Below are positions 1 to 64,000 of a stretch of DNA of 64,000 nucleotides, in pieces. A program made the translations under genes and the position numbers. Under the pieces are notes generated by a model. That model was not told the origin of the DNA. It ran no database searches and worked only from the letters and a program-made list of their open reading frames with translations. The DNA comes from Rhizobium sp. P38BS-XIX (lineage in GTDB: Bacteria > Pseudomonadota > Alphaproteobacteria > Rhizobiales > Rhizobiaceae): contig NZ_JABAIJ010000002.1 in assembly GCF_012641435.1 (NCBI RefSeq), forward strand, positions 496,001 to 560,000, in the 5' to 3' direction. The stretch's first letter is position 1. Each line of letters opens with the position of its first letter.

Positions 1-2
1 CA

Positions 3-698
3 TCGAACCTGCTGGAATTGGTCAAGGTGTTCGGCGACAAGAAACCCTATCTGCAGATCGACCGGGTCGAGGGCCTTGCCGCCATCGCCCAGATCGGCGG
101 CGTCGAGCTGCATCCCTGGAATTGCGAACCGGGTCAACCGGAGGTTCCCGGTCGTCTCGTCTTCGACCTTGATCCCGGTCCGGATGTTCCCTTCTCCACC
201 GTGGTGGAAGCGGCTCGGGAAATGCGCGACCGGCTGGAAGAACTTGGCCTCGTGAGCTTCTGCAAGACCACCGGCGGCAAAGGCCTGCACGTGGTCACGC
301 CGCTTGCGGTGGCCAAGGGCAAGAAGCTGAGCTGGCCGGAGGCAAAGGGGTTCGCACACGATGTCTGCCTGCAGATGGCCCGCGAGAACCCAGACCTTTA
401 TCTGATCAAGATGGCGAAGAACCAACGCAATGGCCGGATCTTCCTCGACTACCTACGCAACGACCGGATGGCGACGGCCGTGGCGCCGCTATCACCACGC
501 GCCCGGCCCGGGGCCACGGTGTCGATGCCGCTCACCTGGAGCCAGGTGAAGACGGATCTCGATCCGAAACGCTTCACCATCCGCACCGTACCCGCGCTTC
601 TGGCAAAAACCAGCGCTTGGCAGGATTATTGTGAAGGACAGCGCTCGCTGGAGCAGGCCATCAAGCGGCTCGGCAAGATGACGAAAGCGGCGGCATGA
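3..698 (+). CDS. ligD: LigD polymerase (primase-like) domain, 3' part
   Basis: This is the C-terminal part of a LigD polymerase domain, the primase-like enzyme that fills gaps during bacterial non-homologous end joining with Ku. The reading frame is open to the window edge, so the start lies upstream; a TTG at 18 is not a credible start because the family sequence continues before it. The metal-binding pair is visible in [13 protein letters not shown], followed by the conserved [12 protein letters not shown] and FLDYLRND blocks typical of the family. No ligase domain follows, so the gene ends as a polymerase module. Whether a ligase or phosphoesterase domain precedes it cannot be seen. Its stop overlaps the next gene by four bases (ATGA), which suggests translational coupling. 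Confidence 0.9.
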
Positions 699-1114
699 CA
701 TACGAACGAGCACATAGTCAGTCCACGGATTTCCGCAATGTCGACCGTCTGGCCCGCCTGCGCCGCATGCGTGGGTTGGCGCGGCTCATGGATACGGCGC
801 TGCGCATTCCCGGAACGCGCTTTTCCTTCGGAGCAGATTCAATCATGGGATTGGTGCCTGTTGTCGGTGACTTCGCCGGCGCTGCGATCAGTCTCTACAT
901 CGTCAACGAGGCGCGGCGGCTTGGCGTGCCGAATGACAAGCTTTTTAAGATGCTGGTCAATATCGGTTTCGATGCGGCGGCAGGCAGTGTCCCATTGGTC
1001 GGGGACCTGTTCGACGTCTACTTCAAATCCAACCGCCGTAACCTCGACCTCGTTCTGGAACATTTCGGTCTCGAACATTCCGATCTCGATCGCAGACGGT
1101 CGCAACGAGAATGA
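695..1114 (+). CDS. DUF4112 family membrane-associated protein
   Basis: A 139-residue protein with the DUF4112 pattern: a basic N-terminal helix region, then a glycine-rich hydrophobic stretch ([19 protein letters not shown]) and a second one ([16 protein letters not shown]). The repeated VPxVGD motif is the family hallmark. It probably associates with the inner membrane; the function is unknown. It starts inside the stop of the ligD gene, so the two are likely cotranscribed. Convergent with the frameshifted ligase gene that ends 32 bases downstream. Confidence 0.8.
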
Positions 1115-1145
1115 ACCGGCCCGTTCGACGGCCGCCAGGATCAGC

Positions 1146-2176
1146 TCAGCCTAGCTCGTAGACTGCAGCATTGTCCTGGATCTCACGCAGTCCTTTATAG
1201 GATGCGTGTCGCAGATTGCCGTCGTCGGTCCAGCCACGGAATTCGATCTCGGCGATCAGGGTCGGCTGCGCGAAGACGTAATTCTTGCCCTTGAGCGGCA
1301 CGACCGGCGTCCTCGTCTTCAGCTTGTCGAGCGTCTTCTTCAGGTAGTCTGCGTCCTTTTCCTTAAAGCCCGTGCCTACTTCGCCGACATAGATCCAGTC
1401 GTGGCCACGCCGGGCGGCAAGAAGCAGGCTGCCGATCCCTCCTCGGGCGTGGCTGACTGTTCGTAGCCGACGATCATGAAGCTTTCGCTCTGAATGCATT
1501 TGATCTTCAGCCAGTCGCCGGTCCTGCCCGAGCGGTACGGGCGTTCGCGGTGCTTGGCGATAATGCCTTCCAGTCCAAGCGAGCGGGCGTTCTCCAGGAG
1601 CTCGGCGCCGTCACCCTGCACCTCCTCGGAAAGCTGTATCGCGCCAACGGCTCCGTCGAGCAGGTCGGTCAGGAGATGGCGGCGGACCGACAGCTCGGTC
1701 TTCGTCAGATCGTGCCCGTCGAGGTATAAGAGGTCGAAGGCGAAGAGGACGGCTTCCTCAGAAGCACGCTTGCCGCCGCGTCCGCCGAGCGAGCGCTGAA
1801 GCGCTCCGAAATCGGATCGACCCTCGCTGTTCAGCACAACAGCTTCGCCGTCCAGAATGGCGGTTCCGATCCCCAGCTCTCTGGCGGCTGCTGCAATCGC
1901 GGGAAACCGATGTGTCCAATCATGGCCGCCGCGCGTGATGATCCGAACACCCTTTGGCTCGATGTGGATCGCCAAACGGTACCCGTCCCACTTGATCTCG
2001 AAGACCCAATCCGGTCCGACCGGTGGGGCTGCCTTCAGCAAAGCCAGGCATGGCTCGACCCGGTCTGGCATTGGATCGAAAGGAAGATTCGGCTGCGCTG
2101 GATCGCGCTTCCGGCGCGGCTGCGATTTGGCCGAAAGACTGTCGTCCTGCAGGAGGGGCTTCGCCGATCTCTTCAT
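1146..2176 (-). pseudogene. ATP-dependent DNA ligase (LigD ligase-domain type), frameshifted
   Basis: Reading leftward from the ATG at 2174-2176, the first 245 or so residues form an ATP-dependent ligase adenylation domain: the nucleophile lysine is K62 in FEIKWDGYR, followed by LDGEAVVL, LFAFDLLYLDG, EGIIAKHRERPY and WLKIKC. The OB-fold part (GSLLLAARRG, VGEVGTGFKEKDADYL) continues in another frame and ends at 1146. The shift lies near 1440, at a G-rich run, and looks like one missing base. Together the pieces make about 340 residues, a ligase without polymerase or phosphoesterase domains. Its start overlaps the Ku stop (ATGA), so it was in an operon with Ku. A sequencing error is possible. 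Confidence 0.8.
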
Positions 2177-2811
2177 TTGCCGGTCCGGGTTTCAGCGGCA
2201 ACCGACTTCTTCAAGGCATCCATGATGTTGATGACGTTGTTCGGGGCGGGCGCCGAGGCCGGTGCTTTCGCCTTGGCCTTCGCCGGCTTCTTCAGCGCCT
2301 TCTTCTTGGTGGCGATGATGTCGAGCAGCCGATCCTGCACCGGATCGATCACCATCTTCGGGTTCCAGTGCTGCGTCTGCTTCTTGATCAGTTGCTGTAC
2401 CAGGGGCATCATCTCGCTGTCCGCCGTCTCGTCGTCGTCGATGCCTGCAAAATAGGTGCCTTCATCGCGGACTTCATCCCCATATCGTAGCGTCCAGAGG
2501 ACGATACCCTTGCCACGTGGCTCCAACATGACGGCGCGTTCCCGGCGCGAGATCACCAGCCGCGAAATACCTACCATGTCCTGCGCTTCCATCGCGTCGC
2601 GGATGACGGAGAAGGCTTCCTGCCCGACCGGATCGTTGGGCGACACGTAATAGGGAGTATCGAGCCAGATCCATTCAACGCTGCCACGAGGGGTGAAGGT
2701 CGAGATGTCGATCGTCTTCGTGCTGTCGAGCGCGACGTTCTCCAGCTCCTCGTCTTCCAGCATGACGTAATCATTCTCGCCACGCTGATACCCGCCGGAG
2801 TAGATTTCCAT
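2173..2811 (-). pseudogene. ku: Ku end-joining protein, missing its N-terminal part
   Basis: A 212-residue Ku-family protein. Ku forms a ring dimer on DNA ends and recruits LigD. The central family blocks are clear: ENDYVMLEDEELENVAL, RLVISRRERAVMLEPRGKG, LWTLRYGDEVR, and a Lys/Ala/Pro-rich tail followed by NVINIMDALKKS. Bacterial Ku proteins usually begin with about 65 further residues (a WKG...LY start leading into the KGY-GENDYV strand). Here the match begins at about GGYQRGENDYV. The missing part is not found upstream, where the frame runs into the start of the GajA gene. The gene was probably cut when the neighbouring island arrived. The remnant could still be translated from the ATG at 2809-2811 but should not form a normal ring. 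Confidence 0.75.
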
Positions 2812-2867
2812 GATGGACTTCTCAAAAGCGCTTTGTAAACCTATCGGAATGAGCCATGGGGGAAGGC

Positions 2868-4805
2868 ATGTATCTGCAACGGGTTAAGGTTGAGAATTTC
2901 CGTATTTTCGAGAACCTTGAAGTTGATCTAAACAAGACTTTGAATATCATTGTCGGAGAGAATAATTCCGGTAAAACCGCGCTTGTCGATGCGATCCGAT
3001 ACACCTTGTCATCAAGGACGGGTGAATGGTTGAGGATCCTCGAGAGTGACTTCCGCCGCGGTACAACACGCTTCTCAGTTCGGCTCAAGTTCTGCGATCT
3101 TTCCACTCAGCAAGCGGCAGCCTTCCTTGAGCATTTGACATTTGAAGAGGTCGGCGGCCTGCGCAAGCCGTCTCTGTACGTTACTCTTGCGGCCGAACTG
3201 ACGGAGCAGGTCGTCAGGGGAACACGGCAAATTCGCTCGGACATCCGCTCAGGCCCGTTGGGTGAAGGACCGTCCATAGAACGTGAGGCGCGCGAGTACC
3301 TTTCTGCGACATATCTTAAACCGCTGCGTGACGCTGAGGCGGAGCTGAGCGGTGGTCGTGGCTCTCGCCTCGCCCAGGTCTTAAATGCAGCCGAGAGCTT
3401 TCGGAACGTTGTCCACGTCGACAACCTCCTCGACGCAGTCATCCAAGCGAACGTCACAATTCTCGGAAACCCTGGCATCGCGGACAGCCTCGCCCGCATC
3501 AAGACACAGCTCAAAGGCCTGGATTTCGCCAACACACCGTTGAGCCCGATCATCGAAATCGTCGGTGGAATTGCTCTAGACGCGCTGGGGCCAGTCGAGC
3601 GTAAGCAGATGCTGCGGGCCGTCCTCGAGAGGCTCCAACTGCTGATCGATGAGAACGAGCGAATTCAAGGGCTGGGCTATAGCAATCTTCTCTTCATGGC
3701 GACAGAGCTTCTGCTGCTTGAGGAAGAGAAGGACGACTTTCCGATGCTCCTCATCGAGGAGCCGGAAGCACACCTGCACCCCCAGTTGCAGATGAAGTTT
3801 CTCAAGGCGATCCGGGAAGGCTTTGGCGGCAACGGTAAACCAGCGCTGCAGAGCATCCTCACGACCCACAGTCCGAACCTGGCATCGAAGTCCGACCTCG
3901 ATAGCTTGATCATCATGTCTGGAGGCAGAGCCTTTCCCTTGCGAAAGGGGCTGACGGAACTGGACGACGAGGACTATGTCTTCCTTGAGAAATTTCTCGA
4001 CGTGACCAAGGCGAACCTCTTTTTTGCCAAAGGGGTCATCATTGTTGAGGGCGACGGTGAAAACATCCTGCTGCCAACGATAGCGAAACTGCTCGGCCGG
4101 CCGCTGGACGACTACGGCATTTCGATCGTGAACGTGGGAAGCACTGCCTTCGCCCGCTACGCGAATATCTTCAAGCGTTTTGGAATGGCCGATGACCAAC
4201 ACCGTGACCGCTGGCTCCCCATTCCCGTAGTTTGCATCCGGGATATGGATCTCCGACCAGAAGGGGCCAAAATCTCCGAGGAAAATCCTTTCGGATTCAT
4301 AGAATACAAGCCGAGAGGCGCAGTGTACTGGGAATCCCATTACGATGGAAATCCGGAGGCGAGGGCAGCTTGGGTGGCAGGCCGACTTGGCCCCCAAGGA
4401 CAGAACGTCCTCGTCGAGATCTCCGATCATTGGACATTCGAGTACTCGCTTTTGATGTGTGGCCTGGCCGAGGAAGTCCACGAGGCCGCGCCTGGAGCCG
4501 ACGTACCATTTGCCGATTTGCCGGCAGATCCAACCGAGCGGGCGCTGACCGTTTACGCCCGCATTTCGGTGGACAAATCGAAGACCGAAACGGCCTATAG
4601 ACTCGGCCCCATCCTCGAGCAGCGTTTTACCCCAGAACTTGTCGCGGCCACTGCAGGTGAGACAGAGCAAGAGGCAGAGGCGCGTCAGCAGCAGAACCTC
4701 GAACTGATAGAGCAAAAGCACCAGGAGCTGCGAGCAGCACTGCCCTCCTATCTGGTCCGGGCACTGGATTATGTCACCGGCGTCCATCAACCGGCTGGAG
4801 GCTGA
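2868..4805 (+). CDS. gajA: OLD-family ATPase/TOPRIM nuclease, GajA-like (Gabija)
   Basis: An OLD-family protein with an N-terminal ABC-type ATPase and a C-terminal TOPRIM nuclease, the architecture of class 2 OLD proteins and of GajA. Numbering from the ATG at 2856: Walker A GENNSGKT at 34-41, Walker B with LLIEEPEAHLHPQ near 298-310, H-loop TTHSP at 336-340, TOPRIM glutamate in IIVEGDGE at 395-402, and the DxD pair in IRDMD near 461-465. In known Gabija systems GajA is a nucleotide-inhibited, sequence-guided nickase acting on phage DNA. I prefer the start at 2868 (MYLQRVKVENFRIF), preceded by GGGGG; the ATG at 2856 is the alternative. The UvrD-like partner starts six bases after the stop. 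It begins right beside the broken end of Ku. Confidence 0.88.
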   Translation: MYLQRVKVENFRIFENLEVDLNKTLNIIVGENNSGKTALVDAIRYTLSSRTGEWLRILESDFRRGTTRFSVRLKFCDLSTQQAAAFLEHLTFEEVGGLRKPSLYVTLAAELTEQVVRGTRQIRSDIRSGPLGEGPSIEREAREYLSATYLKPLRDAEAELSGGRGSRLAQVLNAAESFRNVVHVDNLLDAVIQANVTILGNPGIADSLARIKTQLKGLDFANTPLSPIIEIVGGIALDALGPVERKQMLRAVLERLQLLIDENERIQGLGYSNLLFMATELLLLEEEKDDFPMLLIEEPEAHLHPQLQMKFLKAIREGFGGNGKPALQSILTTHSPNLASKSDLDSLIIMSGGRAFPLRKGLTELDDEDYVFLEKFLDVTKANLFFAKGVIIVEGDGENILLPTIAKLLGRPLDDYGISIVNVGSTAFARYANIFKRFGMADDQHRDRWLPIPVVCIRDMDLRPEGAKISEENPFGFIEYKPRGAVYWESHYDGNPEARAAWVAGRLGPQGQNVLVEISDHWTFEYSLLMCGLAEEVHEAAPGADVPFADLPADPTERALTVYARISVDKSKTETAYRLGPILEQRFTPELVAATAGETEQEAEARQQQNLELIEQKHQELRAALPSYLVRALDYVTGVHQPAGG

Positions 4806-4811
4806 TCCGAG

Positions 4812-6719
4812 ATGATTGAACTAGTCGACAACGATATCGATGAATTGCTTCTCGTTCTAAATCAGAACCGAGCATCCCCTCTCGTCCTCGACCCCTCTCG
4901 TCGGCAAGCGCTTTGCGGGAACCATGATGTCCAGGCCTGTCCTGGAAGCGGCAAGACGACTTTGGTTGGCCTCAAGCTCTTGTGCTTCATCAGAAAGTGG
5001 ACCGCTCCAAGACGTGGCATTTGTGTTTTGACCCACACCAATATCGCCAGAGACGAGATCCTAAAATGCCTGTCTGGCCATCCGTCCGGGTTTGCGCTTC
5101 GAAGCTATCCGCATTTCATTGGCACAATACAGGAATTCGTCAACACCTACATCGCGCTGCCAGCGCTCCGCTCCAAAGGCATGACCGTCACCCAGATTGA
5201 TGATGATCATTGTGTGGACCGACTTGAACAAATGGCGCTGCCCGGCACAAAAACCTATTTGGCCAACAGGCACGCCTCGATTTCGGAGCTTCGATACCGA
5301 TGGGAACATAATAGCCTCATCCTCAAAACGCCGGCATTTCAGATGCCCTCACAATCCGCATCTTATACCAACCTTCTGGCGATAAAGGCGCGACTTCAGG
5401 CTGAAGGTTCTTTCTTTTATTCGGAGATGTATGCCTACGCGCAGGAATCCTTGTTTCACAATCCCCAACTCGTAGACGCCCTCCGGTACCGTTTTCCCGT
5501 TGTCCTGATTGACGAAATGCAGGATGTGCAGGGGTTTCAAGACGAGCTAGTCAGTGCAATATTCGACCACGCAGACGTACATTATCAGAGGTTTGGAGAC
5601 CCTGATCAATCGATCTTCGACGGAGTTGGCGGTGAACTACCCAACATCTCTTACAACAGCGCCGATATGCAGCCGATTGTGGAAAGCCATAGGTACTGCC
5701 CGGCTATTGCAGTGCAGCTCGGCGGGCTAAGCAGCCGAAAGCTTGTGCTCACCACCAGCCGCGAACCGGCGCCTGGAGATCCGAGCAATGCGATAATTCT
5801 TTTTAGCAATGACACGCGGGCGCAGGTTCTCGACTGCTTTGCTGGAATTGTGCAAACGCTTCCGGCGTCGCGGCGCCTCGTCGTCAAGGCGGTTGGTGGG
5901 GTTGCCGAGAACAGCGGGGATGCTGCCGCCCCCCTTAACATCAAAAGCTATTGGCCTGACTTTCAGCGTAACCTTCAGCCTCAAAATCCAAAGCCTGACA
6001 CGCTTTGCCAAGCTGTAGGGCAAGCCATCTCGCTTCGCGCCGGCGGCCAAGGCCTTTCACTTATTCTGGACGCGATCGTGAGCGCCTTCCGGCTGGCAGG
6101 AATCCGCTTCATAAGTCGGGTTGGGGTCGAGAAACCACCATCACGTTCGGGACTAGCCGACCATCTCCGATCAAAGCAGGTCTATGGCACGCTACGTCAG
6201 ATGATCGCCGAATGGGTTGTTGGAGACGACCCCTCAGAGGAGCAATGGAATGCTCGGGTTGAAGCGCTCCGTGCGCTTCTCGAGCTTCCTGGCCAGAATG
6301 CCGGATTGAATAGCTTTCTAGCATACGGACCTGCGGCGGCGCCCGTAGAGGCTGAGATCGACGTCCCCATAAATACCTATATTTCGGAAGCTGATGTTAA
6401 AATCGAACTGGCAACCATTCATAGCGTGAAGGGGGAGACACATGATGCAACCCTGCTTCTCGAAACAAAATACCGCACACTATTCGACTTGAAGGAGATG
6501 ATTCCGCACATCATGGACCATGCACTGCCGGCGCCGGTTTTCGATCCCGCCCATCAAACAACACATGTCTCGATTCGAGCGTCCTTCATGAAGAAGGCCT
6601 ATGTCGCCGCAAGCCGACCACGGCATGTCCTTGCTCTTGCAATGGGCAGGGACCGCATCACTCCGGCCCAACGTCAAAGCCTAGTTGATGCAGGCTGGAA
6701 CGTCATCGACCTCGGGTAG
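4812..6719 (+). CDS. gajB: UvrD-like superfamily 1 helicase, GajB-like (Gabija)
   Basis: A 635-residue SF1 helicase. Motif I is QACPGSGKTT at residues 41-50, motif II is VVLIDEMQDVQGF near 227-239, motif III is GDPDQSIF near 262-269. The motif V region is IHSVKGETHD near 536-545, and the final VAASRPRHVL corresponds to motif VI with its arginine. It starts six bases after the GajA-like gene; a GGAGG in that gene's last codons can serve as ribosome site. The adjacency of OLD nuclease and UvrD helicase defines the Gabija type, where GajB is thought to sense DNA ends and stimulate GajA. Longer than many GajB proteins, with about 130 extra residues between motif III and motif V. Codon use is less GC-rich than in groEL, in keeping with transfer. 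Confidence 0.88.
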   Translation: MIELVDNDIDELLLVLNQNRASPLVLDPSRRQALCGNHDVQACPGSGKTTLVGLKLLCFIRKWTAPRRGICVLTHTNIARDEILKCLSGHPSGFALRSYPHFIGTIQEFVNTYIALPALRSKGMTVTQIDDDHCVDRLEQMALPGTKTYLANRHASISELRYRWEHNSLILKTPAFQMPSQSASYTNLLAIKARLQAEGSFFYSEMYAYAQESLFHNPQLVDALRYRFPVVLIDEMQDVQGFQDELVSAIFDHADVHYQRFGDPDQSIFDGVGGELPNISYNSADMQPIVESHRYCPAIAVQLGGLSSRKLVLTTSREPAPGDPSNAIILFSNDTRAQVLDCFAGIVQTLPASRRLVVKAVGGVAENSGDAAAPLNIKSYWPDFQRNLQPQNPKPDTLCQAVGQAISLRAGGQGLSLILDAIVSAFRLAGIRFISRVGVEKPPSRSGLADHLRSKQVYGTLRQMIAEWVVGDDPSEEQWNARVEALRALLELPGQNAGLNSFLAYGPAAAPVEAEIDVPINTYISEADVKIELATIHSVKGETHDATLLLETKYRTLFDLKEMIPHIMDHALPAPVFDPAHQTTHVSIRASFMKKAYVAASRPRHVLALAMGRDRITPAQRQSLVDAGWNVIDLG

Positions 6720-6757
6720 ACGGTGGACCAGATCTCTCTTCACGCGGCAGCATATAG

Positions 6758-7255
6758 TTATAGATGGGTTTTCGCCCAAATCAGCGCACCTAGGGCGGCT
6801 GCTTTCGCCTCTTCTTCAGAGGGATACCATTTACGTCCGGCCTGCCGCTGCGCTGTTCCACGCCTCGAAACGGCTATGCGGTATCCTTCCGATCCGCGAT
6901 AAACCGTCAAATTGAAACCTTCGGAATTGAGGTAGGAATTTCCGGCATGGGAAATCCGCCACTTCCTTCCACGCCAGGTTTTCCTTCGCGCAGCGAGCCG
7001 TCTCAGATCCTTTTCTCGAGCTCGCGGCCGCGCGTAGTCTTCCTCCATATGTTCTGCGCATACGCATCCTACTGCCAATGTTTCCGGATAGTCTGGGTGC
7101 TCCATGTAGTGAACGTAGCGAATATCAACGCTCTCGCACATTTCGCAGACCTGGGAGGGCTCCTCCAGGTCATCAACGCCAACGCAGCTCCAACCCCTAT
7201 GTGGTACATGCGGCTCGGACCATTTGCCACGCTGGGTATGCACGTCAGTCGACAT
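6758..7255 (-). CDS. Cys-rich protein of unknown function beside the Gabija pair
   Basis: A 165-residue protein I do not recognise as a characterised family. Residues 20-70 carry a likely metal site: C24, the pair CEMC at 37-40, and C64, C66 and H69 in GCVCAEH. Residues 74-100 are strongly basic (RPRAREKDLRRLAARRK). The C-terminal half (NSYLNSEGFNLTVYRG, GYRIAVSRR, KWYPSEEEAKAAAL) looks like a small beta-rich fold ending in a helix. A zinc-bound nucleic-acid binding protein is a reasonable guess, not more. It converges on gajB (38 bases apart) and is the last of three leftward genes, 94 bases below the PD-(D/E)XK-like gene. Confidence 0.65.
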   Translation of the reverse strand: MSTDVHTQRGKWSEPHVPHRGWSCVGVDDLEEPSQVCEMCESVDIRYVHYMEHPDYPETLAVGCVCAEHMEEDYARPRAREKDLRRLAARRKTWRGRKWRISHAGNSYLNSEGFNLTVYRGSEGYRIAVSRRGTAQRQAGRKWYPSEEEAKAAALGALIWAKTHL

Positions 7256-7349
7256 AGCTTCCCTCGGTTATGAGCATCGGATGGTATACCATCGATCAGA
7301 GAATATTAAGTTCCGCGCCGACGGTTACACAATCGCCCATTTTACCGAG

Positions 7350-8432
7350 TCACATGTCAATTGACTCAACGAGCTCTTCTTCGCCGAACTTGGGATTCGG
7401 CTGAAGAATGAATTGCCAGAGCGGCAGGGTCTCGTTCTTGAAGCCCTCGGGAATCCGGAGTGTGAATATTTCCGGGTCGTGCCGGATATCGAGGGCGACG
7501 ACCCCTGTGTCCTCCACTGTCAGTTCTCGATACGCGCTGCTGACCATTTGGCTCAGTCCGCCGATCGTCTCGAACCCCTGATCCTCATGCACCTCCTCGG
7601 GTTCGAATACGAACTGCAGAGCGATTACCTTTCTACCCTCGAATAAAGCCTTCGGCTCACCACACGACCATCGGCCGTATCGCATCAAATAAAACGCGAT
7701 CTCCCGAGCATCATCTCCTACGATCTCGGTGTCCCCACACTCGAACCTTATCGACTTGATCGTGAAAAGCACCTCGGATTTATCGTTCGGCTCCATCGCG
7801 AGGTCTGGTGTCGTCCGAAATTCAATAGACAGTCTCGGAAGCGTCGCAATGGTGCGATCTCCGAGAATAGCCATCTCATTGAGGGCCATTGCCCGAGCAA
7901 AAGACACTGTAAAATGCTTGCCAATCCTTTTGAACGCACTCTTGGGGAGCAATGCCCAGGAGTTCGCATTGGAAAAATAGATCGCGATTTTAAGTGGAAG
8001 ACCGTTAAGCTCCGCATATTGCTCAAGCCCGGCCATCGTTTTCGCAGGCAGCGTGAACTCCTTGTCGAACGACTTAATGTAGAAGTTCTTCACCTCAACA
8101 AATAGTGCTGACCCATCATTGAGCACGATCTTGTAGTCAGGTGCGATCAGATTACCTGCAGCCACGAACATATCACCGGCGTCTTCCTGTTTGATGAACT
8201 GACAGCGGCCCAGCGCGCCGGCAACGTGAGCGAAGAGAGCCTCGGCCCGCTTTCCATGAAGCAGGAGTGGGTTCGTTTGCGACGCCTGAAGAGAGCCTTT
8301 CACAGTGTCCAGGAAGCTCTCCATGTCACCGTCGACATTGAGCTTGTATCCGCGGTCACGGCCGAGCGCGGTAAAAAGGGCAATGGCGTCGAATTTCTCT
8401 GGGTCTCTCTTCACTCGTTTCATAGCTTTCAC
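7350..8432 (-). CDS. PD-(D/E)XK nuclease-like protein
   Basis: A 360-residue protein. Residues 60-120 fit the PD-(D/E)XK nuclease core: a helix with E64 (KRAEALFAHV), then APDYKIVLNDGSALFVEVKNF, giving D99, E113 and K115 with the spacing expected of the metal-binding site. A helix with a conserved-looking glutamine (GLEQYAELNGLP) and a following beta strand (KIAIYF) complete the pattern. The C-terminal 190 residues are acidic and beta-rich and are not recognised. The start is a GTG at 8430-8432; an internal ATG three codons later is the alternative. The gene starts 19 bases after the GIY-YIG-like gene, so the two are probably one operon. Family membership rests on motif reading only. Confidence 0.7.
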   Translation of the reverse strand: MKAMKRVKRDPEKFDAIALFTALGRDRGYKLNVDGDMESFLDTVKGSLQASQTNPLLLHGKRAEALFAHVAGALGRCQFIKQEDAGDMFVAAGNLIAPDYKIVLNDGSALFVEVKNFYIKSFDKEFTLPAKTMAGLEQYAELNGLPLKIAIYFSNANSWALLPKSAFKRIGKHFTVSFARAMALNEMAILGDRTIATLPRLSIEFRTTPDLAMEPNDKSEVLFTIKSIRFECGDTEIVGDDAREIAFYLMRYGRWSCGEPKALFEGRKVIALQFVFEPEEVHEDQGFETIGGLSQMVSSAYRELTVEDTGVVALDIRHDPEIFTLRIPEGFKNETLPLWQFILQPNPKFGEEELVESIDM

Positions 8433-8451
8433 TCACTGAGGGGCCAAACGT

Positions 8452-8958
8452 TCATTCGGGATCCGGGTTATCGTAGTCGCGCTCTGAAGCCCCGCATTCC
8501 AGGCATATTTCACCGCCAAAATTTTCGCTATGAGTCCATCCACCTGCCCATCCGCAGTTTGGGCAAAAGTCGTAGAGATCGACGTCGCCCCACAACCAAG
8601 GACTAGCATATTCCGGTACGGCGTCCCGGTCATATGACACAATCTCGAAAGCGTCTTGTCCGACCGAAATATAGGCGTGCGTGGAATGTCGCTTAAGACC
8701 CTCGATCACGTCTTCAGCGCTTAGAAAGAACCATTCGCGCTCATCAGATTTATCGGAAAATCGACCATGCAGGTCTTTCTCGATCCGTTTATCCTCCTTT
8801 ATCGAAGAAGTTCGGATTTCTCCCATCAATGCGAACGTGCGGCGATTGCCAGTTTGCAGATCTGCAATCCGTCGCTTCAGGGCTTTCGACCTTCCAATCT
8901 TCACATACAGCCGACCCGCCAAGCTGTTATCGAGTTCAGTCAAAAAATAGACAGCCAT
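8452..8958 (-). CDS. GIY-YIG (T5orf172/MUG113-like) domain with C-terminal zinc ribbon
   Basis: A 168-residue protein. Residues 1-90 match the T5orf172/MUG113 branch of the GIY-YIG nuclease superfamily: strand VYFLTE, then LYVKIGRS with the central KIG in place of YIG, LKRRIADLQTGN, E60 and H64 in RIEKDLHGRF, and REWFFLS. Residues 130-156 form a likely zinc ribbon with CPNC at 132-135 and CLEC at 152-155. The domain is found in phage proteins and near restriction and defence genes; whether this copy cuts DNA is unknown. It is the first gene of the leftward set, with the PD-(D/E)XK-like gene 19 bases behind. The start codon at 8956-8958 is preceded by GGGGAGG at a good distance. Confidence 0.75.
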   Translation of the reverse strand: MAVYFLTELDNSLAGRLYVKIGRSKALKRRIADLQTGNRRTFALMGEIRTSSIKEDKRIEKDLHGRFSDKSDEREWFFLSAEDVIEGLKRHSTHAYISVGQDAFEIVSYDRDAVPEYASPWLWGDVDLYDFCPNCGWAGGWTHSENFGGEICLECGASERDYDNPDPE

Positions 8959-8984
8959 ACGCGCCTCCCCTTCGTATCTTCAAA

Positions 8985-10124
8985 TCATATCATTCCCCAT
9001 GCCCGAAACCTCCCCCTCCCCGTCATCTCGCGCAAGCCAAGTTCCAAAACGATCCGCCGCGCCGCCTGCGGCGTGACGTCAAGCGTTTTAGCGATCATGC
9101 CCGCCGACACGAGTGGTTTTGCCATCACCAGCTCGACCAGCTCCGGGAGCTTTGACGATGTCCGGCGCCCTTCCAGCTTTCGTTCCATCAGCGTACGCGC
9201 GAGTGTCAGCCGGTCATGTTCTTTGATGCCGATCTCGGCGGCAGCCAGCAAACCGTGGGCAATGGCGAGCAGCCGCGTCTCCCGGTCTCGATGCCGGCGC
9301 CGATCGACGGGAATGGTTTTCAGGCCGAGATTGATGGCAGCGAGATGGGCGCCGGCGGTGATGCCAGCCTGGCGCAAAATCGAGGCTGCAAAGAGCCGGC
9401 CAAGCCAGGGTGCGTGCTGAAGAACGGACAGCTCGTTCCAGGCGTCGAGGGCGACGATCGCCTGCAACATCACTGGCAGATGTTCGGCTTGGCGCAGCAC
9501 AGCGCGCCACTCGTCGAGCCGCGTGTCCTCATCCCAATCGAGATCATAGACGAGAGGGTCTCGTTCGCCGATATCAGCGCGCCCGGGCCGCTTAGCCTGT
9601 TCGATCGCCGCCTCCGATCGGGCAAGCAGCGCATCGATCGCGGCATAGTCGACACCGGGCAGATCTTTGGCGTCATCACCATCCTCTCTCTCCCCTTCCG
9701 CATCCATCGGGGCCGCGGGTCGGTTGACGCCGACCGTTACCCCTTCCCCTACGCCGACTGGAGTGATGTCCGATGTTTGTCGCAAAGATCGCATACCCTC
9801 CGCGGACAGAGCCCAATCCGGCGACTGCGCGGCGATACGTCGGCGGGTGCGCAGCACGTCGCGGGCGATGGTGAGCTCGTGGGTCGGGGTGCGGATGTCG
9901 CTGGTGGAGTCGTGGAGGACGAGGTCTTCGAGGTGAACGAGTTCGCCGTCGATCCACAGCGAGGCACAGGCATCGGCAAAATGGCTGCGTTCGATCCACC
10001 CCTGCCCGACCGGCGAACGGGCGATGCGCTCGTCGAGACGGGTCAGAGCGAAACCGGCGTCGAAAGCCGGTCGCATCAAGGCTGTCATGCTGATTTTCGC
10101 GAGATCGTAACCCATTGAAATCAT
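8985..10124 (-). CDS. RHE_PE00001 family protein (DUF1612, winged-helix C-terminus)
   Basis: A 379-residue protein of the RHE_PE00001/DUF1612 type known mainly from rhizobial plasmids. The N-terminal region ([37 protein letters not shown]) resembles the front part of Fic-associated proteins. The middle holds an acidic, low-complexity linker at about residues 130-170, followed by the DUF1612 core ([34 protein letters not shown]). The last 60 residues are a winged helix ([26 protein letters not shown]). A DNA-binding regulatory role is plausible but not shown. It lies 27 bases upstream of the GIY-YIG-like gene on the same strand, so it may be cotranscribed with the nuclease-like set. The family's plasmid habit supports an accessory replicon. 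Confidence 0.85.
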
Positions 10125-10221
10125 GGTAAATGATTTCTTATAGGAACGCTATTTGAATATTTCGGTTCCTCACATGGTATGATTGTAGGGTGAGCTTATA
10201 ACCATCGATAAGTACCCCTTA

Positions 10222-10467
10222 TCAATTATCACCGATGACATCGGAAAGTGGAACAATACTATAGGCCGAAGCCGCGCCTAGCTTATCTCCTGTCACCATT
10301 GTGAAGACTTCGCTCGATTGCAGGCATATCAGCCGCTTAAGCGCCGCCTCTTCCAGATCGCGCGTTTTTGCACCGGCATACGGAAGAAGGCCGGTTACTC
10401 CCATGAAGTAGGTATCGATGAGCATATTGGAGATTGTATCCACTGTGCTGATACCCATCGCGACCAC
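10222..10467 (-). CDS. Unrecognised 81-residue reading frame, possibly a gene remnant
   Basis: The translation (hydrophobic MLIDTYFMGVTGLLPY, then a helical DLEEAALKRLICLQ) reads like the C-terminal part of a helical regulator, for example a TetR-type ligand domain. I cannot assign it. There is a stop just upstream in the same frame and no clear ribosome site. It is more likely a broken fragment than a gene. Confidence 0.25.
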   Translation of the reverse strand: MVAMGISTVDTISNMLIDTYFMGVTGLLPYAGAKTRDLEEAALKRLICLQSSEVFTMVTGDKLGAASAYSIVPLSDVIGDN

Positions 10468-10601
10468 CGAGTGTTTGAACCACGCTCACTGTCATCTTCA
10501 AGGACACAAGCAGAATCGGATCGATGAGCTTTTAGCGTGGAATTATTCGGGACGAACAAACGGCGAAGCCGCTGTCGGCCCGAAGCGGACATCGCAGACG
10601 C

Positions 10602-11330
10602 CTAAGCAAGTTGAGAGCGGCCCAACAACCGCACCCAAAGGCTCACGTCAAACCTGAGCGTGGCCACCGTCTGCGAAGAGTTCTGCGCCGTTGGAGAACT
10701 TGAGTCGAGGCGCGGAACCAGCGCGGCCTTGGCAATATCATGCGGTGCACCTGTAAGACCCAGAGGGATTTGAGAAACGATCAGGTCAATAACACCCTGC
10801 TCTTGAGCTTTATTCTCGCCTGCCATAGCAAGCAAGCCAAGAGTGCGGGTGACTCCCGGAGAAAAAATGTTCACGCGAATCCGCGTGTCTTTGAGATCCA
10901 GTACCCAGGATCGAGCCACGTTCCGGACGGCGACCTCGTCGGCCCTCGATGCCCGAGGTGCAACCGATGAGGATGACGCACGATCCCGTCATCGTCAGGG
11001 GAAGAGCCTTCTGACTTTGAAGATTACCGCCTCGACGTTGCGATCGAAGGTGTCGTCGACTTGTTCTTCCGTGATCTGTCCGAAAGGACGGCATCGCACG
11101 GCCACAGGCATTGGCAACAACAACGTCGAGATGACCTTGTTCAGATGCTACCCGCTCATACGGGCATTCCAGATCGGCATTGTTCCTTGGATCCGATTGG
11201 ACACCTATGACATTTTGCACCGATTTCCGTGACAGCCCTGTCTGGAACGTTCTTGCTGCGTCCTGTGACATAGACTTGCGCGGCTCGACTTCAAGACGCC
11301 CCCAAAGGTCGAGTATTCGCTAACGGCCTC
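10602..11330 (-). pseudogene. Short-chain dehydrogenase, heavily frameshifted remnant
   Basis: Leftward pieces of a classical SDR are spread over at least three frames. From about 11320, ASLCHRTQQE corresponds to the cofactor strand and the TGR-x-x-EL helix. Then come VIGVQSDPRNNADLE, GHLDVVVANA, QKALPLTMTGSCVILIGCTSGIEG, and in another frame ARSWVLDLKDTRIRVNIFSPG and LTGAPHDIAKAAL. The catalytic Tyr-x-x-x-Lys segment is not readable. The N-terminal GxxxGxG strand is also missing, so no functional protein can be made. Confidence 0.7.
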
Positions 11331-11784
11331 TGGGATGGCGCTCGCGGAAGCCCTGAAGCCGCTCTGTCCTTGAGGCAACGAGTATATACTGGCGGCTGAA
11401 AGAATGATCTCGCGTAGAGAAGCTTCCGAGGTCAAGAACACTGCGCCTCGGCCGTGGATCGCGCCAAGATCATTGCAATGCCTACCTCTGGTGAATTCTT
11501 GCCATCAATTCCGCGCGGCATTTCTCGATATGCCAAATCGAACTCGTTCAATGTGCGACGAAACACCGCTTACACGGCGGTATCATTGCCGGGCGCTGAA
11601 AATCTAATTTGCGAACTTGATTAAACCCGTCTGCTGAGCGCAAAATAAATACTCCCTTGACATGTGCGGGATCTCAATCGGTTGCGACAGATCCGCCATT
11701 TTCTCCTTCGTGCCGTTATCCCCACACCAGCTTCGATCGACATCTTTGGGAAACTCTCAAATCATTTCATGATTCGGATTTACG
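11331..11784. other. Intergenic stretch, possible promoter of the LuxR-type gene
   Basis: No credible coding sequence. A TTGACA at 11657-11662 is a possible -35 box for the rightward LuxR-type regulator, but I see no convincing -10 partner. The short frames here lack family resemblance. Confidence 0.4.
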
Positions 11785-12519
11785 ATGCCTGTCAGCACGC
11801 TCTCCGTTCTCGACCCAAACGCGCTAGACGACTATCTCGACCTGAGGTCGGTCCCAAGGATGCGTCACTTCGGCAATAACGACATCGTTGAACGCCTGCG
11901 CCGCGCTGTACCATTCGATTTTATCTACATCTCTGGCCTTGATGTCGACCACTATCGCCTTGGGCAAGGTTTCTCAATCGATACCGATTTACCGCCAGAT
12001 TATCTAGAGGCCTACGAAGCCGGCCAACTGCAAAAAACAGACCCTTTTCTTGTTGCTGCAAAGGCGTCGAAGTCCGTTGTCATCGAGCAAGACGTCTACG
12101 CACGGTCGACACCACCTGAAGAGCTTGTCCATCTCCAGGCAAAATTCGGGGTCAAGAACCGCACTACCTTCCCTATTTCTCGCGGGAGTGTGATTTACGG
12201 TGCGGTAGGCTTTACGCGAGCTGTTCCATTCACCGCCAACGAGCTAAATTTTTTCGGGATATTTTCAGAAGCCCTCCATCAGGTCGTCACCCGCCCATTG
12301 ATGGAGCGCTTCGCTGCGAAGAACTTGCGGTTATCAAAAGGAGAGATTGCTTGTTTAATGCATGCAAGTCGCGGTCTCACGACTACTGGCATAGCCAAGT
12401 CCTCAGGTTACCAGGTGGACACCGTTAATAGCTATCTGATCGCTGCCGCTAAGAAATTGAATGCATCGAATAGAACGCAAGCTATCGCCGAAGCGATAAG
12501 ACGAAGGCTGATTGCCTAA
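11785..12519 (+). CDS. LuxR-family regulator with autoinducer-binding-like domain
   Basis: A 244-residue regulator. Residues 25-165 resemble the autoinducer-binding domain of LuxR proteins (PFDFIYISGLDVDHYRLG, LEAYEAGQLQKTDPFLVAA, FPISRGSVIYGAVGFTR, FFGIFSEALHQ). Residues 178-244 are a LuxR-type helix-turn-helix (LSKGEIACLMHASRGLTTTG, then TVNSYLIAAAKKL). The helix-turn-helix deviates from consensus: LSxRE is LSKGE. No luxI synthase gene is in the window, so it would be an orphan or sense something else. It precedes the chemoreceptor gene by 366 bases on the same strand. Confidence 0.8.
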   Translation: MPVSTLSVLDPNALDDYLDLRSVPRMRHFGNNDIVERLRRAVPFDFIYISGLDVDHYRLGQGFSIDTDLPPDYLEAYEAGQLQKTDPFLVAAKASKSVVIEQDVYARSTPPEELVHLQAKFGVKNRTTFPISRGSVIYGAVGFTRAVPFTANELNFFGIFSEALHQVVTRPLMERFAAKNLRLSKGEIACLMHASRGLTTTGIAKSSGYQVDTVNSYLIAAAKKLNASNRTQAIAEAIRRRLIA

Positions 12520-12885
12520 GAAAAAAATTTGAATATCAAGAAGATCTAATTTAATATTTCTCGACATAATTGGTTGAGCGCATGAAACCAATGCTTGTAT
12601 GATACTTCCCACTACAGCATCGAACCTTCGATTATCAAAAAATAAACGAAGTTACCCGATTATTCGGGTTACAGGGACTTTCCCATGACGGTAGAGATAT
12701 CCTGTCAGTCAGACGCTCTCAATTTCGGCGCACCGCGTTTTGCACTCAACTGAAATAAGAGTTAGGTAGCATGCTGCGCGCCTGAAGGACGCGAGGCGCG
12801 TTCATACACATATGGCTGACTCACTTCAGAGGTCGCGATGTTGGCGGTTCCTTTGCATCGTCCCTCGTTGTACTAGGAGCTCGCT
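12520..12885. other. Intergenic region upstream of the chemoreceptor operon
   Basis: AT-rich for the first 150 bases after the regulator stop, then more GC-rich. No gene seen. It must contain the promoter of the chemoreceptor gene, but I cannot place boxes. The ribosome site of the next gene is GGAGCTCGCT before the ATG at 12886. Confidence 0.4.
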
Positions 12886-14826
12886 ATGTCAGCGTTCAAC
12901 AATTTGAAAATTCTCACGAAGATATCAATCGCGTTTTCGATTATCATTATCCTTACGTTGGCCGCCTGCATCATCAATGTTCGTGGCCTCGGACAAGAGA
13001 GCGACTCGGTAGAACTAACAGAACACACCTATAAAGTTCTGCTACGGCTCGATCAGTTGACCGCAGCGATGGTCGATCAGGAAACGGGGCTGCGCGGGTA
13101 CCTGATCTCGGGAGATGAACTGTTTCTCGCGCCGCAGAAGGCGGGCGAGGAATCATTCCAAAAAGCGTTTGATGACGTTAAGGAATTAACGCGTGACAAT
13201 CCGGTTCAGCAATCGAGGCTCGCAGAAATCGCCGCGTCCGTGAAGAGCTGGCAGACTGATGTTCTCTCGACAGAGCTTCAGATGATGCGCGACCCTGCCA
13301 CTCGTGAGCAGGCTCGCACAGCTGAAGCCAAGGCGGCTGGAAAGAAGTTCATGGATGCGATCCGTGCCAAGGTCGCCCAGATGGCCGGAGAGGAGAGCGC
13401 GCTCCTTAAGAGCCGCAATGCAATCTCCGATGCCGCAGCGCGAACAACCGCTTTAAGTAATTATCTAGCCAGTGCCGTTATCATTGCCGTTTCACTGCTT
13501 TCTCTCTGCCTCGTCTTCATCATCGTAATCAAGCCGATCAACAGCATCAATGCTTCGATGCGTAGGCTTGCCGGTGGAGACCACGCTGGCGAAATACCGC
13601 ATATCGGCCGAAAGGATGAAGTCGGTGAGATGGCTGCGGCCGTCGAGGTTTTCCGTGAAAACGCCATCGAGCGCGTCCGGCTCGAGCAGGAAACCGAAGC
13701 GAACCACTCGATGACCGAGCGGGAGCGTATCGAGCGAGAACAGCAAAAAGCAAAAGAAGCCGCTGATGTGCAGTTTGCCGTTGAGAATCTCGCTACGGCT
13801 CTATCGAACCTCTCGGACGGGGATGTCTCCTACCGCATACACCAGCCGTTCACGGCGTCGCTTGACGGCGTTCGAAGTGACTTCAATAATTCCGCAGATA
13901 AGCTACAGGCGGCGTTGAACAATGTTGCCGAAAACGCTCGCGGCATCGATGCGGGCGCCAACGAAATCAAATCCGCCGCCGACGACCTCGCCAAGCGTAC
14001 CGAGCAGCAGGCAGCGGCCGTAGAAGAAACTGCAGCCGCGCTTGAGGAGATCACCACAACCGTTAAAAACTCCACGCAACGAGCCCAAGACGCCGGACAG
14101 CTCGTATCGCGCACCAAGGCAGGAGCAGAGCGGTCAGGCGAGGTTGTACGCCGTGCCGTGGCGGCAATGGAGCAAATCGAGACATCCTCGGGGGAGATCT
14201 CCAACATCATTGGTGTGATCGACGAAATTGCGTTCCAGACGAATCTTCTAGCGTTGAACGCGGGTGTTGAAGCCGCACGAGCAGGCGACGCCGGCAAGGG
14301 ATTTGCGGTCGTTGCCCAAGAGGTTCGCGAGCTTGCTCAGCGTTCTGCACATGCGGCCAAAGAGATCAAGGCGCTGATCACCACCTCCAATTCTCAGGTC
14401 CAGCAAGGTGTGCAACTCGTCGGCGATACTGGTAAGGCCCTCGAGACGATCGTCGCTGAGGTACAGCAAATCAATCGCCACGTGTCAGCAATCGTAGAGT
14501 CGGCGCAGGAGCAGTCGTCAGGGCTTCAGCAGATTAACACGGCGGTTAATCAAATGGACCAGGACACACAGAAAAACGCAGCAATGGTCGAACAGACGAC
14601 GGCTGCAAGTCACAGCCTGGCGAGGGAAGTAGTCTCGCTGAACCAATTACTGGGTCAGTTCAAACTCGGAGAGGGAGCTTCCCAACGGATAACGCCCGCT
14701 CGTATTTCCAACGCTAAGGACAAGCCGACCAGTTCTCCGGTCAAGGCGCTTGGAAGGAGAATTGCTTCCGCCTTCTCCGGCAATGTCGCTATCAGTACAC
14801 AAAACAGCGAGTGGGAGGAGTTTTGA
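12886..14826 (+). CDS. Methyl-accepting chemotaxis protein with CHASE3 sensor domain
   Basis: A 646-residue chemoreceptor. A first membrane helix at about 12-32 and a second at about 188-212 frame a periplasmic CHASE3 domain (LTAAMVDQETGLRGYLISGD, LFLAPQKAG). A HAMP region follows (RRLAGGDHAGEIPHIGRKDE), then a second HAMP-like stretch and the signalling domain with the conserved hairpin tip IAFQTNLLALNAGVEAARAG near 445-464. The protein ends in EWEEF, which matches the Trp-x-x-Phe tail that binds CheR/CheB. The ligand is unknown. Its stop overlaps the CheW start by one base (TGATG), so receptor and adaptor are coupled. No cheA, cheR or cheB is in the window, so it must work with a chemotaxis core encoded elsewhere. 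Confidence 0.93.
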   Translation: MSAFNNLKILTKISIAFSIIIILTLAACIINVRGLGQESDSVELTEHTYKVLLRLDQLTAAMVDQETGLRGYLISGDELFLAPQKAGEESFQKAFDDVKELTRDNPVQQSRLAEIAASVKSWQTDVLSTELQMMRDPATREQARTAEAKAAGKKFMDAIRAKVAQMAGEESALLKSRNAISDAAARTTALSNYLASAVIIAVSLLSLCLVFIIVIKPINSINASMRRLAGGDHAGEIPHIGRKDEVGEMAAAVEVFRENAIERVRLEQETEANHSMTERERIEREQQKAKEAADVQFAVENLATALSNLSDGDVSYRIHQPFTASLDGVRSDFNNSADKLQAALNNVAENARGIDAGANEIKSAADDLAKRTEQQAAAVEETAAALEEITTTVKNSTQRAQDAGQLVSRTKAGAERSGEVVRRAVAAMEQIETSSGEISNIIGVIDEIAFQTNLLALNAGVEAARAGDAGKGFAVVAQEVRELAQRSAHAAKEIKALITTSNSQVQQGVQLVGDTGKALETIVAEVQQINRHVSAIVESAQEQSSGLQQINTAVNQMDQDTQKNAAMVEQTTAASHSLAREVVSLNQLLGQFKLGEGASQRITPARISNAKDKPTSSPVKALGRRIASAFSGNVAISTQNSEWEEF

Positions 14827-15302
14827 TGGCGACCTCCCTTGCAGCCGGCGACCAACATCTGGAAATTATTGCGTTCATGCTACATGAACAGCAGTTCTGT
14901 GTACGTACCATTTCCATCCGCGAAATTCGCGGATGGGCACCCGTCACCCCGTTGCCGCACTCTCCGCCCGAGGTCATGGGAGTGATGAACTTGCGCGGAT
15001 CTGTCATCCCGATTGTCGACCTGGCCGTCAAGCTGGGAATGCCGCCGGCCCAGACGACTGAGCGTAGCGCGATTGTCGTGACAGTTGTTGGCGGCGCAAC
15101 TATTGGCCTGATGGTCGATCGCGTCTCCGATATCCTTACCATCTCGATATCTGACCTCCAAGCTGTCCCGGTTGCAGCTGGAGTTTCAGACAAAGGTTAC
15201 GCCGAGGGAATTTTTGCGCGAGGAAAGGACATGATCTGCCTTCTTAATCTCGAGGGCATCTTCGCTTCGAGTGCTACCGAAGAGTGGGAAAAGGTCGCCT
15301 AG
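14826..15302 (+). CDS. cheW: CheW adaptor protein
   Basis: A 158-residue CheW, which couples chemoreceptors to the CheA kinase. Typical blocks are IAFMLHEQQFCVRTISIREI, the VMGVMNLRGSVIPIVDL core, IGLMVDRVSDIL and the final ICLLNLEGIF. The start chosen is the ATG at 14826, preceded by GGGAGGAG inside the last codons of the receptor; a GTG at 14811 in the same frame is less likely. The one-base overlap with the receptor gene indicates matched expression, suggesting a dedicated adaptor for this receptor. Confidence 0.93.
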   Translation: MATSLAAGDQHLEIIAFMLHEQQFCVRTISIREIRGWAPVTPLPHSPPEVMGVMNLRGSVIPIVDLAVKLGMPPAQTTERSAIVVTVVGGATIGLMVDRVSDILTISISDLQAVPVAAGVSDKGYAEGIFARGKDMICLLNLEGIFASSATEEWEKVA

Positions 15303-15560
15303 ACCGAGCCGCCGGCCGCATCGTCGTATATGCGGTCGGCAGCTCACGACACTCCGACACGCGAGAAATGCGGACATAAACACGCGGCGCGCCTTGGAAT
15401 CATTGATGGTAAGCTCATTAAATTCCGAAGTTGACACTCTGGAGCAACATAATCGGCGGAACCCTTTGTGATTTCGAGAGGGAGAGTATGATGCTCAAAA
15501 CCATCAACTAACCATCAAGTATTGATTGGCACTAACAACTGATCCTGGCGTCTTTCGCCA
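15303..15560. other. Intergenic stretch after cheW
   Basis: No gene or clear terminator with a T-run was found. A region with inverted GC-rich segments just after the cheW stop (15305-15340, GCCGGCC and GCGGTCGGC) may form a weak stem. Confidence 0.3.
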
Positions 15561-15569
15561 GTCAGCTGG

Positions 15570-16290
15570 TGAGCCTTCGCGTTTATCCGGACCTTGTTGT
15601 GGTCGTCGCAGAAGGATAGATCATTTGCGAGCATCGTCGCTTCATTGATCGCTCCCAGGACAGGCCGGACAGGAAAGACGATCTACGACTGGCGGCATTA
15701 TCTGGCGGTCGTGCAGCGTAAGCCAGTTGCGCCTCGCAACAGCGCACCATTCGTCGAACTCCCTGATGATTCGGGGCCTTGCAGCAATACCTGCTCAAGC
15801 ATTCGGGCGGAGACCGGGAAATGGTCTATATCTTGGCGCTCGTCCTTCAGCACGACGAACAGGCAGTCCTGTCGGCGGTCGACATGGCGCTGAAGTCCGG
15901 CGTTCCAAGCAAGACGCATGTGCTGAACCTGCTGCACTGTCTCGTCGACGGCAAATTCTTCTCGCCGCCGACCATCGATGCGCGGAAAGCCCTGACGCTT
16001 ACCAACGAGTCGAAGGCCGCTGTCGAACGATACGATGCCCTGGAAAGACAGAGGCCCGCGATGCGTCATAATCCAGCAAGCTGTGCGATCGTCAACATGC
16101 TACGGCAACTGAAGACGTACGGCATGGCACAAGCCGTCGGCGAACTGACCGAGCAGGAATCGCCAGCGTTCAAGGCTGCCGTTCCGATCCTGTCACACAT
16201 CTTCAAAGCGGAAACGGCCGACGGGGGGCGATCGACCGCTTATCAGATCAAGACCGCCCGCGTTCCTGCCTATCGTGATCCGAACAGTTT
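15570..16290 (+). mobile_element. IS21-family remnant: istA 3' end and istB 5' end
   Basis: The tail of an IS21 transposase IstA is read in shifted frames: TIYDWRHYLAVVQRKP near 15690, then QQYLLKHSGGDREMVYILAL from 15779 and ALKSGVPSKTHVLNLLHCLVD. It is followed by the start of the ATPase partner IstB (MRHNPASCAIVNMLRQLKTY, MAQAVGELTEQESPAF, STAYQIKTARVPAYRD) in the same frame. IstA and IstB lengths are far below the usual 500 and 250 residues. IstB stops matching at about 16285, exactly where the ISKra4-like remnant begins on the other strand. No terminal repeats were located. Confidence 0.8.
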
Positions 16291-17202
16291 TTGCCAGTCG
16301 ATGATTTGGGTGGTGTGCCTCGGCATGGCGCGGGGTACCCGCTTCAGGATTTCCGTCCCATCCGAAATCACGGTGACGTCGCCAAGACCGCAACACCCTT
16401 CTTGCTGAAGCGCATGGAGTATTCGATCTCGACTTGCGGTCTGGGCCTGTGCGACTGGTCGCGAAATAGCCGCCACGTGGTTCGTCCCGAACGCCGCGAC
16501 CATATCTGGCCGCAACAAGCTCGAAGTTTCGCGCTGAATTGGGATCGGCGCTCCGCACATGAGCTGTATCGATGCTGGCGACGAACTCTCTGCGCCGATT
16601 GCCGGGACGCTGCATCTCAAGTTGGCGCAATACCTTCAACTAAGCCCTTGAGCGCCGCTCTTCTCCTGTGCGCTCCTCGTCTAGCGGTTCACACATCCTG
16701 ATGGAGCGCTTGCGCAAAGCTGCATGCGTCTCGGTCGGCTCAAGCGGTAGGAATTGAGCAAGCACTCTCGCCGCCTGCCGCTACGGCATCATGCTTCCCA
16801 GCCGCGCGGTTAGTTCCATCAACTCGGGCGTCGCTCGATCCGGGCAGATTTCCTTCAGTGGCACGAAAGCAGCCACCATGCCTGGATGGCAATCACCGCA
16901 CAGCATCCAGCGGGGATTGCGCACCTTTACCACGCCGAAGACTGTTCTGATCCGGCGCGTCGTGTAATCCTTGACGGTCCGGAACGTGTGGCATTCCGTG
17001 CGAACCCGACGAAAGAGAGTGTAGCTCTCCGCCTCATGGTTCACGGCTGCGCTCTGGAGCACCGCCACGATCTTCTTGCCGGCTTCAATTGACAACCCCG
17101 GTCGCCGTCAACAGCCGCACCCAGCTCTTGTCGATGCGCCCCTCCGCCAGATGTCGCCAAAATCGTTCTTGCCTCGATCGTGATCGTCCGTTGCACGGCC
17201 AT
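16270..17202 (-). mobile_element. ISKra4-family transposase remnant, multiply broken
   Basis: Leftward from an ATG at 17200-17202 with GGAGAG in front, pieces of an ISKra4-type transposase appear in several frames. They include MAVQRTITIEARTILATS, IEAGKKIVAVLQSAAV, the metal-binding-like segment WMLCGDCHPGM, EICPDRATPELMELTARLG, an in-frame stop near 16790, RQAARVLAQFLPLEPTE, REFVASIDTAHVRS, and finally VTVISDGTEILKRVPRAMP with TQIIDW. The catalytic core is cut at about 16293, where it abuts the IS21 remnant. At least three frameshifts and one stop make it inactive. Confidence 0.78.
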
Positions 17203-17441
17203 CGCTTTCTCTCCGAACAAAGCGACGACAACGGACTACTTGGGCCTAAACAACCCGTTTTCCGCCCCAGAGATATTACCGGTCTCCAACGGCCGCAATC
17301 TCACGGTTAACTGCCAAACCACACACAGCAAGAATAAATCCGCATCGTGAGCTCCCACTTGACATGACAGGAACACAATCCGCCATTGAATTCCGATGAG
17401 GCAGGGCCATCGTAAAGACGTCCGGCCAGGGAGAGTGATCA

Positions 17442-18608
17442 ATGAAACACGACGGGCTCGTCCTGAACTTGCTGCGAAAGGAAGTGCTGGGTTCGCTCCG
17501 ATCGTTGCGCCGCAGCGATCTCGCGTGGCTTATCCTCGGCGGCAGCGCGGTTATGGCTTATGCTATAGCTGATGCCGTCGTAGCCCTGCATGCCGCCGCA
17601 CCATTGCTGCGGAGTTCGCCATCGCTTTGGCTCGCCGGGCTTTCGGCCGCGGCATTGCTCCTGGGGGTCTTCACTGGTTACGGCACCACCCGCCTGGCTT
17701 TGTCGCGGGCTTATGCACCCTTCATGAAGGCCCTCCCCATCTCCAACCGAGAGCGGCGGCGAATGGCAGTATTAGCAGCGGCCAAAACGGGGGTGTGGTT
17801 TGGAGCGATCGTCGCCTGCGTTGCAGGCATGGGCTGCGTACCCCTCGCCGAACCCTACGCCTTCGCGTGGGCCTTTGTTGCCGCTGCCCTTTTTGCCGCC
17901 GGATTTGCGCCAGCCATTACCGCACAGATGCGCGTCTTCAACCGTCAGCCGGCCGGTGAGGCGACGACTACCGATCATGAATCCGGCCTCCACCGAACGC
18001 GGCTAACTCTCGCGTGTTTCGACCGAGCCCGCCCGACCTGGTCCGGCGCCTGGGCATGGAACCTGCGCGCTGGTATTGTGAGGCCATCACGGCGCATAGC
18101 CGCAGCCGGCCTAATGATCGGCCTTGCTGTTCTGATCGCGGTTGTCGGCGGACTCATCCATCATCAGGCCGCGCCGGGTGCGATCGTGGGGCTGGCTGGC
18201 GGCCTTGCGACGTTTATGTTCGCGCTGCGCTATCATCCTCTGGGGTCACCGGTGCTGCGTACTGCGCCGATCGGCTTTGTGCGGGCATGGCTGCGGCTCC
18301 TATGGCTTCCGCTACAATTGTCGGCGGCCTTCTTTGCGCTGCCTGCCGGCGCGGCGCTCGCAGCAGAGCCGTCCTCGTTGTCGGTGGTGGCGGCGAGCGG
18401 CTTGTGGCTCTTAATGCTGAACGGCGCCTATGCGGTTTTCGCCGCTTATTTCATGAGCACGCCGTTGATTGCCGCTTTCAGCTTCGTCGCAGCGATCATC
18501 TACGCGGCCTACGAGTCGTCAGAATACGGAAGGACGGTGGTCCTGGGCTTTGTCGCTCTTGTCGTCTGGTTGCTCCACAGGACGCGCAGAAGGTTCTATC
18601 ATGGTTGA
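17442..18608 (+). CDS. Membrane subunit of an ABC exporter, unrecognised family
   Basis: A 388-residue protein with eight or more hydrophobic segments (for example WLILGGSAVMAYAIADAVV, LWLAGLSAAALLLGVF, WAFVAAALFAAGFAPAI, AAGLMIGLAVLIAVVGGLI, AFSFVAAIIYAAY). It overlaps the ATPase gene by eight bases, so it is most likely the permease half of that transporter. The layout, one permease followed by one ATPase with no binding protein, suits an ABC-2-like exporter. The substrate is unknown. Start ATG at 17442 follows GGGAGAG at a good distance. Confidence 0.8.
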   Translation: MKHDGLVLNLLRKEVLGSLRSLRRSDLAWLILGGSAVMAYAIADAVVALHAAAPLLRSSPSLWLAGLSAAALLLGVFTGYGTTRLALSRAYAPFMKALPISNRERRRMAVLAAAKTGVWFGAIVACVAGMGCVPLAEPYAFAWAFVAAALFAAGFAPAITAQMRVFNRQPAGEATTTDHESGLHRTRLTLACFDRARPTWSGAWAWNLRAGIVRPSRRIAAAGLMIGLAVLIAVVGGLIHHQAAPGAIVGLAGGLATFMFALRYHPLGSPVLRTAPIGFVRAWLRLLWLPLQLSAAFFALPAGAALAAEPSSLSVVAASGLWLLMLNGAYAVFAAYFMSTPLIAAFSFVAAIIYAAYESSEYGRTVVLGFVALVVWLLHRTRRRFYHG

Positions 18609-19386
18609 TGTTGACCGCGAGTTCACCGCAGCGCAGGAAGTTTTGCGCCTATCCAACCTGAATGTAGGTTATGGCGGCCACCTCGTCATCGTCGGCGTCG
18701 ACCTGCTGATGCAGCGCGGCGATATCGTTGGCCTTCTAGGCGCCAACGGATCAGGTAAATCGACGCTGATCAAGGCAATCACTGGGCAACTGCGCCCAAG
18801 CGCTGGGGAGATCGTCGTTGATGGTATCGATCTCGCCCGAACGCCGGAACGAGCGAAGGCGCGCTTTGGCCTGGCCGTGGACGTCGCGGACCTGCCGCAA
18901 TCGCTTTCCGGCCAGCAGTATCTCGAACTCGTAGCCTCGCTTCGCTCCTGCCCGGCGGCGGATTGGCCAGACAGCAACCTGCCAGCGAGGCTGGGCATGT
19001 CAGCGTGGCTGGATCGGCCGATCGGTGAATATTCATTGGGTACGCGCGCCAAGATCTCGATCGCCGCAGCGCTGCTTGGCTCTCCGCCATTGCTGATCTT
19101 CGACGAATGCCTAAACGGCCTGGATCCACTCGCCGCTTGGGAGATGAAGTCGCTGATGATGGAGCTCGCCGCAAGCGGAAGACATGCGGTCCTCATCTCC
19201 ACGCACGACCTTGAGACGGTACCCCGTCTTTGCAATCGGGCGGTTTTCCTCGCCAGAGGCAAAGTTGCGCGATCATGGGAGCCTGATGATCTTGCCAGAA
19301 TGCGGCCGACGCCTGGCGCTTTCGAAGAATGCGTTATCGGCACACTCAAGGCACAACTGGAGGTACCGCCAAGATTCGGCATATAA
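18601..19386 (+). CDS. ABC transporter ATPase, exporter type
   Basis: A 261-residue ATPase. Walker A is GANGSGKST, Walker B is PLLIFDECLNGLDP, the switch histidine is in ISTHDLETV. The signature helix reads YSLGTRAKISIAAALL, with LGTRAK where most transporters have LSGGQ; such departures are seen in some ABC-2 exporters. The start at 18601 lies inside the permease gene, so the two are translationally coupled. A longer reading frame from 18469 exists but would run through the permease. Likely exports a small molecule, peptide or toxin; nothing nearby tells which. Confidence 0.85.
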   Translation: MVDVDREFTAAQEVLRLSNLNVGYGGHLVIVGVDLLMQRGDIVGLLGANGSGKSTLIKAITGQLRPSAGEIVVDGIDLARTPERAKARFGLAVDVADLPQSLSGQQYLELVASLRSCPAADWPDSNLPARLGMSAWLDRPIGEYSLGTRAKISIAAALLGSPPLLIFDECLNGLDPLAAWEMKSLMMELAASGRHAVLISTHDLETVPRLCNRAVFLARGKVARSWEPDDLARMRPTPGAFEECVIGTLKAQLEVPPRFGI

Positions 19387-19903
19387 GAACATTCCCGCAA
19401 ATTTAATGCCCGCGGAGAATCGAATTGATTGCGGCTCGGGTTGGCCTGGTAGACGGCCTCGACTCCATTCGAGAGTGGTCGCTCGAAGCCGGATGCCAGC
19501 AATCCTTCATCCGGCCTTCAATCGCTACCAAGCGACCATGCAAAGCAGATTGCTCGACGACTTCTGCGATAGGCTCGCGAACACTGACAACGGATTGCGA
19601 ACGTCCCCAGACGCAAGCATCCGGTGAGAAGAGCTTGAGGACCGAAGTGGTGGCAAGGAGCATACAATGCTCCCTCTCATCGTCCGTTCTGATCCAATCG
19701 CTTTTATGCCACCCTCGCGCCAGGTTGCACTTTTGGCCTTTCGCGAACTAGGCGACGACCAGCCGTCTGGGGATGGTAATCTGATGACCTACCGCGTATC
19801 TTTCGATAGAACCGGTATAATTACGCCCGTTGTATCAGAGAGTAAGTGTCCCTTAATACGCAAGCTGCCAAAATACGGGACGCAGCCTTGTTGGGAGACC
19901 TCA
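19387..19903. other. Intergenic stretch upstream of the HD-GYP gene
   Basis: No family-like coding sequence. Short frames here lack ribosome sites. The 3' end contains GGGAGA at 19893-19898, the ribosome site for the next gene. Confidence 0.4.
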
Positions 19904-20857
19904 ATGCTTAAACGGATCCGTGTTGGTCAATTGCGTATTGGGATGTATGTCACGGAGATTGATCTCCGGCGTCCGCAGGGTCAGTTTGTGCCTTTTCTGA
20001 TCCGAAATCGGCGCGACCTTGAGAAATTGATTGCTGCGTGCGCAATCAGTGCGCTTATTGATACGTCAAGAGGAATTGACGCTGGAAATTGCGACGTGAC
20101 CGAGCTGTCGAATCTTGAGCGTTTCGATCAGGACATCCGGACACGCTTTTCCGCGCACGAAATCTCTGACGCGAAGGCAACGATCGCCGTCGCTGCCCCA
20201 ATGATAAGCGAACTGCTCGCAACAGCCCGAAACAGTACCGTTGACCTGAGTTACGCCACGCGTGCCGTTTCTGAGTTGATGACGTCAAGTTTCGCGAATG
20301 CAGCGGCATTGGTGAGCCTTGCACGCCTGAAAAAGCGCGATGAGGCGACTTTTCTTCATTCGCTGTCAGTGAGCATGTTGATGATGACTTTCGGCCGCAG
20401 TCTCGGCCTGGACAAGGACTGCGTGCGGGATCTAGGCGTTGGCGGCCTTGTCCATGATATTGGCAAAGTGAAGATTCCAAACGAGATTTTGAACAAGTCC
20501 GGCACGCTCTCCGACGAGGAATATACGATCATCAAGTGTCACGCAGAGGTTGGTTACAAGCTCTTGAGTAAAACCGACAATGTGACACACGACGTGCTCG
20601 ATATCTGCCGGTATCATCACGAAAGAATCGACGGAACCGGTTACCCCCATGGTCTTTCGGGAGAAGCGATACCTTTCGTCGCGCGTATCGCGGCGATCTG
20701 TGATGTTTATGACGCGTTAACAACCATTAGATCTTATAAGCCTGCCTGGTCTCAACAACGAGCGGTTGAATGGATGATTAGTTCCACGGGGCAATTTGAT
20801 CGTACCCTTTTAAAATCATTCGTATCGGGAGTCGTGTTGAAAGGGGCCATCGGATAA
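19904..20857 (+). CDS. HD-GYP domain c-di-GMP phosphodiesterase with DUF3391 N-terminus
   Basis: A 317-residue protein from the ATG at 19904 (MLKRIRVGQLRIGMYVTEID). The N-terminal 120 residues match the DUF3391 domain usual in this group. The HD-GYP domain shows LHSLSVSMLMM, VHDIGKVKIPNEIL, HAEVGYKLL, HHERIDGTGYPHGLSGEAI and DVYDALTT. All metal ligands and the GYP motif are present, so hydrolysis of c-di-GMP to GMP is likely. A frame extension to 19667 has no support. No cyclase gene is in the window; an EAL protein lies at 39894-40661. Confidence 0.9.
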   Translation: MLKRIRVGQLRIGMYVTEIDLRRPQGQFVPFLIRNRRDLEKLIAACAISALIDTSRGIDAGNCDVTELSNLERFDQDIRTRFSAHEISDAKATIAVAAPMISELLATARNSTVDLSYATRAVSELMTSSFANAAALVSLARLKKRDEATFLHSLSVSMLMMTFGRSLGLDKDCVRDLGVGGLVHDIGKVKIPNEILNKSGTLSDEEYTIIKCHAEVGYKLLSKTDNVTHDVLDICRYHHERIDGTGYPHGLSGEAIPFVARIAAICDVYDALTTIRSYKPAWSQQRAVEWMISSTGQFDRTLLKSFVSGVVLKGAIG

Positions 20858-21067
20858 CAGGCTGACAAGTTAGGCATTTTAATAATGGCCAATTTGTCGC
20901 AACTACCGTCGGTCGCCGCTCCAAAATTTACGCCCGATCAGGAATGTACTTGAGAAGATCTGGATTGCCTTTAGGAGGAGAAGGCGGTCGCGGAAACCTT
21001 CACCTGTACGAAATCGTTAGCCTGCGGGCGCTTTCAAAAGCCTCGTCGTATTTTCGGAGTTACACTG

Positions 21068-21451
21068 ATGAACGCGGCGGAAAATAAACGGATTGCCAGA
21101 GCGATTGCCGAATTCGGCTCGGCGCAATATGACACTCCTTCCGGAGCGTTGCTCTCGCTTATGACAGAATTCCTTCACGAGGAAAAGTTACGCGATTTTT
21201 CGAAAGCAGTTGTTGCCTTTCGAGATTTGATCCCTGCCAACGCTCCTTTCGTCATTGACAAGGTGCCACAAAAAGTTGTCCGTTTTCTGCACCGTCAGCG
21301 CGGAATCGCGCCGAACGAATTCGAGCGCTGGGCAATCGATAATCCGGAATGGTCTTACAATTTAAAACTAGCTGTGCTCGAGCCAGACACATTCCAATTG
21401 GTCGTCGCTAATATCGAAGAATCGATCCGAGGTGATCGACCACTCTTCTAG
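21068..21451 (+). CDS. Hypothetical protein, 127 residues
   Basis: I do not recognise this protein. It is mainly helical, slightly acidic at the N-terminus, with a central basic stretch (KVPQKVVRFLHRQRG) and aromatic residues in FERWAIDNPEWSY. No signal peptide or membrane helix. CGGAG eight bases before the ATG supports the start. It stands alone, 210 bases after the HD-GYP gene on the same strand. Confidence 0.6.
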   Translation: MNAAENKRIARAIAEFGSAQYDTPSGALLSLMTEFLHEEKLRDFSKAVVAFRDLIPANAPFVIDKVPQKVVRFLHRQRGIAPNEFERWAIDNPEWSYNLKLAVLEPDTFQLVVANIEESIRGDRPLF

Positions 21452-21898
21452 GGTAGGTTAGCGCAGCCAATCGACGGACTGCGATTTCAGCAAAGCTAAA
21501 GACGCTTCTGGGTTCTAGCGTATGTCTTGAACCTTCGTTTAGACAGCGATCGCTCCTAAACGTACATCCGATCGGCCGTTCAGCTCGCATCTGCACGTTG
21601 AAGGTCTCGGCTTAGGCGTTTGCAACGACACGCAAGCGGGCTTAGTAGCGGTAGGCGGAATTTTCCATGTAGAACTCATCGTTGTCTTTGATGAACGTAC
21701 GCGCCCGCTGCCCAAACCGCATCGATTGGCATTTGCGCCAACGTCGTGCGCACGATCTTATTTTAGGATAGCTTAAGGTCTGAAAAGAGGATGATTTGAA
21801 AGTCGGTCGCCTTGCGAAAATTCGCCTACGGCCGTAAACTTCTGTCTAGGTCCGTCACTAAATCTAAATATATTTTGTCTGGCATCGGGAGGTCGCAG
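21452..21898. other. Intergenic stretch before the ArsR-type gene
   Basis: No intact gene. On the minus strand around 21630-21740 a short stretch (ARTFIKDNDEFYMENSAYRY) looks protein-like before a stop, perhaps a remnant, but I cannot name it. Confidence 0.3.
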
Positions 21899-22201
21899 AT
21901 GTATTCAGGTCCGAATGGAGGCATGGCACGCGCCGAAATGCATGCCGGGCTAATGAACGCGTTGTCGCATCCTACACGCCTCTTAATCTTGAATGCCATC
22001 CGTGCGCATGAACTCAGCGTAGGGCAGCTTTGCGAGGTCTGCCGGCTAAATCAATCAGTTATTTCACAACACCTTTCTCGTCTTAGAGATCAAGGCATCG
22101 TCAAAACCCGGCGCGAACATCAAATGATATTCTACCGCCTCGCATCGGAAGATGCCGAAAGATTGCTTGTAACCCTTAGCGACATTCAGTTCCACAATTG
22201 A
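21899..22201 (+). CDS. ArsR/SmtB-family transcriptional regulator
   Basis: A 100-residue winged-helix regulator: LMNALSHPTRLLILNAIRAH, SVGQLCEVCRLNQSVISQHL, SRLRDQGIVKTRREHQMIFY. This is the ArsR fold that releases DNA on metal or redox signals. A possible sensor pair is C41 and C44 in QLCEVC at the recognition helix, as in some metal- or sulfide-responding members; this is inference. Start ATG at 21899 has GGGAGG in front; the frame continues upstream to 21812 without a ribosome site. No obvious target gene is adjacent. Confidence 0.85.
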   Translation: MYSGPNGGMARAEMHAGLMNALSHPTRLLILNAIRAHELSVGQLCEVCRLNQSVISQHLSRLRDQGIVKTRREHQMIFYRLASEDAERLLVTLSDIQFHN

Positions 22202-22444
22202 GTCCCTTTAACGCCTGTCGGGCTTTTGGCGCGCTTTTGTCGCTCGAATGGTCTTGTCGCGGCCTTTACAAAGACTTTTCATACCCCCGCTTTCGTCCCA
22301 CTTGGAGATGGATAAAGAAAAGGGGATGTTCTGTCCTAGGTACCATGCTTATTTCTCGCGGCATTTTCACGCTTTTCGAAATCAACGCTTTGATTTATCG
22401 CCATATGAAATCCATCATAAGCGGCCAGTGAACGGATTTTCAGC
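22202..22444. other. Intergenic stretch
   Basis: Only weak, low-quality reading frames. Nothing recognised. Confidence 0.3.
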
Positions 22445-22749
22445 TCAGACAGATATCTTTGCCCCGTCAGCCATGACGCGTTCGATCATTTCTGGATCGT
22501 AGTTTTCATCCGTCAGGAACTCGCGGACCCGCGGGCACCTCCGTCCCACGACCTGATCTCGGCGGGCAACTCCTGCAGGCATTTCAATGCCACGCCGGGT
22601 AAACCGGTGGTGCCGTCTTCAGTGCTGTTATGGACATGGGCCATTTCGATAACGTTGGTGTTGGCGGCAATTTCGTGGAGGAGCTCAAGGTCCTCGCCGA
22701 TCATGGTGGCGACGTCGTCGATCGCATAGATGTGCGTCGAACGAGCCAT
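22445..22749 (-). pseudogene. Small hypothetical protein, frameshifted
   Basis: The leftward frame starts well (MARSTHIYAIDDVATMIGED, LLHEIAANTNVIEMAHVHN, LQELPAEIRSWDGGA). It then loses sense near 22530, while the next frame carries a fitting end (VREFLTDENYDPEMIERVMA, then DGAKISV and a stop at 22445). One base change near 22530 would give a protein of about 101 residues. The function is unknown. The two halves flow as one acidic protein, so a recent indel or a sequencing error is likely. Confidence 0.55.
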
Positions 22750-23611
22750 CAGACTGCCTTTTGCAGAGCGGTGGTTGCCGGCATCATAGCTTTCGAACCG
22801 GGCAGTCTTTTGTCTGTCCCAAAACCCTGTCAGCTAAGTTTCCGGGTGATAGCCATGTAACTTGGCCGCCTCGACGATGGTCAGATTATGGCGATACGCT
22901 CTCCGCCGTCATATGCCAGTTCTTTCTGTCAATTCCAATGCCCCGTTCATTTTCCTAAATCGGGGATGACGTTGAGGTCTATTCCCCCTGCCATCGGTAT
23001 TTTGGATCAAGAGTTCCTGTTGCCGTGTCGAGGACGAGCAAAAGGCCGGCTCCTAAATGTTTTTGGTGCCGACAGGCGTTGATCGAACTGGACAGACTGG
23101 TTTCAGGCGGTGCGAAGGCGGCAGTTCTAGGCGTTCCACCACCAAACCAACACCCCGATCGAAAAGACTCGCCCCCGAATAGCGACGTCTCCACCGTCCC
23201 GCTGCAAGCGTCGGCTAATGGCGATTTGCAGCTTATGTCCATCCTTCGCTTGTTTACGACCCGTCACTTGGTTGCGGCGTCGCCTTCGTGATCCCTGCTC
23301 CCGCGCGAAATCCATCGAACATCAGACGTGCTCGTCATAATGCGGAAATCGATTTCGAAGGGACGGTCGGCGCCACGTGTTGCAACGAACGCCGCCCTCA
23401 ACCGGTCCTGGTCGGCAGGTGCACAACGCGACACCCGCCGAGTTGATAGCCCGTGGAGTTCGTCGACGCTCTATTCAGACTACGAAACCGCTTGGCTCAC
23501 ACCTAATTCTCTTTCACCAAAAGCAAAAACTAGCCCGAATTTAGAACTAGCGGGCTCGACAAGCGTTATCAATGGCCTAACTCAGCTCCGCAACCATTGC
23601 CTGGATATGCC
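22750..23611. other. Long intergenic region before the hybrid kinase
   Basis: About 860 bases with no gene I can support on either strand. Frames at 23025-23291 and 23328-23621 have odd composition and no ribosome sites. Probably decayed sequence plus the kinase promoter. Confidence 0.4.
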
Positions 23612-26600
23612 ATGCCGCTAAAAGTTTCTGATCAGTATCTGGATGTATTCGTCGGTGACAGTGAAATGGCGCATATGATGCGCCAGCATGATTGGCCGAA
23701 TAGTTCGCTCGGCACACCTGACACTTGGCCAGAGGCTCTGAAAGTGGCGCTGCGCTTGCTGCTGACGTCAAAGTTCGAAATGTGGCTCGGTTGGGGTCCC
23801 GACATCGCGTTTTTCTATAACGACGCCTATCGGCCGACACTGGGAAACAAGCATCCTAACGCCCTCGCCGTGCCGACCAAAGTCCTGTACGCCGAGATCT
23901 GGGATGACGTAAAAGGTCGGCTTGCTACGGTCTATGAAAACGGCCAAGCGACTTGGGACCGGGCGCTTCTTCTTCTACTTGAGCGCAACGGCTATCCCGA
24001 GGAGACCTATCATACTTTCTCCTACAGCCCGCTAATCGGTGACACCGGTAAGGTAGAGGGCGTATTCTGCGCCGTGGCCGAGGAGACCGAGCGCGTCATC
24101 GGTGAGAGGCGCATTTCCACGATGCGTGCGCTAGCCTCGGAACTTGCGGCTGTCGATACGCGACTTGACGTCATCAGCGCCTCTTACGGTGCTTTAAAGG
24201 ACAACCTTCAGGACCTGCCGTTCAGTGCCCTCTATCTTTTCGACGAAAATGGCACCGCGAAACGGGAGTGGGTATGCGGCGCGCCAGATGACCATCCACT
24301 GATGCCCTTGGAAATCGTCAGCGGCGCTGGTTTCTGGAAGGTGGAGCGCGCGTGGACGGAGCAAGCCGTCGAGCTGATTGAGTTAATGGGCATTGGTGAC
24401 ATTCCTTCGGGACCGTGGCCGAAGTCACCGAAACAGGCGGCGGTCGTCCCGCTGATTGGACAGGGCGGAGGTAAGCCGAAAGGAATATTGATCAGTGGAC
24501 TAAATCCCCACCGTGCGGTCGACGACGAGTATCTCGACTTCCTCAAGCTGATCGCCGGGCAGATCGCCTCGCGGCTGGCAAGCGCAGAAGCATTCGAAAC
24601 GGAACGCCGTCGGGCCGCGGCTTTGGCGGAAGCCGCCCAACTGCGAGAGCAAGCCGCGGTCGCTCTTGAACAGCTCAATCGCCAACTTTCCTCGGAAATC
24701 GAACTTCGTACCGCCGAGCGTGATCGGATGCGAGATCTGTTCCAGCAGGCGCCGAGCTTCATGTGTATCCTGAGAGGGCCGGATCATGTCTTCGAGCTCG
24801 TCAATGACGCCTACCTGCAACTGGTCGGGAACCGTCAGCTCCTGGGTCTGAGCGTCAGGGATGCTTTGCCCGAGGTTGAAGGACAGGGTTTCTTCGACTT
24901 GCTCGATAGCGTTTTCCAAACAGGCAAGCCTTATATTGGACGCAACCTCCAAGTGTTCCTTAAGCGCGAGGGCGGTAAAGAAACCGATGAGCGGTTCATC
25001 AACTTGATCTACCAGCCGATATCCGACGCAGTTGGCAATGTGACAGGCATTTTCGTTGACGGGTTCGACGTCACCCATCAGAAGCGGGCGGAAGATCAGC
25101 TCCAGAGCCTCAATCATACGCTTGAACAACGCGTCGAGCAGCGCACCCATGAACTGCGATCGGCACTCCTGCGGTTGGAGAAGGAAACCGTCGAGCGCGA
25201 AACCGCTCAGATGGCTCTACGGCAGGCGCAAAAAATGGAGGCGCTCGGCAATCTCACCGGCGGGGTCGCACACGACTTCAACAATCTCCTGCAGGTCGTG
25301 AGCGGCAATCTGCAACTCCTGTCCAGAGACATCGACGGCAATACGAGGGCGGAGCAACGCCTGGGGAACGCTTTGGCTGGCGTTGCCCGAGGCGCGAAAC
25401 TGGCCTCGCAACTTCTGGCTTTTGGGCGCCGCCAGCCGCTAGAACCCAAGGTCGTTAATTGCCGCAAGCTTATCCAGAATATGGACGACATGCTTCGGCG
25501 CGCCTTGGGCGACGAGATCGAGCTTGAAACCGTGGTCTCCGGCGGGTTGTGGAACACCCTGATCGATCCCGGCCAGCTGGAAAATGCAATCCTGAACCTC
25601 GCGATCAACGCACGCGATGCGATGGACGGCTGCGGACGGCTGACGATCGAGACAGCGAACGCCGTGCTCGATGATGACTACGCCGGCATGCATGAGGACG
25701 TTCGTCCTGGTCAATACGTCTTGGTCGCCGTGACGGACACAGGATCAGGGATACCGGCCGATATTATCGATCACGTGCTCGAACCGTTCTTCAGCACGAA
25801 GTCCGAAGGTAAGGGAACTGGTCTTGGGCTTTCGATGGTCTACGGATTCCTGAAGCAGTCCGGCGGACACCTCAAGATATATACCGAGGTCGGCCATGGC
25901 ACGACGATGAAACTCTATATGCCGCGCACCATGCAAATCGAGGACGGGCTGGCGAACCTGAAAGCTATCCCGGTCAAGGGTGGCACAGAGACCGTTCTCG
26001 TAGTCGAAGACGACGACGGAGTGCGGGATACCTCGGTCGCACTTTTGACCGATCTCGGGTACCGCGTTCTCAAAGCCCATGATGCCCAGTCCGCCTTTGC
26101 TATCGTCAATAGCGGCATGCCGATCGATCTTTTGTTCACTGACGTCGTAATGCCCGGCCCCATGCGCAGTACGGAGCTTGCAAGAAAAGCAAAGGCGCTT
26201 CTTCCTAACATGGCTGTGCTCTACACGTCGGGCTACACCGAAAACTCAATCGTGCACGGGGGCAGGTTGGATGCCGGAGTGGAACTGCTCTCCAAGCCCT
26301 ATACCCGCGAAACACTTGCCCGGAAAATTCGGCACGTCCTGAGCAACGCGCGCCAGCATCAGATTGCCGTGGAGCGATTGGAACGGCAGGAGCAAGTGCC
26401 TCCTTTCACACAGAAGGTCGGTCGAAGGGAAAGTGCGAGAGTACTCGTGGTGGAAGACGAGCCACTGATCCTGATGTCGACGGTCGATATGGTCAGCGAG
26501 CTCGGCCATACGGCTTACGAAGCCGGCTCAGCGGAAGATGCGCTTGCGTTGCTCGAAACCCATGACGTTGATGTCCTGCTTACCGATGTTGGCCTGCCCG

Positions 26601-26785
26601 GCATGTCGGGGACCGATCTGGCCCGACAGGTCCGGGAGCGCTGGCCTTCCGTGCGCATCGTGTTTGCAAGTGGTGACGATAGCGCCGGGTCGGCCTCGGG
26701 TATAGACAACGCACTTCATCTGCCAAAGCCATTCACGATCGAAGGATTGGCCGAGATCCTGTCATACTCACAGGAAAACATGTGA
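23612..26785 (+). CDS. Hybrid histidine kinase (PAS-GAF-PAS-HisKA-HATPase-REC-REC)
   Basis: A soluble 1057-residue hybrid sensor kinase from the ATG at 23612 (TTG at 23597 is the alternative). Order: PAS-like N-terminal domain (LGWGPDIAFFYNDAYRPTLG), GAF-like domain (FSALYLFDENGTAKREWVCG), coiled coil near 330-380, PAS (APSFMCILRGPDHVFELVND), then HisKA with H554 in [12 protein letters not shown]. The ATPase has [12 protein letters not shown] and [12 protein letters not shown]. Two receiver domains follow: VLVVEDDDGVRDT with LLFTDVVMP, and VLVVEDEPLILMS with VLLTDVGLPG. No membrane helix, so the signal is cytoplasmic. From HisKA to the first receiver it is closely similar to the kinase at 36507-39692. 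No separate response regulator lies nearby. Confidence 0.92.
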   Translation: MPLKVSDQYLDVFVGDSEMAHMMRQHDWPNSSLGTPDTWPEALKVALRLLLTSKFEMWLGWGPDIAFFYNDAYRPTLGNKHPNALAVPTKVLYAEIWDDVKGRLATVYENGQATWDRALLLLLERNGYPEETYHTFSYSPLIGDTGKVEGVFCAVAEETERVIGERRISTMRALASELAAVDTRLDVISASYGALKDNLQDLPFSALYLFDENGTAKREWVCGAPDDHPLMPLEIVSGAGFWKVERAWTEQAVELIELMGIGDIPSGPWPKSPKQAAVVPLIGQGGGKPKGILISGLNPHRAVDDEYLDFLKLIAGQIASRLASAEAFETERRRAAALAEAAQLREQAAVALEQLNRQLSSEIELRTAERDRMRDLFQQAPSFMCILRGPDHVFELVNDAYLQLVGNRQLLGLSVRDALPEVEGQGFFDLLDSVFQTGKPYIGRNLQVFLKREGGKETDERFINLIYQPISDAVGNVTGIFVDGFDVTHQKRAEDQLQSLNHTLEQRVEQRTHELRSALLRLEKETVERETAQMALRQAQKMEALGNLTGGVAHDFNNLLQVVSGNLQLLSRDIDGNTRAEQRLGNALAGVARGAKLASQLLAFGRRQPLEPKVVNCRKLIQNMDDMLRRALGDEIELETVVSGGLWNTLIDPGQLENAILNLAINARDAMDGCGRLTIETANAVLDDDYAGMHEDVRPGQYVLVAVTDTGSGIPADIIDHVLEPFFSTKSEGKGTGLGLSMVYGFLKQSGGHLKIYTEVGHGTTMKLYMPRTMQIEDGLANLKAIPVKGGTETVLVVEDDDGVRDTSVALLTDLGYRVLKAHDAQSAFAIVNSGMPIDLLFTDVVMPGPMRSTELARKAKALLPNMAVLYTSGYTENSIVHGGRLDAGVELLSKPYTRETLARKIRHVLSNARQHQIAVERLERQEQVPPFTQKVGRRESARVLVVEDEPLILMSTVDMVSELGHTAYEAGSAEDALALLETHDVDVLLTDVGLPGMSGTDLARQVRERWPSVRIVFASGDDSAGSASGIDNALHLPKPFTIEGLAEILSYSQENM

Positions 26786-27133
26786 ATGAGATCCGATGCC
26801 CGTGGTGTGGCAGATCGAATTGCTGACGAAAGGTATGCTGTTCAAGTGCGCAACAGGACGCTGCGAGGGTTGATCTATCGTATTGGTTGTCTTGGCGGAA
26901 CTGCATTCGTAAACGGACAAAAAATCTTTAGATGGATCCGCTGTCATTCGCTCGTAATCTCTTAACACGCCTTCTCCAACCTGGTCCGACGGCTCCAATG
27001 GACGCTCGATCAATATCTCAAGCAGGCACGTGAGGACGAAGTTGCAAAAGTCAATCGGCGCCACGGTTAGGGAAAGCCAAACAATCTCCGGAGGAAAGTG
27101 AACGGTTTTGAGGCGAGGAGGCCGAAATCTATC
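26786..27133. other. Convergent intergenic region between two kinases
   Basis: The rightward hybrid kinase and leftward HWE kinase converge here. A short helical stretch read rightward (YLKQAREDEVAKVNRRHG, near 27010-27069) could be the end of a lost gene. Nothing else is recognised. Confidence 0.3.
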
Positions 27134-28129
27134 TTAGGAAGGCGGCGCCAGAGACCCGAGGCCGACCTGGATACGATCGAGTGGCGCTGCGAACCTCCAG
27201 ACGACCAGTCCACCATCAAAACTCCAGGTCGCCTGACCCGAGAGAGCGGATGGCACCAGCTTAGAGAGGACGAGAGCGCCAAAGCCTTCTTCCTGCGCCA
27301 GTAAATCTGCATAAGCCACTGCTGGCTCAGACCAGGTGAGCTCGAACCTGTCGACACCCTCTTCGCTCGTTAGTCGCCACGTGACAGATATGCCGCCGAC
27401 ATCCTCAACGCCGAAGCGCATCGCATTCATGATCAGTTCGTGGAAGGCCATGCCAAGATTGAGAACAGCATTGGCGTCAAGAACGATCTCCGGGCCGATA
27501 ATCTGGGCCGGCTGCAGAGCTTCGAAGGGTTTGAGCTGATGAGCCACCAGATCGGCAAGGCTGACGCCGGCCCAATCGACCTGCGAGAGAAGATCATGCG
27601 AATGTGACAGCGCCATGATGCGCTCCCGGACCCGCTTCTCAAAATCTTCGATTGAGCGAGACCGTGTTGCCGTCTGCCGGATGACCGCCAGGATGACAGC
27701 ATACTGATTTTTGACGCGGTGATTGATTTCTCGCGTCAAAAGACGGAGCCGGCGATCGCTCTCGCGCGTCTCCGAGATGTCTCGGGCGATGCTGGATGCA
27801 CCGACGAGCTTGCCAGCGCGGCTTTTGATGGGGGAGATGGTGATCGAGATCGGGATTATCCGTCCATCTCGGTGCCGGCGCGTCGTCTGGAAAGGTTCAA
27901 TCCGCGCCCCTAGCTTCAGCCGCCGCAGGATATCCGCTTCCTCATCCCGTTTGTCATCAGGAATGATCAGATAGATCGGCTTTCCGACTGCCTCGCTTTC
28001 CGGAAAACCGAACATGCGCTCGGCAGCCTTGTTCCAGCTGACGATCGTACCGAAAAGATCCTTGCTGATGATCGCGTCGAAAGAAGACTCGACGATGGCT
28101 GCGAGGCGTTCTGCGCTATGCTCTTCCAT
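27134..28129 (-). CDS. PAS domain HWE-family histidine kinase
   Basis: A 331-residue soluble kinase. Residues 5-125 are a PAS domain with PAC tail (ESSFDAIISKDLFGTIVSWN, KAAERMFGFPESEAVGK, RHRDGRIIPISITISPI). The kinase core is of the HWE type common in rhizobia: H137 in REINHRVKNQYAVILAVIRQ, ELIMNAMRFG, and the WSE of LTWSEPA. There is no receiver domain, so an external partner is needed, often a general stress response regulator in this group. Which one is not shown by the sequence. It converges on the hybrid kinase gene. Confidence 0.9.
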   Translation of the reverse strand: MEEHSAERLAAIVESSFDAIISKDLFGTIVSWNKAAERMFGFPESEAVGKPIYLIIPDDKRDEEADILRRLKLGARIEPFQTTRRHRDGRIIPISITISPIKSRAGKLVGASSIARDISETRESDRRLRLLTREINHRVKNQYAVILAVIRQTATRSRSIEDFEKRVRERIMALSHSHDLLSQVDWAGVSLADLVAHQLKPFEALQPAQIIGPEIVLDANAVLNLGMAFHELIMNAMRFGVEDVGGISVTWRLTSEEGVDRFELTWSEPAVAYADLLAQEEGFGALVLSKLVPSALSGQATWSFDGGLVVWRFAAPLDRIQVGLGSLAPPS

Positions 28130-28267
28130 GTACGACCGCTTGGCTTGTTGCTACTTCGCTGGGGTGATCTAGGCAGGCGCCCGACAGATCAACCCGGCAC
28201 ACCGCTAGAAAGTTCAAGGCGCTCGCATTTTTGCTGAAGCTTGTGGCTCCGCTGACCTCTATTGCTG

Positions 28268-28543
28268 TCAGGCGCGGTCGTAGGTAAATGACGTCAGCAA
28301 CGTCGTTACGAAATTGCTGGCCCGTTCCTTGACGAGCATTTCCGTCCACTCGTCAGTGCCGCGAAGCCTCAGATCCGTGTAGATACTGTCGACCGCAGCT
28401 TCTTCGATCCGCTTGATGTGCGTCTTAAATGACGCCTCACCGCCGGCATGATACATGTCACGGATGACCATGCGCAGGATTTCCTGAATCGCAATTTGCC
28501 AGGACGTGTTGATTGCCTGAAGTTCGTTCGTATCCGGTGCCAT
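28268..28543 (-). CDS. Hypothetical protein, about 91 residues
   Basis: A mostly helical, acidic protein (MAPDTNELQAINTSWQIAIQ, MVIRDMYHAGGEASFKTH, VKERASNFVTTLLTSFTYDR). I know no function. The ATG at 28541-28543 has GAGGAG upstream, which decides this start over the longer frame to 28588. It is one of a row of small leftward genes reaching 31.8 kb. Confidence 0.6.
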   Translation of the reverse strand: MAPDTNELQAINTSWQIAIQEILRMVIRDMYHAGGEASFKTHIKRIEEAAVDSIYTDLRLRGTDEWTEMLVKERASNFVTTLLTSFTYDRA

Positions 28544-28638
28544 GGTCGGCTCCTCGAAACTGAGTAAGTTCGGGAATGACGGCGTCACGCCCTGATCTGT
28601 TCCACGAACCCATCCAATAAAAGGCGGGCCCGTGGATA

Positions 28639-29019
28639 CTAAGCCTGCCGGGCCTTGCGAGCGGCATAACGTCTGTCGCGTTCGGCTTTGCGGGCGGCCT
28701 CGTCTTGAACAACCCCTGATATCCGGGTATTCTCGGCCGATCGTCGCGCCTCGATTTCCGCTGTCGCTGCTGCCACGATGGCTGCCTGCTCTTGGGCCGC
28801 AAGAGTTTCGAGGCGGGTACGCTCCTCGACTTTCACTCGTTCCCGCTCTGCACGGCGTGCTTCGCGCGCTTCAACAAACGAGATGCGCTCGGTCTGTCTG
28901 GCGGCTCGCGATGGCTCTGCCGCCGTCTTCGCTGCTCGGTAGGCCGTGAGAAGAGATGCCTTTGCGTCAGCAGCAGCGGAGCGTCGGTCGGTAAGTTCGT
29001 TGTTTCTGGCGTGTCTCAA
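28639..29019 (-). CDS. DUF6481-like Ala/Arg-rich coiled-coil protein
   Basis: A 126-residue, highly charged protein, one long predicted helix rich in Ala, Glu and Arg (AREARRAERERVKVEERTRL, LAAQEQAAIVAAATAEIEAR). The start NNELTDRRSAAADAKASLL fits the DUF6481 pattern as I know it. A TTG start at 29017-29019 with AGGA before it is likely. Such proteins are common near cold-shock genes in rhizobia, as here. Function unknown. Confidence 0.65.
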   Translation of the reverse strand: MRHARNNELTDRRSAAADAKASLLTAYRAAKTAAEPSRAARQTERISFVEAREARRAERERVKVEERTRLETLAAQEQAAIVAAATAEIEARRSAENTRISGVVQDEAARKAERDRRYAARKARQA

Positions 29020-29049
29020 ATTTTTATCCTGATATTCGTCGTTGGGTGA

Positions 29050-29274
29050 TCAGCCGGCCTTGGATCGTTTGGCAAGCAGCGCAGATGTTGCAGACATCCG
29101 GTCGGCTTGCTCCTTGGCGAGGCGCGCTTCGCGCAGCCTGAGGGTTTTGGCATCACGTGCCTGGGCCACGGATTCGAGCTCTTCCACCGCGTTATTCTTG
29201 GCAAAGAACTGGGTCTGGAGATTGCCGAAGGCGGTCTCGGCCTGCTGGCGGGATTTGCTATATGTCTCTGTCAT
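29050..29274 (-). CDS. Small charged helical protein, 74 residues
   Basis: A 74-residue helical protein (RQQAETAFGNLQTQFFAKN, NAVEELESVAQARDAKTLRL, REARLAKEQADRM). No recognised domain. It resembles its downstream neighbour in composition and is probably in the same transcription unit. It starts 37 bases below the cspA terminator, so it likely has its own promoter or is fed by read-through. Confidence 0.6.
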   Translation of the reverse strand: MTETYSKSRQQAETAFGNLQTQFFAKNNAVEELESVAQARDAKTLRLREARLAKEQADRMSATSALLAKRSKAG

Positions 29275-29311
29275 TGAATGTCCTCGATGTTGCTATGACG
29301 CCAAAACGAAA

Positions 29312-29336
29312 GAGGCCAGGCGAAATGCCTGGCCTC
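29312..29336 (-). terminator. Rho-independent terminator of cspA
   Basis: A perfect 10-bp stem (GAGGCCAGGC / GCCTGGCCTC) with a five-base loop. Read leftward it is followed by TTTCGTTTTGG. It lies 62 bases after the cspA stop. Confidence 0.8.
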
Positions 29337-29397
29337 AAACTGATAATTGCTTCCGGCAGTGCCAGTACATCCGTGGTCAAAGGGAAGCAGATATCGA

Positions 29398-29607
29398 TTA
29401 AGCGGACTGCAGATTGCAGGCCGACATCTTGCCCGACTTCATGTCGCGCTCGAGTTCAAAGCCGATCTTCTGGCCTTCAACCAGCTCGCGCATTCCGGCG
29501 CGCTCGACAGCCGAGATATGAACGAAGGCGTCAGCGCCGCCGTTGTCAGGCTGGATAAAGCCGAAGCCCTTGGTGGAATTGAACCATTTTACTGTGCCAG
29601 TGGTCAT
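29398..29607 (-). CDS. cspA: Cold shock protein (CspA family)
   Basis: A 69-residue cold shock domain that binds single-stranded RNA/DNA as an RNA chaperone. RNP-1 is KGFGFIQP and RNP-2 is [10 protein letters not shown], with [12 protein letters not shown] at the front; all key aromatic residues are present. The start is the ATG at 29605-29607 with GAAAGG upstream; an in-frame ATG at 29622 is less likely. A long untranslated leader is possible since no gene precedes it for 470 bases. Confidence 0.95.
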
Positions 29608-30079
29608 GATGAACCCTTTCAAAGCATAGATTGAGGACCCGCGAAGCAGGCGCTCCGCAGACGAAAACCGACTATTTTTGAAAGAAAAGTTCGCTTAGAG
29701 CACGGTGCCAATCGCGCGATGAACAAAGCTCGGCAAGCAAAAGATCGATGACCTATCTCTAAGGGAATGACAGCCAGAGGTCAACGGTTAGTTTTGACGT
29801 TTTCGAAGTATTATCTTCTGGTTGTAATCCGTTGAGCACAATCTGAGTCTTCCTATCGCTGTCGAACCGGGCCAGCGGAACCAAACGATGCGCCATGCAA
29901 GAAGGCCACGCCGCTCGGGGATTATGACGGAATATGGGCGTCCTGACAGGACCAAAATACGGGGCGCTGAGGGCCTCTCTGCCACGAACGCAGCACAGGA
30001 CGAGTAAGTGGGCGGACATGAATCGCTCGAAGTAGGACATGGTTGCCAATCGACGATCCAGCCCGCCGCACCTGCACCG
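29608..30079. other. Long intergenic region upstream of cspA
   Basis: No gene supported. Cold shock genes often carry long structured leaders, and the region upstream of 29608 could hold one; I see no recognisable cold-box. Confidence 0.35.
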
Positions 30080-30358
30080 CTACGATCGACTTCGTCGATC
30101 GAGTTCTCTCAGCGCTGCCTGAACTTCATCGATTGAGACGGGTTCGATCGTACCAGGCAACTTACGGAGAGCCGGTTGCGAGTCTACCGCATAGAGATCG
30201 GACGCCCACGCGGCCAGGATCGCGTGTTTGTCGTCCTGCGAGAGTGATGGCGCTCTCACGACATCGCTCGGCCGCCTGAGCCGCATGCCTTGCATCAATA
30301 CCGCCGGCCCCATGGTGACTGCTTGGTCGACCGCCTGCTGCAATATGAAATTTTCCAT
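30080..30358 (-). CDS. Hypothetical protein, 92 residues
   Basis: Readable segments are MENFILQQAVDQAVTMGP, RAPSLSQDDKHAILAAWASD and DEVQAALRELDRRSRS. It looks like a small helical rhizobial protein of unknown role. Nine bases separate it from the DUF982 gene upstream, so they form a pair on the minus strand. Confidence 0.6.
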   Translation of the reverse strand: MENFILQQAVDQAVTMGPAVLMQGMRLRRPSDVVRAPSLSQDDKHAILAAWASDLYAVDSQPALRKLPGTIEPVSIDEVQAALRELDRRSRS

Positions 30359-30367
30359 TACATCACC

Positions 30368-30667
30368 TCATTGCACGTGGGGATCGCGGTCTCGTCGCGT
30401 GCGGGAGGCAGCAAGCGCGGCCGTTTCGGGAGCCAGTAGATCATGCTTGGCGGCGAATGCTGCGAAAAGGCCGCGCGCCGTCTCTGCTTCGATTTCGCCG
30501 CGAAGTGCGGCCTTACACGCTTTTAGAGCACCAGAGTGCACCGAGTCTCTGAACGAGGTCGGCCACTCATTCAGGTGCCGGTAAGCGTCCATTACATCGC
30601 GAACTTTCGCAGGGAAGCCCAGCCCGACAAGAATGGTGACAGGGTGTCTGAACATATCGGGTTTCAT
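30368..30667 (-). CDS. DUF982 family protein
   Basis: A 99-residue DUF982 protein: FRHPVTILVGLGFPAKVRDV, AYRHLNEWPTSF, HSGALKACKAALRGEIEAET, GLFAAFAAKH. The family is small, rhizobial and often multi-copy on plasmids; its function is unknown. A GAAAGGAGAGAG before the ATG supports the start. Other copies lie at 62748-62993 and, broken, at 48235-48385. Confidence 0.85.
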   Translation of the reverse strand: MKPDMFRHPVTILVGLGFPAKVRDVMDAYRHLNEWPTSFRDSVHSGALKACKAALRGEIEAETARGLFAAFAAKHDLLAPETAALAASRTRRDRDPHVQ

Positions 30668-30698
30668 CGCTCTCTCCTTTCCAACCCGGGATGTTGAC

Positions 30699-30720
30699 GG
30701 GCGCCACCGCAGTGGCGCCC
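30699..30720 (-). terminator. Hairpin after hsp20
   Basis: A perfect 9-bp stem (GGGCGCCAC / GTGGCGCCC) with a four-base loop lies 24 bases below the hsp20 stop, with no T-run. It may end or protect the hsp20 transcript. Confidence 0.5.
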
Positions 30721-30743
30721 TCGTCTATGATTGCATCTGGACC

Positions 30744-31217
30744 TTAGGCAGCCTTCTGCGCTTCAAGCTGCGCCGGGCGAGACGAGGTCAACCCCGCCGT
30801 GCTCTCGATCGAAATCTTTCGAGGCTTCAGCGCTTCCGGGATCTCACGAACAAGATCGACGGACAGCAGTCCATTGCTCAGATCCGCACCGTTCACACGC
30901 ACGTGGTCGGCAAGCTCGAACCGGTGCTCGAATGGACGGCCGGCGATGCCCCGATGCAAGTAAGCATCAGCCGAAGCCTCCTGCTTCTTGCCGGTGACGG
31001 TCAGCAGGTTGGACTGGAAGGTGATTTCGAGATCGTCCTGGGCAAAGCCTGCGACCGCTATCGAGATCCGGTAGCTGTCATCGCCGGTCTTGACAATGTC
31101 ATAGGGCGGCCAGTCGCTGATCGAGCGAGCGCGCTGGGCGTTTTCAAGAAGATTGAAGACCCGATCGAAGCCAACGCTCGAGCGGAAAAGCGGTGCATAG
31201 TCGTAAGATGTTGCCAT
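30744..31217 (-). CDS. Small heat shock protein (Hsp20/alpha-crystallin family)
   Basis: A 157-residue small heat shock chaperone of the class A rhizobial type (MATSYDYAPLFRSSVGFDR, NAQRARSISDWPPYDIVKTG, YRISIAVAGFAQDDLEI, HRGIAGRPFEHRFELADHV). The alpha-crystallin core runs from about residue 36 to 130. The start is placed at 31217 because AAGGAGG sits eight bases upstream; the ATG at 31223 is too close to it. The leader forms a ROSE-like thermometer, implying heat-induced translation. Confidence 0.93.
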   Translation of the reverse strand: MATSYDYAPLFRSSVGFDRVFNLLENAQRARSISDWPPYDIVKTGDDSYRISIAVAGFAQDDLEITFQSNLLTVTGKKQEASADAYLHRGIAGRPFEHRFELADHVRVNGADLSNGLLSVDLVREIPEALKPRKISIESTAGLTSSRPAQLEAQKAA

Positions 31218-31305
31218 AGCCATATCCTCCTTGAAGCAACATGGGTACAGAAGCGCCGAAAGCAGCACTTCCAGCCAGGCCAGCTCAATGTTCAGCAGCT
31301 GGCCG
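31218..31305 (-). promoter_or_regulatory. ROSE-like RNA thermometer in the hsp20 leader
   Basis: Read leftward, the leader has two upstream hairpins: GGCCAGCT / AGCTGGCC (arms 31297-31304 and 31278-31285) and AAGTGCTG / CGGCGCTT (31251-31270). The last element, TGTTGCTTCAAGGAGGATAT, places the ROSE hallmark TTGCT directly before the AAGGAGG ribosome site so that they can pair at low temperature. Hairpin order and final motif match rhizobial ROSE elements, which melt on heat shock to free the ribosome site. Confidence 0.72.
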
Positions 31306-31345
31306 CAAACGATTTGGTTTTTGAGAATTTCGGATTCAAGATCCG
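31306..31345 (-). promoter_or_regulatory. Possible heat-shock promoter of hsp20
   Basis: Read leftward, CTTGAA is followed after 17 bases by CCAAAT, a loose fit to the RpoH pattern. The -35 resemblance is good and the -10 weak. Confidence 0.3.
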
Positions 31346-31526
31346 TGACGCAAAAAATTCATCCCTGTGAGATGAGATGATTTTCGACTTCATCCGCTCG
31401 CATCTTTGCCGGGGAATGTCCCACCCTGTCCGCGCGCCGACAAATCTGCCTCGCCCCTTAGTTGACGGATCGACTGATCACCCGATGGGGATAGGCAGCC
31501 TTGAACTGCGCCATCATCGCCCTGGC

Positions 31527-31748
31527 CTACTGCAGCACACGTTCGGTCTTTTCAGGATTATCGCGAGCGAGTTCGTCGGCATTCACTCGCATTGCTTCTG
31601 CCATGCTGGCGGACATCATTGCGAACTTCCCTTCTCCGCAGACCAGCTCCTCGTTTGCAGCGGTTTCAAGCCACCGGGCAAAGTCCACAATGATCTCTTC
31701 GCGTTCATCGATGCCAACACTCTTGATGATGTTGATGTTCTCTTCCAT
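31527..31748 (-). CDS. Hypothetical protein, 73 residues
   Basis: A short acidic protein (MEENINIIKSVGIDEREEII, VDFARWLETAANEELVCG, MAEAMRVNADELARDNPE). No known domain. GGAG ten bases before the ATG at 31746-31748 favours this start over the frame to 31790. It sits between the hsp20 leader and usg on the same strand. Confidence 0.5.
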   Translation of the reverse strand: MEENINIIKSVGIDEREEIIVDFARWLETAANEELVCGEGKFAMMSASMAEAMRVNADELARDNPEKTERVLQ

Positions 31749-31841
31749 GCAGGTGTCACTCCATACACAATCGACGCACACCGAGTTCAACGTCTCGGGC
31801 GGTCGATGAGCTAGGAAGCATAAGAAATCAAATTCAAGAGT

Positions 31842-32114
31842 TCAGTGAAGCTTGAACTCGCCCTCGACACGTCGCCATTCGTTCGGACCGATCAGCTGCT
31901 GGTGGGAATAGCGGACGGAGTGGAGCGGCCCGTTAAGCTTTGCCTGCCAGAAGCCGAGAAACTTGTGCATCTCCGGAAAATCCGGTGCGAGATCATAGTC
32001 CTGCCAGACGTAGGTTTGCAGGACGGATTCGAAGTCGGGAATGCGGTAGAGGATATGCGCGGTGGTCAGCCCATAGCCGTTGAGCTGACGCTCGAGATCC
32101 GACGAGAATTGCAT
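31842..32114 (-). CDS. usg: Usg family protein
   Basis: A 90-residue protein of the Usg family, first named in Caulobacter: LERQLNGYGLTTAHILYRIP, QTYVWQDYDLAPDFPEMHKF, LGFWQAKLNGPLHSVRYSH. The whole length fits. The function is unknown, and the family is widespread in alphaproteobacteria, often beside stress genes. The ATG at 32112-32114 has CGGAGATG upstream. It is divergent from groES. Confidence 0.85.
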   Translation of the reverse strand: MQFSSDLERQLNGYGLTTAHILYRIPDFESVLQTYVWQDYDLAPDFPEMHKFLGFWQAKLNGPLHSVRYSHQQLIGPNEWRRVEGEFKLH

Positions 32115-32217
32115 GCTTCATCTCCGTTTCGTGACACGGTGAAGGTGACAAAAAATCTTGCAGGCATCAACGGTTTTCTGAACTCGGCGATGCTGTTTAT
32201 TGATCCCTTACAATATG

Positions 32218-32244
32218 TTAGCAGCCGTCATTGTTGAGTGCTAT
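32218..32244 (+). promoter_or_regulatory. Degenerate CIRCE operator upstream of groESL
   Basis: TTAGCAGCC, a nine-base spacer, then GAGTGCTAT. The consensus is TTAGCACTC-N9-GAGTGCTAA, so the right arm has one mismatch and the left arm two. CIRCE is the HrcA repressor site that controls groESL in rhizobia. It lies about 150 bases before groES. Confidence 0.7.
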
Positions 32245-32261
32245 TTTTTCTTGTCACCCCT

Positions 32262-32292
32262 CTTGAAATTGAAAAATCTCGAAAATAAATTC
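32262..32292 (+). promoter_or_regulatory. Possible RpoH promoter of groESL
   Basis: CTTGAA at 32262-32267 followed after about 17 bases by an AT-rich AAATAAAT. This resembles the alphaproteobacterial heat-shock promoter pattern, and sits downstream of the CIRCE. The -10 fit is weak. Confidence 0.35.
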
Positions 32293-32390
32293 TTCCCGCG
32301 AACGCTCAAAGAGGTTCGCACCCGCCCGGACCGGTCATCCGGTCCGGCCTGGGTCTTCAACGTCATCATTTTTGCTCAACGGAGGAAAAC

Positions 32391-32705
32391 ATGTCGTTCC
32401 GACCGCTTCATGATCGCATTCTCGTCCGCCGGGTCGAATCCCAGGAGAAGACCAAAGGCGGTATCATAATTCCCGACACCGCCAAGGAAAAGCCGCAGGA
32501 AGGCGAGGTCATCGCCGTCGGTCCCGGCGCGCGCAACGAGGCCGGTCAGATCCAGGCGCTCGACGTCAAGGCCGGTGATCGCATCCTGTTCGGCAAATGG
32601 TCCGGCACCGAGATCAAGATCAACGGCGAAGACCTGCTGATCATGAAGGAAAGCGACGTCATGGGCATCATCGAAGCCCAGGCCGAGCAGAAAAAGGCCG
32701 CCTGA
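32391..32705 (+). CDS. groES: Co-chaperonin GroES
   Basis: A complete 104-residue Gro[22 protein letters not shown] with the mobile loop [18 protein letters not shown], then [20 protein letters not shown] and MKESDVMGI. It caps GroEL during protein folding. CGGAGGAAAAC gives a strong ribosome site. groEL follows after 59 bases. Confidence 0.97.
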
Positions 32706-32752
32706 GGCGATACCCGTTAATCCAATCTATCAGTCAAATAGCTGCCTATTGA

Positions 32753-34393
<1,641 letters not shown>

Positions 34394-34409
34394 GAATCGA
34401 TCGATACGG

Positions 34410-34437
34410 CCCGCCCCCACCGCCGGGGCGGGTGTTT
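34410..34437 (+). terminator. Terminator after groEL
   Basis: A perfect 8-bp GC stem (CCCGCCCC / GGGGCGGG) with a seven-base loop, followed by TGTTT. It lies 17 bases after the groEL stop. Confidence 0.7.
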
Positions 34438-34451
34438 CAGAGACAGAAGAA

Positions 34452-34649
34452 ATGATAGAAGCCATTTCGAAGGACGATGCGCGCCTGTGCGCCTCTGTGG
34501 TCAAGGAAGTCGCCTCTGCAAAGGGCCTTACTCACGACCCCGCTGCAATCGGGAAATTGACGAACACCGTTGCAAGACTTTTCAACAAGGGCCTCCGAGA
34601 AAAGGACCAGTTGATTGCTGCGGCAATGGGTAGCGACGGAACAGCCTGA
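34452..34649 (+). CDS. Small helical protein downstream of groEL
   Basis: A 65-residue protein (MIEAISKDDARLCASVVKEV, AAIGKLTNTVARLFNKGLRE, DQLIAAAMG). No known domain. It starts 15 bases after the groEL terminator stem and is closed by its own strong terminator, so it could be expressed by read-through on heat shock. AGAAGAA is a weak ribosome site. Confidence 0.55.
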   Translation: MIEAISKDDARLCASVVKEVASAKGLTHDPAAIGKLTNTVARLFNKGLREKDQLIAAAMGSDGTA

Positions 34650-34657
34650 GTGAACTT

Positions 34658-34692
34658 CCGGGCTGGCAGATTGACTTGCCAGCCCGGATTTT
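34658..34692 (+). terminator. Strong rho-independent terminator
   Basis: An 11-bp perfect stem (CCGGGCTGGCA / TGCCAGCCCGG) with an eight-base loop followed by ATTTTGG. It closes the groESL unit. Confidence 0.85.
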
Positions 34693-35066
34693 GGCTGTGT
34701 CGGCCACATGAATCCTTCCCTGACGCGAACCGTCAAACGTCCAGGTCAATGCCGATGACGCTCACTAGGGAAGCCCTTCTCGCTTGATCGCCAAATTTTG
34801 TAACAGGAATGCTTTCGCACCCGTTCAAATAGGGCGTCGAGGAAAAAAGACCTTTTCCGCTGGCATCCGACCGGCACACTTGAACGCATCCATCAACGGG
34901 TGAGGCACATCGTCAGGCATCAGCCATCCTAAAGTGCGGAACGATAAGCCAGGCGGCGCATTGTTCAGACGAGCGGGTCGTCAAGCTACCCAAGATAGAC
35001 TTACCCGGCATTTGACCGGATAGCGAGTCGAAGGTCGTGCGTACCGCTCTCAAAGGAGGACCGAAC
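34693..35066. other. Intergenic region between groESL and csbD
   Basis: No gene seen. AAAGGAGGA at 35053-35061 is the ribosome site of the CsbD gene. Confidence 0.4.
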
Positions 35067-35258
35067 ATGGGTTCGACATCCGATGAAGTTTCCGGCAAGG
35101 CAAATGAGCTGACTGGCAAAGCAAAGCAAGCCGTCGGTGACGCTACCGACAACAAGAGCATGGAAGCCAAGGGCGCCGCTCAGGAAGCAAAGGGCGACGC
35201 TCAGCAGGCCAAAGGCCATGCAAAGGATGCTGTGAAAGGCGTCGTCGACAAAGCCTGA
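35067..35258 (+). CDS. CsbD family stress protein
   Basis: A 63-residue hydrophilic protein with the CsbD repeats: SGKANELTGKAKQAVGD, EAKGAAQEAKGDAQQAKG, HAKDAVKGVVDKA. Such proteins accumulate under general stress; their molecular role is not settled. The ATG at 35067 has an excellent ribosome site AAAGGAGGA. A second copy is at 42459-42638. Confidence 0.88.
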   Translation: MGSTSDEVSGKANELTGKAKQAVGDATDNKSMEAKGAAQEAKGDAQQAKGHAKDAVKGVVDKA

Positions 35259-35282
35259 GGGCTCACATTGACTGCAGTATGA

Positions 35283-35310
35283 GGTCGGAGCGATTTCGCT
35301 TCGACCTTTT
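35283..35310 (+). terminator. Terminator of the csbD gene
   Basis: A 10-bp stem with one G-U pair (GGTCGGAGCG / CGCTTCGACC), loop ATTT, followed by TTTTCC. Confidence 0.85.
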
Positions 35311-35720
35311 CCTCTTCAAGTATCATATGCACGGTCGGCTCACTCCTCACCCTCGCCTTGGAGATCTCACCCTATCCTTGGAAATAAGGAAGGCAGTTTG
35401 GTGAAACTCCCGCTCGCTTGGCCTGGCGCGAAGGTTTGACCGCGAGCAATGCGCCTTCTTGAAGCCGAAGAGTCTGTCGGCTGACGCCAGAGCGAAACAG
35501 ACGAGCAGCACCCTCCCCGCAACCCTCTACGCAGAGGCCGCTGCTGGAGCCATGAAAACACAAGCGCTGAGGGCGCTTCGTCCTGCTCAGCCAGACGGCA
35601 ATGTTAGCAGACATAGGCATCACTTTGGATGGCCGATGTCGCTGGCCTCGGTAATCATACTTCTGTTGCGACCGACGCCATGTCAGCTCGCTCTTTTCCA
35701 TTGAATAGAAGGCAGTCGTT
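35311..35720. other. Intergenic stretch
   Basis: About 400 bases, no supported gene on either strand. Confidence 0.4.
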
Positions 35721-36167
35721 ATGATTGAAGAAAAGGAATCTTCCATCAGTAGCGACGGTGACCGCTGGTCGTTGGAGGTGCTCGACGGAGACATGACCGT
35801 CATCCATAAGGCGAATGAACCATCCGGCGGTCACGAGACCCTGACTCCGCTTCCCGTGTTCCTCGGTGAGCGAGCCGGCAAACCGGAACATGCCGCTCTT
35901 CTCCAGGTTCTCGGCCAATCGCGCGACGAAATAGAGGATCAGTTGCAAACGCATGAGACCGAGACGCAGTCTCTAAAAATCGCAACTGAGTACCTGCGCC
36001 TGGGCGGTCGGCGGCAGGCTAAAGGTGGACGACAACATTGTCAGCACCCGACGCTGGGAAGATGCCCCTCGGAAGCGGATGCATATTGGCAAACTCACGT
36101 GGCGCCTCTGACGGAGAAGGAACAGCGCGACATCATGATCCACCTGCCGTCGATGAGCGATCGCTAA
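35721..36167 (+). CDS. Hypothetical protein, 148 residues, possibly with compensating frameshifts
   Basis: The front (MIEEKESSISSDGDRWSLEV, LDGDMTVIHKANEPSGGHE) and the end (ADAYWQTHVAPLTEKEQRDI, MIHLPSMSDR) look like one acidic protein. The middle (GRRQAKGGRQHCQHPTLGRC) does not. In the +1 frame the same DNA reads LKVDDNIVSTRRWEDAP, which fits the flanks better. Two opposite indels near 36012 and 36066 would explain this. No known domain. Confidence 0.45.
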   Translation: MIEEKESSISSDGDRWSLEVLDGDMTVIHKANEPSGGHETLTPLPVFLGERAGKPEHAALLQVLGQSRDEIEDQLQTHETETQSLKIATEYLRLGGRRQAKGGRQHCQHPTLGRCPSEADAYWQTHVAPLTEKEQRDIMIHLPSMSDR

Positions 36168-36184
36168 TCAGAAAGGTTCTACAG

Positions 36185-36391
36185 ATGACAAAAGACAAAG
36201 ATCTCGGTAGCGACGCTGCTCGAAGCAATCCTGAGACCGCCGACCAAGACCGGGAGATGCTTAGAAAACGCGCGGAGGAAAATATCGATCGGTCAAAGAG
36301 CAAGAATGGAGACGTTGACCGCGATGGCCATGGCGAAAAGCGGGACAATCCAACGCCCGGGTCCGAAGCGGCTGAACCATCCCCGGAGTGA
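36185..36391 (+). CDS. Small hydrophilic protein, 68 residues
   Basis: A very charged, probably disordered protein (MTKDKDLGSDAARSNPETAD, DREMLRKRAEENIDRSKSKN, DNPTPGSEAAEPSPE). It starts 17 bases after the upstream gene with an AAAGG ribosome site, so they may be cotranscribed. The composition fits a desiccation or stress protein, but that is inference. Confidence 0.5.
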   Translation: MTKDKDLGSDAARSNPETADQDREMLRKRAEENIDRSKSKNGDVDRDGHGEKRDNPTPGSEAAEPSPE

Positions 36392-36506
36392 AGCGCAAAG
36401 CTATCTCAGTTGTTCGAGCAGATGGGAGCGTAACGAGCTGAGCACCTCGTGACGATCTCGCAACTCATGCGCCTCGGCCCTATCCGGTTCGATGTCGGGT
36501 CAGCAC

Positions 36507-39500
36507 CTAGGCTTCATCCAATTCGTCAGTACCCTGAACGCGATCCAAATGTGCTCCCGTGGACACGCCGACCCCGACCTTCGCGATGGCTTCGGCGAGT
36601 TTTTCGGCATCGTAGGGCTTGGCCACCACAATGGCATCCGTTTCATCGCGAACGGAGGACGGGTCACCGGTCGCATATATGATCAGCGTAGCAGGCCTTA
36701 AAGCCCTGGCCTCCGCAGCCAGCTCCGAGCCTGATGCGCCAGGGAGATTAACGTCGGTGACAAGGACATCAACCGCCATTGTTTGCAAGGCAGCTTTCGC
36801 TTCTTCAGCGCTTCCCGCCTCGACGACAATCAGTCCGGCATCCTGCAGCATCTCAGCCGTATTGACACGGATGAGCGCATCGTCCTCAACCAGCAAAACG
36901 GTCGCGCGATCGACTTTTACCTTGATTGGCTCTACTTTGCTTGGCTCCGCCATGATGGCGGAAGGTGTCGGAGATTGCTCCAGCTTCCGCACTCGTTCCA
37001 CCAGGCGATCCTTTGTTTTCGCATTCGACCGCTGGGCTTGGTTCGCCAAGACGTGACGAAACTTACGCGCCAGCGCCTCGCGGGTATAGGGCTTGGACAA
37101 CAGCTCGACGCCTGCATCGAGCCTGCCGCCGTGAACGATCGAGTTTTCCGTGTAGCCTGACGTGAAGAGCACAGCGATATTCGGCAGTCGCTCTTTTGCC
37201 TTTCGGGCGAGCTCCGGGCTTTTCAGCGTGCCCGGCATCACCACATCCGTGAACAGAATGTCGATCGGAATGCCGCTATCGATCACTGTCAGCGCGCTCG
37301 ATGCATCGACCGCCTTCAGCGTGCGATATCCAAGGTCGGTCAGGATCGCGATGACGGTTTCGCGGACCTCCGCGTCATCCTCGACGACGAGGACAGTTTC
37401 CGTGCCCCCAACGATCGGCCCGTTATCGACGGCAACCTCGACGTCCTCCGCTTCGACCGCACGCGGCAGATAAAGCTTGATCGTCGTGCCGTGGCCGACT
37501 TCCGAGTAGATTTTGACATGGCCACCGGACTGTTTGACGAAGCCGTAAACCATCGACAGACCAAGACCGGAGCCCTTGCCTTCGGCCTTGGTGGAAAAGA
37601 ACGGCTCGAAGACTTTCTCGATGATTTCGGGCGGCATGCCCGACCCGGTATCGGTCACCGCCATCATCACATACTGGCCGGGCGTGACCTCGTCATGCGT
37701 GCGGGCATAGGCATCATCGAGGTGAGCGTTCGACAGCTCAATCGTCAGTTTGCCCTGCCCTTCCATGGCGTCGCGTGCATTGATGGCGAGGTTGAGCAGA
37801 GCATTTTCGATCTGCGTCGGATCAATGAAGGTGTTCCAGAGCCCACCGCCGACCACGGTCTCGACCTCAATGGCCTCGCCGATCGCCCGGCGGATCATGT
37901 CGTCCATCTCGCGGATGAAACGGCTGATATTGACCACCTTAGGTTCGAGCGCCTGACGGCGACCGAAGGCGAGCAGCTGGCTGGCGAGCTTTGAACCCCG
38001 CGATACACCGGCCATGGCGTTCGCGATTTTCGCCTCGGCGCGTTGGTTGCCGGCAACCTCTTTTGACAGAAGCTGCAGATTTCCGGACACGACCTGCAAC
38101 AGGTTGTTGAAGTCGTGCGCGACCCCGCCGGTCAATTTCCCCACGGTTTCCATTTTTTGAGCCTGCGCCAGCTTCACCTCCGCCTGGCGGCGCTCGGCGA
38201 TCTCGGTAATGACGCGCGCTTCAAGATTTTCGTTCAGCTGCTTGAGCTGCTCTTCGGCCCGCTCCCGGTGGCGGACCTGGCGCGAAAGCGCTTCCGCCTG
38301 GTCACGCAAAGCGGCCTCCGCGGCGCGCTGATGGGTGATGTCAGTATGCACTCCGACCCATTCGACGATGTCACCCTTTGAGCCGATGATCGGCAGAGCG
38401 CGGATGGCAAACTGGCGCCAGGCGCCATCATGCCGGCGGACCCGGTGTTCGTGCACATACATGGATTTCGCTTCGACCGCGGCATTCCAAGTCGCGACCG
38501 ACGCGTCCATGTCGTCCGGATGCACAGCTTGTGCCCAACCGAACCCTTGGTATTGCTCGAACGTCTGGCCGGTGAGTGCTGCCCAGCCCGGCTGCTCGCC
38601 GACCATTCTGCCGTCCGCACTGTTGGTCCATAGAACGCCATGCACTGCGTTCATGGCCGTACGAAAGCGCCTATTGCTCATTTCGAGCTCGGCTTCCCGC
38701 ACCGCTCGCTCTTCGATATCGATGCCGAGAATGTAGGTGCCGGGGACTGATCCATCCCCCGCTACGTGCGGCACGTATCGAATTTCGAGGCGGCGCGGCG
38801 CGCCGCCCTGCACCGGCATGTCGGCTTCGCCGGTCACGACTTCGCCAGCCAGTGCACGATCAATGTCTGGCCGCCGGTTCTCGTATGGCCCCTCACCGAT
38901 GACCGCGGCGATATGTTTGCCGATCATATCGTCCGGCTTCATACCGAACCACGCCTCGTAGGCATGATTGGCGAAACGATAAACATGCTGACGATCAACA
39001 TAGGAGATCAGCATCGGCACGGCGTCGGTTACGCGGCGGAGTTCGTCTTCGCTATCGCTCACGCGTTTTTCCATCGCGACGCGGTCACTGTTGTCAACGA
39101 CCGTGCACATCACGCCACCGATTTTGCCGTGGGCCTCGTAAACAGGCGTATAGAACAGATCGAAGATAAATTGCTCGGGTCGACCATTTCGGATGAGCGT
39201 CATGCTCTGATCGTGATAGGAACGAAGCTCGCCGCGAAGGCCGGCCTCGATCATGTCACGGTTCCAGTCCCAGATCTCCGGCCAGACTTCCGCAACGTTG
39301 CTGCCAAGTGCGCGAGGATGTTTTTCCCCTGCGATCTTCGCATAGGTATCGTTGTATATCATTACATGGCCCGGCCCCCACATCAGCACTTTCGCAACCG
39401 GCGAATTGACGATGTTGGCAACCGTGGTGCGGAACTCGACGGACCAGCCGCTCGTCGGCCCAATCGCAGTCTCCGACCAGTCCTTTTCCCGGATGATGCT

Positions 39501-39692
39501 GCCGCAGGCACCGCCCCCGATCGGCCAGGCTGCTGCGAATGATGCCGCATCTTTGGCACCATCGCGAAGCAAGCGCAGCCCTGATCGGACAACTTCACTG
39601 GCATTGCCATAGTCACCCGACGACAGGCATTCGGAAATGAACCCCTCAAGCTCCGGGGTCAGCGAGAAATTACGTGTGAGACGTTTGGCCAT
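36507..39692 (-). CDS. Hybrid histidine kinase with ParD-like antitoxin domain at the N-terminus
   Basis: A soluble 1061-residue hybrid kinase. Residues 1-50 match the ribbon-helix-helix of ParD-type antitoxins: [38 protein letters not shown]. Then PAS-like sensor domains ([40 protein letters not shown]; a third with [13 protein letters not shown]) and a coiled coil. HisKA follows with H526 in [12 protein letters not shown], then the ATPase ([24 protein letters not shown]). Receiver 1 has [15 protein letters not shown] and LFTDVVMPG; receiver 2 has [14 protein letters not shown] and [10 protein letters not shown]. The frame from antitoxin part to kinase is unbroken and without linker. No parE-like toxin is adjacent. 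The start has no strong ribosome site. Close paralogue of the kinase at 23612-26785. Confidence 0.88.
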
Positions 39693-39893
39693 GACTGGCT
39701 CGTCTCACGGAATTTTACGTGTGTCAACGTGTGGCACTGCACAAGTCGTTTTCCGACCGAGTCAGCCTTCGCTTGGGGACGAGATTCGCATCTCGACAGT
39801 CAAAAATGGTTTCATGACGGACGAGGACCTCCGCCTGAAACCAAGCTTAACTTAGGGCGATCGCTGTCCCGGCATCCCGTCATCAATCCGGCG

Positions 39894-40661
39894 CTAGGCA
39901 GCGTCGGAGGCAATGTTCCTTGGCCCTGCGGGCGTCGCGAGAGATTCAAAACTCGGCTTTGCCAAAAAGTAACCCTGGATGAGGGAGACGCCAAGGTCTT
40001 TCAGCGTTGCCATCTCGTCAGCAGTTTCGACCCCTTCGCACAAAGGGACAATCGTCAGATCCTCCAGCATATCGAGCGAGTGTTTAACAATTTTGCGCCG
40101 GACGGGATCTGTGTCGATCCCCCGGATCAGGTCCATGTCCAGTTTTACGATGTCGGGCTGGAAGTGGGTCAGAAGCCCGAGCCCCGAGTGACCAGCTCCG
40201 AAATCGTCGATTGCCGTCTTGAATCCCATATCCCTGTAGGTGCGAAGGATATGGAGGACGTGTTTGGTATCGAGCTGCTCGTTCTCGGTAAATTCGAAGA
40301 TGATGCGGTCAAGAGGAAAACCGGTCTTCATCGCAGTTGCAAGGGTCAGCCGAATGCAGGCCCGCGGCTCATAGACTGCGTTCGGCATGAAGTTGATCGA
40401 TAGCTTCACATGATCAGCAGGATCGAAGAGTTCAGACGCCAACTCGATCGCCTTCACTCGACATTGCTGGTCGAACGCATAGCGATTGCCTTCCTTGACT
40501 TGGCTCAGAACGGAACCAGCCCGCTCGCCGTTCGGACCTCGCACCAAGGCCTCATGAGCAAAGACAGCGCCCGTATTGATATTGACGATCGGCTGAAACG
40601 CCATCGAAAAAGGAAGGTCGAAAGCGGCGCCATCGCGGCAGCCATCACAGTGCGTCGGCAT
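39894..40661 (-). CDS. EAL domain c-di-GMP phosphodiesterase
   Basis: A 255-residue single-domain EAL protein that should linearise c-di-GMP. The catalytic set is complete: E38 in HEALVRG, SINFMP, FEFTENE, IDDFGAGHSG, VKLDMDLIRG, CEGVET and QGYFLAKP. The N-terminus has CDGC at residues 5-8, a possible metal or redox site. It is divergent from the broken PAS-LuxR gene and 200 bases from the start of the ParD-kinase. Confidence 0.9.
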   Translation of the reverse strand: MPTHCDGCRDGAAFDLPFSMAFQPIVNINTGAVFAHEALVRGPNGERAGSVLSQVKEGNRYAFDQQCRVKAIELASELFDPADHVKLSINFMPNAVYEPRACIRLTLATAMKTGFPLDRIIFEFTENEQLDTKHVLHILRTYRDMGFKTAIDDFGAGHSGLGLLTHFQPDIVKLDMDLIRGIDTDPVRRKIVKHSLDMLEDLTIVPLCEGVETADEMATLKDLGVSLIQGYFLAKPSFESLATPAGPRNIASDAA

Positions 40662-40741
40662 ACAGAGCCCTCCATCAAGTGGCCAGCCTTACAGGATCAG
40701 CGATTAAACTTCCGTAGCTACAGCATAAGAAGTCGTCGTTG

Positions 40742-42404
40742 ATGCTCGACGCCATAAATATCCCATGCGGCGATGATCACTTACCCTTTAAATCGTTCCC
40801 AGGGACGCAACCTATTGGTCCGCCAATGCACTTGAGGGACGACATAAGTGAAATTCCTGATCCGCCAAAAATCAACAAGGGCAACCTTCAAGAACTGATC
40901 GAGGGTCTGAGTGACGGCATCATCCTTGTTGAGCAAGTTGGATGTATCGTTTGGGCTAATGCCGCAGCCATCGCCATGCATCGAGTGAGTAGCATTGAGC
41001 AGCCCGGAGGCGACGCAGCGGGATATCGGCGAACGTTCACTCTGCGGTATCGCAACAACCATCTTCTGGAAGAAGGCCAATACCCGATGGAGCGCCTTCT
41101 CGCTGGCGAGACAGTCGACGACGTGACCGTCGAGATATCGCCGGAACCGACGTCGGCGACAAGCCTGATGCATTGGCGCTGATCATCAAAGATGAGCCTC
41201 CACGATTCGAGGCAGAGGAGAGGTTCGAGCGATCATTCAATGTCAACCCCGCACCTGGTCTGATCTGTCGGCTCGACGATCAGCGGTTCATCAGGGTCAA
41301 CGAAGGATTTCTGGAGATGACGGGCTTCACCAAGGACGATGTCATCGGCAGGACCGTGGATGCAATCGGACTGTTCTCGAACTGCGACACCGGGGACGAT
41401 GCCCTATCGAAACTCACCGAAGGTCGGGTGATACGCCATCGAGGCCTTGGTTCCCCTGCCCGGCGGCGGCGACCGGCTTGTGATCGTCGCCGGCGAGCCG
41501 ATTTCCGAGGTCGAGAACCGTCTATGCTGTTTACCTTCGCCGATCTCGACGCAAGGCGAAAGGCCCAGAACGCTCTCCGTCAGAGCGAAGAGCGCTTTTC
41601 AAAATCTTTTCGGCTCTCACCTGCGCCAGCTGCAATTTCAAGGCGCGACGACTTGGTGTTCACGGAAGCAAACGACGAATTCCTGCAGATCTCGGGTTAC
41701 GCGTTGACTGAGGTCGTCGGCCGGACTGCCGGCGAACTCCGTCTATGGGAGGACATTTCCGCCGGACGCGCCGTTGAGCAGAAGCTGCGTGACAACACCT
41801 TCGTCGCAATGAGCAGATGCGGATGAAGCAGAAGGATGACGGTGTTGCCGACTGCCTTGTTTCTGTTGAACGCGTGGAGATCAATGACGAACAATGCGTC
41901 ATTTGGGCCCTTCAGGACGTCACGGAACGCCGGCGCGGCGAAGCACAGCTGGCTGAGGCGATCGAAATTGTCATGGCCGATACGTAATGGTTTAGCCACT
42001 CCATTGTCGAGCGTCTCGCGACCTTGAAGCACGGGTCGACGACAACGTCGACAGCCGGACTGCTGGAGCTTAGCGAGCGGGAGCGGGACATCCTCGGCCT
42101 GATCTGCAAAGGCCAAAGTGATGCGGAGATGGGAGAGACGCTACATCTTTCAAAGAACACCATTCGCAACCACATCGCATCCTTATACGGAAAGATCGGC
42201 GTTAACCGACGTGCAGCCGCTGTCATCTGGGCGCGCGGGAACCCGGCTTTAAAGGTGGCCCCGACGGAAAATTACCACCGCGTGGGGGTACAAAATCGCG
42301 CGGAAAGTGACGTGGAGCGCGCAAAAAGGTCATTTGATACTAATTACAATAGTACTTTCCACTCTGAACTTTCATCGGGAACGGTTCTATTTCCAAGATC
42401 ATGA
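40742..42404 (+). pseudogene. PAS-domain LuxR-type regulator, broken by several frameshifts and a stop
   Basis: Pieces of one regulator lie in successive frames. The first PAS is ELIEGLSDGIILVEQVGCIV from 40742. After a shift near 41140, FNVNPAPGLICRLDDQRFIR begins a second PAS (EMTGFTKDDVIGRTVDAIGL). A shift near 41450 follows, then a third PAS (FRLSPAPAAISRRDDLVFTE). After 41825 the piece MKQKDDGVADCLVSVERVEI runs to a TAA near 41986. The C-terminal helix-turn-helix is intact: LSERERDILGLICKGQSDAE and LHLSKNTIRNHIASLYGKIG. A shortened protein with only the LuxR domain could start near 42024, but no ribosome site supports it. Confidence 0.8.
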
Positions 42405-42458
42405 CGCCGGCGAATTCGGTGTCTGATGATCGAACGCTGTCTAAGGAAAGGCCACATT

Positions 42459-42638
42459 ATGGATAAGAACCGTATCGAAGGTGCCGCAAAGGAACTGAAG
42501 GGCACGATCAAGGAAGTTGCTGGCAAGGTCACCGGCAACAAGGAACTGGAAGCAGAAGGCAAGGTCGACAAGGCCGCCGGCCAGGTACAGAGCACCGTCG
42601 GCAAAGGCAAGGACGCCATCAAGGATGCGCTGAAGTAA
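42459..42638 (+). CDS. CsbD family stress protein
   Basis: A 59-residue CsbD protein (MDKNRIEGAAKELKGTIKEV, AGKVTGNKELEAEGKVDKA, AGQVQSTVGKGKDAIKDAL). It is closer to the family consensus than the copy at 35067. AAGGAAAG upstream of the ATG at 42459 sets the start; the frame to 42426 is not used. Confidence 0.92.
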   Translation: MDKNRIEGAAKELKGTIKEVAGKVTGNKELEAEGKVDKAAGQVQSTVGKGKDAIKDALK

Positions 42639-42703
42639 CGCCTTGCGATTGATCGGCTGCCTGGTTGGCGAGCCGATCGATCCCCATTCAGGGATCAACC
42701 ACG

Positions 42704-42964
42704 ATGCTATTCTCACTGTTCACGAGCGCGCCGGTCGCGGCAGATCCGACTGCGACCAACGCGGCAGTCAAGTGCCTTCTGGCTTATACCCATGGTCTTG
42801 AGGATTGCCAGATCGATGTCGAAACGGTCGACGGCGTCATTATGCTCACCGGTACGGCTTCTTCAGAGGACGCCGCGCGCATTGCGACATCGATCGCCTC
42901 CGATTTCGCGTCGAAGCCGGTGATATCAGGTCTGCAGTTAGCTGTGGCGTCAAAGCTGACCTGA
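42704..42964 (+). CDS. BON domain protein
   Basis: An 86-residue single BON domain: ATNAAVKCLLAYTHGLEDCQ, IDVETVDGVIMLTGTASSED, ARIATSIASDF. BON domains bind phospholipid surfaces and are often stress-induced. There is no signal peptide. It is 65 bases after csbD and probably cotranscribed. Confidence 0.82.
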   Translation: MLFSLFTSAPVAADPTATNAAVKCLLAYTHGLEDCQIDVETVDGVIMLTGTASSEDAARIATSIASDFASKPVISGLQLAVASKLT

Positions 42965-43010
42965 CCGAGCAGTGACTAGTACCCACCCAATTTCGAACAA
43001 GGAAAAGACA

Positions 43011-43532
43011 ATGAAAAAGATGCTCATTCTCGCCATGGCAACCGCTCTCGGCTTTGGTTCGGCTGCTGCCGCCGCTGACAACCATCACGGCAAAAAGCAG
43101 CAACACGGCCAGCAATTTGCGTCCCAGCCAAAAGAGCGACTTGGAACCCTGTCTTGCGAAGTGGCCGGTGGCATCGGACTGCTGGTCGGCTCCAGCCGCA
43201 CAGTCGATTGCCAGTTCAAACAGCGAACCGGCAGGGTCGAACGCTATACCGGTACGATTGGCAAGCTCGGCATCGATGTGGGTGTTACGGGCAAATCCTA
43301 TCTGAGCTGGATCGTGGTCAACACCACGCCGACAACCGTCGGAGAAGGCAGCCTTGCCGGGACCTATGTCGGAGCATCGGCCGGCGCATCACTTGGCCTG
43401 GGACTGGGTGCAAATGCGCTGATCGGCGGCAATGCCAAGAATTTTGGTTTGCAGCCGTTGAGTGCGGAGGCAGGCACAGGTCTAAACGTTGCAGCCGGCG
43501 TCTCGCGTCTGCAATTGCGTAAGGCAGGTTAA
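43011..43532 (+). CDS. DUF992 family exported protein
   Basis: A 173-residue protein with a clear signal peptide (MKKMLILAMATALGFGSAAA, cleavage after AAA-AD). A His-rich stretch (NHHGKKQQHGQQ) precedes the DUF992 core: LGTLSCEVAGGIGLLVGSS, VDCQFKQRTGRVERYTGTIG, GVTGKSYLSWIVV and a Gly/Ala-rich end. C54 and C71 could form a disulfide in the periplasm (position estimates). Function unknown; typical of rhizobia. AAGGAAAAG gives the start at 43011. Confidence 0.88.
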   Translation: MKKMLILAMATALGFGSAAAAADNHHGKKQQHGQQFASQPKERLGTLSCEVAGGIGLLVGSSRTVDCQFKQRTGRVERYTGTIGKLGIDVGVTGKSYLSWIVVNTTPTTVGEGSLAGTYVGASAGASLGLGLGANALIGGNAKNFGLQPLSAEAGTGLNVAAGVSRLQLRKAG

Positions 43533-43573
43533 TCCGCCCACCGATCGGCAGGCTTGGTGTCGCCTAACTCTTT

Positions 43574-43592
43574 GCGCCACACGTCGTGGCGC
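43574..43592. terminator. Hairpin between convergent genes
   Basis: Perfect 7-bp stem (GCGCCAC / GTGGCGC), loop ACGTC, between the DUF992 gene and the convergent VOC gene. It may serve both directions; there is no long T-run. Confidence 0.45.
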
Positions 43593-43647
43593 GGACTCTT
43601 AACGGGCGACATTCTATTCTTAAGCGCCCACTCATCCACTGGTCCAC

Positions 43648-44178
43648 TCATTCCTCGTCCTGCCACCTGCGCAGATCCGTCTGGTCATGGTAGGCCATGC
43701 GATCGGGCGTGGTGATGAACTCGATCGTCGTGCCCCACGGCATGCGGCAGTAACAGACCTTATTTCCTGGGCCCCTTTCGGTTGCGTAGGGAATAGCGCG
43801 CGGCGCGGTAAGAGGCGTGCCGCCTGCCTTTTCGAAGCGCTCGACCGATGCTTCGATGTCGTCGGTGTAGACACCGAAATGCGTAATGCCGAAGTCGCTT
43901 GCCCGAACCGGCTGGACTTGTTCGGGGCCGTGCATTTCAAAGAGCTCGATGTCAGGCCCGGTTCCGATCCTGACCATCGCCTGAGCACGCACGACCGTTC
44001 CCGGGAAAGCGCCGGTGGCTCGCTCGAATTCGGGTCCCTTCCGCTCCGGATCCTGCGCTCCGAAAGATTGATAGATCACCTGGCCCCCAAAAGCCTCCAC
44101 CAGGAACGATTTTGCCGCTTCGATGTCGGGCACCGTGATGCCGATATGATTGACGCCGCGAATGACGGGTGTCGTCAT
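43648..44178 (-). CDS. VOC (glyoxalase/bleomycin-resistance fold) family protein
   Basis: A 176-residue two-module VOC protein: VNHIGITVPDIEAAKSFLVE in the first half, FGITHFGVYTDDIEASVERF in the second. H11, E79 (IELFE), H97 or nearby and E153 (TTIEFI) could be the metal ligands by analogy. Such enzymes are glyoxalases, dioxygenases or epimerases; the substrate is unknown. It is the last of three leftward genes with a hydrolase and an SDR, under a divergent LysR regulator. AAGGAAGA precedes the ATG. Confidence 0.85.
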   Translation of the reverse strand: MTTPVIRGVNHIGITVPDIEAAKSFLVEAFGGQVIYQSFGAQDPERKGPEFERATGAFPGTVVRAQAMVRIGTGPDIELFEMHGPEQVQPVRASDFGITHFGVYTDDIEASVERFEKAGGTPLTAPRAIPYATERGPGNKVCYCRMPWGTTIEFITTPDRMAYHDQTDLRRWQDEE

Positions 44179-44277
44179 GATAGTCTTCCTTTCTTAGTTC
44201 ATTATCGAATGTGATCAGGCACAGGTTGCCCGCGGTGCCGCGACCCCTTTCGGCGCATGGCCGCGGACTGCAACGTT

Positions 44278-45126
44278 TCAACTGACCCCGAGGAAATCGA
44301 TCAGAGCGGCGGCGACTTCGTCTGGCCGCTCGTCTGCGACATAGTGGCTGCACCGCGCGATCGAGCCGCCCGTGACATTACTGGCGAACTCCATGAGCAT
44401 CGGGACCATATTCGAACCGAAGCGCTGCTCTCCGCCGAGAGCTAGCACCGGTACCTCGAGCGGCCGCTTCTTGTAATCGAGCGCGGATATGTGGTCGGCG
44501 GCAAGGGTGCGATACCATTCCATACCGGCGCGCGTGCGGCCAGGCAGAGCCATCGCCTTGGCGTAGATCTCGATGTCCTTAGGATTGAAGGTGCTATGAT
44601 CGTAGAACCGCTCCGCCATGAACGCCGAAACATAGTCATATTCGCGTCCAATTATGAGGCGCTCGGGTAAATCCCGATTGGCGTGGAAGGCAAAGTGCCA
44701 GATCCTTGCCGTCGTCGCCTCCCATTGGCTCCAGCCGGGAAGCGGAACGTCGAGCACTGCCAGGTGGGTTATAGCCTTCCGATATATGGCCGCCTGCGGC
44801 AATGCCACCATTCCGCCAATGTCATGGCCGCAAACGGCGTAACGTTCGTGCCCGAGGGCAAACATGACCTCGTGCGCGTCGCGCGCCATCGTCGCCTTGT
44901 CGTAGCCATCAGGCGGACAGTCGGAAAAGCCAGCGCCGCGCAGATCGATCGCCACCACGCTGAACTGCTCCGCGAGCAGCGGCATGACATGGTGCCATTC
45001 CCACCAGGTTTCCGGCCAACCGTGAAGCAGGAGGATCGGCCGACCCGACCCTCCTGTGACGGCGTTGATCTTGATGCCGTTCACCGGCACCATCTGCTGG
45101 GTAAACCCCTTCAACGTCGGGATCAT
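44278..45126 (-). CDS. Alpha/beta hydrolase, epoxide-hydrolase-like
   Basis: A 282-residue alpha/beta hydrolase. The oxyanion motif is LLLHGWPETWWEWH. The nucleophile elbow is GHDIGG, with Asp instead of Ser, as in epoxide hydrolases and haloalkane or fluoroacetate dehalogenases. The histidine is in CSHYVADERPDEVA. A cap domain with WHFAFHANRDLPERLI lies between. Acts on a small epoxide or halo-compound by analogy; the substrate is unknown. GAAAGAGATC gives the ribosome site. Confidence 0.88.
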   Translation of the reverse strand: MIPTLKGFTQQMVPVNGIKINAVTGGSGRPILLLHGWPETWWEWHHVMPLLAEQFSVVAIDLRGAGFSDCPPDGYDKATMARDAHEVMFALGHERYAVCGHDIGGMVALPQAAIYRKAITHLAVLDVPLPGWSQWEATTARIWHFAFHANRDLPERLIIGREYDYVSAFMAERFYDHSTFNPKDIEIYAKAMALPGRTRAGMEWYRTLAADHISALDYKKRPLEVPVLALGGEQRFGSNMVPMLMEFASNVTGGSIARCSHYVADERPDEVAAALIDFLGVS

Positions 45127-45174
45127 GATCTCTTTCCAGTCAATGTTGATATTTGAACCGAGTTCAGCCAGCGC

Positions 45175-45999
45175 TCAGTGTTGGTCGAAATCGGTGGCAA
45201 TGGAAATGTCTCGCCAGGCGTCGATATCGCCGAGAAAAGAAGCCAGCTTCCGCTCGGCGATCGAATGCGCGATGGGGCCGAGCGGCAGATGAAGTGGGGC
45301 GTCATCTGCATCGACCGCCTGCAGGATCACCGCAATCGCCTTGTCGGGATCGCCCGCCTGATTGCCATTGTTGGTTTCGCGATAGTGCCTGCGCGAGCTC
45401 GCGGCATATTCCGGCATTTCTTTCGCGGCTATCGTGATCGAGCGACCAAGAAAATCAGTTCGAAACGGGCCAGGTTCAACGATCATTACACGGATGCCGA
45501 ACGGCTTCAGCTCACCGGCGAGCGCTTCGGAAATCCCCTCCACGGCGAACTTGGCAGCATTGTAATATCCGGCACCGCCGCTGCCAGCGATGCCTGCACC
45601 GGACGACAGGTTGACGATGGTTCCGCCCGAACGGCGCAGGACCGGCAGGGCCGCCTTCGTCGTTTCGATCAGACCGAAGACGTTCACCTCGAACATTGGC
45701 CGATATTCTTCTGCGGTGCCTTCCTCGATCGCGCCAAACAGTCCGTAGCCGGCATTGTTCACGAGCACATCAAAGCCACCGAATGTATCGACGGCCTTTG
45801 CGACCGCCGCCTTGGCTGCCGCTGCATCCGTTACGTCCAGCGGTAAGGTGATCATGCGGCCGCCGGAATGCTCGGCCATTTCTCTGATCATCTCCACATT
45901 GCGGGCCGTCGCGATGACCTGATCGCCGCGCTCGGCCGCAGCAATCGCGAGCCGTTTTCCGAAGCCGCTCGAGCAGCCTGTGATGAGCCACGTTTTCAT
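45175..45999 (-). CDS. Short-chain dehydrogenase/reductase
   Basis: A complete 274-residue classical SDR: ITGCSSGFGKRLAIAAAERG (TGxxxGxG cofactor site), LPLDVTDAAAAKAAV, VLVNNAGYG, IVNLSSGAG, and the catalytic Y-x-x-x-K in YYNAAKFAVEG. NADP preference is suggested by the basic TARNVEM after the second strand. First gene of the SDR-hydrolase-VOC operon, 101 bases from the divergent LysR gene. Confidence 0.92.
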   Translation of the reverse strand: MKTWLITGCSSGFGKRLAIAAAERGDQVIATARNVEMIREMAEHSGGRMITLPLDVTDAAAAKAAVAKAVDTFGGFDVLVNNAGYGLFGAIEEGTAEEYRPMFEVNVFGLIETTKAALPVLRRSGGTIVNLSSGAGIAGSGGAGYYNAAKFAVEGISEALAGELKPFGIRVMIVEPGPFRTDFLGRSITIAAKEMPEYAASSRRHYRETNNGNQAGDPDKAIAVILQAVDADDAPLHLPLGPIAHSIAERKLASFLGDIDAWRDISIATDFDQH

Positions 46000-46039
46000 T
46001 GGTTTCTCCGCTCGTTTTCAGAAGATGACTTGAATCTAG

Positions 46040-46095
46040 ATGTTTATATTTGTACTTGAAGTGACATAATTGTAATTCCGATGTTCATTTTTGTA
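46040..46095. promoter_or_regulatory. Direct repeats between SDR operon and lysR gene
   Basis: ATGTTTATATTTGTA at 46040-46054 and ATGTTCATTTTTGTA at 46081-46095 (13 of 15 identical, 41 bases apart), with a shorter ACATAATTGTA at 46064-46074 between. They fill the divergent intergenic region and are candidates for LysR binding and the promoters. Confidence 0.5.
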
Positions 46096-46100
46096 AGGGA

Positions 46101-46967
46101 ATGGCCATGGAATGGAGTGACGTCAGAATCTTTCTTGCTATTGCGCGATCCGGCACGCTCGGCGGCGCTGCGCGCGTTCTTCAGACGAGCCATCCGACCG
46201 TCGGCAGACGGCTGCGTGCCCTTGAGGAAGCGATCGGCCACACACTCTTCCAGCGGACCGCGGACGGTCTTGTCCTCACCGAAGAGGGTCACGGGATCAT
46301 CGCGCTGGCAGAGCAGATGGAAGAAGGCGCGCTGGCCATGGAGCGCAGGCTCGCCGGGCAGGGGCAAAATCTCAAAGGCAATCTGCGCATCTCATCAGCC
46401 GACTGGTTTGGGTCCTATGTCCTGCCGCCAATCCTTGCAGATTTTTCGAGCGCCTACCCCAATGTCGACGCCGAAATCCTGACTGGTACACGTCAGTTCA
46501 ACCTGGCCCAGCGAGAGGCCGACATTGCGTTTCGAATCGTTCCATTCAACACCGCCGATATCGTTCAGCGGCGGCTCTTCAAGCTCGAATACGGCGTTTA
46601 TATCGCCGTGGCATCACCTGATCCGCAATATGGCGACGGGACTGGTTTCCGGCTGATCACCCACGATACGTCGACCGGACAGTTTCCTGATATCGATTGG
46701 CTCATCGAGAGTTTCCCGAACGCGCGACCGGTCCTGCGATCAAATAACCGCAACGTTCAGGGCCGAATGTGTCGGCAAGGCATAGGAATCGCCGTTCTGC
46801 CGCGCGTCGTAGGCAATCAGACTCCAGGTATTCGCAGACTGGAACTGCCGACGTCGCCGCCGGCGCGCGACATTTGGATGGGATATCACAGAGACCTGCG
46901 ACGCCTTCAGCGTCTTCGTGCATTCATCTCGACCGTTTCAAATCATCTCGTGAGCGAGATCGCATAA
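46101..46967 (+). CDS. LysR-family transcriptional regulator
   Basis: A 288-residue LysR-type regulator. Winged helix at 3-65 (WSDVRIFLAIARSGTLGGAA, TSHPTVGRRLRALEEAIGHT, LFQRTADGLVLTEEG) and a substrate-binding domain from about 95 (LRISSADWFGSYVLPPILAD, GIGIAVLPRVVG). It is divergent from the SDR-hydrolase-VOC operon, its likely target. The N-terminus could begin at the ATG at 46101 or 46107. Confidence 0.92.
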   Translation: MAMEWSDVRIFLAIARSGTLGGAARVLQTSHPTVGRRLRALEEAIGHTLFQRTADGLVLTEEGHGIIALAEQMEEGALAMERRLAGQGQNLKGNLRISSADWFGSYVLPPILADFSSAYPNVDAEILTGTRQFNLAQREADIAFRIVPFNTADIVQRRLFKLEYGVYIAVASPDPQYGDGTGFRLITHDTSTGQFPDIDWLIESFPNARPVLRSNNRNVQGRMCRQGIGIAVLPRVVGNQTPGIRRLELPTSPPARDIWMGYHRDLRRLQRLRAFISTVSNHLVSEIA

Positions 46968-47119
46968 AGGCCGGCGGACAATAATCTTCCTTGGGGTAGA
47001 AGTCTCGCAGCCGGCGTCTTCGCGATCGACAGATCGACCAAAGAATTGCCTTCTTTGGTTCGCCAACGGTTCATCGCCGCTGCCCTTATATGTGCCAGGG
47101 ACGTGCAGGGAGTGAAGAT
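46968..47119. other. Short intergenic stretch
   Basis: Nothing recognised before the small exported protein remnant. Confidence 0.3.
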
Positions 47120-47418
47120 ATGAAAATGCTTTTAATCCCCTCGACAATAACCGCAGCTGGCCTGTTCACTTCGGTCGCTGAAGCAATGCCCTTTATATCC
47201 GCTCCAGTCTCAGGACCGGTTAGCTCGGCGAATATTGTTAGCGTAGACTACGCATGCGGTCGCGGCTTCCATGAAAATCAAATGGGCGCATTGCCGCCCA
47301 AATGGCCCCCCGTGGCTACGCCTACGGTAGAGAAGGCTACGGATGGAGGCATCGCCCACCGCCCCCGCCGCCGTGGGCCCACTATCACCACCATCGGCAT
47401 TACGACGACCGATGGTAG
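47120..47418 (+). pseudogene. GCG_CRPN-type small exported protein, frameshifted
   Basis: A signal peptide (MKMLLIPSTITAAGLFTSVA, then EA) is followed by VDYACGRGFHENQMG, the start of the GCG_CRPN repeat family in which CGxGFH...G-CRPN is expected. The frame shifts near 47290. The next frame gives the typical His/Pro/Tyr-rich end (PRGYAYGREGYGWRHRPPPP, WAHYHHHRHYDDRW and TAG at 47416). Short Tyr/His-rich exported proteins of this kind are frequent in rhizobia; role unknown. Confidence 0.6.
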
Positions 47419-47425
47419 CTATCAG

Positions 47426-47446
47426 GAGCCCGGTAAAGCCGGGCTC
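47426..47446 (+). terminator. Hairpin after the exported protein
   Basis: Perfect 8-bp stem (GAGCCCGG / CCGGGCTC), loop TAAAG, eight bases after the restored stop. It lacks a T-run. Confidence 0.5.
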
Positions 47447-47454
47447 GCTTGCGG

Positions 47455-47616
47455 TCAGGGCCCGGGTGAGGTCCCATGACGAGTGCTAATGACATTTCCG
47501 GTGTCAATGCCCTGCACCGAATTCCCGATCAGATTTATACCGATCGCGATTATTCCAGCCCAAACGACAACTGAAAACGTAAAGGCAAGCACCAGGCAGC
47601 GGAGGCGAGTAGACAT
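47455..47616 (-). CDS. Small single-pass membrane protein, 53 residues
   Basis: A leftward frame from ATG at 47614-47616 to TGA at 47455. The front is MSTRLRCLVLAFTFSVVVW, then AGIIAIGINLIG, giving one hydrophobic helix at about residues 6-30 with positive N-terminus. The rest is short and polar. Only a weak ribosome site (TTAGG). Coding bias is reasonable and the topology sensible, but it is short enough to arise by chance. Confidence 0.4.
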   Translation of the reverse strand: MSTRLRCLVLAFTFSVVVWAGIIAIGINLIGNSVQGIDTGNVISTRHGTSPGP

Positions 47617-47777
47617 GGCCTAATCTAAACTAGTTGGGTTAGCGAGGCTTCCCTCAAATCTCACCATCAGCAATGGAGGGGCAGGATTGCCTTTTGATTG
47701 CAGGGCGGAACGATCAGTGACTGTCGGAGTTCGCTTCGTATGCCCAGGGATATTCCGGACTGCGAAGGAGAGAAGCT

Positions 47778-48074
47778 ATGCACCCGTTCGGTCCAATCAG
47801 CACCGCCGACAAAAAACCGACAACGCCGCCGATGTCCAGCAACCACGCGCGGCCGAACTTGATGCGGCAAGCCCAAGTGATACCGCCACACCAGGTCGAC
47901 CTAACCCTTGCTCCGACGACGTTGGAACAGATTAGGGCGCCGTCCGAGATCATCGACCATAAGAAGCATAAGCAGCTAGTCACAATGGTTTACTCAGAAG
48001 GTGGCTCGGGTACCGACGCCAAGGCCTTCGATCAGTCGAGAGAGCTGCACGACAAGGACATTCAAGTTCCTTGA
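47778..48074 (+). CDS. Hypothetical protein, 98 residues, uncertain
   Basis: A polar protein (MHPFGPISTADKKPTTPPMS, LAPTTLEQIRAPSEIIDHKK, AFDQSRELHDKDIQ). GAAGGAGAG before the ATG is a good ribosome site and is the main support. On the other strand a frame with hydrophobic content overlaps it. No domain. Confidence 0.35.
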   Translation: MHPFGPISTADKKPTTPPMSSNHARPNLMRQAQVIPPHQVDLTLAPTTLEQIRAPSEIIDHKKHKQLVTMVYSEGGSGTDAKAFDQSRELHDKDIQVP

Positions 48075-48234
48075 GCGACACGTAAGCTCCCCAAGAACGA
48101 TGCTTGATCAGATGATCGTGGGTTCAAATTGGCTCCCGAGCAACCGCCGCACAGACCGTCGGGTAAACTCTTTGAATTTGGAATCTCATTTCCTAACTGT
48201 GCGACGTCGAACGCCTAGAGGAAAGGAGATAGCG

Positions 48235-48385
48235 ATGACCGACACCAAATTCGGTCGCCCGTTGTTCGTATATTCGAGAGCTCGCCAGCCTACAGGATGT
48301 GTTCGACTTTCTCGATGACTGGCCCATGGATAAGAGAGGCGACACTTACGATGTGCTGATCAAAGCGTGCCGGATGGCAGCTTAG
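48235..48385 (+). pseudogene. DUF982 gene remnant
   Basis: From the ATG at 48235, with AGGAAAGGAG in front, MTDTKFGRPLFVY is read. After a shift near 48273 the DUF982-like RELASLQDVFDFLDDWPMDK and DTYDVLIKACRMAA follow to a TAG at 48383. The usual C-terminal helix is lost. One indel plus an early stop. Confidence 0.55.
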
Positions 48386-49111
48386 GGCATCTTGTCACCC
48401 TGCGTGATAAAACCGGTTGGCGCGAGGTCGAATTTGGGCGTGGCCCATTCGACGCCCACGTGCCCTGTCGCCCCGTCGAGACATAAATTAAGTTTGCCCG
48501 TATTTCGCAATCAAATCCGTGGGGTGGGAGCGGCTGAACGACAAGGGGTCGCTCGCTTGTGAAAGCGAGCGGCGATGTCGGCCGGGGTCCACGGCGATCT
48601 CAGCGAGATCGCATCGCTGACACCAGCGGAGCTCGGCCCACACGATGTTGAATGTCGCGCAACCAATGATGACAATACCATCGCGACGCAGCGGAGGCCG
48701 CCATTGCCACAGACCGCCGCAGAGCCGGCCGACCCATCAGGCCGTTCGGTGCGCGGATCGCAGCGACCGCCCTCTCGCGCGGCGCATCGGCGGCCACTCG
48801 CAATCTCTCAAATTTCGGGGGCGTTGGTTTGGTTATCATCAACCCGTGGGAGGAACAAAACCACGACTGGCGATCACGATGACGTCGTCTATCTCGCGGG
48901 CCAGCCGGTCGAGGCATTGAAGTCTCGGATAGCGGCGGCGAAGATCGACAAGGGCAGCTTGCTCCGTGAAATCGGAAGATTGAGTGTTGCCACAGCGGAC
49001 TCAAGGTCTGCCGTGAAGATGCCGTTCTTTAGCGGTGAAGGTCAGGACGCTGCTAGCTCGCGGTTGAAGCGCTCAGCGTCCTCGTAGGACAGTAAATGAC
49101 AGGCTCCTGGC
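48386..49111. other. Long region without a supported gene
   Basis: Reading frames at 48575-49087 (+) and 48600-49004 (-) overlap fully. Both are rich in Arg, Pro and Ser, as expected of chance frames in GC-rich DNA. Just after the DUF982 remnant a frame reads GHLVTLRDKTGWREVEFGRG, which is protein-like but has no start. Confidence 0.4.
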
Positions 49112-49795
49112 TTACCGCAGGAATCGCTCCGACATCGCCAGCATGGTGACGGCGTGACCGGCTCGCGCGAGAAGTTCGTCAAAAGCAGCGCGTTCGGCGT
49201 CCACCCCATCTTGGAACGCCGTCAGGGTAGGCCACCACAACTGGCGAGCGCCCAGAAACGGTGGGTCGTCGCTGTGCACTTCCGCGCTCGGTCGGTTTAC
49301 CGCGTGACGCAGCGCACCGATCCGCAGGCCCAACTCGGCGTCATCTGCGCTTGTCCAGTCAGGATTGCCATCGCGGTGCACGAACTGCAAGAGATGGATG
49401 CTGGTCGGCCGCTCCAGCACGTCCCATTGCCGATCGACCGCAGCTCCGGCGCCATTAGCGGGTCGCGAGACGATGACCTCCTCCTCGGTGATGAAGAATA
49501 TGACCCTCGGCAAGTCCTGGAACAATGGCTCGTCGGGGCGGATGTTGTCGACGAACAAGGGCTCATCGACCAGCGCGGCGGCGGCCTTCGGGGAGTCGAA
49601 CGAGGGCATAGCGACGCCGTCGTACTGGTCCTGCCCCGGGCCGAGGCGGTCGGTGTCGAACTGGTGCGCCTGAACGTAGGTGAGCATGCCCGGAATCTGG
49701 CGGCCCAGAGTGCCGTGCGGGTGGCGCCAATGGTCATGGAAGCGCTGGCGGTCGATGTCGGGGCGCCGCGGGATAAGGGAGAAGAAGCGGATCAA
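49112..49795 (-). CDS. EthD domain-containing protein
   Basis: A 227-residue protein with two EthD-like ferredoxin-fold halves. The first begins MIRFFSLIPRRPDIDRQRFH with DHWRHPHGTLGRQIPGMLTY, the second HLLQFVHRDGNPDW. The first half keeps the F-HDHWR-HP motif of EthD. Such dimeric alpha/beta-barrel proteins assist or perform degradation of aromatics and ethers; the exact role is unknown. Divergent from an HxlR regulator, which probably controls it. Confidence 0.82.
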   Translation of the reverse strand: MIRFFSLIPRRPDIDRQRFHDHWRHPHGTLGRQIPGMLTYVQAHQFDTDRLGPGQDQYDGVAMPSFDSPKAAAALVDEPLFVDNIRPDEPLFQDLPRVIFFITEEEVIVSRPANGAGAAVDRQWDVLERPTSIHLLQFVHRDGNPDWTSADDAELGLRIGALRHAVNRPSAEVHSDDPPFLGARQLWWPTLTAFQDGVDAERAAFDELLARAGHAVTMLAMSERFLR

Positions 49796-49858
49796 AGGAA
49801 GCTCCTGATTTGGTCCAGTCGACTGACCTGGATTTGATTGCCTGGTTTGCTTTCCACG

Positions 49859-49892
49859 GGTGTGACGTTACGCGTCACCCCATGGTGTGACG
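49859..49892. promoter_or_regulatory. Candidate HxlR operator
   Basis: GGTGTGACG occurs at 49859-49867 and again at 49884-49892, 25 bases apart. The first copy also makes an inverted repeat TGACG-N5-CGTCA (49863-49877). It lies in the divergent region between the EthD gene and the HxlR gene. Confidence 0.5.
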
Positions 49893-50052
49893 ATGGGGGT
49901 GCCAGCTTCATCGGGCCGACAGGAATGGTCGCAACAGAACGTCTGTCTAAGTCATGAGGAAGCCTTTCTCGCTGATTTGCGAGATAGGTATACATCTGCT
50001 ACTTAGTTGCAAGAACGCACTTACAGTCGCCCAGGTATCGTTGAGGAAACCC

Positions 50053-50418
50053 ATGCCCATTTGTCAGCACTTCGATGAAAGCTGCCCCAGCCGCTCGCTG
50101 TTCGATAATATCGCCGATAAGTGGTCGATGATGGTGATCAGCGTGCTGGATACGGGTCCAATGCGCTTCAACGGAATCAAACGGCAAATTGGGGGCGTGA
50201 CGCAGAAGGCGCTGACCCAATGTTTGCGGAGGCTGGAACGCAATGGGCTTGTCTCCCGCCGGATCATTCCGACCTCGCCGATCGGGGTCGAATACACAAT
50301 CACGCCGCTTGGCCGCTCGCTGCTGGGGCCATTTCAGGCACTGCATGCCTGGACCATCGAACACATGGAGGACGTGGACCAGGCGCGCCAAGCGTTTGAC
50401 GGCGCTACGGCGGCGTGA
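50053..50418 (+). CDS. HxlR-family transcriptional regulator
   Basis: A 121-residue winged-helix regulator: LFDNIADKWSMMVISVLDTG, MRFNGIKRQIGGVTQKALTQ, CLRRLERNGLVSRRIIPTSP, VEYTITPLGRSL. C4 (MPICQHFDESC) and C11 at the N-terminus are the usual place of the redox or aldehyde-sensing cysteine in this family. The ATG at 50053 fits the family start; GAGGAAACCC is upstream. Confidence 0.9.
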   Translation: MPICQHFDESCPSRSLFDNIADKWSMMVISVLDTGPMRFNGIKRQIGGVTQKALTQCLRRLERNGLVSRRIIPTSPIGVEYTITPLGRSLLGPFQALHAWTIEHMEDVDQARQAFDGATAA

Positions 50419-50512
50419 ACTGGCGCGCCGTCAATTTCACCTCCCCGGCCGCACGTTGCAGTGCCGATGGCAGACGGAGGTAAGACGGCTTTTCGTCAGC
50501 TTAAGGAAGCGC

Positions 50513-50755
50513 TCAAAAGCAGGACGATTCCATCGGCGCAACAGCGATCCGAGATTTGGGGGCGTAGGCGCCTGACTTTATAGTCAAGCCGAATTGCCTG
50601 GCCTGCGACCCCTGAGGCCGCATCCAGCCGCCATCGACGAAAGGTGTCTGACCCATTACGAAGCGAGCGTCGTCGCTGGTCAGGAACGCCGCCGGTCCCG
50701 CAATATGCGCGGGCGTGCCGAGCAGCGTGATCGCCTGCTGTGTAGCGCTCTCCAA
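50513..50755 (-). pseudogene. C-terminal fragment of a short-chain dehydrogenase
   Basis: LLGTPAHIAGPAAFLTSDD and ARFVMGQTPFVDGGWMRPQ form the typical SDR C-terminus (the G-x-P helix and V-DGG strand). The front of the enzyme is absent. It differs from the SDR remnant just upstream, so it comes from another gene. Confidence 0.7.
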
Positions 50756-50770
50756 GCTCCAAGAATATCG

Positions 50771-51609
50771 TCAGAGCTTAGCTTGATCGGCGGTAGTAAA
50801 ACGCAGTGCTCTACCATCGTCCGCAACTATCGCATCCATCTCCTCTGCGAGCGCATCGCGATCGTCGACGCCGCGCAAAAGACGACCGGCAAGGGTATCG
50901 AAGCGTCCGGCGGCGATGTCGGCAATTAGAAGTGCAGCGTGCATCGGCTCGATGTCAACGCCATCATCGAAAAGCTTTTGTATTCCGGGCAGATAGGTTC
51001 TTCCTGCCTCCGACGATAGCTGTAGCTCGGTCATCGCAGTGCGAACAAGACCTGGATCGACGGCGAATGCGCGGACATCGTTGGCAATTGTTGTGTCGTT
51101 CAGACACTCCGTGAAACGCATGATGGCGGCCTTGCTGGACGCGTAGCCAGAGCCATGAGGAAAACTGTTGCCCGCTCCGCCACCAACGAAGTTTACGATC
51201 CGGCCCGGCCGTGCGCCAACATCATAGGGGCGGCCGTGCGGCAGGTATTGAATGTACCACGCAGATTGATCTCGACATCCCGCCACCACACAAGGGGATC
51301 GCAGTCCCAGGCAGGACCAAAGCCCTGAAACGAGCCGTGATTGTTGATGAGAATGTCGATCGGGCCCAATTCGCTTGCAACGCGAGTAAAGGCACTTTCA
51401 ACGGCGGCAAGGCCAATCAGGTCCGCCGAAACAGCGATCGCTTCACCGCCCTCTTCCTCAATGAGAGAGACTGTTTCCTCAATCTCGGTGGCCGTCCGCG
51501 CCAACACGGCGACCTTTGCACCTTCCCTAGCCTGCTGTAGGGCGATCTCTCGACCTATTCCTCTGCCGCCGTCAGTTACCGCGGTGACCATGTTTGAAAG
51601 GCGGGACAT
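50771..51609 (-). pseudogene. Short-chain dehydrogenase, single frameshift
   Basis: From 51609 the SDR reads MSRLSNMVTAVTDGGRGIGR (TDGGRGIGR, Thr-Asp replacing the usual TGG start), then VLARTATEIEETVSLIEEEG, DILINNHGSFQGFG. A shift near 51208, in a CGGCC-rich run, moves the rest (GRIVNFVGGGAGNSFPHGSG, YASSKAAIMRFTECL, DPGLVRTAMTELQ) to another frame. The catalytic YASSK is intact. One base would restore about 278 residues. Downstream of the HxlR gene, convergent. Confidence 0.75.
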
Positions 51610-52144
51610 GCCTACTCCTATTAGGTTTTAGAAATCGATCTGGATACACTTGGACATGTGTGCCTCAGCGGCTGATGGCAATGACGGCGACTCCACTTCG
51701 ATCTCGCGGTAACGGCCATTTCAAGGCATCGTGCCAGGAACCGGTGGACGACGCGCTGGAGCATGGCCCTTGTCGCGTTCCTTTTGGAATAGGACGGAAA
51801 CCTCTTCCGCTACGTCTTCTGCTGGAACGCTCAATCGCCCGGTCGACCTGGAAGTCCCATCAGATCTTGCGCCCATGACAACGCCGAAGAGCATCAGATC
51901 TGCGAATGGGGCTTAGCTCCGGGCGCTGATTGACAGTTCCCAGTCTGATGCCGACCTGCTCGGCGTCTTCATTCTCTCCCGTCGTATATATGGGCGATAC
52001 GAGGCACGAACTTCAGAGGACGATCGCCCAAATGGTTGCTCATATCAATCAAGCCTACCTCAAATGGTGGCACCTGAAAGACGTACCCTTGCTGTATCAT
52101 TTTTTCCGATATAAAGCGTCTTTTCACAGACGCTGGAGGACGCG
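51610..52144. other. Long intergenic region before the arabinoside cluster
   Basis: No supported gene. GGAGGACGCG at 52135-52144 is the ribosome site of the next gene. An AT-rich TTTTTCCGATATAAAG near 52100-52115 may contain its -10 box. Confidence 0.35.
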
Positions 52145-53065
52145 ATGGAACGCTCGTTCTTGACGATCAATGCCGATGGGAATGAGGATATAATCAAAGC
52201 GCTTTCCGCACCAAATCGCGTTCAAATGCTCAAGTTGCTTTGCCAGCACGGGCCAATGAATATCAACGATATCGCAAAAGCGCTCGCTCTGCCGCAATCG
52301 ACCGTCGCTACCGGGATACAGATCCTGGAGGAAGCGCGGCTTGTAGGTTCTCAGCTTGCCAAGGCTCGCAAGGGCAGCCAGAAAATCTGCTCGGCGGTCT
52401 ACAGCGAAATTCTGATCAGCTTCGAGAATATCGTTCAGAAATCCGAAGATGTCATCGAGGTTGCCATGCCCGTCGGCCTCTACACTAGCTGCGAGGTCCA
52501 TGCCCCGTGTGGTCTCTGTTCGACGGAGAGCGTGATTGGGCTTCTCGACGTGCCGGATTATTTTCTCGATCCGCTACGAATGCAGGCGGGGCTCGTTTGG
52601 TTTGGCAGAGGCTATATTGAATATAAATTTCCTAATAATGCCAAAGTTTTAAATAAAGACGTGCGAGCCATTGAATTCTCGATAGAATTGTCATCCGAAG
52701 TGCCTGGCACCAACCCTGATTGGCCTTCGGACATTACGCTCTGGGTTAATGGCATAGCAATCGGAACATGGACGTCTCCTGGCGACTATGGAGATAGACG
52801 CGGCGCATTCACACCTTCATGGTGGAAGCTTGAGGGCTCGCAATACGGTAAGCTGAAGACGTGGCGCACCTCCACCCGTGGAACGTTCATCGACGGCGTG
52901 GCCGTATCGAATGTCACGGTAAGCGATCTGGCACTGTCGCAGCATTCGTCCATCCGGCTGCGGATCGGCATAGCAGAAAATGCGGGCCACACCGGAGGCG
53001 TGAACATTTTTGGCCGCGGCTTCGGTAATTATGGAAATGATATCGTCATGCGTTTGCACGTCTGA
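52145..53065 (+). CDS. ArsR-type regulator with large C-terminal sensor domain
   Basis: A 306-residue regulator. Residues 10-90 are an ArsR-like winged helix (IIKALSAPNRVQMLKLLCQH, GPMNINDIAKALALPQSTVA, TGIQILEEARLV). After a Cys-containing linker (CEVHAPCGLCSTESVIG) a beta-rich domain fills about 145-306: GYIEYKFPNNAKVLNKDVRA, DWPSDITLWVNGIAIGTWTS, and near the end GGVNIFGRGFGNYGNDIVM. It looks like a jelly-roll carbohydrate-binding fold and may bind arabino-oligosaccharide released by the GH51 enzyme. That is inference from structure type and context. It precedes the GH51 gene by 200 bases. Confidence 0.8.
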   Translation: MERSFLTINADGNEDIIKALSAPNRVQMLKLLCQHGPMNINDIAKALALPQSTVATGIQILEEARLVGSQLAKARKGSQKICSAVYSEILISFENIVQKSEDVIEVAMPVGLYTSCEVHAPCGLCSTESVIGLLDVPDYFLDPLRMQAGLVWFGRGYIEYKFPNNAKVLNKDVRAIEFSIELSSEVPGTNPDWPSDITLWVNGIAIGTWTSPGDYGDRRGAFTPSWWKLEGSQYGKLKTWRTSTRGTFIDGVAVSNVTVSDLALSQHSSIRLRIGIAENAGHTGGVNIFGRGFGNYGNDIVMRLHV

Positions 53066-53270
53066 CCACTATATCGGAAATCTTGATTTCATAGCGAATC
53101 CCTGTCTTTCTCGCATTTTCGCATATCTTATCTTAAAATATTGTAATCATTTGCGTTTTTATTAGCTAGTCGCCGCGAGCGTCCCAGCGTGATTTCATTG
53201 ACATCCCCGCTTTTTGCCATCAAGATAAGGATAATATAACAACAATTATGATATATATTGGGAGGCTGTG

Positions 53271-54779
53271 TTGAAAGCGAACGCTATCGTTCATCGAGAT
53301 TTCCGCATCGCAAGCATCGATCCAAGACTTTACAGTTCGTTTCTCGAACATCTCGGGAGGGCGATTTACGGCGGCATTTACGAGCCAGGGCATCCGACTG
53401 CCGATGAGGATGGATTTCGTAGAGACGTAATAGATCTCGTCCGTGCCCTCGACACGCCGTATTGCCGCTACCCCGGTGGCAACTTCGTATCGGCTTACAA
53501 TTGGGAAGACGGTGTCGGCCCGCGCTCGGAGCGTCCCGTCCGGCTTGATCTCGCCTGGCGCACCCGCGAAAGCAACCAAATAGGCGTCAACGAATTCGTT
53601 GATTGGTGCAAAAAGGCCAATACCAAGCCGATGCTCGCCGTCAACCTCGGCTCGCGCGGGCTGGATGCGGCCAGAAACTTCCTTGAATATTGCAATCATC
53701 CAGGCGGCACCTACTGGTCGGATCTGCGCCGCAAGCACGGCTGGTCCGATCCGCATGACGTGAAGCTTTGGTGCCTCGGCAATGAAATGGATGGCCCCTG
53801 GCAGGTCGGTCACAAGTCTGCCTATGAATATGGACGCCTAGCAGACGAGACTGCCAAGGCCATGCGCGGTTTCGACAAGTCGCTCGAACTGATCGTCTGC
53901 GGCTCATCCAATTCCGATATGAAGACCTATCCGGATTGGGAAGCGCAAGTTCTCGACCAATGCTATGACAGCGCCGATCACATCTCGCTGCATATGTATT
54001 TCGCCAATCGCGAGCGAAATACTCTGAACTATCTCGCCAAGGCCGAGAAGCTCGATCGCTACATCGTCACCATCGGCGGCGTGATCGATTATATCAAGGC
54101 GAAGAAGCGGTCTAAGAAGACGATCGGCATTTCCTTCGATGAGTGGAATGTCTGGTATCACTCCAACCAGCAGGACAGGGATATCCTTGCTCGCAACGAA
54201 TGGCCGGATGCGCCGCATCTACTTGAGGATGTCTATAACTTCGAAGACGTGCTGCAGGTCGGCGGCATTCTCAACACGTTCATTCGCCGTTCCGATCGCG
54301 TGCGCATTGCCTGCATCGCCCAGCTCGTCAACGTGATCGCGCCGATCATGACGGAAGATGGCGGCCCGGCATGGCGCCAGACCATCTACTATCCGCTTTA
54401 TTTCGCGTCGAAATATGGTCGCGGCTACGCGCTGCGTCTCGTTACCGACGGCCCGACCTATGACAGCGACGAGGCGGATGATGTGCCTTATCTGGACGTG
54501 TCGGCAGTTCACGATGAGCTGGGCAAGATGGTGACATTGTTCGCCGTCAACCGCCATCCGGACAGTTCGCTCGATCTTGATACCCGCCTTGAAGGCTTTG
54601 CGGGCGCCCGCATGGTCGAACAGCACGAGATGGTCCACGGCGATCTGCGGGCGGTCAACACGGCAGCCCAGCCGAATGCTGTCGTCCCGACTCAAACCGG
54701 CGACGCCAAGATCGAGGATGGGCGGCTGCGCGCAACGTTGAAGCCGCTCTCCTACACGGTGATCCGACTGGCGGTGTGA
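53271..54779 (+). CDS. abfA: Alpha-L-arabinofuranosidase, GH51
   Basis: A complete 502-residue GH51 enzyme that removes arabinofuranose from arabinan or arabinoxylan oligosaccharides. The acid/base is the Glu of WCLGNEMDGPW (about residue 172), the nucleophile that of SFDEWNVWY (about residue 291). DPRLYSSFLEHLGRAIYGGI and CRYPGGNFVSAYNWEDG are typical N-terminal blocks. No signal peptide, so it acts in the cytoplasm on imported oligosaccharides. Start: TTG at 53271 five bases after GGGAGG; GTG at 53268 is too close to it. The ABC importer follows. Confidence 0.95.
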   Translation: MKANAIVHRDFRIASIDPRLYSSFLEHLGRAIYGGIYEPGHPTADEDGFRRDVIDLVRALDTPYCRYPGGNFVSAYNWEDGVGPRSERPVRLDLAWRTRESNQIGVNEFVDWCKKANTKPMLAVNLGSRGLDAARNFLEYCNHPGGTYWSDLRRKHGWSDPHDVKLWCLGNEMDGPWQVGHKSAYEYGRLADETAKAMRGFDKSLELIVCGSSNSDMKTYPDWEAQVLDQCYDSADHISLHMYFANRERNTLNYLAKAEKLDRYIVTIGGVIDYIKAKKRSKKTIGISFDEWNVWYHSNQQDRDILARNEWPDAPHLLEDVYNFEDVLQVGGILNTFIRRSDRVRIACIAQLVNVIAPIMTEDGGPAWRQTIYYPLYFASKYGRGYALRLVTDGPTYDSDEADDVPYLDVSAVHDELGKMVTLFAVNRHPDSSLDLDTRLEGFAGARMVEQHEMVHGDLRAVNTAAQPNAVVPTQTGDAKIEDGRLRATLKPLSYTVIRLAV

Positions 54780-54971
54780 TGCTGGCGGCCGGGCCGATAT
54801 GCGCCCGGCAGGGAAGACGGTCGAGAGGTCGCGAGGAGGCGACTGCCGGCCCGTTGCAGACCCGGATCGCCGCGCAAGGCTCGCGTGGTCAGCCGGGGAA
54901 GAGGGTGAAAGTCGCGGTTTGCTCCCCTTTGCCTGGGTGCGCTGCGCAATCGACAAAAATGGGAGGAGATC

Positions 54972-56873
54972 ATGCAGCAGTGGAAGAAGCTTGCCTTCGG
55001 TGTCGCACTGGCCACGTTCGGCCTCATCGCGGCTGCCCAGGCTCAGGATTATACCGCCTTGCCTCGCAAGGAGACTTTGATCGTCGAGAACCCGGAGGGA
55101 ACGATCAAGAATCCGGGTTGGTTCAACATCTGGGTCAACGGCGGCGGTGGCGTTTCGACCGGCCTCCAGCAGCTGACCATGGATACGCTCTGGTACATCG
55201 ATCCGGAAAAGGGTCTGGGCGATTCTGCCTGGGACAATTCGCTAGCGGCCGACAAGCCGCAATATAATGCCGATTTCACCCAGATGACGGTGAAGCTGCG
55301 CAAGGGCATCTACTGGAGCGACGGCGTCGAATTCACCGCCGATGATGTGGTCTACACCGTCAAGACGCAGATGGACCATCCGGGCATGAACTGGAGTGCG
55401 GCCTTTTCGGTGCAAGTCGCAAGCGTTGAGGCTCCGGACCCCTACACCGTCGTCTTCAAACTGAAGAAGCCGAATTCGCGCTTCCACTCGATTTTCACCG
55501 TTCGCTGGAACGGCGCCTGGATCATGCCGAAGCATGTTTTCGAGAAGGTCGCCGATCCGGTTCGCTATGATTTCGCCAATCCCGTTTCGCTCGGCGCCTA
55601 CAAGCTGAAGGCCTTCGACCCGCAGGGCAAATGGTACACCTGGGAAAAGCGCGACGACTGGCAGCGCACCTCGCTTGCGCGCTTCGGTGAGCCGGCTCCG
55701 AAATATGTGAGCTATGTCGATCCCGGTCCGCCGGATAAGCGCACAATCGCGCAGCTCGAACACAATCTCGATATCATTCACGACAACACGCCCGAAGGCA
55801 TGTTCACGCTGAAGGAAAAGTCGAAGACGGTCGAAAGCTGGTTCCCCGGCTTCCCCTTCGCTCATCCCGATCCGACGCTGCCGGCCGTGATCTTCAATAC
55901 GCAGGACCCGCTGTTCCAGAATCCGGATGTACGCTGGGCGCTGGCTTTGCTTATCGATATCAAGGCCGTCGACATGGCAAGCTATCGCGGCGCAGCCACG
56001 CTATCTGCACTCGGCGTTCCGCCGACGGCAATCGCGATGACCGATTACCAGGCACCAATGCAGGATTGGCTGAAGAATTTCGAGATCGATACCGGCAAGC
56101 GCAAAATCAAGCCTTACGATCCGACGATCGGCCAGCAGATCGCCGATATCCTGCGCAAGCAGCCGAAGTACAAGGATCAGATCCCGACCGATCCGGCAGC
56201 GATCAGCAGTGCCTTCGGCTATGGCTGGTGGAAGCCCGATCCGCAGGCCGCGGCCGAGCTCCTGGAAAAGGCCGGCTTCAAGAAGGTGGGCGGCAAATGG
56301 ATGACGCCCGAGGGCCAGCCTTTCAAGATCCGCCTGACGGTCGAAGGCGACACTCGCTCCGTCTTTACTCGTGCGGGCACTCTGATCGCCCAGCAATGGG
56401 CAGCCTTCGGGATCGACTCCAAGGCAGCGCCTTCCACGAATGTCTGGCAAGTGGGCTTGCAGCCGGGTGACTACCAGGTCGCTATCGCCTGGAGCGTCGA
56501 GACCTGGGGCGGCGATCCCGATCTGTCCTTCTTCCTCGACAGCTGGCATTCCGAATTCGTCGCCAAGAAAGGCGAGAACCAGGCGCCGCGCAACTGGCAG
56601 CGCTGGTCCAATCCGGATCTCGACAAGATCATCGAAAACATCCGTCGCATCAGCGCGGATGATCCGAAGGGCATCGAACTCGGCAAGGACTATCTGAAGC
56701 TGGTGGCACAGCAGATGCCGACCATTCCTCTGATGTCCTATAACGTCTTCACCTCGATGGATACGACCTACTGGAAAGGCTATCCGACCATATCAGACCC
56801 CTATACGGACCCCGTTCCCAATTGGGCGAATTCCCGGTTGATGATGGTCAAGCTGAAGCCGGCCCAGCCTTGA
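54972..56873 (+). CDS. ABC importer substrate-binding protein, family 5
   Basis: A 633-residue periplasmic binding protein of the SBP_bac_5 (peptide/oligosaccharide) type with signal peptide MQQWKKLAFGVALATFGLIA, then AAQA before the mature part. Family blocks: TVKLRKGIYWSDGVEFTADD, DPYTVVFKLKKPNSRFHSIF, FQNPDVRWALALLIDIKAVD. Members beside glycosidases bind oligosaccharides, so arabino-oligosaccharide uptake is likely here. It is followed by two hairpins, then the permease genes. GGGAGGAGATC gives a strong ribosome site. Confidence 0.93.
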   Translation: MQQWKKLAFGVALATFGLIAAAQAQDYTALPRKETLIVENPEGTIKNPGWFNIWVNGGGGVSTGLQQLTMDTLWYIDPEKGLGDSAWDNSLAADKPQYNADFTQMTVKLRKGIYWSDGVEFTADDVVYTVKTQMDHPGMNWSAAFSVQVASVEAPDPYTVVFKLKKPNSRFHSIFTVRWNGAWIMPKHVFEKVADPVRYDFANPVSLGAYKLKAFDPQGKWYTWEKRDDWQRTSLARFGEPAPKYVSYVDPGPPDKRTIAQLEHNLDIIHDNTPEGMFTLKEKSKTVESWFPGFPFAHPDPTLPAVIFNTQDPLFQNPDVRWALALLIDIKAVDMASYRGAATLSALGVPPTAIAMTDYQAPMQDWLKNFEIDTGKRKIKPYDPTIGQQIADILRKQPKYKDQIPTDPAAISSAFGYGWWKPDPQAAAELLEKAGFKKVGGKWMTPEGQPFKIRLTVEGDTRSVFTRAGTLIAQQWAAFGIDSKAAPSTNVWQVGLQPGDYQVAIAWSVETWGGDPDLSFFLDSWHSEFVAKKGENQAPRNWQRWSNPDLDKIIENIRRISADDPKGIELGKDYLKLVAQQMPTIPLMSYNVFTSMDTTYWKGYPTISDPYTDPVPNWANSRLMMVKLKPAQP

Positions 56874-56884
56874 TTTCTCCCGAC

Positions 56885-56910
56885 CCTGATGTGGCGATTG
56901 CCGCATCAGG
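56885..56910 (+). terminator. Intra-operon hairpin after the binding-protein gene
   Basis: An 11-bp stem with one G-U pair (CCTGATGTGGC / GCCGCATCAGG), loop GATT, 12 bases after the stop. Together with the next hairpin it may protect the upstream message or reduce read-through. Confidence 0.6.
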
Positions 56911-56915
56911 CACCT

Positions 56916-56950
56916 TTCGCCGGACACTAGGCACGTCCGGCGAATCTTTT
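56916..56950 (+). terminator. Second intra-operon hairpin with T-run
   Basis: A perfect 10-bp stem (TTCGCCGGAC / GTCCGGCGAA) with a nine-base loop, then TCTTTT. Looks like a partial terminator giving more binding protein than permease. Confidence 0.7.
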
Positions 56951-56990
56951 GAATTGATGTTGAAGAGCAAGCAGCGAGGAAGACGGCGGC

Positions 56991-57995
56991 ATGACGTCCT
57001 ATCCAGTTTTCGTATTGAAACGATTTGGCCAGTTTCTGCTCGTTGTCTTCCTCGGCATTTCCGCGACGTTCTTCATCACCCATATGACGCCGATCGATCC
57101 GGTTGCGGAAAGCATCGGCGCCATCCAGCAGATGGGCCAGTCCGATCCGCGTGCAGTCGAGCTGATGCGCCAGTCGCTGAGGGAACTCTACGGTCTCGAG
57201 GGCTCCATCTGGCAGCAGTATTTGCATTTCTGGGGACGCCTTGCGACCGGCGATCTCGGGCCGTCGCTCTCGGCATTTCCGACGCCGGTTTCCGCCATCA
57301 TCGCAAGGGCCCTGCCTTGGACGATCGGCCTGATGACCGTTTCCGTCATCATCACATTCCTGCTCGGCAACATGATTGGCGCGCTCGCCGGATATTATCG
57401 CAAGAGCATGGTGTTGAAGGCCGTCAGCCTCGTCTTTATCGCCATGCAGCCGATCCCCTATTACATCCTGGCCTTCGTTCTCATCATTCTCTTTGGCTAC
57501 ATCTGGCCGATCCTGCCGATCAATGGCGGTTATGAGATGAATACCAATCTCAATCTCTCGCTTACACTGGTGCTCGATATCCTGCGGCACTCCATCCTCC
57601 CGGCGCTATCCCTGATCCTTGTCGGAACGGGTGGCTGGCTGATCGGCATGCGCGCGCTCGTCTCCAATATCATCACCGAGGAATATGTTGTCTTCGCCGA
57701 ACTCGGCGGCGTGCCGAAGCGCAAGATCCTGCGCTCCTACATCGCCCGCAATGCCATGGTGCCGCAGTTCACCGGTCTTGCCATGTCGCTCGGCGCCGTC
57801 TTCAACGGCACCGTCATCACCGAAATCGTCTTCGGCTATCCCGGTATTGGCAATCTCCTGATTTCGGCAGTGCATGCCGGCGACTACAGCCTTGTCTTGG
57901 GGCTGAGCGCGCTATCGATTGTCGGCGTCGCCGCCGCGGTCTTCATCATCGACATACTGGGTCCTCTGATCGACCCGCGCATCAAGGTGGAGTAG
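56991..57995 (+). CDS. ABC importer permease, DppB/OppB type
   Basis: A 334-residue permease with six membrane segments and the inner-membrane coupling loop FAELGGVPKRKILRSYIARN. The N-terminus FVLKRFGQFLLVVFLGISAT is typical of DppB-type subunits. The second permease starts three bases after the stop. The ATG at 56991 is preceded by GAGGAAGACGGC. Confidence 0.93.
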   Translation: MTSYPVFVLKRFGQFLLVVFLGISATFFITHMTPIDPVAESIGAIQQMGQSDPRAVELMRQSLRELYGLEGSIWQQYLHFWGRLATGDLGPSLSAFPTPVSAIIARALPWTIGLMTVSVIITFLLGNMIGALAGYYRKSMVLKAVSLVFIAMQPIPYYILAFVLIILFGYIWPILPINGGYEMNTNLNLSLTLVLDILRHSILPALSLILVGTGGWLIGMRALVSNIITEEYVVFAELGGVPKRKILRSYIARNAMVPQFTGLAMSLGAVFNGTVITEIVFGYPGIGNLLISAVHAGDYSLVLGLSALSIVGVAAAVFIIDILGPLIDPRIKVE

Positions 57996-57998
57996 GCC

Positions 57999-58856
57999 AT
58001 GCTGACGATCGTTCGCGACCTTGCTCGCCAGAACATGGAATTCCTCTTCGGTCTCCTGCTGCTCGCCGTCATCGTCGGGCTGGTGATCCTGTCCTACTTC
58101 TCGCCCTACGGCCCTTCTGATCTTTATCTGCTGCCGCCGGATATGCCGCCGGATGGGGAATATTGGCTGGGCACGACATCACGTGGCCAGGATGTGTTCT
58201 GGCAACTGACGACCGCACTCCGCAACACGCTTTATTTCGGCATCGGCGTCGCCTTCCTGTCCCGTATCATATCGCTGGCCGTGGGGCTCGTCGCCGGTTA
58301 CGCCGGAGGGGTTGTCGATCGTGTCCTGATGGCGATCAACGACAGCATCATGGTCATTCCGCAGTTTCCGGTGCTGATCCTGTTCTATTTCGTGCTGAAG
58401 GACGAAATGACCTGGACGGTGCTCATCGTCGTCATGGCCTCGCTCGGCTGGTCCTATGATGCGCGCCTGATCCGTTCGGTGGCGATCAGTCTCAAGACGC
58501 GGCCTTTCACCACGCAAAGCGTCTATTCCGGCATGAGCATGCGCAAGATCCTCGTTCAGGAGCATCTGCCCTATGTGCTGCCGATCGTCTTTGCCACGAC
58601 GATGAACAACATGATCTGGTCGATCGGCATGGAGATCACGCTCTCGGTGCTCGGTTTCACCGATATCGAGACACCGACCATGGGCATGATGATCTATTGG
58701 GCGAACGCCCATTCAGCGCTGATCGCCGGAACATGGTGGTGGGTAGCGGCGCCGGTGGCAGCCATCGTGGTGCTGTTCATGGCGCTCTTCCTGCTGTCGA
58801 TGTCGATGAACGAATACAACGACCCCCGCAGTCGTTTGAACCGGATGGGAGGCTGA
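57999..58856 (+). CDS. ABC importer permease, DppC/OppC type
   Basis: A 285-residue second permease with the extended N-terminal segment typical of DppC (GLLLLAVIVGLVILSYFSPY, then YWLGTTSRGQDVFWQLTTAL). The coupling loop is AISLKTRPFTTQSVYSGMSM. Six membrane segments by eye. Three bases separate it from the first permease and four from the ATPase gene. Confidence 0.93.
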   Translation: MLTIVRDLARQNMEFLFGLLLLAVIVGLVILSYFSPYGPSDLYLLPPDMPPDGEYWLGTTSRGQDVFWQLTTALRNTLYFGIGVAFLSRIISLAVGLVAGYAGGVVDRVLMAINDSIMVIPQFPVLILFYFVLKDEMTWTVLIVVMASLGWSYDARLIRSVAISLKTRPFTTQSVYSGMSMRKILVQEHLPYVLPIVFATTMNNMIWSIGMEITLSVLGFTDIETPTMGMMIYWANAHSALIAGTWWWVAAPVAAIVVLFMALFLLSMSMNEYNDPRSRLNRMGG

Positions 58857-58860
58857 GGGT

Positions 58861-59850
58861 ATGGAGGCTGTCGTCGAGGTCAACAACCTCAAGGCCTATT
58901 ATCGGGCCTTCCTTTACGGCATCGATCGCGAAGTGCGGGCGGTGGATGATGTCAGCCTGTCGATCGGCCGTGGCGAGATCTACGGTGTTGCGGGTGAATC
59001 GAGCAGCGGCAAGACGACCTTGATCAAGACGATCGCCGGCGCCATCCGGCCGCCGCTTCGCGTCGTCTCCGGTGCCGTGAAGTTTCATTTCAACGGCGGG
59101 ACTCAAGATATTTACGCGATGACGCCTGAGCAGCGCGCGGCGCTTCGCTGGCGGCATCTGTCCTATATCATGCAGGGATCGATGAACGTGCTTAATCCCG
59201 TACGGCGCATCCGTCATTCGTTCACGGATTTTGCCTTCCGCCACATGAAGGCCGACCGGGCTACCTTCTTCGACCGGGTTGGCGCCCATCTCCAGCGGCT
59301 GAAGCTCGACGCGCATCTCCTCGATGCCTATCCGCATGAATTGTCCGGCGGCATGCGACAGCGCATGACGATCGCGCTCGCCACCATCCTGACGCCGGAA
59401 TTCATCATCGCCGACGAGCCGACGACGGCGCTCGATGTCATCGTCCAGCGGGATGTGCTGTCGATGATCCGCGAGATACAGCGCGAGATGGGCTCGTCTT
59501 TCCTGTTCGTCACCCATGACATGGGCGTTCATGCCGCCGTCTCCGATCGCATCGGCATCGTCTATGCCGGCCGATTGGTCGAGGAGGCGCCGACGCGCAA
59601 ACTCTTTCAACTGCCGTTCCATCCCTATACGCAGCATCTGGTCTCAAGCCTGCCGCGGATCGGCGATGCCTCGACGCGGCCTTCGCTCGAAGGCAGGCCG
59701 CCCAATCTTGCCATGCCGCCGGAAGGGTGCCGCTTTCACCCGCGCTGTCCGAAGCGCATGGATATCTGCAGTCGCGAAGCGCCGCCCATGGTGGCCGTCG
59801 AGCCGGATCGTCGTGTTGCCTGTTTTGCAGTGACGGGAGGCGCGCCATGA
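58861..59850 (+). CDS. ABC importer ATPase, DppD/OppD type
   Basis: A 329-residue ATPase. Walker A is GESSSGKTT, signature LSGGMRQRM, Walker B EFIIADEPTTALD, H-loop FVTHDMGVHAAV. The C-terminal extension has CRFHPRCPKRMDICSREAPP, the cysteine motif that binds an iron-sulfur cluster in many OppD/DppD proteins. The last codon overlaps the next ATPase start (ATGA). Confidence 0.95.
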   Translation: MEAVVEVNNLKAYYRAFLYGIDREVRAVDDVSLSIGRGEIYGVAGESSSGKTTLIKTIAGAIRPPLRVVSGAVKFHFNGGTQDIYAMTPEQRAALRWRHLSYIMQGSMNVLNPVRRIRHSFTDFAFRHMKADRATFFDRVGAHLQRLKLDAHLLDAYPHELSGGMRQRMTIALATILTPEFIIADEPTTALDVIVQRDVLSMIREIQREMGSSFLFVTHDMGVHAAVSDRIGIVYAGRLVEEAPTRKLFQLPFHPYTQHLVSSLPRIGDASTRPSLEGRPPNLAMPPEGCRFHPRCPKRMDICSREAPPMVAVEPDRRVACFAVTGGAP

Positions 59851-60647
59851 GTGACCTTCTTTCCCTTTCGAATGTCAGCAAAATCTTCCGACAGGGCGGG
59901 ATGCTCAGCCGTCGCCAGATCGTGGCGGTGAACGATGTCAGCCTGAGTTTGGGAGACGAGCCGGAAATCCTTTCCATTGTCGGCGAGTCCGGCTCTGGAA
60001 AATCCACCATTGCGTCGATGATCCTCGGCCAGACGGCGCCGACATCAGGGCAGTTGACCTTTCGCGGCAAACCCGTTGCCATCCATGGACGATCCGAGCG
60101 TCGTGCCTTCATGCGCGAGGTGCAGCCGGTTCTTCAGAACCCGTTCGAGGCGTTCAATCCGCTTAAGAGGGTCGACCGATATCTCTTTGAAACAGCGAAA
60201 AGTTTTGCGCCTGATGCCGCGCGGCCAAACCGGACCGATGTCGAGCGCATGGCCGACGAGGCACTTGCCCATATCGGTCTGACGCTTGCCGAGATAAAGG
60301 GTCGCTTCCCACATGAACTATCGGGCGGCCAGCTGCAGCGAACCGCCATCGCGCGGGCACTCATTCCGCAGCCACGCTTGCTCGTGGCCGACGAACCTGT
60401 CTCCATGGTCGACGCTTCGCTGAGAATGGCGATCGTCAATCTCTTCGGTCAGCTGAAAAGGGAGCTCGGGTTGTCGATCATCTACATCACCCATGATCTG
60501 GCGACCGCCTATTACATCAGCGACCGCATTATCATCATGAGAAAGGGCGAGATAGTCGAAGAAGGGCCGGCCCGGTCCGTGCTGGACAATCCGAACCACC
60601 CCTATTCTCGCGCGCTCAAGGCCGCCGTGCTTCTGGCGAACCAGTGA
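59847..60647 (+). CDS. ABC importer ATPase, DppF/OppF type
   Basis: A 266-residue second ATPase. Walker A GESGSGKST, signature LSGGQLQRTAIARAL, Walker B LLVADEPVSMVDASLRM, H-loop YITHDLATAYYI. The ATG at 59847 overlaps the upstream stop, replacing the longer frame from 59727. Its C-terminal cysteine motif is absent, as in several DppF proteins. It is the last gene of the cluster. Confidence 0.95.
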   Translation: MSDLLSLSNVSKIFRQGGMLSRRQIVAVNDVSLSLGDEPEILSIVGESGSGKSTIASMILGQTAPTSGQLTFRGKPVAIHGRSERRAFMREVQPVLQNPFEAFNPLKRVDRYLFETAKSFAPDAARPNRTDVERMADEALAHIGLTLAEIKGRFPHELSGGQLQRTAIARALIPQPRLLVADEPVSMVDASLRMAIVNLFGQLKRELGLSIIYITHDLATAYYISDRIIIMRKGEIVEEGPARSVLDNPNHPYSRALKAAVLLANQ

Positions 60648-60703
60648 TGAGAGCGAACAAGCTCCTAAGCGTGGAAACATCCTTTCGCGAGACATAGGTT
60701 CCA

Positions 60704-60950
60704 TCATCCCTTTACGGCAACACATTTTACCTCAGCGAGGAGCCGTGGATATGCGAGCTCAGAGATACTATCCGAGCCCAAGCATAGATCTCTTCGGAAA
60801 CACCTCGTTTTTAACCGTCCGTGGATGGATCCTTTGTCCGCCCTACTTGGCCAACGGCGTAAACAGTGCCTCCGACTTAACCGCCGGCACATAGCCGGCT
60901 CGGCTGACGGTCTCCTGCATCTCTTCGGGCACGATGATTTCTCGATCCAT
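60704..60950 (-). pseudogene. RidA-family gene with internal deletion
   Basis: From the ATG at 60948-60950 the leftward frame reads MDREIIVPEEMQETVSRAGY and VPAVKS. After a shift it continues GTVYAVGQVGRTKDPSTDG to a stop, and near the end (ISELAYPRLLAEVKCVAVKG) the RidA C-terminus appears. About 60-70 residues of the middle are missing. It is a dead copy of an imine/enamine deaminase. Confidence 0.65.
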
Positions 60951-61843
60951 AGTGGTCCTCGTTATCTCTGTCCGTTGATAGCGGCGGTGGGAACATACGT
61001 CGCGAATCTTCAAGAACCGCTCGGTAACAAAGTAAATCTGGCCAGCGATGTTAGATTATTCTTCACTTCGCCGGCGGCAGTGACATCCGCATCGTTGGAG
61101 TTGAAGTGGTTCATCACGTGGCTCTAACCATTGATGAACCGCACGAAGGGTAAGGCCGACACGATTGATGACGCTCTTCATCGTTAAGCCAGGGAGAGCC
61201 ACGGTTTGGACGGGCTTGTGCCAGGCTCAGCTATATGTCCAGAAATGGCTGCGTCACGTCAGCAATACTGACGCAGCTGGTAACGGTTAAACTAGCGCGC
61301 TTACACATCCAGCGCTACGCAGTTCTTGGCTTGAGCTTGATGACCCCGATTCAGGGCTATGCCACCGGTGCGCGGCCAACCTTTCCGCCGGTCGCGGCGG
61401 CGGTGGTTTCGGTGAGTGCCAACCCCGTGAAGGCCCGGCATCACCCGATAAAAGACCGCATCGGTTGCCGTTACGCGCGAACCTGCGCCGGTTGACGTAA
61501 ATCTTAAGCCGGTGCGCAGCTCCCGCTATGGTCACTCGCGGCCCGGATCGAGCGACCGTCTCGTTGGTCGTGTCCCTAGCGGCGGGCACAAATCGGTTCC
61601 GCCCCGAAATGATGCGGCAAGCCAGGCGTTTCTCGGGCTCATGCTCGGCGCTGCGTTCGGCGCCGCGGGCGGCGGCGGCCAGAAATGCAGTGTCGATACA
61701 CGACGCCGAACCCGACACACCTGTACTGCCACTACCCGTGGCAAGCGGCAACAGGGCATGTCGCCGGAACGGGCTGAGGTGTGCCCCGATAGGGTGCAAG
61801 AGCCATATTAGACTCGCCGCGCGTGAACTATCAATTCCTGTCG
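60951..61843. other. Long region without a supported gene
   Basis: Overlapping frames at 61235-61495, 61287-61799 and 61528-61911 have composition typical of chance frames. No RNA gene or repeat was recognised. Confidence 0.4.
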
Positions 61844-62160
61844 TCAGGCTACGGGTAGTTGACTGTCCGGCGGTTCCCGCCCGTCGGCCAGGATGGCAAA
61901 GATCGCAATGATCCGGTTCCGACAGACCATCAAAAAAGCGATGCCGGTGAAACTTTGGAGGAAGTCTGCAATCTCATAGAGCATCGAGGCACTGACGCGG
62001 TTCTTGCCCGTCTCGTATTTCTGCATTTGCCGGCAGCTGAGGCTGACGCTTCTGCCCAAGTCTCCTTGCGACAGGTTAGCTTGAATACGGAGAAGCCGGA
62101 TATGGCGTCTGACGTGGCGATCAACGGGGTGTGCGATGGTAGCCTGATTGGCGGATCTTG
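61844..62160 (-). pseudogene. XRE-family helix-turn-helix gene remnant
   Basis: The leftward stretch from about 62150 reads HPVDRHVRRHIRLLRIQANL, SQGDLGRSVSLSCRQMQKYE, TGKNRVSASMLYEIADFLQ, a typical XRE helix-turn-helix. No start codon lies in frame before it, and after FLQ the expected continuation (FFDGLSEPDHCD) is in another frame. The only start is a TTG inside helix 2 at 62057-62059. Broken. Confidence 0.7.
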
Positions 62161-62284
62161 ACTTTCAAATTTGTGACATTTTAGCGATGTCGCGCATTTT
62201 TGATTGAAGACCTCTCTGCAACCGATTGGCGATCTTTTCTGAGCACGTTACTATCCTCCCCCATACATAGCGAGGGCGCGCCTA

Positions 62285-62540
62285 ATGCCGAAGTACAAGA
62301 GATTGTCGGATGACGATCTGTTGCTGGCGATTGATCGGATACAGGTCGAAATCGAGGGGCAGAAGCAAATTGTCGCAAGGCTCGTGGCTATTGTGGCACT
62401 ACACCCGACCGCTTATTGACGATATGGAGCATCGGGGCCGTCCCGCCAGCACGATCGTTCTGAAATGCCTCGATCGGCTTTGGGCGATACGCAATGCCGG
62501 AGATATCTCGGCAGCTTGCGATCATCAAGGCCCGCGTTGA
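62285..62540 (+). pseudogene. Small hypothetical protein, frameshifted
   Basis: MPKYKRLSDDDLLLAIDRIQ, VEIEGQKQIVARLVA runs from the ATG at 62285. After a shift near 62395 the next frame gives HYTRPLIDDMEHRGRPAST, IVLKCLDRLWAIRNAGDISA to a stop at 62538. The joined protein of about 84 residues is helical. Unknown function. Confidence 0.5.
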
Positions 62541-62747
62541 GCAAGCGGATTTTCCGCAATGGCAAGCCTTGAAACCTGTGGTGGATGGCGCTCGAGACTC
62601 ATTGCCGCCCATCAAGACGACGATAATTCATTGAGATGTTTATCTGATTTTAACCGCGATGCAGATACTGGTCTGCAAGCGATAATGTAAAGTGTATGCG
62701 CATTCTCATAGATGAACCCGCTTGGGGGGTTCAATCTATGAGGTCGG

Positions 62748-62993
62748 TCAATCGCAATAAGTGATGCCAGCTTTCCGTAGGGCGTCAACCAAGGCCTTTC
62801 GGGCTTCCTCCGGCATACTTCGTCCGTCCAACGCATCGATAATGGCGGCCTGGAGGGCATCGTCATCCCGGTTCGGCGGCCAATGACTAAGAAGGTAGTC
62901 CATGGCCAATGTCGGGCCGACGATCCATCCAATGCCCATCGGAGCTTGGACGGTAATCGGCCTGTCGCTCCACTGCGTTGTTTGCCGCTCCAT
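62748..62993 (-). CDS. DUF982 family protein
   Basis: An 81-residue DUF982 protein (MERQTTQWSDRPITVQAPMG, YLLSHWPPNRDDDALQAAII, SMPEEARKALVDALRKAG). The ATG at 62991-62993 has GGGAGACAA in front, which decides the start over the frame to 63020. Intact, unlike the copy at 48235. Confidence 0.85.
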   Translation of the reverse strand: MERQTTQWSDRPITVQAPMGIGWIVGPTLAMDYLLSHWPPNRDDDALQAAIIDALDGRSMPEEARKALVDALRKAGITYCD

Positions 62994-63038
62994 TTGTCTC
63001 CCAACGAATGGCGTCAGCATTGGTCCAGAAACTCCCGA

Positions 63039-63794
63039 TTACGGTCCCCCGCGCCGCCAGCCACGGCGCGATGCCGTGGTCGTTAACGTTCTTGCGTGAC
63101 GGATTCCGGTGAGTGAGATCGCCAGAAGTACAAGAGCGCAGATCAACAATAGATATCCGCCGATAACCCGGTAAGCCGTAACGCCAGCGATGCCTCCTAC
63201 GAGAAAAGCGCTGATCGTTCCGAGATGGAGAGCTAGCTTGCTCCTATTGTCCGCTGCAAGGGCTTGGCTTTCCCGGCCGCGGCAGATGTCAACCAACATG
63301 CCTAGCTCGACGCCGATATCGGTTGCCATGCCAGAGACATGGGTCGTCCGCACCCGGGCGTCCGACAACCGGGTAACCGTCGCGTTTTGCAGGCCCATCA
63401 GAAAGGCGAGCCCCAGGATCTCCAAAGAGGAGCGCCAGTCGACATTGAGCCATAAATCAACCGCTCCCAAAGGCACCAGCAAAATGGCCTCCGCAAGGAT
63501 GCTGTAGGCATAGATAGCTTCGATAGCCCTGCGTCGTCCGGCGTTGATCAGCAACGATGACAACGTCGAACCAGCCACGAACGTCACGACAATGGCGAAA
63601 TAGAAACCCGCCCGCAGCCAATGCAAGGTTGCCAGGTTATCTGACAGGCTTGAGACATTTCCTGTCATATTGCCGGAAAAGAAGCCCACAGCATAAAAGG
63701 CTGCGGCGTTCAAAGCACCTGCAATACCTGCGAGCGAACAGGCAAGCTGGAGGTTGATGCGCTCGCTGCGTGCAGTGCCTTGGCTGATTAGCAT
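63039..63794 (-). CDS. DUF1275 (YoaK-like) membrane protein
   Basis: A 251-residue integral membrane protein with six or so segments: LACSLAGIAGALNAAAFYAV, GFFSGNMTGNVSSLSDNL, FYFAIVVTFVAGSTLSSLLI, LAFLMGLQNATVTRLSDA, VRTTHVSGMATDIG, GGYLLLICALVLLAISL. The F-SGNMTGN and GLQNA motifs mark the DUF1275 family. Function unknown, perhaps transport. CGGAGATC precedes the ATG at 63792-63794; longer starts at 63848 or 63920 are possible. Confidence 0.9.
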   Translation of the reverse strand: MLISQGTARSERINLQLACSLAGIAGALNAAAFYAVGFFSGNMTGNVSSLSDNLATLHWLRAGFYFAIVVTFVAGSTLSSLLINAGRRRAIEAIYAYSILAEAILLVPLGAVDLWLNVDWRSSLEILGLAFLMGLQNATVTRLSDARVRTTHVSGMATDIGVELGMLVDICRGRESQALAADNRSKLALHLGTISAFLVGGIAGVTAYRVIGGYLLLICALVLLAISLTGIRHARTLTTTASRRGWRRGGP

Positions 63795-63972
63795 GCGATA
63801 ATCGATCTCCGAAACATAGGGAGAGTTTCCACGATGTTTGCCATCCATCGCGCGATACCCCGGACGTGAACCGGAATCGCTTCTTGCGAAACCGTGCTGG
63901 GCCGCAAGTCTACAGCACAAATCTTAGACAAAAGGTTGCGGTTTTCTGCCAAGATGCAGCATCCCGTCGGGC

Positions 63973-64000
63973 GTTTAGGGGGCAAGGGGCTTCGCCCCCT
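63973..64000. terminator. GC-rich hairpin at the window edge
   Basis: AGGGGGC at 63977-63983 pairs with GCCCCCT at the end of the window around a loop containing GGGGCTTC. It may be a terminator; the flanking sequence is outside the window. Confidence 0.4.

What the first reader, a model, noticed from the sequence alone, without database searches (positions are those of the whole stretch)
6758..8958. Leftward set of GIY-YIG, PD-(D/E)XK and Cys-rich proteins: candidate undescribed defence or mobile-element system
Seen: three same-strand genes. The first is T5orf172/MUG113-like with a zinc ribbon. The second, 19 bases behind, has a PD-(D/E)XK motif (E64, D99, E113, K115). The third has two Cys clusters. 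Two different nuclease folds in one tight unit beside a Gabija pair is the guilt-by-association pattern by which new defence systems were found. I know no named system of this composition.
Basis: partly seen in the sequence, partly recalled or inferred. Interest (0 to 1): 0.75.

Follow-up and report, generated by a model that had tools for sequence, protein, structure and literature searches.

The report
Three defence genes beside Gabija
On a large bacterial plasmid, next to a known anti-virus system called Gabija, sit two probable DNA-cutting enzymes and a small zinc-site protein; relatives show that these genes usually travel separately among many defence systems, so they look like interchangeable defence parts and not one new three-part machine, and the small protein is the most intriguing of them.

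Summary
Observation confirmed. ORF1 (8958-8452) is a T5orf172/MUG113 GIY-YIG protein with a zinc ribbon. ORF2 (8423-7350) is a PD-(D/E)XK protein whose predicted core matches archaeal Holliday-junction resolvase Hjc. ORF3 (7255-6758) is a Cys/His-rich 165-aa protein. ORF2 and ORF3 matched no family in four libraries, save one insignificant PHROG row for ORF2.

With the upstream gene RHE_PE00001 they form a block facing Gabija, spaced alike in the window and three plasmids, under purifying selection.

The 'one new system' reading fails the finder's own test. ORF1 and ORF2 adjoin only where ORF2 is about 80% or more identical (5 loci); ten other ORF2 locus types lack ORF1. Of plasmid records, 43 hold ORF2, 10 ORF1, 44 ORF3, and the same 3 hold all. 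In 14 of 14 plasmid records viewed (of 44) and 6 of 8 genome loci analysed, ORF3 lies by Gabija, CBASS, BREX/WYL, PDC-S06 or an XRE-ImmA/CapH-CapP-type controller.

Best reading: a composite plasmid defence island of independently mobile parts, ORF2 the probable DNA-cutting effector, ORF3 an undescribed, widely shared accessory of defence operons. Function is inferred; nothing here shows activity.

The parts
8452..8958 (-). ORF1, 168 aa: GIY-YIG (T5orf172/MUG113) domain plus C-terminal zinc ribbon
   Evidence: PF10544 43.9 bits over cut-off 20, PF13455 41.4 over 22.3; active-site-like columns and four Cys kept 7 of 7
8689..8952 (-). GIY-YIG/T5orf172 domain of ORF1 (residues 3-90)
   Evidence: Pfam match range
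8494..8565 (-). zinc-ribbon-like Cys pairs of ORF1 (C132/C135, C152/C155)
   Evidence: 7 of 7 rows; A2L_zn_ribbon only below cut-off, E=0.063
7350..8423 (-). ORF2, 357 aa (ATG start): PD-(D/E)XK nuclease-like protein with about 170-180 further C-terminal residues
   Evidence: motif columns; Foldseek top hits Hjc, E=1.8e-5, prob 1.00; VIA Z 9.6, rmsd 2.8, 115 aligned
7893..8255 (-). PD-(D/E)XK core of ORF2 (about residues 57-177; E61, D96, E110, K112)
6758..7255 (-). ORF3, 165 aa: Cys/His-rich N-terminal half plus C-terminal four-strand-and-helix domain; undescribed defence-associated family
   Evidence: AF2 mean pLDDT 93.8; 44 plasmid records, 17 IMG/VR loci, 16 of 397 genomes of the order, own included
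7058..7186 (-). Cys/His cluster of ORF3 (C24, C37, C40, H49, H53, C64, C66)
8985..10124 (-). RHE_PE00001 family gene (DUF1612 + HTH_13), head gene of the block
   Evidence: NF040876 536 bits; PF07756, PF11972; 26-27 bases before ORF1 in four copies
2856..4805 (+). GajA of Gabija
   Evidence: PADLOC PDLC00099 E=7e-212
4812..6719 (+). GajB of Gabija, convergent with ORF3 (38 bases apart)
   Evidence: PADLOC PDLC00147 E=2.9e-226; gap

Best explanation
This is a composite anti-invader island on a probable repABC megaplasmid, built from separately mobile parts, not one three-gene machine. ORF2 is most likely the effector: a PD-(D/E)XK DNA endonuclease with an Hjc-like core, which probably cuts structured or otherwise non-self DNA (branched replication intermediates or modified DNA), because none of the eight window proteins scanned beside it is a methyltransferase that could protect self DNA. 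ORF1 is a second, zinc-ribbon-guided GIY-YIG nuclease that in Rhizobiaceae has been placed upstream of ORF2 in one short operon behind the HTH gene RHE_PE00001. ORF3 is an independent accessory, a zinc-site protein whose small C-terminal domain weakly resembles single-strand DNA binders, which attaches to Gabija, CBASS, BREX and Cap-type controllers and here sits between ORF2 and Gabija. Shown: sequences, motifs, predicted folds, conservation, neighbourhoods. Inferred: operon, nuclease activity, target, defence phenotype, cooperation, the DNA-binding role of ORF3.
For: Nuclease folds. Purifying selection and like spacing in four copies. Ten ORF2 locus types without ORF1: next to PDC-S06 (E=6.9e-156, L014), PDC-S15/FRG (E=7.3e-99, L020 phage) and an Aga/Avs2-like SMEK protein (L017), and within a few genes of an Mrr-like enzyme (L015) or an MmeI-type enzyme (L010): 5 of 10. 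ORF1 relatives follow Lit-like (L024, L125), TrlF-operon (L022, L023, L124) or RNase-T2-type (L021) genes. ORF3: 14 of 14 plasmid records viewed and 6 of 8 genome loci analysed lie by defence genes or Cap-type controllers. 39 ORF3-neighbour proteins match 170 PADLOC models at 1e-10; 39 control proteins, from six of the same seven genomes and one other, match 3. No methyltransferase among 8 window proteins. Contig C22 is 607,721 bp with two repC-type genes.
Against: No activity was measured. The ORF2 model is weak: mean pLDDT 55, blocks with the motif residues 96-112 at 53-68, residues 121-180 at 69-82, after 277 under 50. In five of the 10 ORF2-only locus types no defence gene was recognised, though few of their neighbours were scanned. 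Two of 8 genome loci of ORF3 (L069, L130) have none recognised, and of 17 IMG/VR loci only L035 showed a controller pair by BLAST. An island setting does not prove a defence role. PADLOC models are redundant, so 170 models are far fewer proteins, and the controls also matched three. In the window ORF3 has no CapH/CapP, WYL or XRE-ImmA neighbour. GajB of one of the four copies (L011) is split by a stop in frame, and one ORF2 copy (L013) has R for the motif K, so parts of the block may be dispensable.
Confidence: 0.6

Rival explanations
1. One new defence system: RHE_PE00001-ORF1-ORF2 (with or without ORF3) works as a unit in which one protein senses and two nucleases cut.
For: Gaps of 26-27, 28-31 and 93-95 bases kept in the window and three plasmids; both nucleases under purifying selection; three distant ORF2s (L016, L018, L127) share a different upstream partner that abuts or overlaps the ORF2 start, which suggests that ORF2 needs some partner.
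Against: ORF1 and ORF2 adjacent in 5 loci only, all with ORF2 about 80% or more identical; ten ORF2 locus types lack ORF1; ORF1 and ORF3 found apart.
Confidence: 0.2
2. Selfish or mobility nucleases: ORF1 is a homing-type endonuclease and ORF2 a recombination nuclease carried by plasmids and a transposon; defence neighbours are bystanders.
For: T5orf172 is common among phage homing endonucleases, most with Zn-finger DNA-binding domains (PMC10448857, passages seen); an ORF2 relative (L128) lies near TniQ, TniB and Mu-type transposase genes; Hjc resolvases act on recombination junctions (recalled).
Against: ORF1 sits in a closely spaced gene block that is kept by descent, and Pfam shows no homing-type DNA-binding domain in it (CapR model not tested); ORF2 copies lie by diverse defence genes on plasmids and a temperate phage.
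Confidence: 0.15
3. Plasmid competition or upkeep: the block protects the plasmid against rival plasmids or entry, not against phages.
For: 35 of 43 ORF2 plasmid records are predicted conjugative (32 are Providencia, Proteus or Escherichia records of 37-38% identity to the query, so hardly independent); a T5orf172 nuclease directed at a satellite's replication origin is known (Gp88/Odn, PMC8263062, passages seen).
Against: ORF2 also lies in temperate coliphage genomes and on a 6.9 Mb contig (L127).
Confidence: 0.15
4. ORF1-3 are accessories of this Gabija (regulators or helpers).
For: Kept together with Gabija in the window and three plasmids; ORF3 follows GajA-GajB on the same strand in two other genomes (L066 by 7 bases, L067) and lies beside GajA, divergent, in Aeromonas.
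Against: ORF1 and ORF2 relatives elsewhere were not seen with Gabija; ORF3 is as often with CBASS or controllers; GajB of L011 is split by a stop.
Confidence: 0.15

Closest known systems
T5orf172 / MUG113 GIY-YIG nucleases (PF10544, PF13455), including Gp88 (Odn) of phage ICP1
   Same: Same nuclease domain; Gp88 is a T5orf172 nuclease that acts against a mobile element (PMC8263062, passages seen).
   Different: ORF1 has a C-terminal zinc ribbon, no RepA_N domain by Pfam, and lies in a plasmid gene block with a second nuclease.
Archaeal Holliday-junction resolvase Hjc (PD-(D/E)XK)
   Same: Best fold match of the ORF2 core (Foldseek E=1.8e-5; VIA Z 9.6, rmsd 2.8, 115 aligned).
   Different: ORF2 is 357 aa against 113-130 for the chains listed, has a further C-terminal part, and matched no Pfam model at E up to 0.1.
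SPARDA complexes (9qcc, 9vx6, 9jsz and others)
   Same: A chain of these aligns to ORF2 residues 4-192 (Z 4.2-5.8, 113-122 residues); a defence effector nuclease (recalled).
   Different: No Argonaute-type Pfam hit among the 8 window proteins scanned.
PADLOC candidate PDC-S57
   Same: ORF1 GIY-YIG part matches (E=9.8e-7).
   Different: Only the nuclease domain aligns (profile positions 18-94 of 212).
Cap controllers (CapH+CapP, CapW, CapK+CapS) of immune operons
   Same: ORF3 relatives are neighbours of XRE-ImmA/CapH-CapP- or WYL-type genes.
   Different: ORF3 itself has no Pfam domain and the window copy has no such neighbour.

Membership tests
GIY-YIG, T5orf172 subfamily (ORF1) | Pfam domain over curated cut-off | tested here: met
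   43.9 bits against 20
GIY-YIG, T5orf172 subfamily (ORF1) | active-site-like residues (Y4, K20-x-G22, R29, E60) kept; their catalytic role is recalled | tested here: met
   7 of 7 rows; position 21 is I in 5 and V in 2
GIY-YIG, T5orf172 subfamily (ORF1) | DNA cleavage | not testable with these tools
   needs purified protein
PD-(D/E)XK nucleases (ORF2) | E...D...ExK motif in relatives | tested here: met
   15, 15, 15 and 14 of 15 rows
PD-(D/E)XK nucleases (ORF2) | core fold | tested here: met
   first 15 Foldseek rows all Hjc-type resolvases; Z 9.6; model confidence low to moderate
Hjc resolvases (ORF2) | match to a family profile | tested here: not met
   no Pfam family at E up to 0.1
Hjc resolvases (ORF2) | Holliday-junction cleavage | not testable with these tools
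   needs enzyme assay
Homing endonucleases (ORF1) | known homing-type DNA-binding domain beside T5orf172 (CapR, DUF723, DUF4397) | tested here: inconclusive
   no such Pfam hit; CapR model not tested
Single three-gene defence system | the trio kept together in distant genomes | tested here: not met
   together only in close copies
Gabija accessory | ORF1-3 found with Gabija in independent settings | tested here: inconclusive
   seen for ORF3 only (L027, L066, L067)
Cap controller modules (ORF3) | controller gene beside ORF3 in the window | tested here: not met
   tblastn of four proteins (WYL, XRE-ImmA, CapH- and CapP-like): no hit in the window or the 18 kb stretch L131
PC4/PUR-like single-strand DNA binders (ORF3 C-terminal domain) | fold | tested here: inconclusive
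   Foldseek best E=0.03; VIA Z 4.4 for 4agh, best Z 5.8 for chains of other kinds

The most novel reading that the evidence does not exclude
ORF3 founds an undescribed, widely shared defence accessory family: a small zinc-site protein with a ssDNA-binder-like domain that is plugged into Gabija, CBASS, BREX and others and works with ssDNA/DNA-damage-sensing controllers (CapH-CapP, XRE-ImmA, WYL), so one small part would sense or relay damage for many unrelated defence systems. ORF2 would be an undescribed nuclease effector with swappable upstream partners.
Probability: 0.3. Interest if true: 0.75.

Novelty: new variant of a known kind. Interest (0 to 1): 0.5.

Why it matters
ORF2 and ORF3 represent two protein families that matched no model (ORF2 one insignificant PHROG row) in the four libraries scanned, and relatives of both recur among anti-phage genes on plasmids, in genomes and, for ORF2, in a temperate coliphage. 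If ORF3 is a shared accessory of unrelated defence systems, it would link damage sensing to defence operons, and a deletion series in CBASS- and Gabija-bearing loci could test that. ORF2 is a simple one- or two-gene candidate for phage and plasmid challenge.

Tried and rejected
Rejected: the trio as one conserved system. Rejected: the GTG start of ORF2. Not adopted: ORF3 as a Gabija part only, since CBASS and controller neighbours are as frequent.

Led nowhere: genome-contig scan with ORF2 gave 2 loci. Viral-contig scans with A3 and A5 gave no relative. Sequence searches of solved structures gave nothing significant (for A1, two of three chance-level rows, 4qbn and 2eo0, were PD-(D/E)XK nucleases). 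ORF3 fold: no Foldseek match under E=0.001 in PDB or BFVD; its N-terminal half was barely tested, as the C-terminal domain filled the list. Promoter and terminator scan below shuffle mean. No tRNA in the window. Paper searches; no listing named this composition; the search for PhiR11/ECOR13 showed no paper on that phage among the 8 of 34 listed. Papers: PMC13373217 abstract, outline and one section seen; PMC8263062, PMC10448857, PMC2686095 and PMC12839542 passages seen; PMC9122601 a term search without occurrence; the rest listing only.

Rows dropped before counts: five ORF3 relatives of a longer type (L072-L075, L077) and three broken or partial ones (L071, L076, L078) were left out of '6 of 8'; L070 is itself broken by a stop yet was counted. 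L130 was judged by BLAST against reference proteins only. The ORF2 locus L129 (= L005) was left out of the ten, since its upstream side is cut by the contig end; the remote relatives L006 and L007 too. 14 of 44 ORF3 plasmid records were viewed, picked by hand; they make seven arrangements (three window-type, four CBASS, two WYL-WGR, two near-identical XRE-ImmA, and three single ones). Control proteins: 39 of the 90 listed. IMG/VR neighbours were not scanned with PADLOC; the Pfam comparison was 100 neighbour proteins against 39 controls, so not to scale. Gene calls in unannotated loci come from a simple ORF picker and can be wrong.

On the second look at this report the two plasmid searches were repeated with all rows shown and ORF1 absence was rechecked by tblastn; 'eleven' ORF2-only types became ten and 'nine' ORF3 arrangements seven. 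One search was this report sent with four fields in the wrong form; it was not taken.
Full report
What was checked. The window lies on contig C22 (607,721 bp) of a 7.06 Mb genome; C22 carries two repC-type genes at 73 and 88 kb, so it is probably a repABC megaplasmid. The three minus-strand ORFs are as described. ORF1 (8958-8452) carries T5orf172/MUG113 over the curated cut-offs and two Cys pairs kept in 7 of 7 rows. ORF2 is best read from the ATG at 8423 (357 aa); the motif E61-D96-E110-x-K112 is kept in 15, 15, 15 and 14 of 15 rows. ORF3 (7255-6758) has seven Cys/His positions each kept in 12 to 14 of 14 rows. ORF2 and ORF3 match no Pfam, NCBIfam or PADLOC family at E up to 0.1; ORF2 has one insignificant PHROG row (E=0.051), ORF3 none. 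Each has a single hit in its own genome.

The block. RHE_PE00001 (DUF1612 + HTH) lies 26 bases before ORF1. In the window and three plasmids (Agrobacterium pusense CP135082, Rhizobium bangladeshense CP071621, Rhizobium sp. 007 CP064191) the order RHE_PE00001 - ORF1 - ORF2 - ORF3 facing GajB-GajA is kept, with gaps of 26-27, 28-31, 93-95 and 38-53 bases. In CP135082 GajB is split by a stop in frame. A short Shinella contig (L009) keeps ORF1 and most of ORF2 with remnants of RHE_PE00001 and GajA. Nei-Gojobori dN/dS against these copies: ORF1 0.15-0.16 (two copies; saturated in two), ORF2 0.05-0.13 (four copies, the lowest at high dS), ORF3 0.05-0.15 (three), GajA 0.05-0.07 (two), RHE_PE00001 0.16-0.21 (two). 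The genes are under purifying selection and are more than chance ORFs.

Folds. AF2 of ORF2 with only 4 rows gives mean pLDDT 55: 53-68 in the blocks with D96-K112, 69-82 over residues 121-180, under 50 after 277. Even so the first 15 Foldseek rows in PDB are archaeal Hjc-type resolvases (best E=1.8e-5, probability 1.00, TM 0.68 by target length), and VIA-align gives Z 9.6, rmsd 2.8, 115 residues aligned for 2wiw_A, with RecU, tRNA-splicing endonucleases, SPARDA chains and restriction enzymes below. ORF2 is therefore best read as a PD-(D/E)XK protein with an Hjc-like core. AF2 of ORF3 with 14 rows is confident (mean pLDDT 93.8). Its C-terminal part is four strands and a helix; the best Foldseek rows are single-strand DNA binders (MoSub1) and PUR-alpha, but none is significant (E=0.03 or worse), and VIA Z values up to 5.8 cover unrelated proteins. 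Single-strand DNA binding by ORF3 is a lead, not a result.

Do the three belong together? ORF2: 6 of 397 genomes of the order, own included; 43 plasmid records, from Rhizobiaceae and enterobacteria to Nocardia and Streptomyces; 2 phage records; 2 IMG/VR loci. ORF1 lies beside it only in five close loci. Ten other locus types lack ORF1: L010, L014, L015, L016, L017, L018, L019, L020 (with L079, L080), L127, L128. Their neighbours include PDC-S06, PDC-S15/FRG with a HEPN-like gene below its cut-off, an Aga/Avs2-like protein, an Mrr-like enzyme and, some 6 kb away, an MmeI-type enzyme: 5 of 10; in the others few neighbours were scanned, though the records annotate an antirestriction protein (L018) and phage-abortive-infection proteins (L019). 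Three (L016, L018, L127) share a different upstream partner of up to about 260 aa that abuts or overlaps the ORF2 start. ORF1: 10 plasmid records and four strong hits, own included, among 26 of 397 genomes (the other 22 are weak and cover mainly the nuclease domain). Outside the five loci it trails TrlF-TauD-type operons (L022, L023, L124), lies behind Lit-family genes (L024 with one gene between and itself annotated in two pieces; L125), or overlaps an RNase-T2-type gene (L021); in L126 no neighbour was recognised. Three A. vitis records were not viewed. No viral contigs locus was found for ORF1. All rows shown, the lists of ORF1, ORF2 and ORF3 plasmid records share the same three records and no others.

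ORF3 is the surprise. 44 plasmid records; 16 of 397 genomes of the order and 7 of 385 of the class, own included in both, several of these weak or partial; 17 IMG/VR loci, some near-identical. Of the 44 plasmid records 14 were viewed: Gabija in 4 (three window-type, plus Aeromonas L027 divergent from GajA); patatin/CD-NTase/ThiF CBASS with ORF3 trailing in 4 (L025, L091, L093, L094, each with an HTH + ImmA/IrrE pair at the other end); WYL-WGR-ORF3 in 2 (L028 beside BREX, L095 beside SbcD); an XRE/ImmA-type gene upstream in 4 (L026 with one gene between, L029, L092, L096): 14 of 14, in seven arrangements. Genome loci: L066 and L067 are GajA-GajB-ORF3 on one strand (PADLOC GajA E=2e-208 and 5.8e-242); L065 has PDC-S06 two genes upstream; L068 RmrA and ZacC; L064 a CapH-CapP-like pair (71% and 58% identical to those of L025); L070 a WYL gene 88% identical to that of L028, with ORF3 itself broken; L069 and L130 have none recognised: 6 of 8. 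39 ORF3-neighbour proteins match 170 PADLOC models at 1e-10; 39 control proteins, from six of the same seven genomes and one other, match 3. Models overlap, so this is a contrast, not a rate. In IMG/VR only L035 showed an HTH + ImmA-like pair directly before ORF3 by BLAST; Pfam over 100 neighbours (39 genome, 61 IMG/VR) gave HTH_3 in 4, Peptidase_M78 in 2, AAA_25 in 4 and two restriction-enzyme families once each, so the phage-side role is open and a purely defensive reading is not shown. CapH+CapP, CapW and CapK+CapS control immune operons in response to DNA damage (PMC13373217, abstract and one section seen); I saw no ORF3-like companion in that section, nor the word WGR in PMC12839542 or PMC9122601.

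How it most likely works. ORF2 cuts incoming or replicating foreign DNA; with no methyltransferase among the scanned neighbours, self is probably spared by structure- or modification-dependence (inferred). ORF1 adds a second nuclease whose zinc ribbon may set the target (inferred); a T5orf172 precedent acts against mobile DNA (Gp88/Odn, PMC8263062, passages seen). RHE_PE00001, of a family with a winged-helix C-terminus and remote Fic-like N-terminus (PMC2686095, passages seen), is the likely local regulator (inferred). ORF3 is an add-on shared among defence systems (association shown, role inferred).

Against my reading. All function is inferred; the ORF2 model is weak; islands carry bystanders; five of 10 ORF2-only types show no recognised defence neighbour; the plasmid records viewed were picked by hand; and in the window itself ORF3 has no controller neighbour.

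Verdict. What remains is a mosaic plasmid defence island with two undescribed protein families, of which ORF3 is the more interesting.

Noticed in passing
window 8985-10124 (-): RHE_PE00001 family gene (DUF1612/HTH_13) heads the ORF1-ORF2-ORF3 block; relatives also lie in the stretches L018, L024 and L029.
   Followed up: partly
window 1376-2811 (-): Ku and ATP-dependent ligase genes of non-homologous end joining lie directly beside Gabija.
   Followed up: no
L057-L061 (genome loci of the ORF3 search): Longer open frames (227-286 aa) carry an ORF3-like domain behind an extra N-terminal part with a CxxC..CH motif that looks HNH-like by eye; Pfam gave only one hit below cut-off for the one tested, L057.
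   Followed up: partly
L128 1085-7502: An ORF2 relative, broken in frame, sits by a ScpB-like gene and TniQ, TniB and Mu-type transposase genes, so it may be cargo of a Tn7/Tn5053-like element.
   Followed up: partly
L020, L079, L080: Temperate coliphage PhiR11_1 and two IMG/VR contigs carry FRG-domain (PDC-S15), ORF2 and HEPN-like genes side by side; in PhiR11_1 they lie near the tail-fibre genes, on the other strand.
   Followed up: partly
L013 12286-12744 (-): A relative of the upstream partner of the L016-type ORF2 lies beside GajA in Rhizobium sp. 007, although its ORF2 has ORF1 as neighbour.
   Followed up: no
L021 6952-8519: The GIY-YIG relative of ORF1 overlaps the end of an RNase-T2-family gene, near MqsRA and CBASS-like genes on a Sulfitobacter plasmid.
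   Followed up: no
L013 6512-7585: In this ORF2 copy, 85% identical to the window's, the motif Lys is Arg, so it may be inactive or altered.
   Followed up: no
plasmids NZ_CP109597 and NZ_CP109170: ORF2 relatives at 29-30% identity occur on Nocardia and Streptomyces plasmids, so the family reaches Actinomycetota.
   Followed up: no
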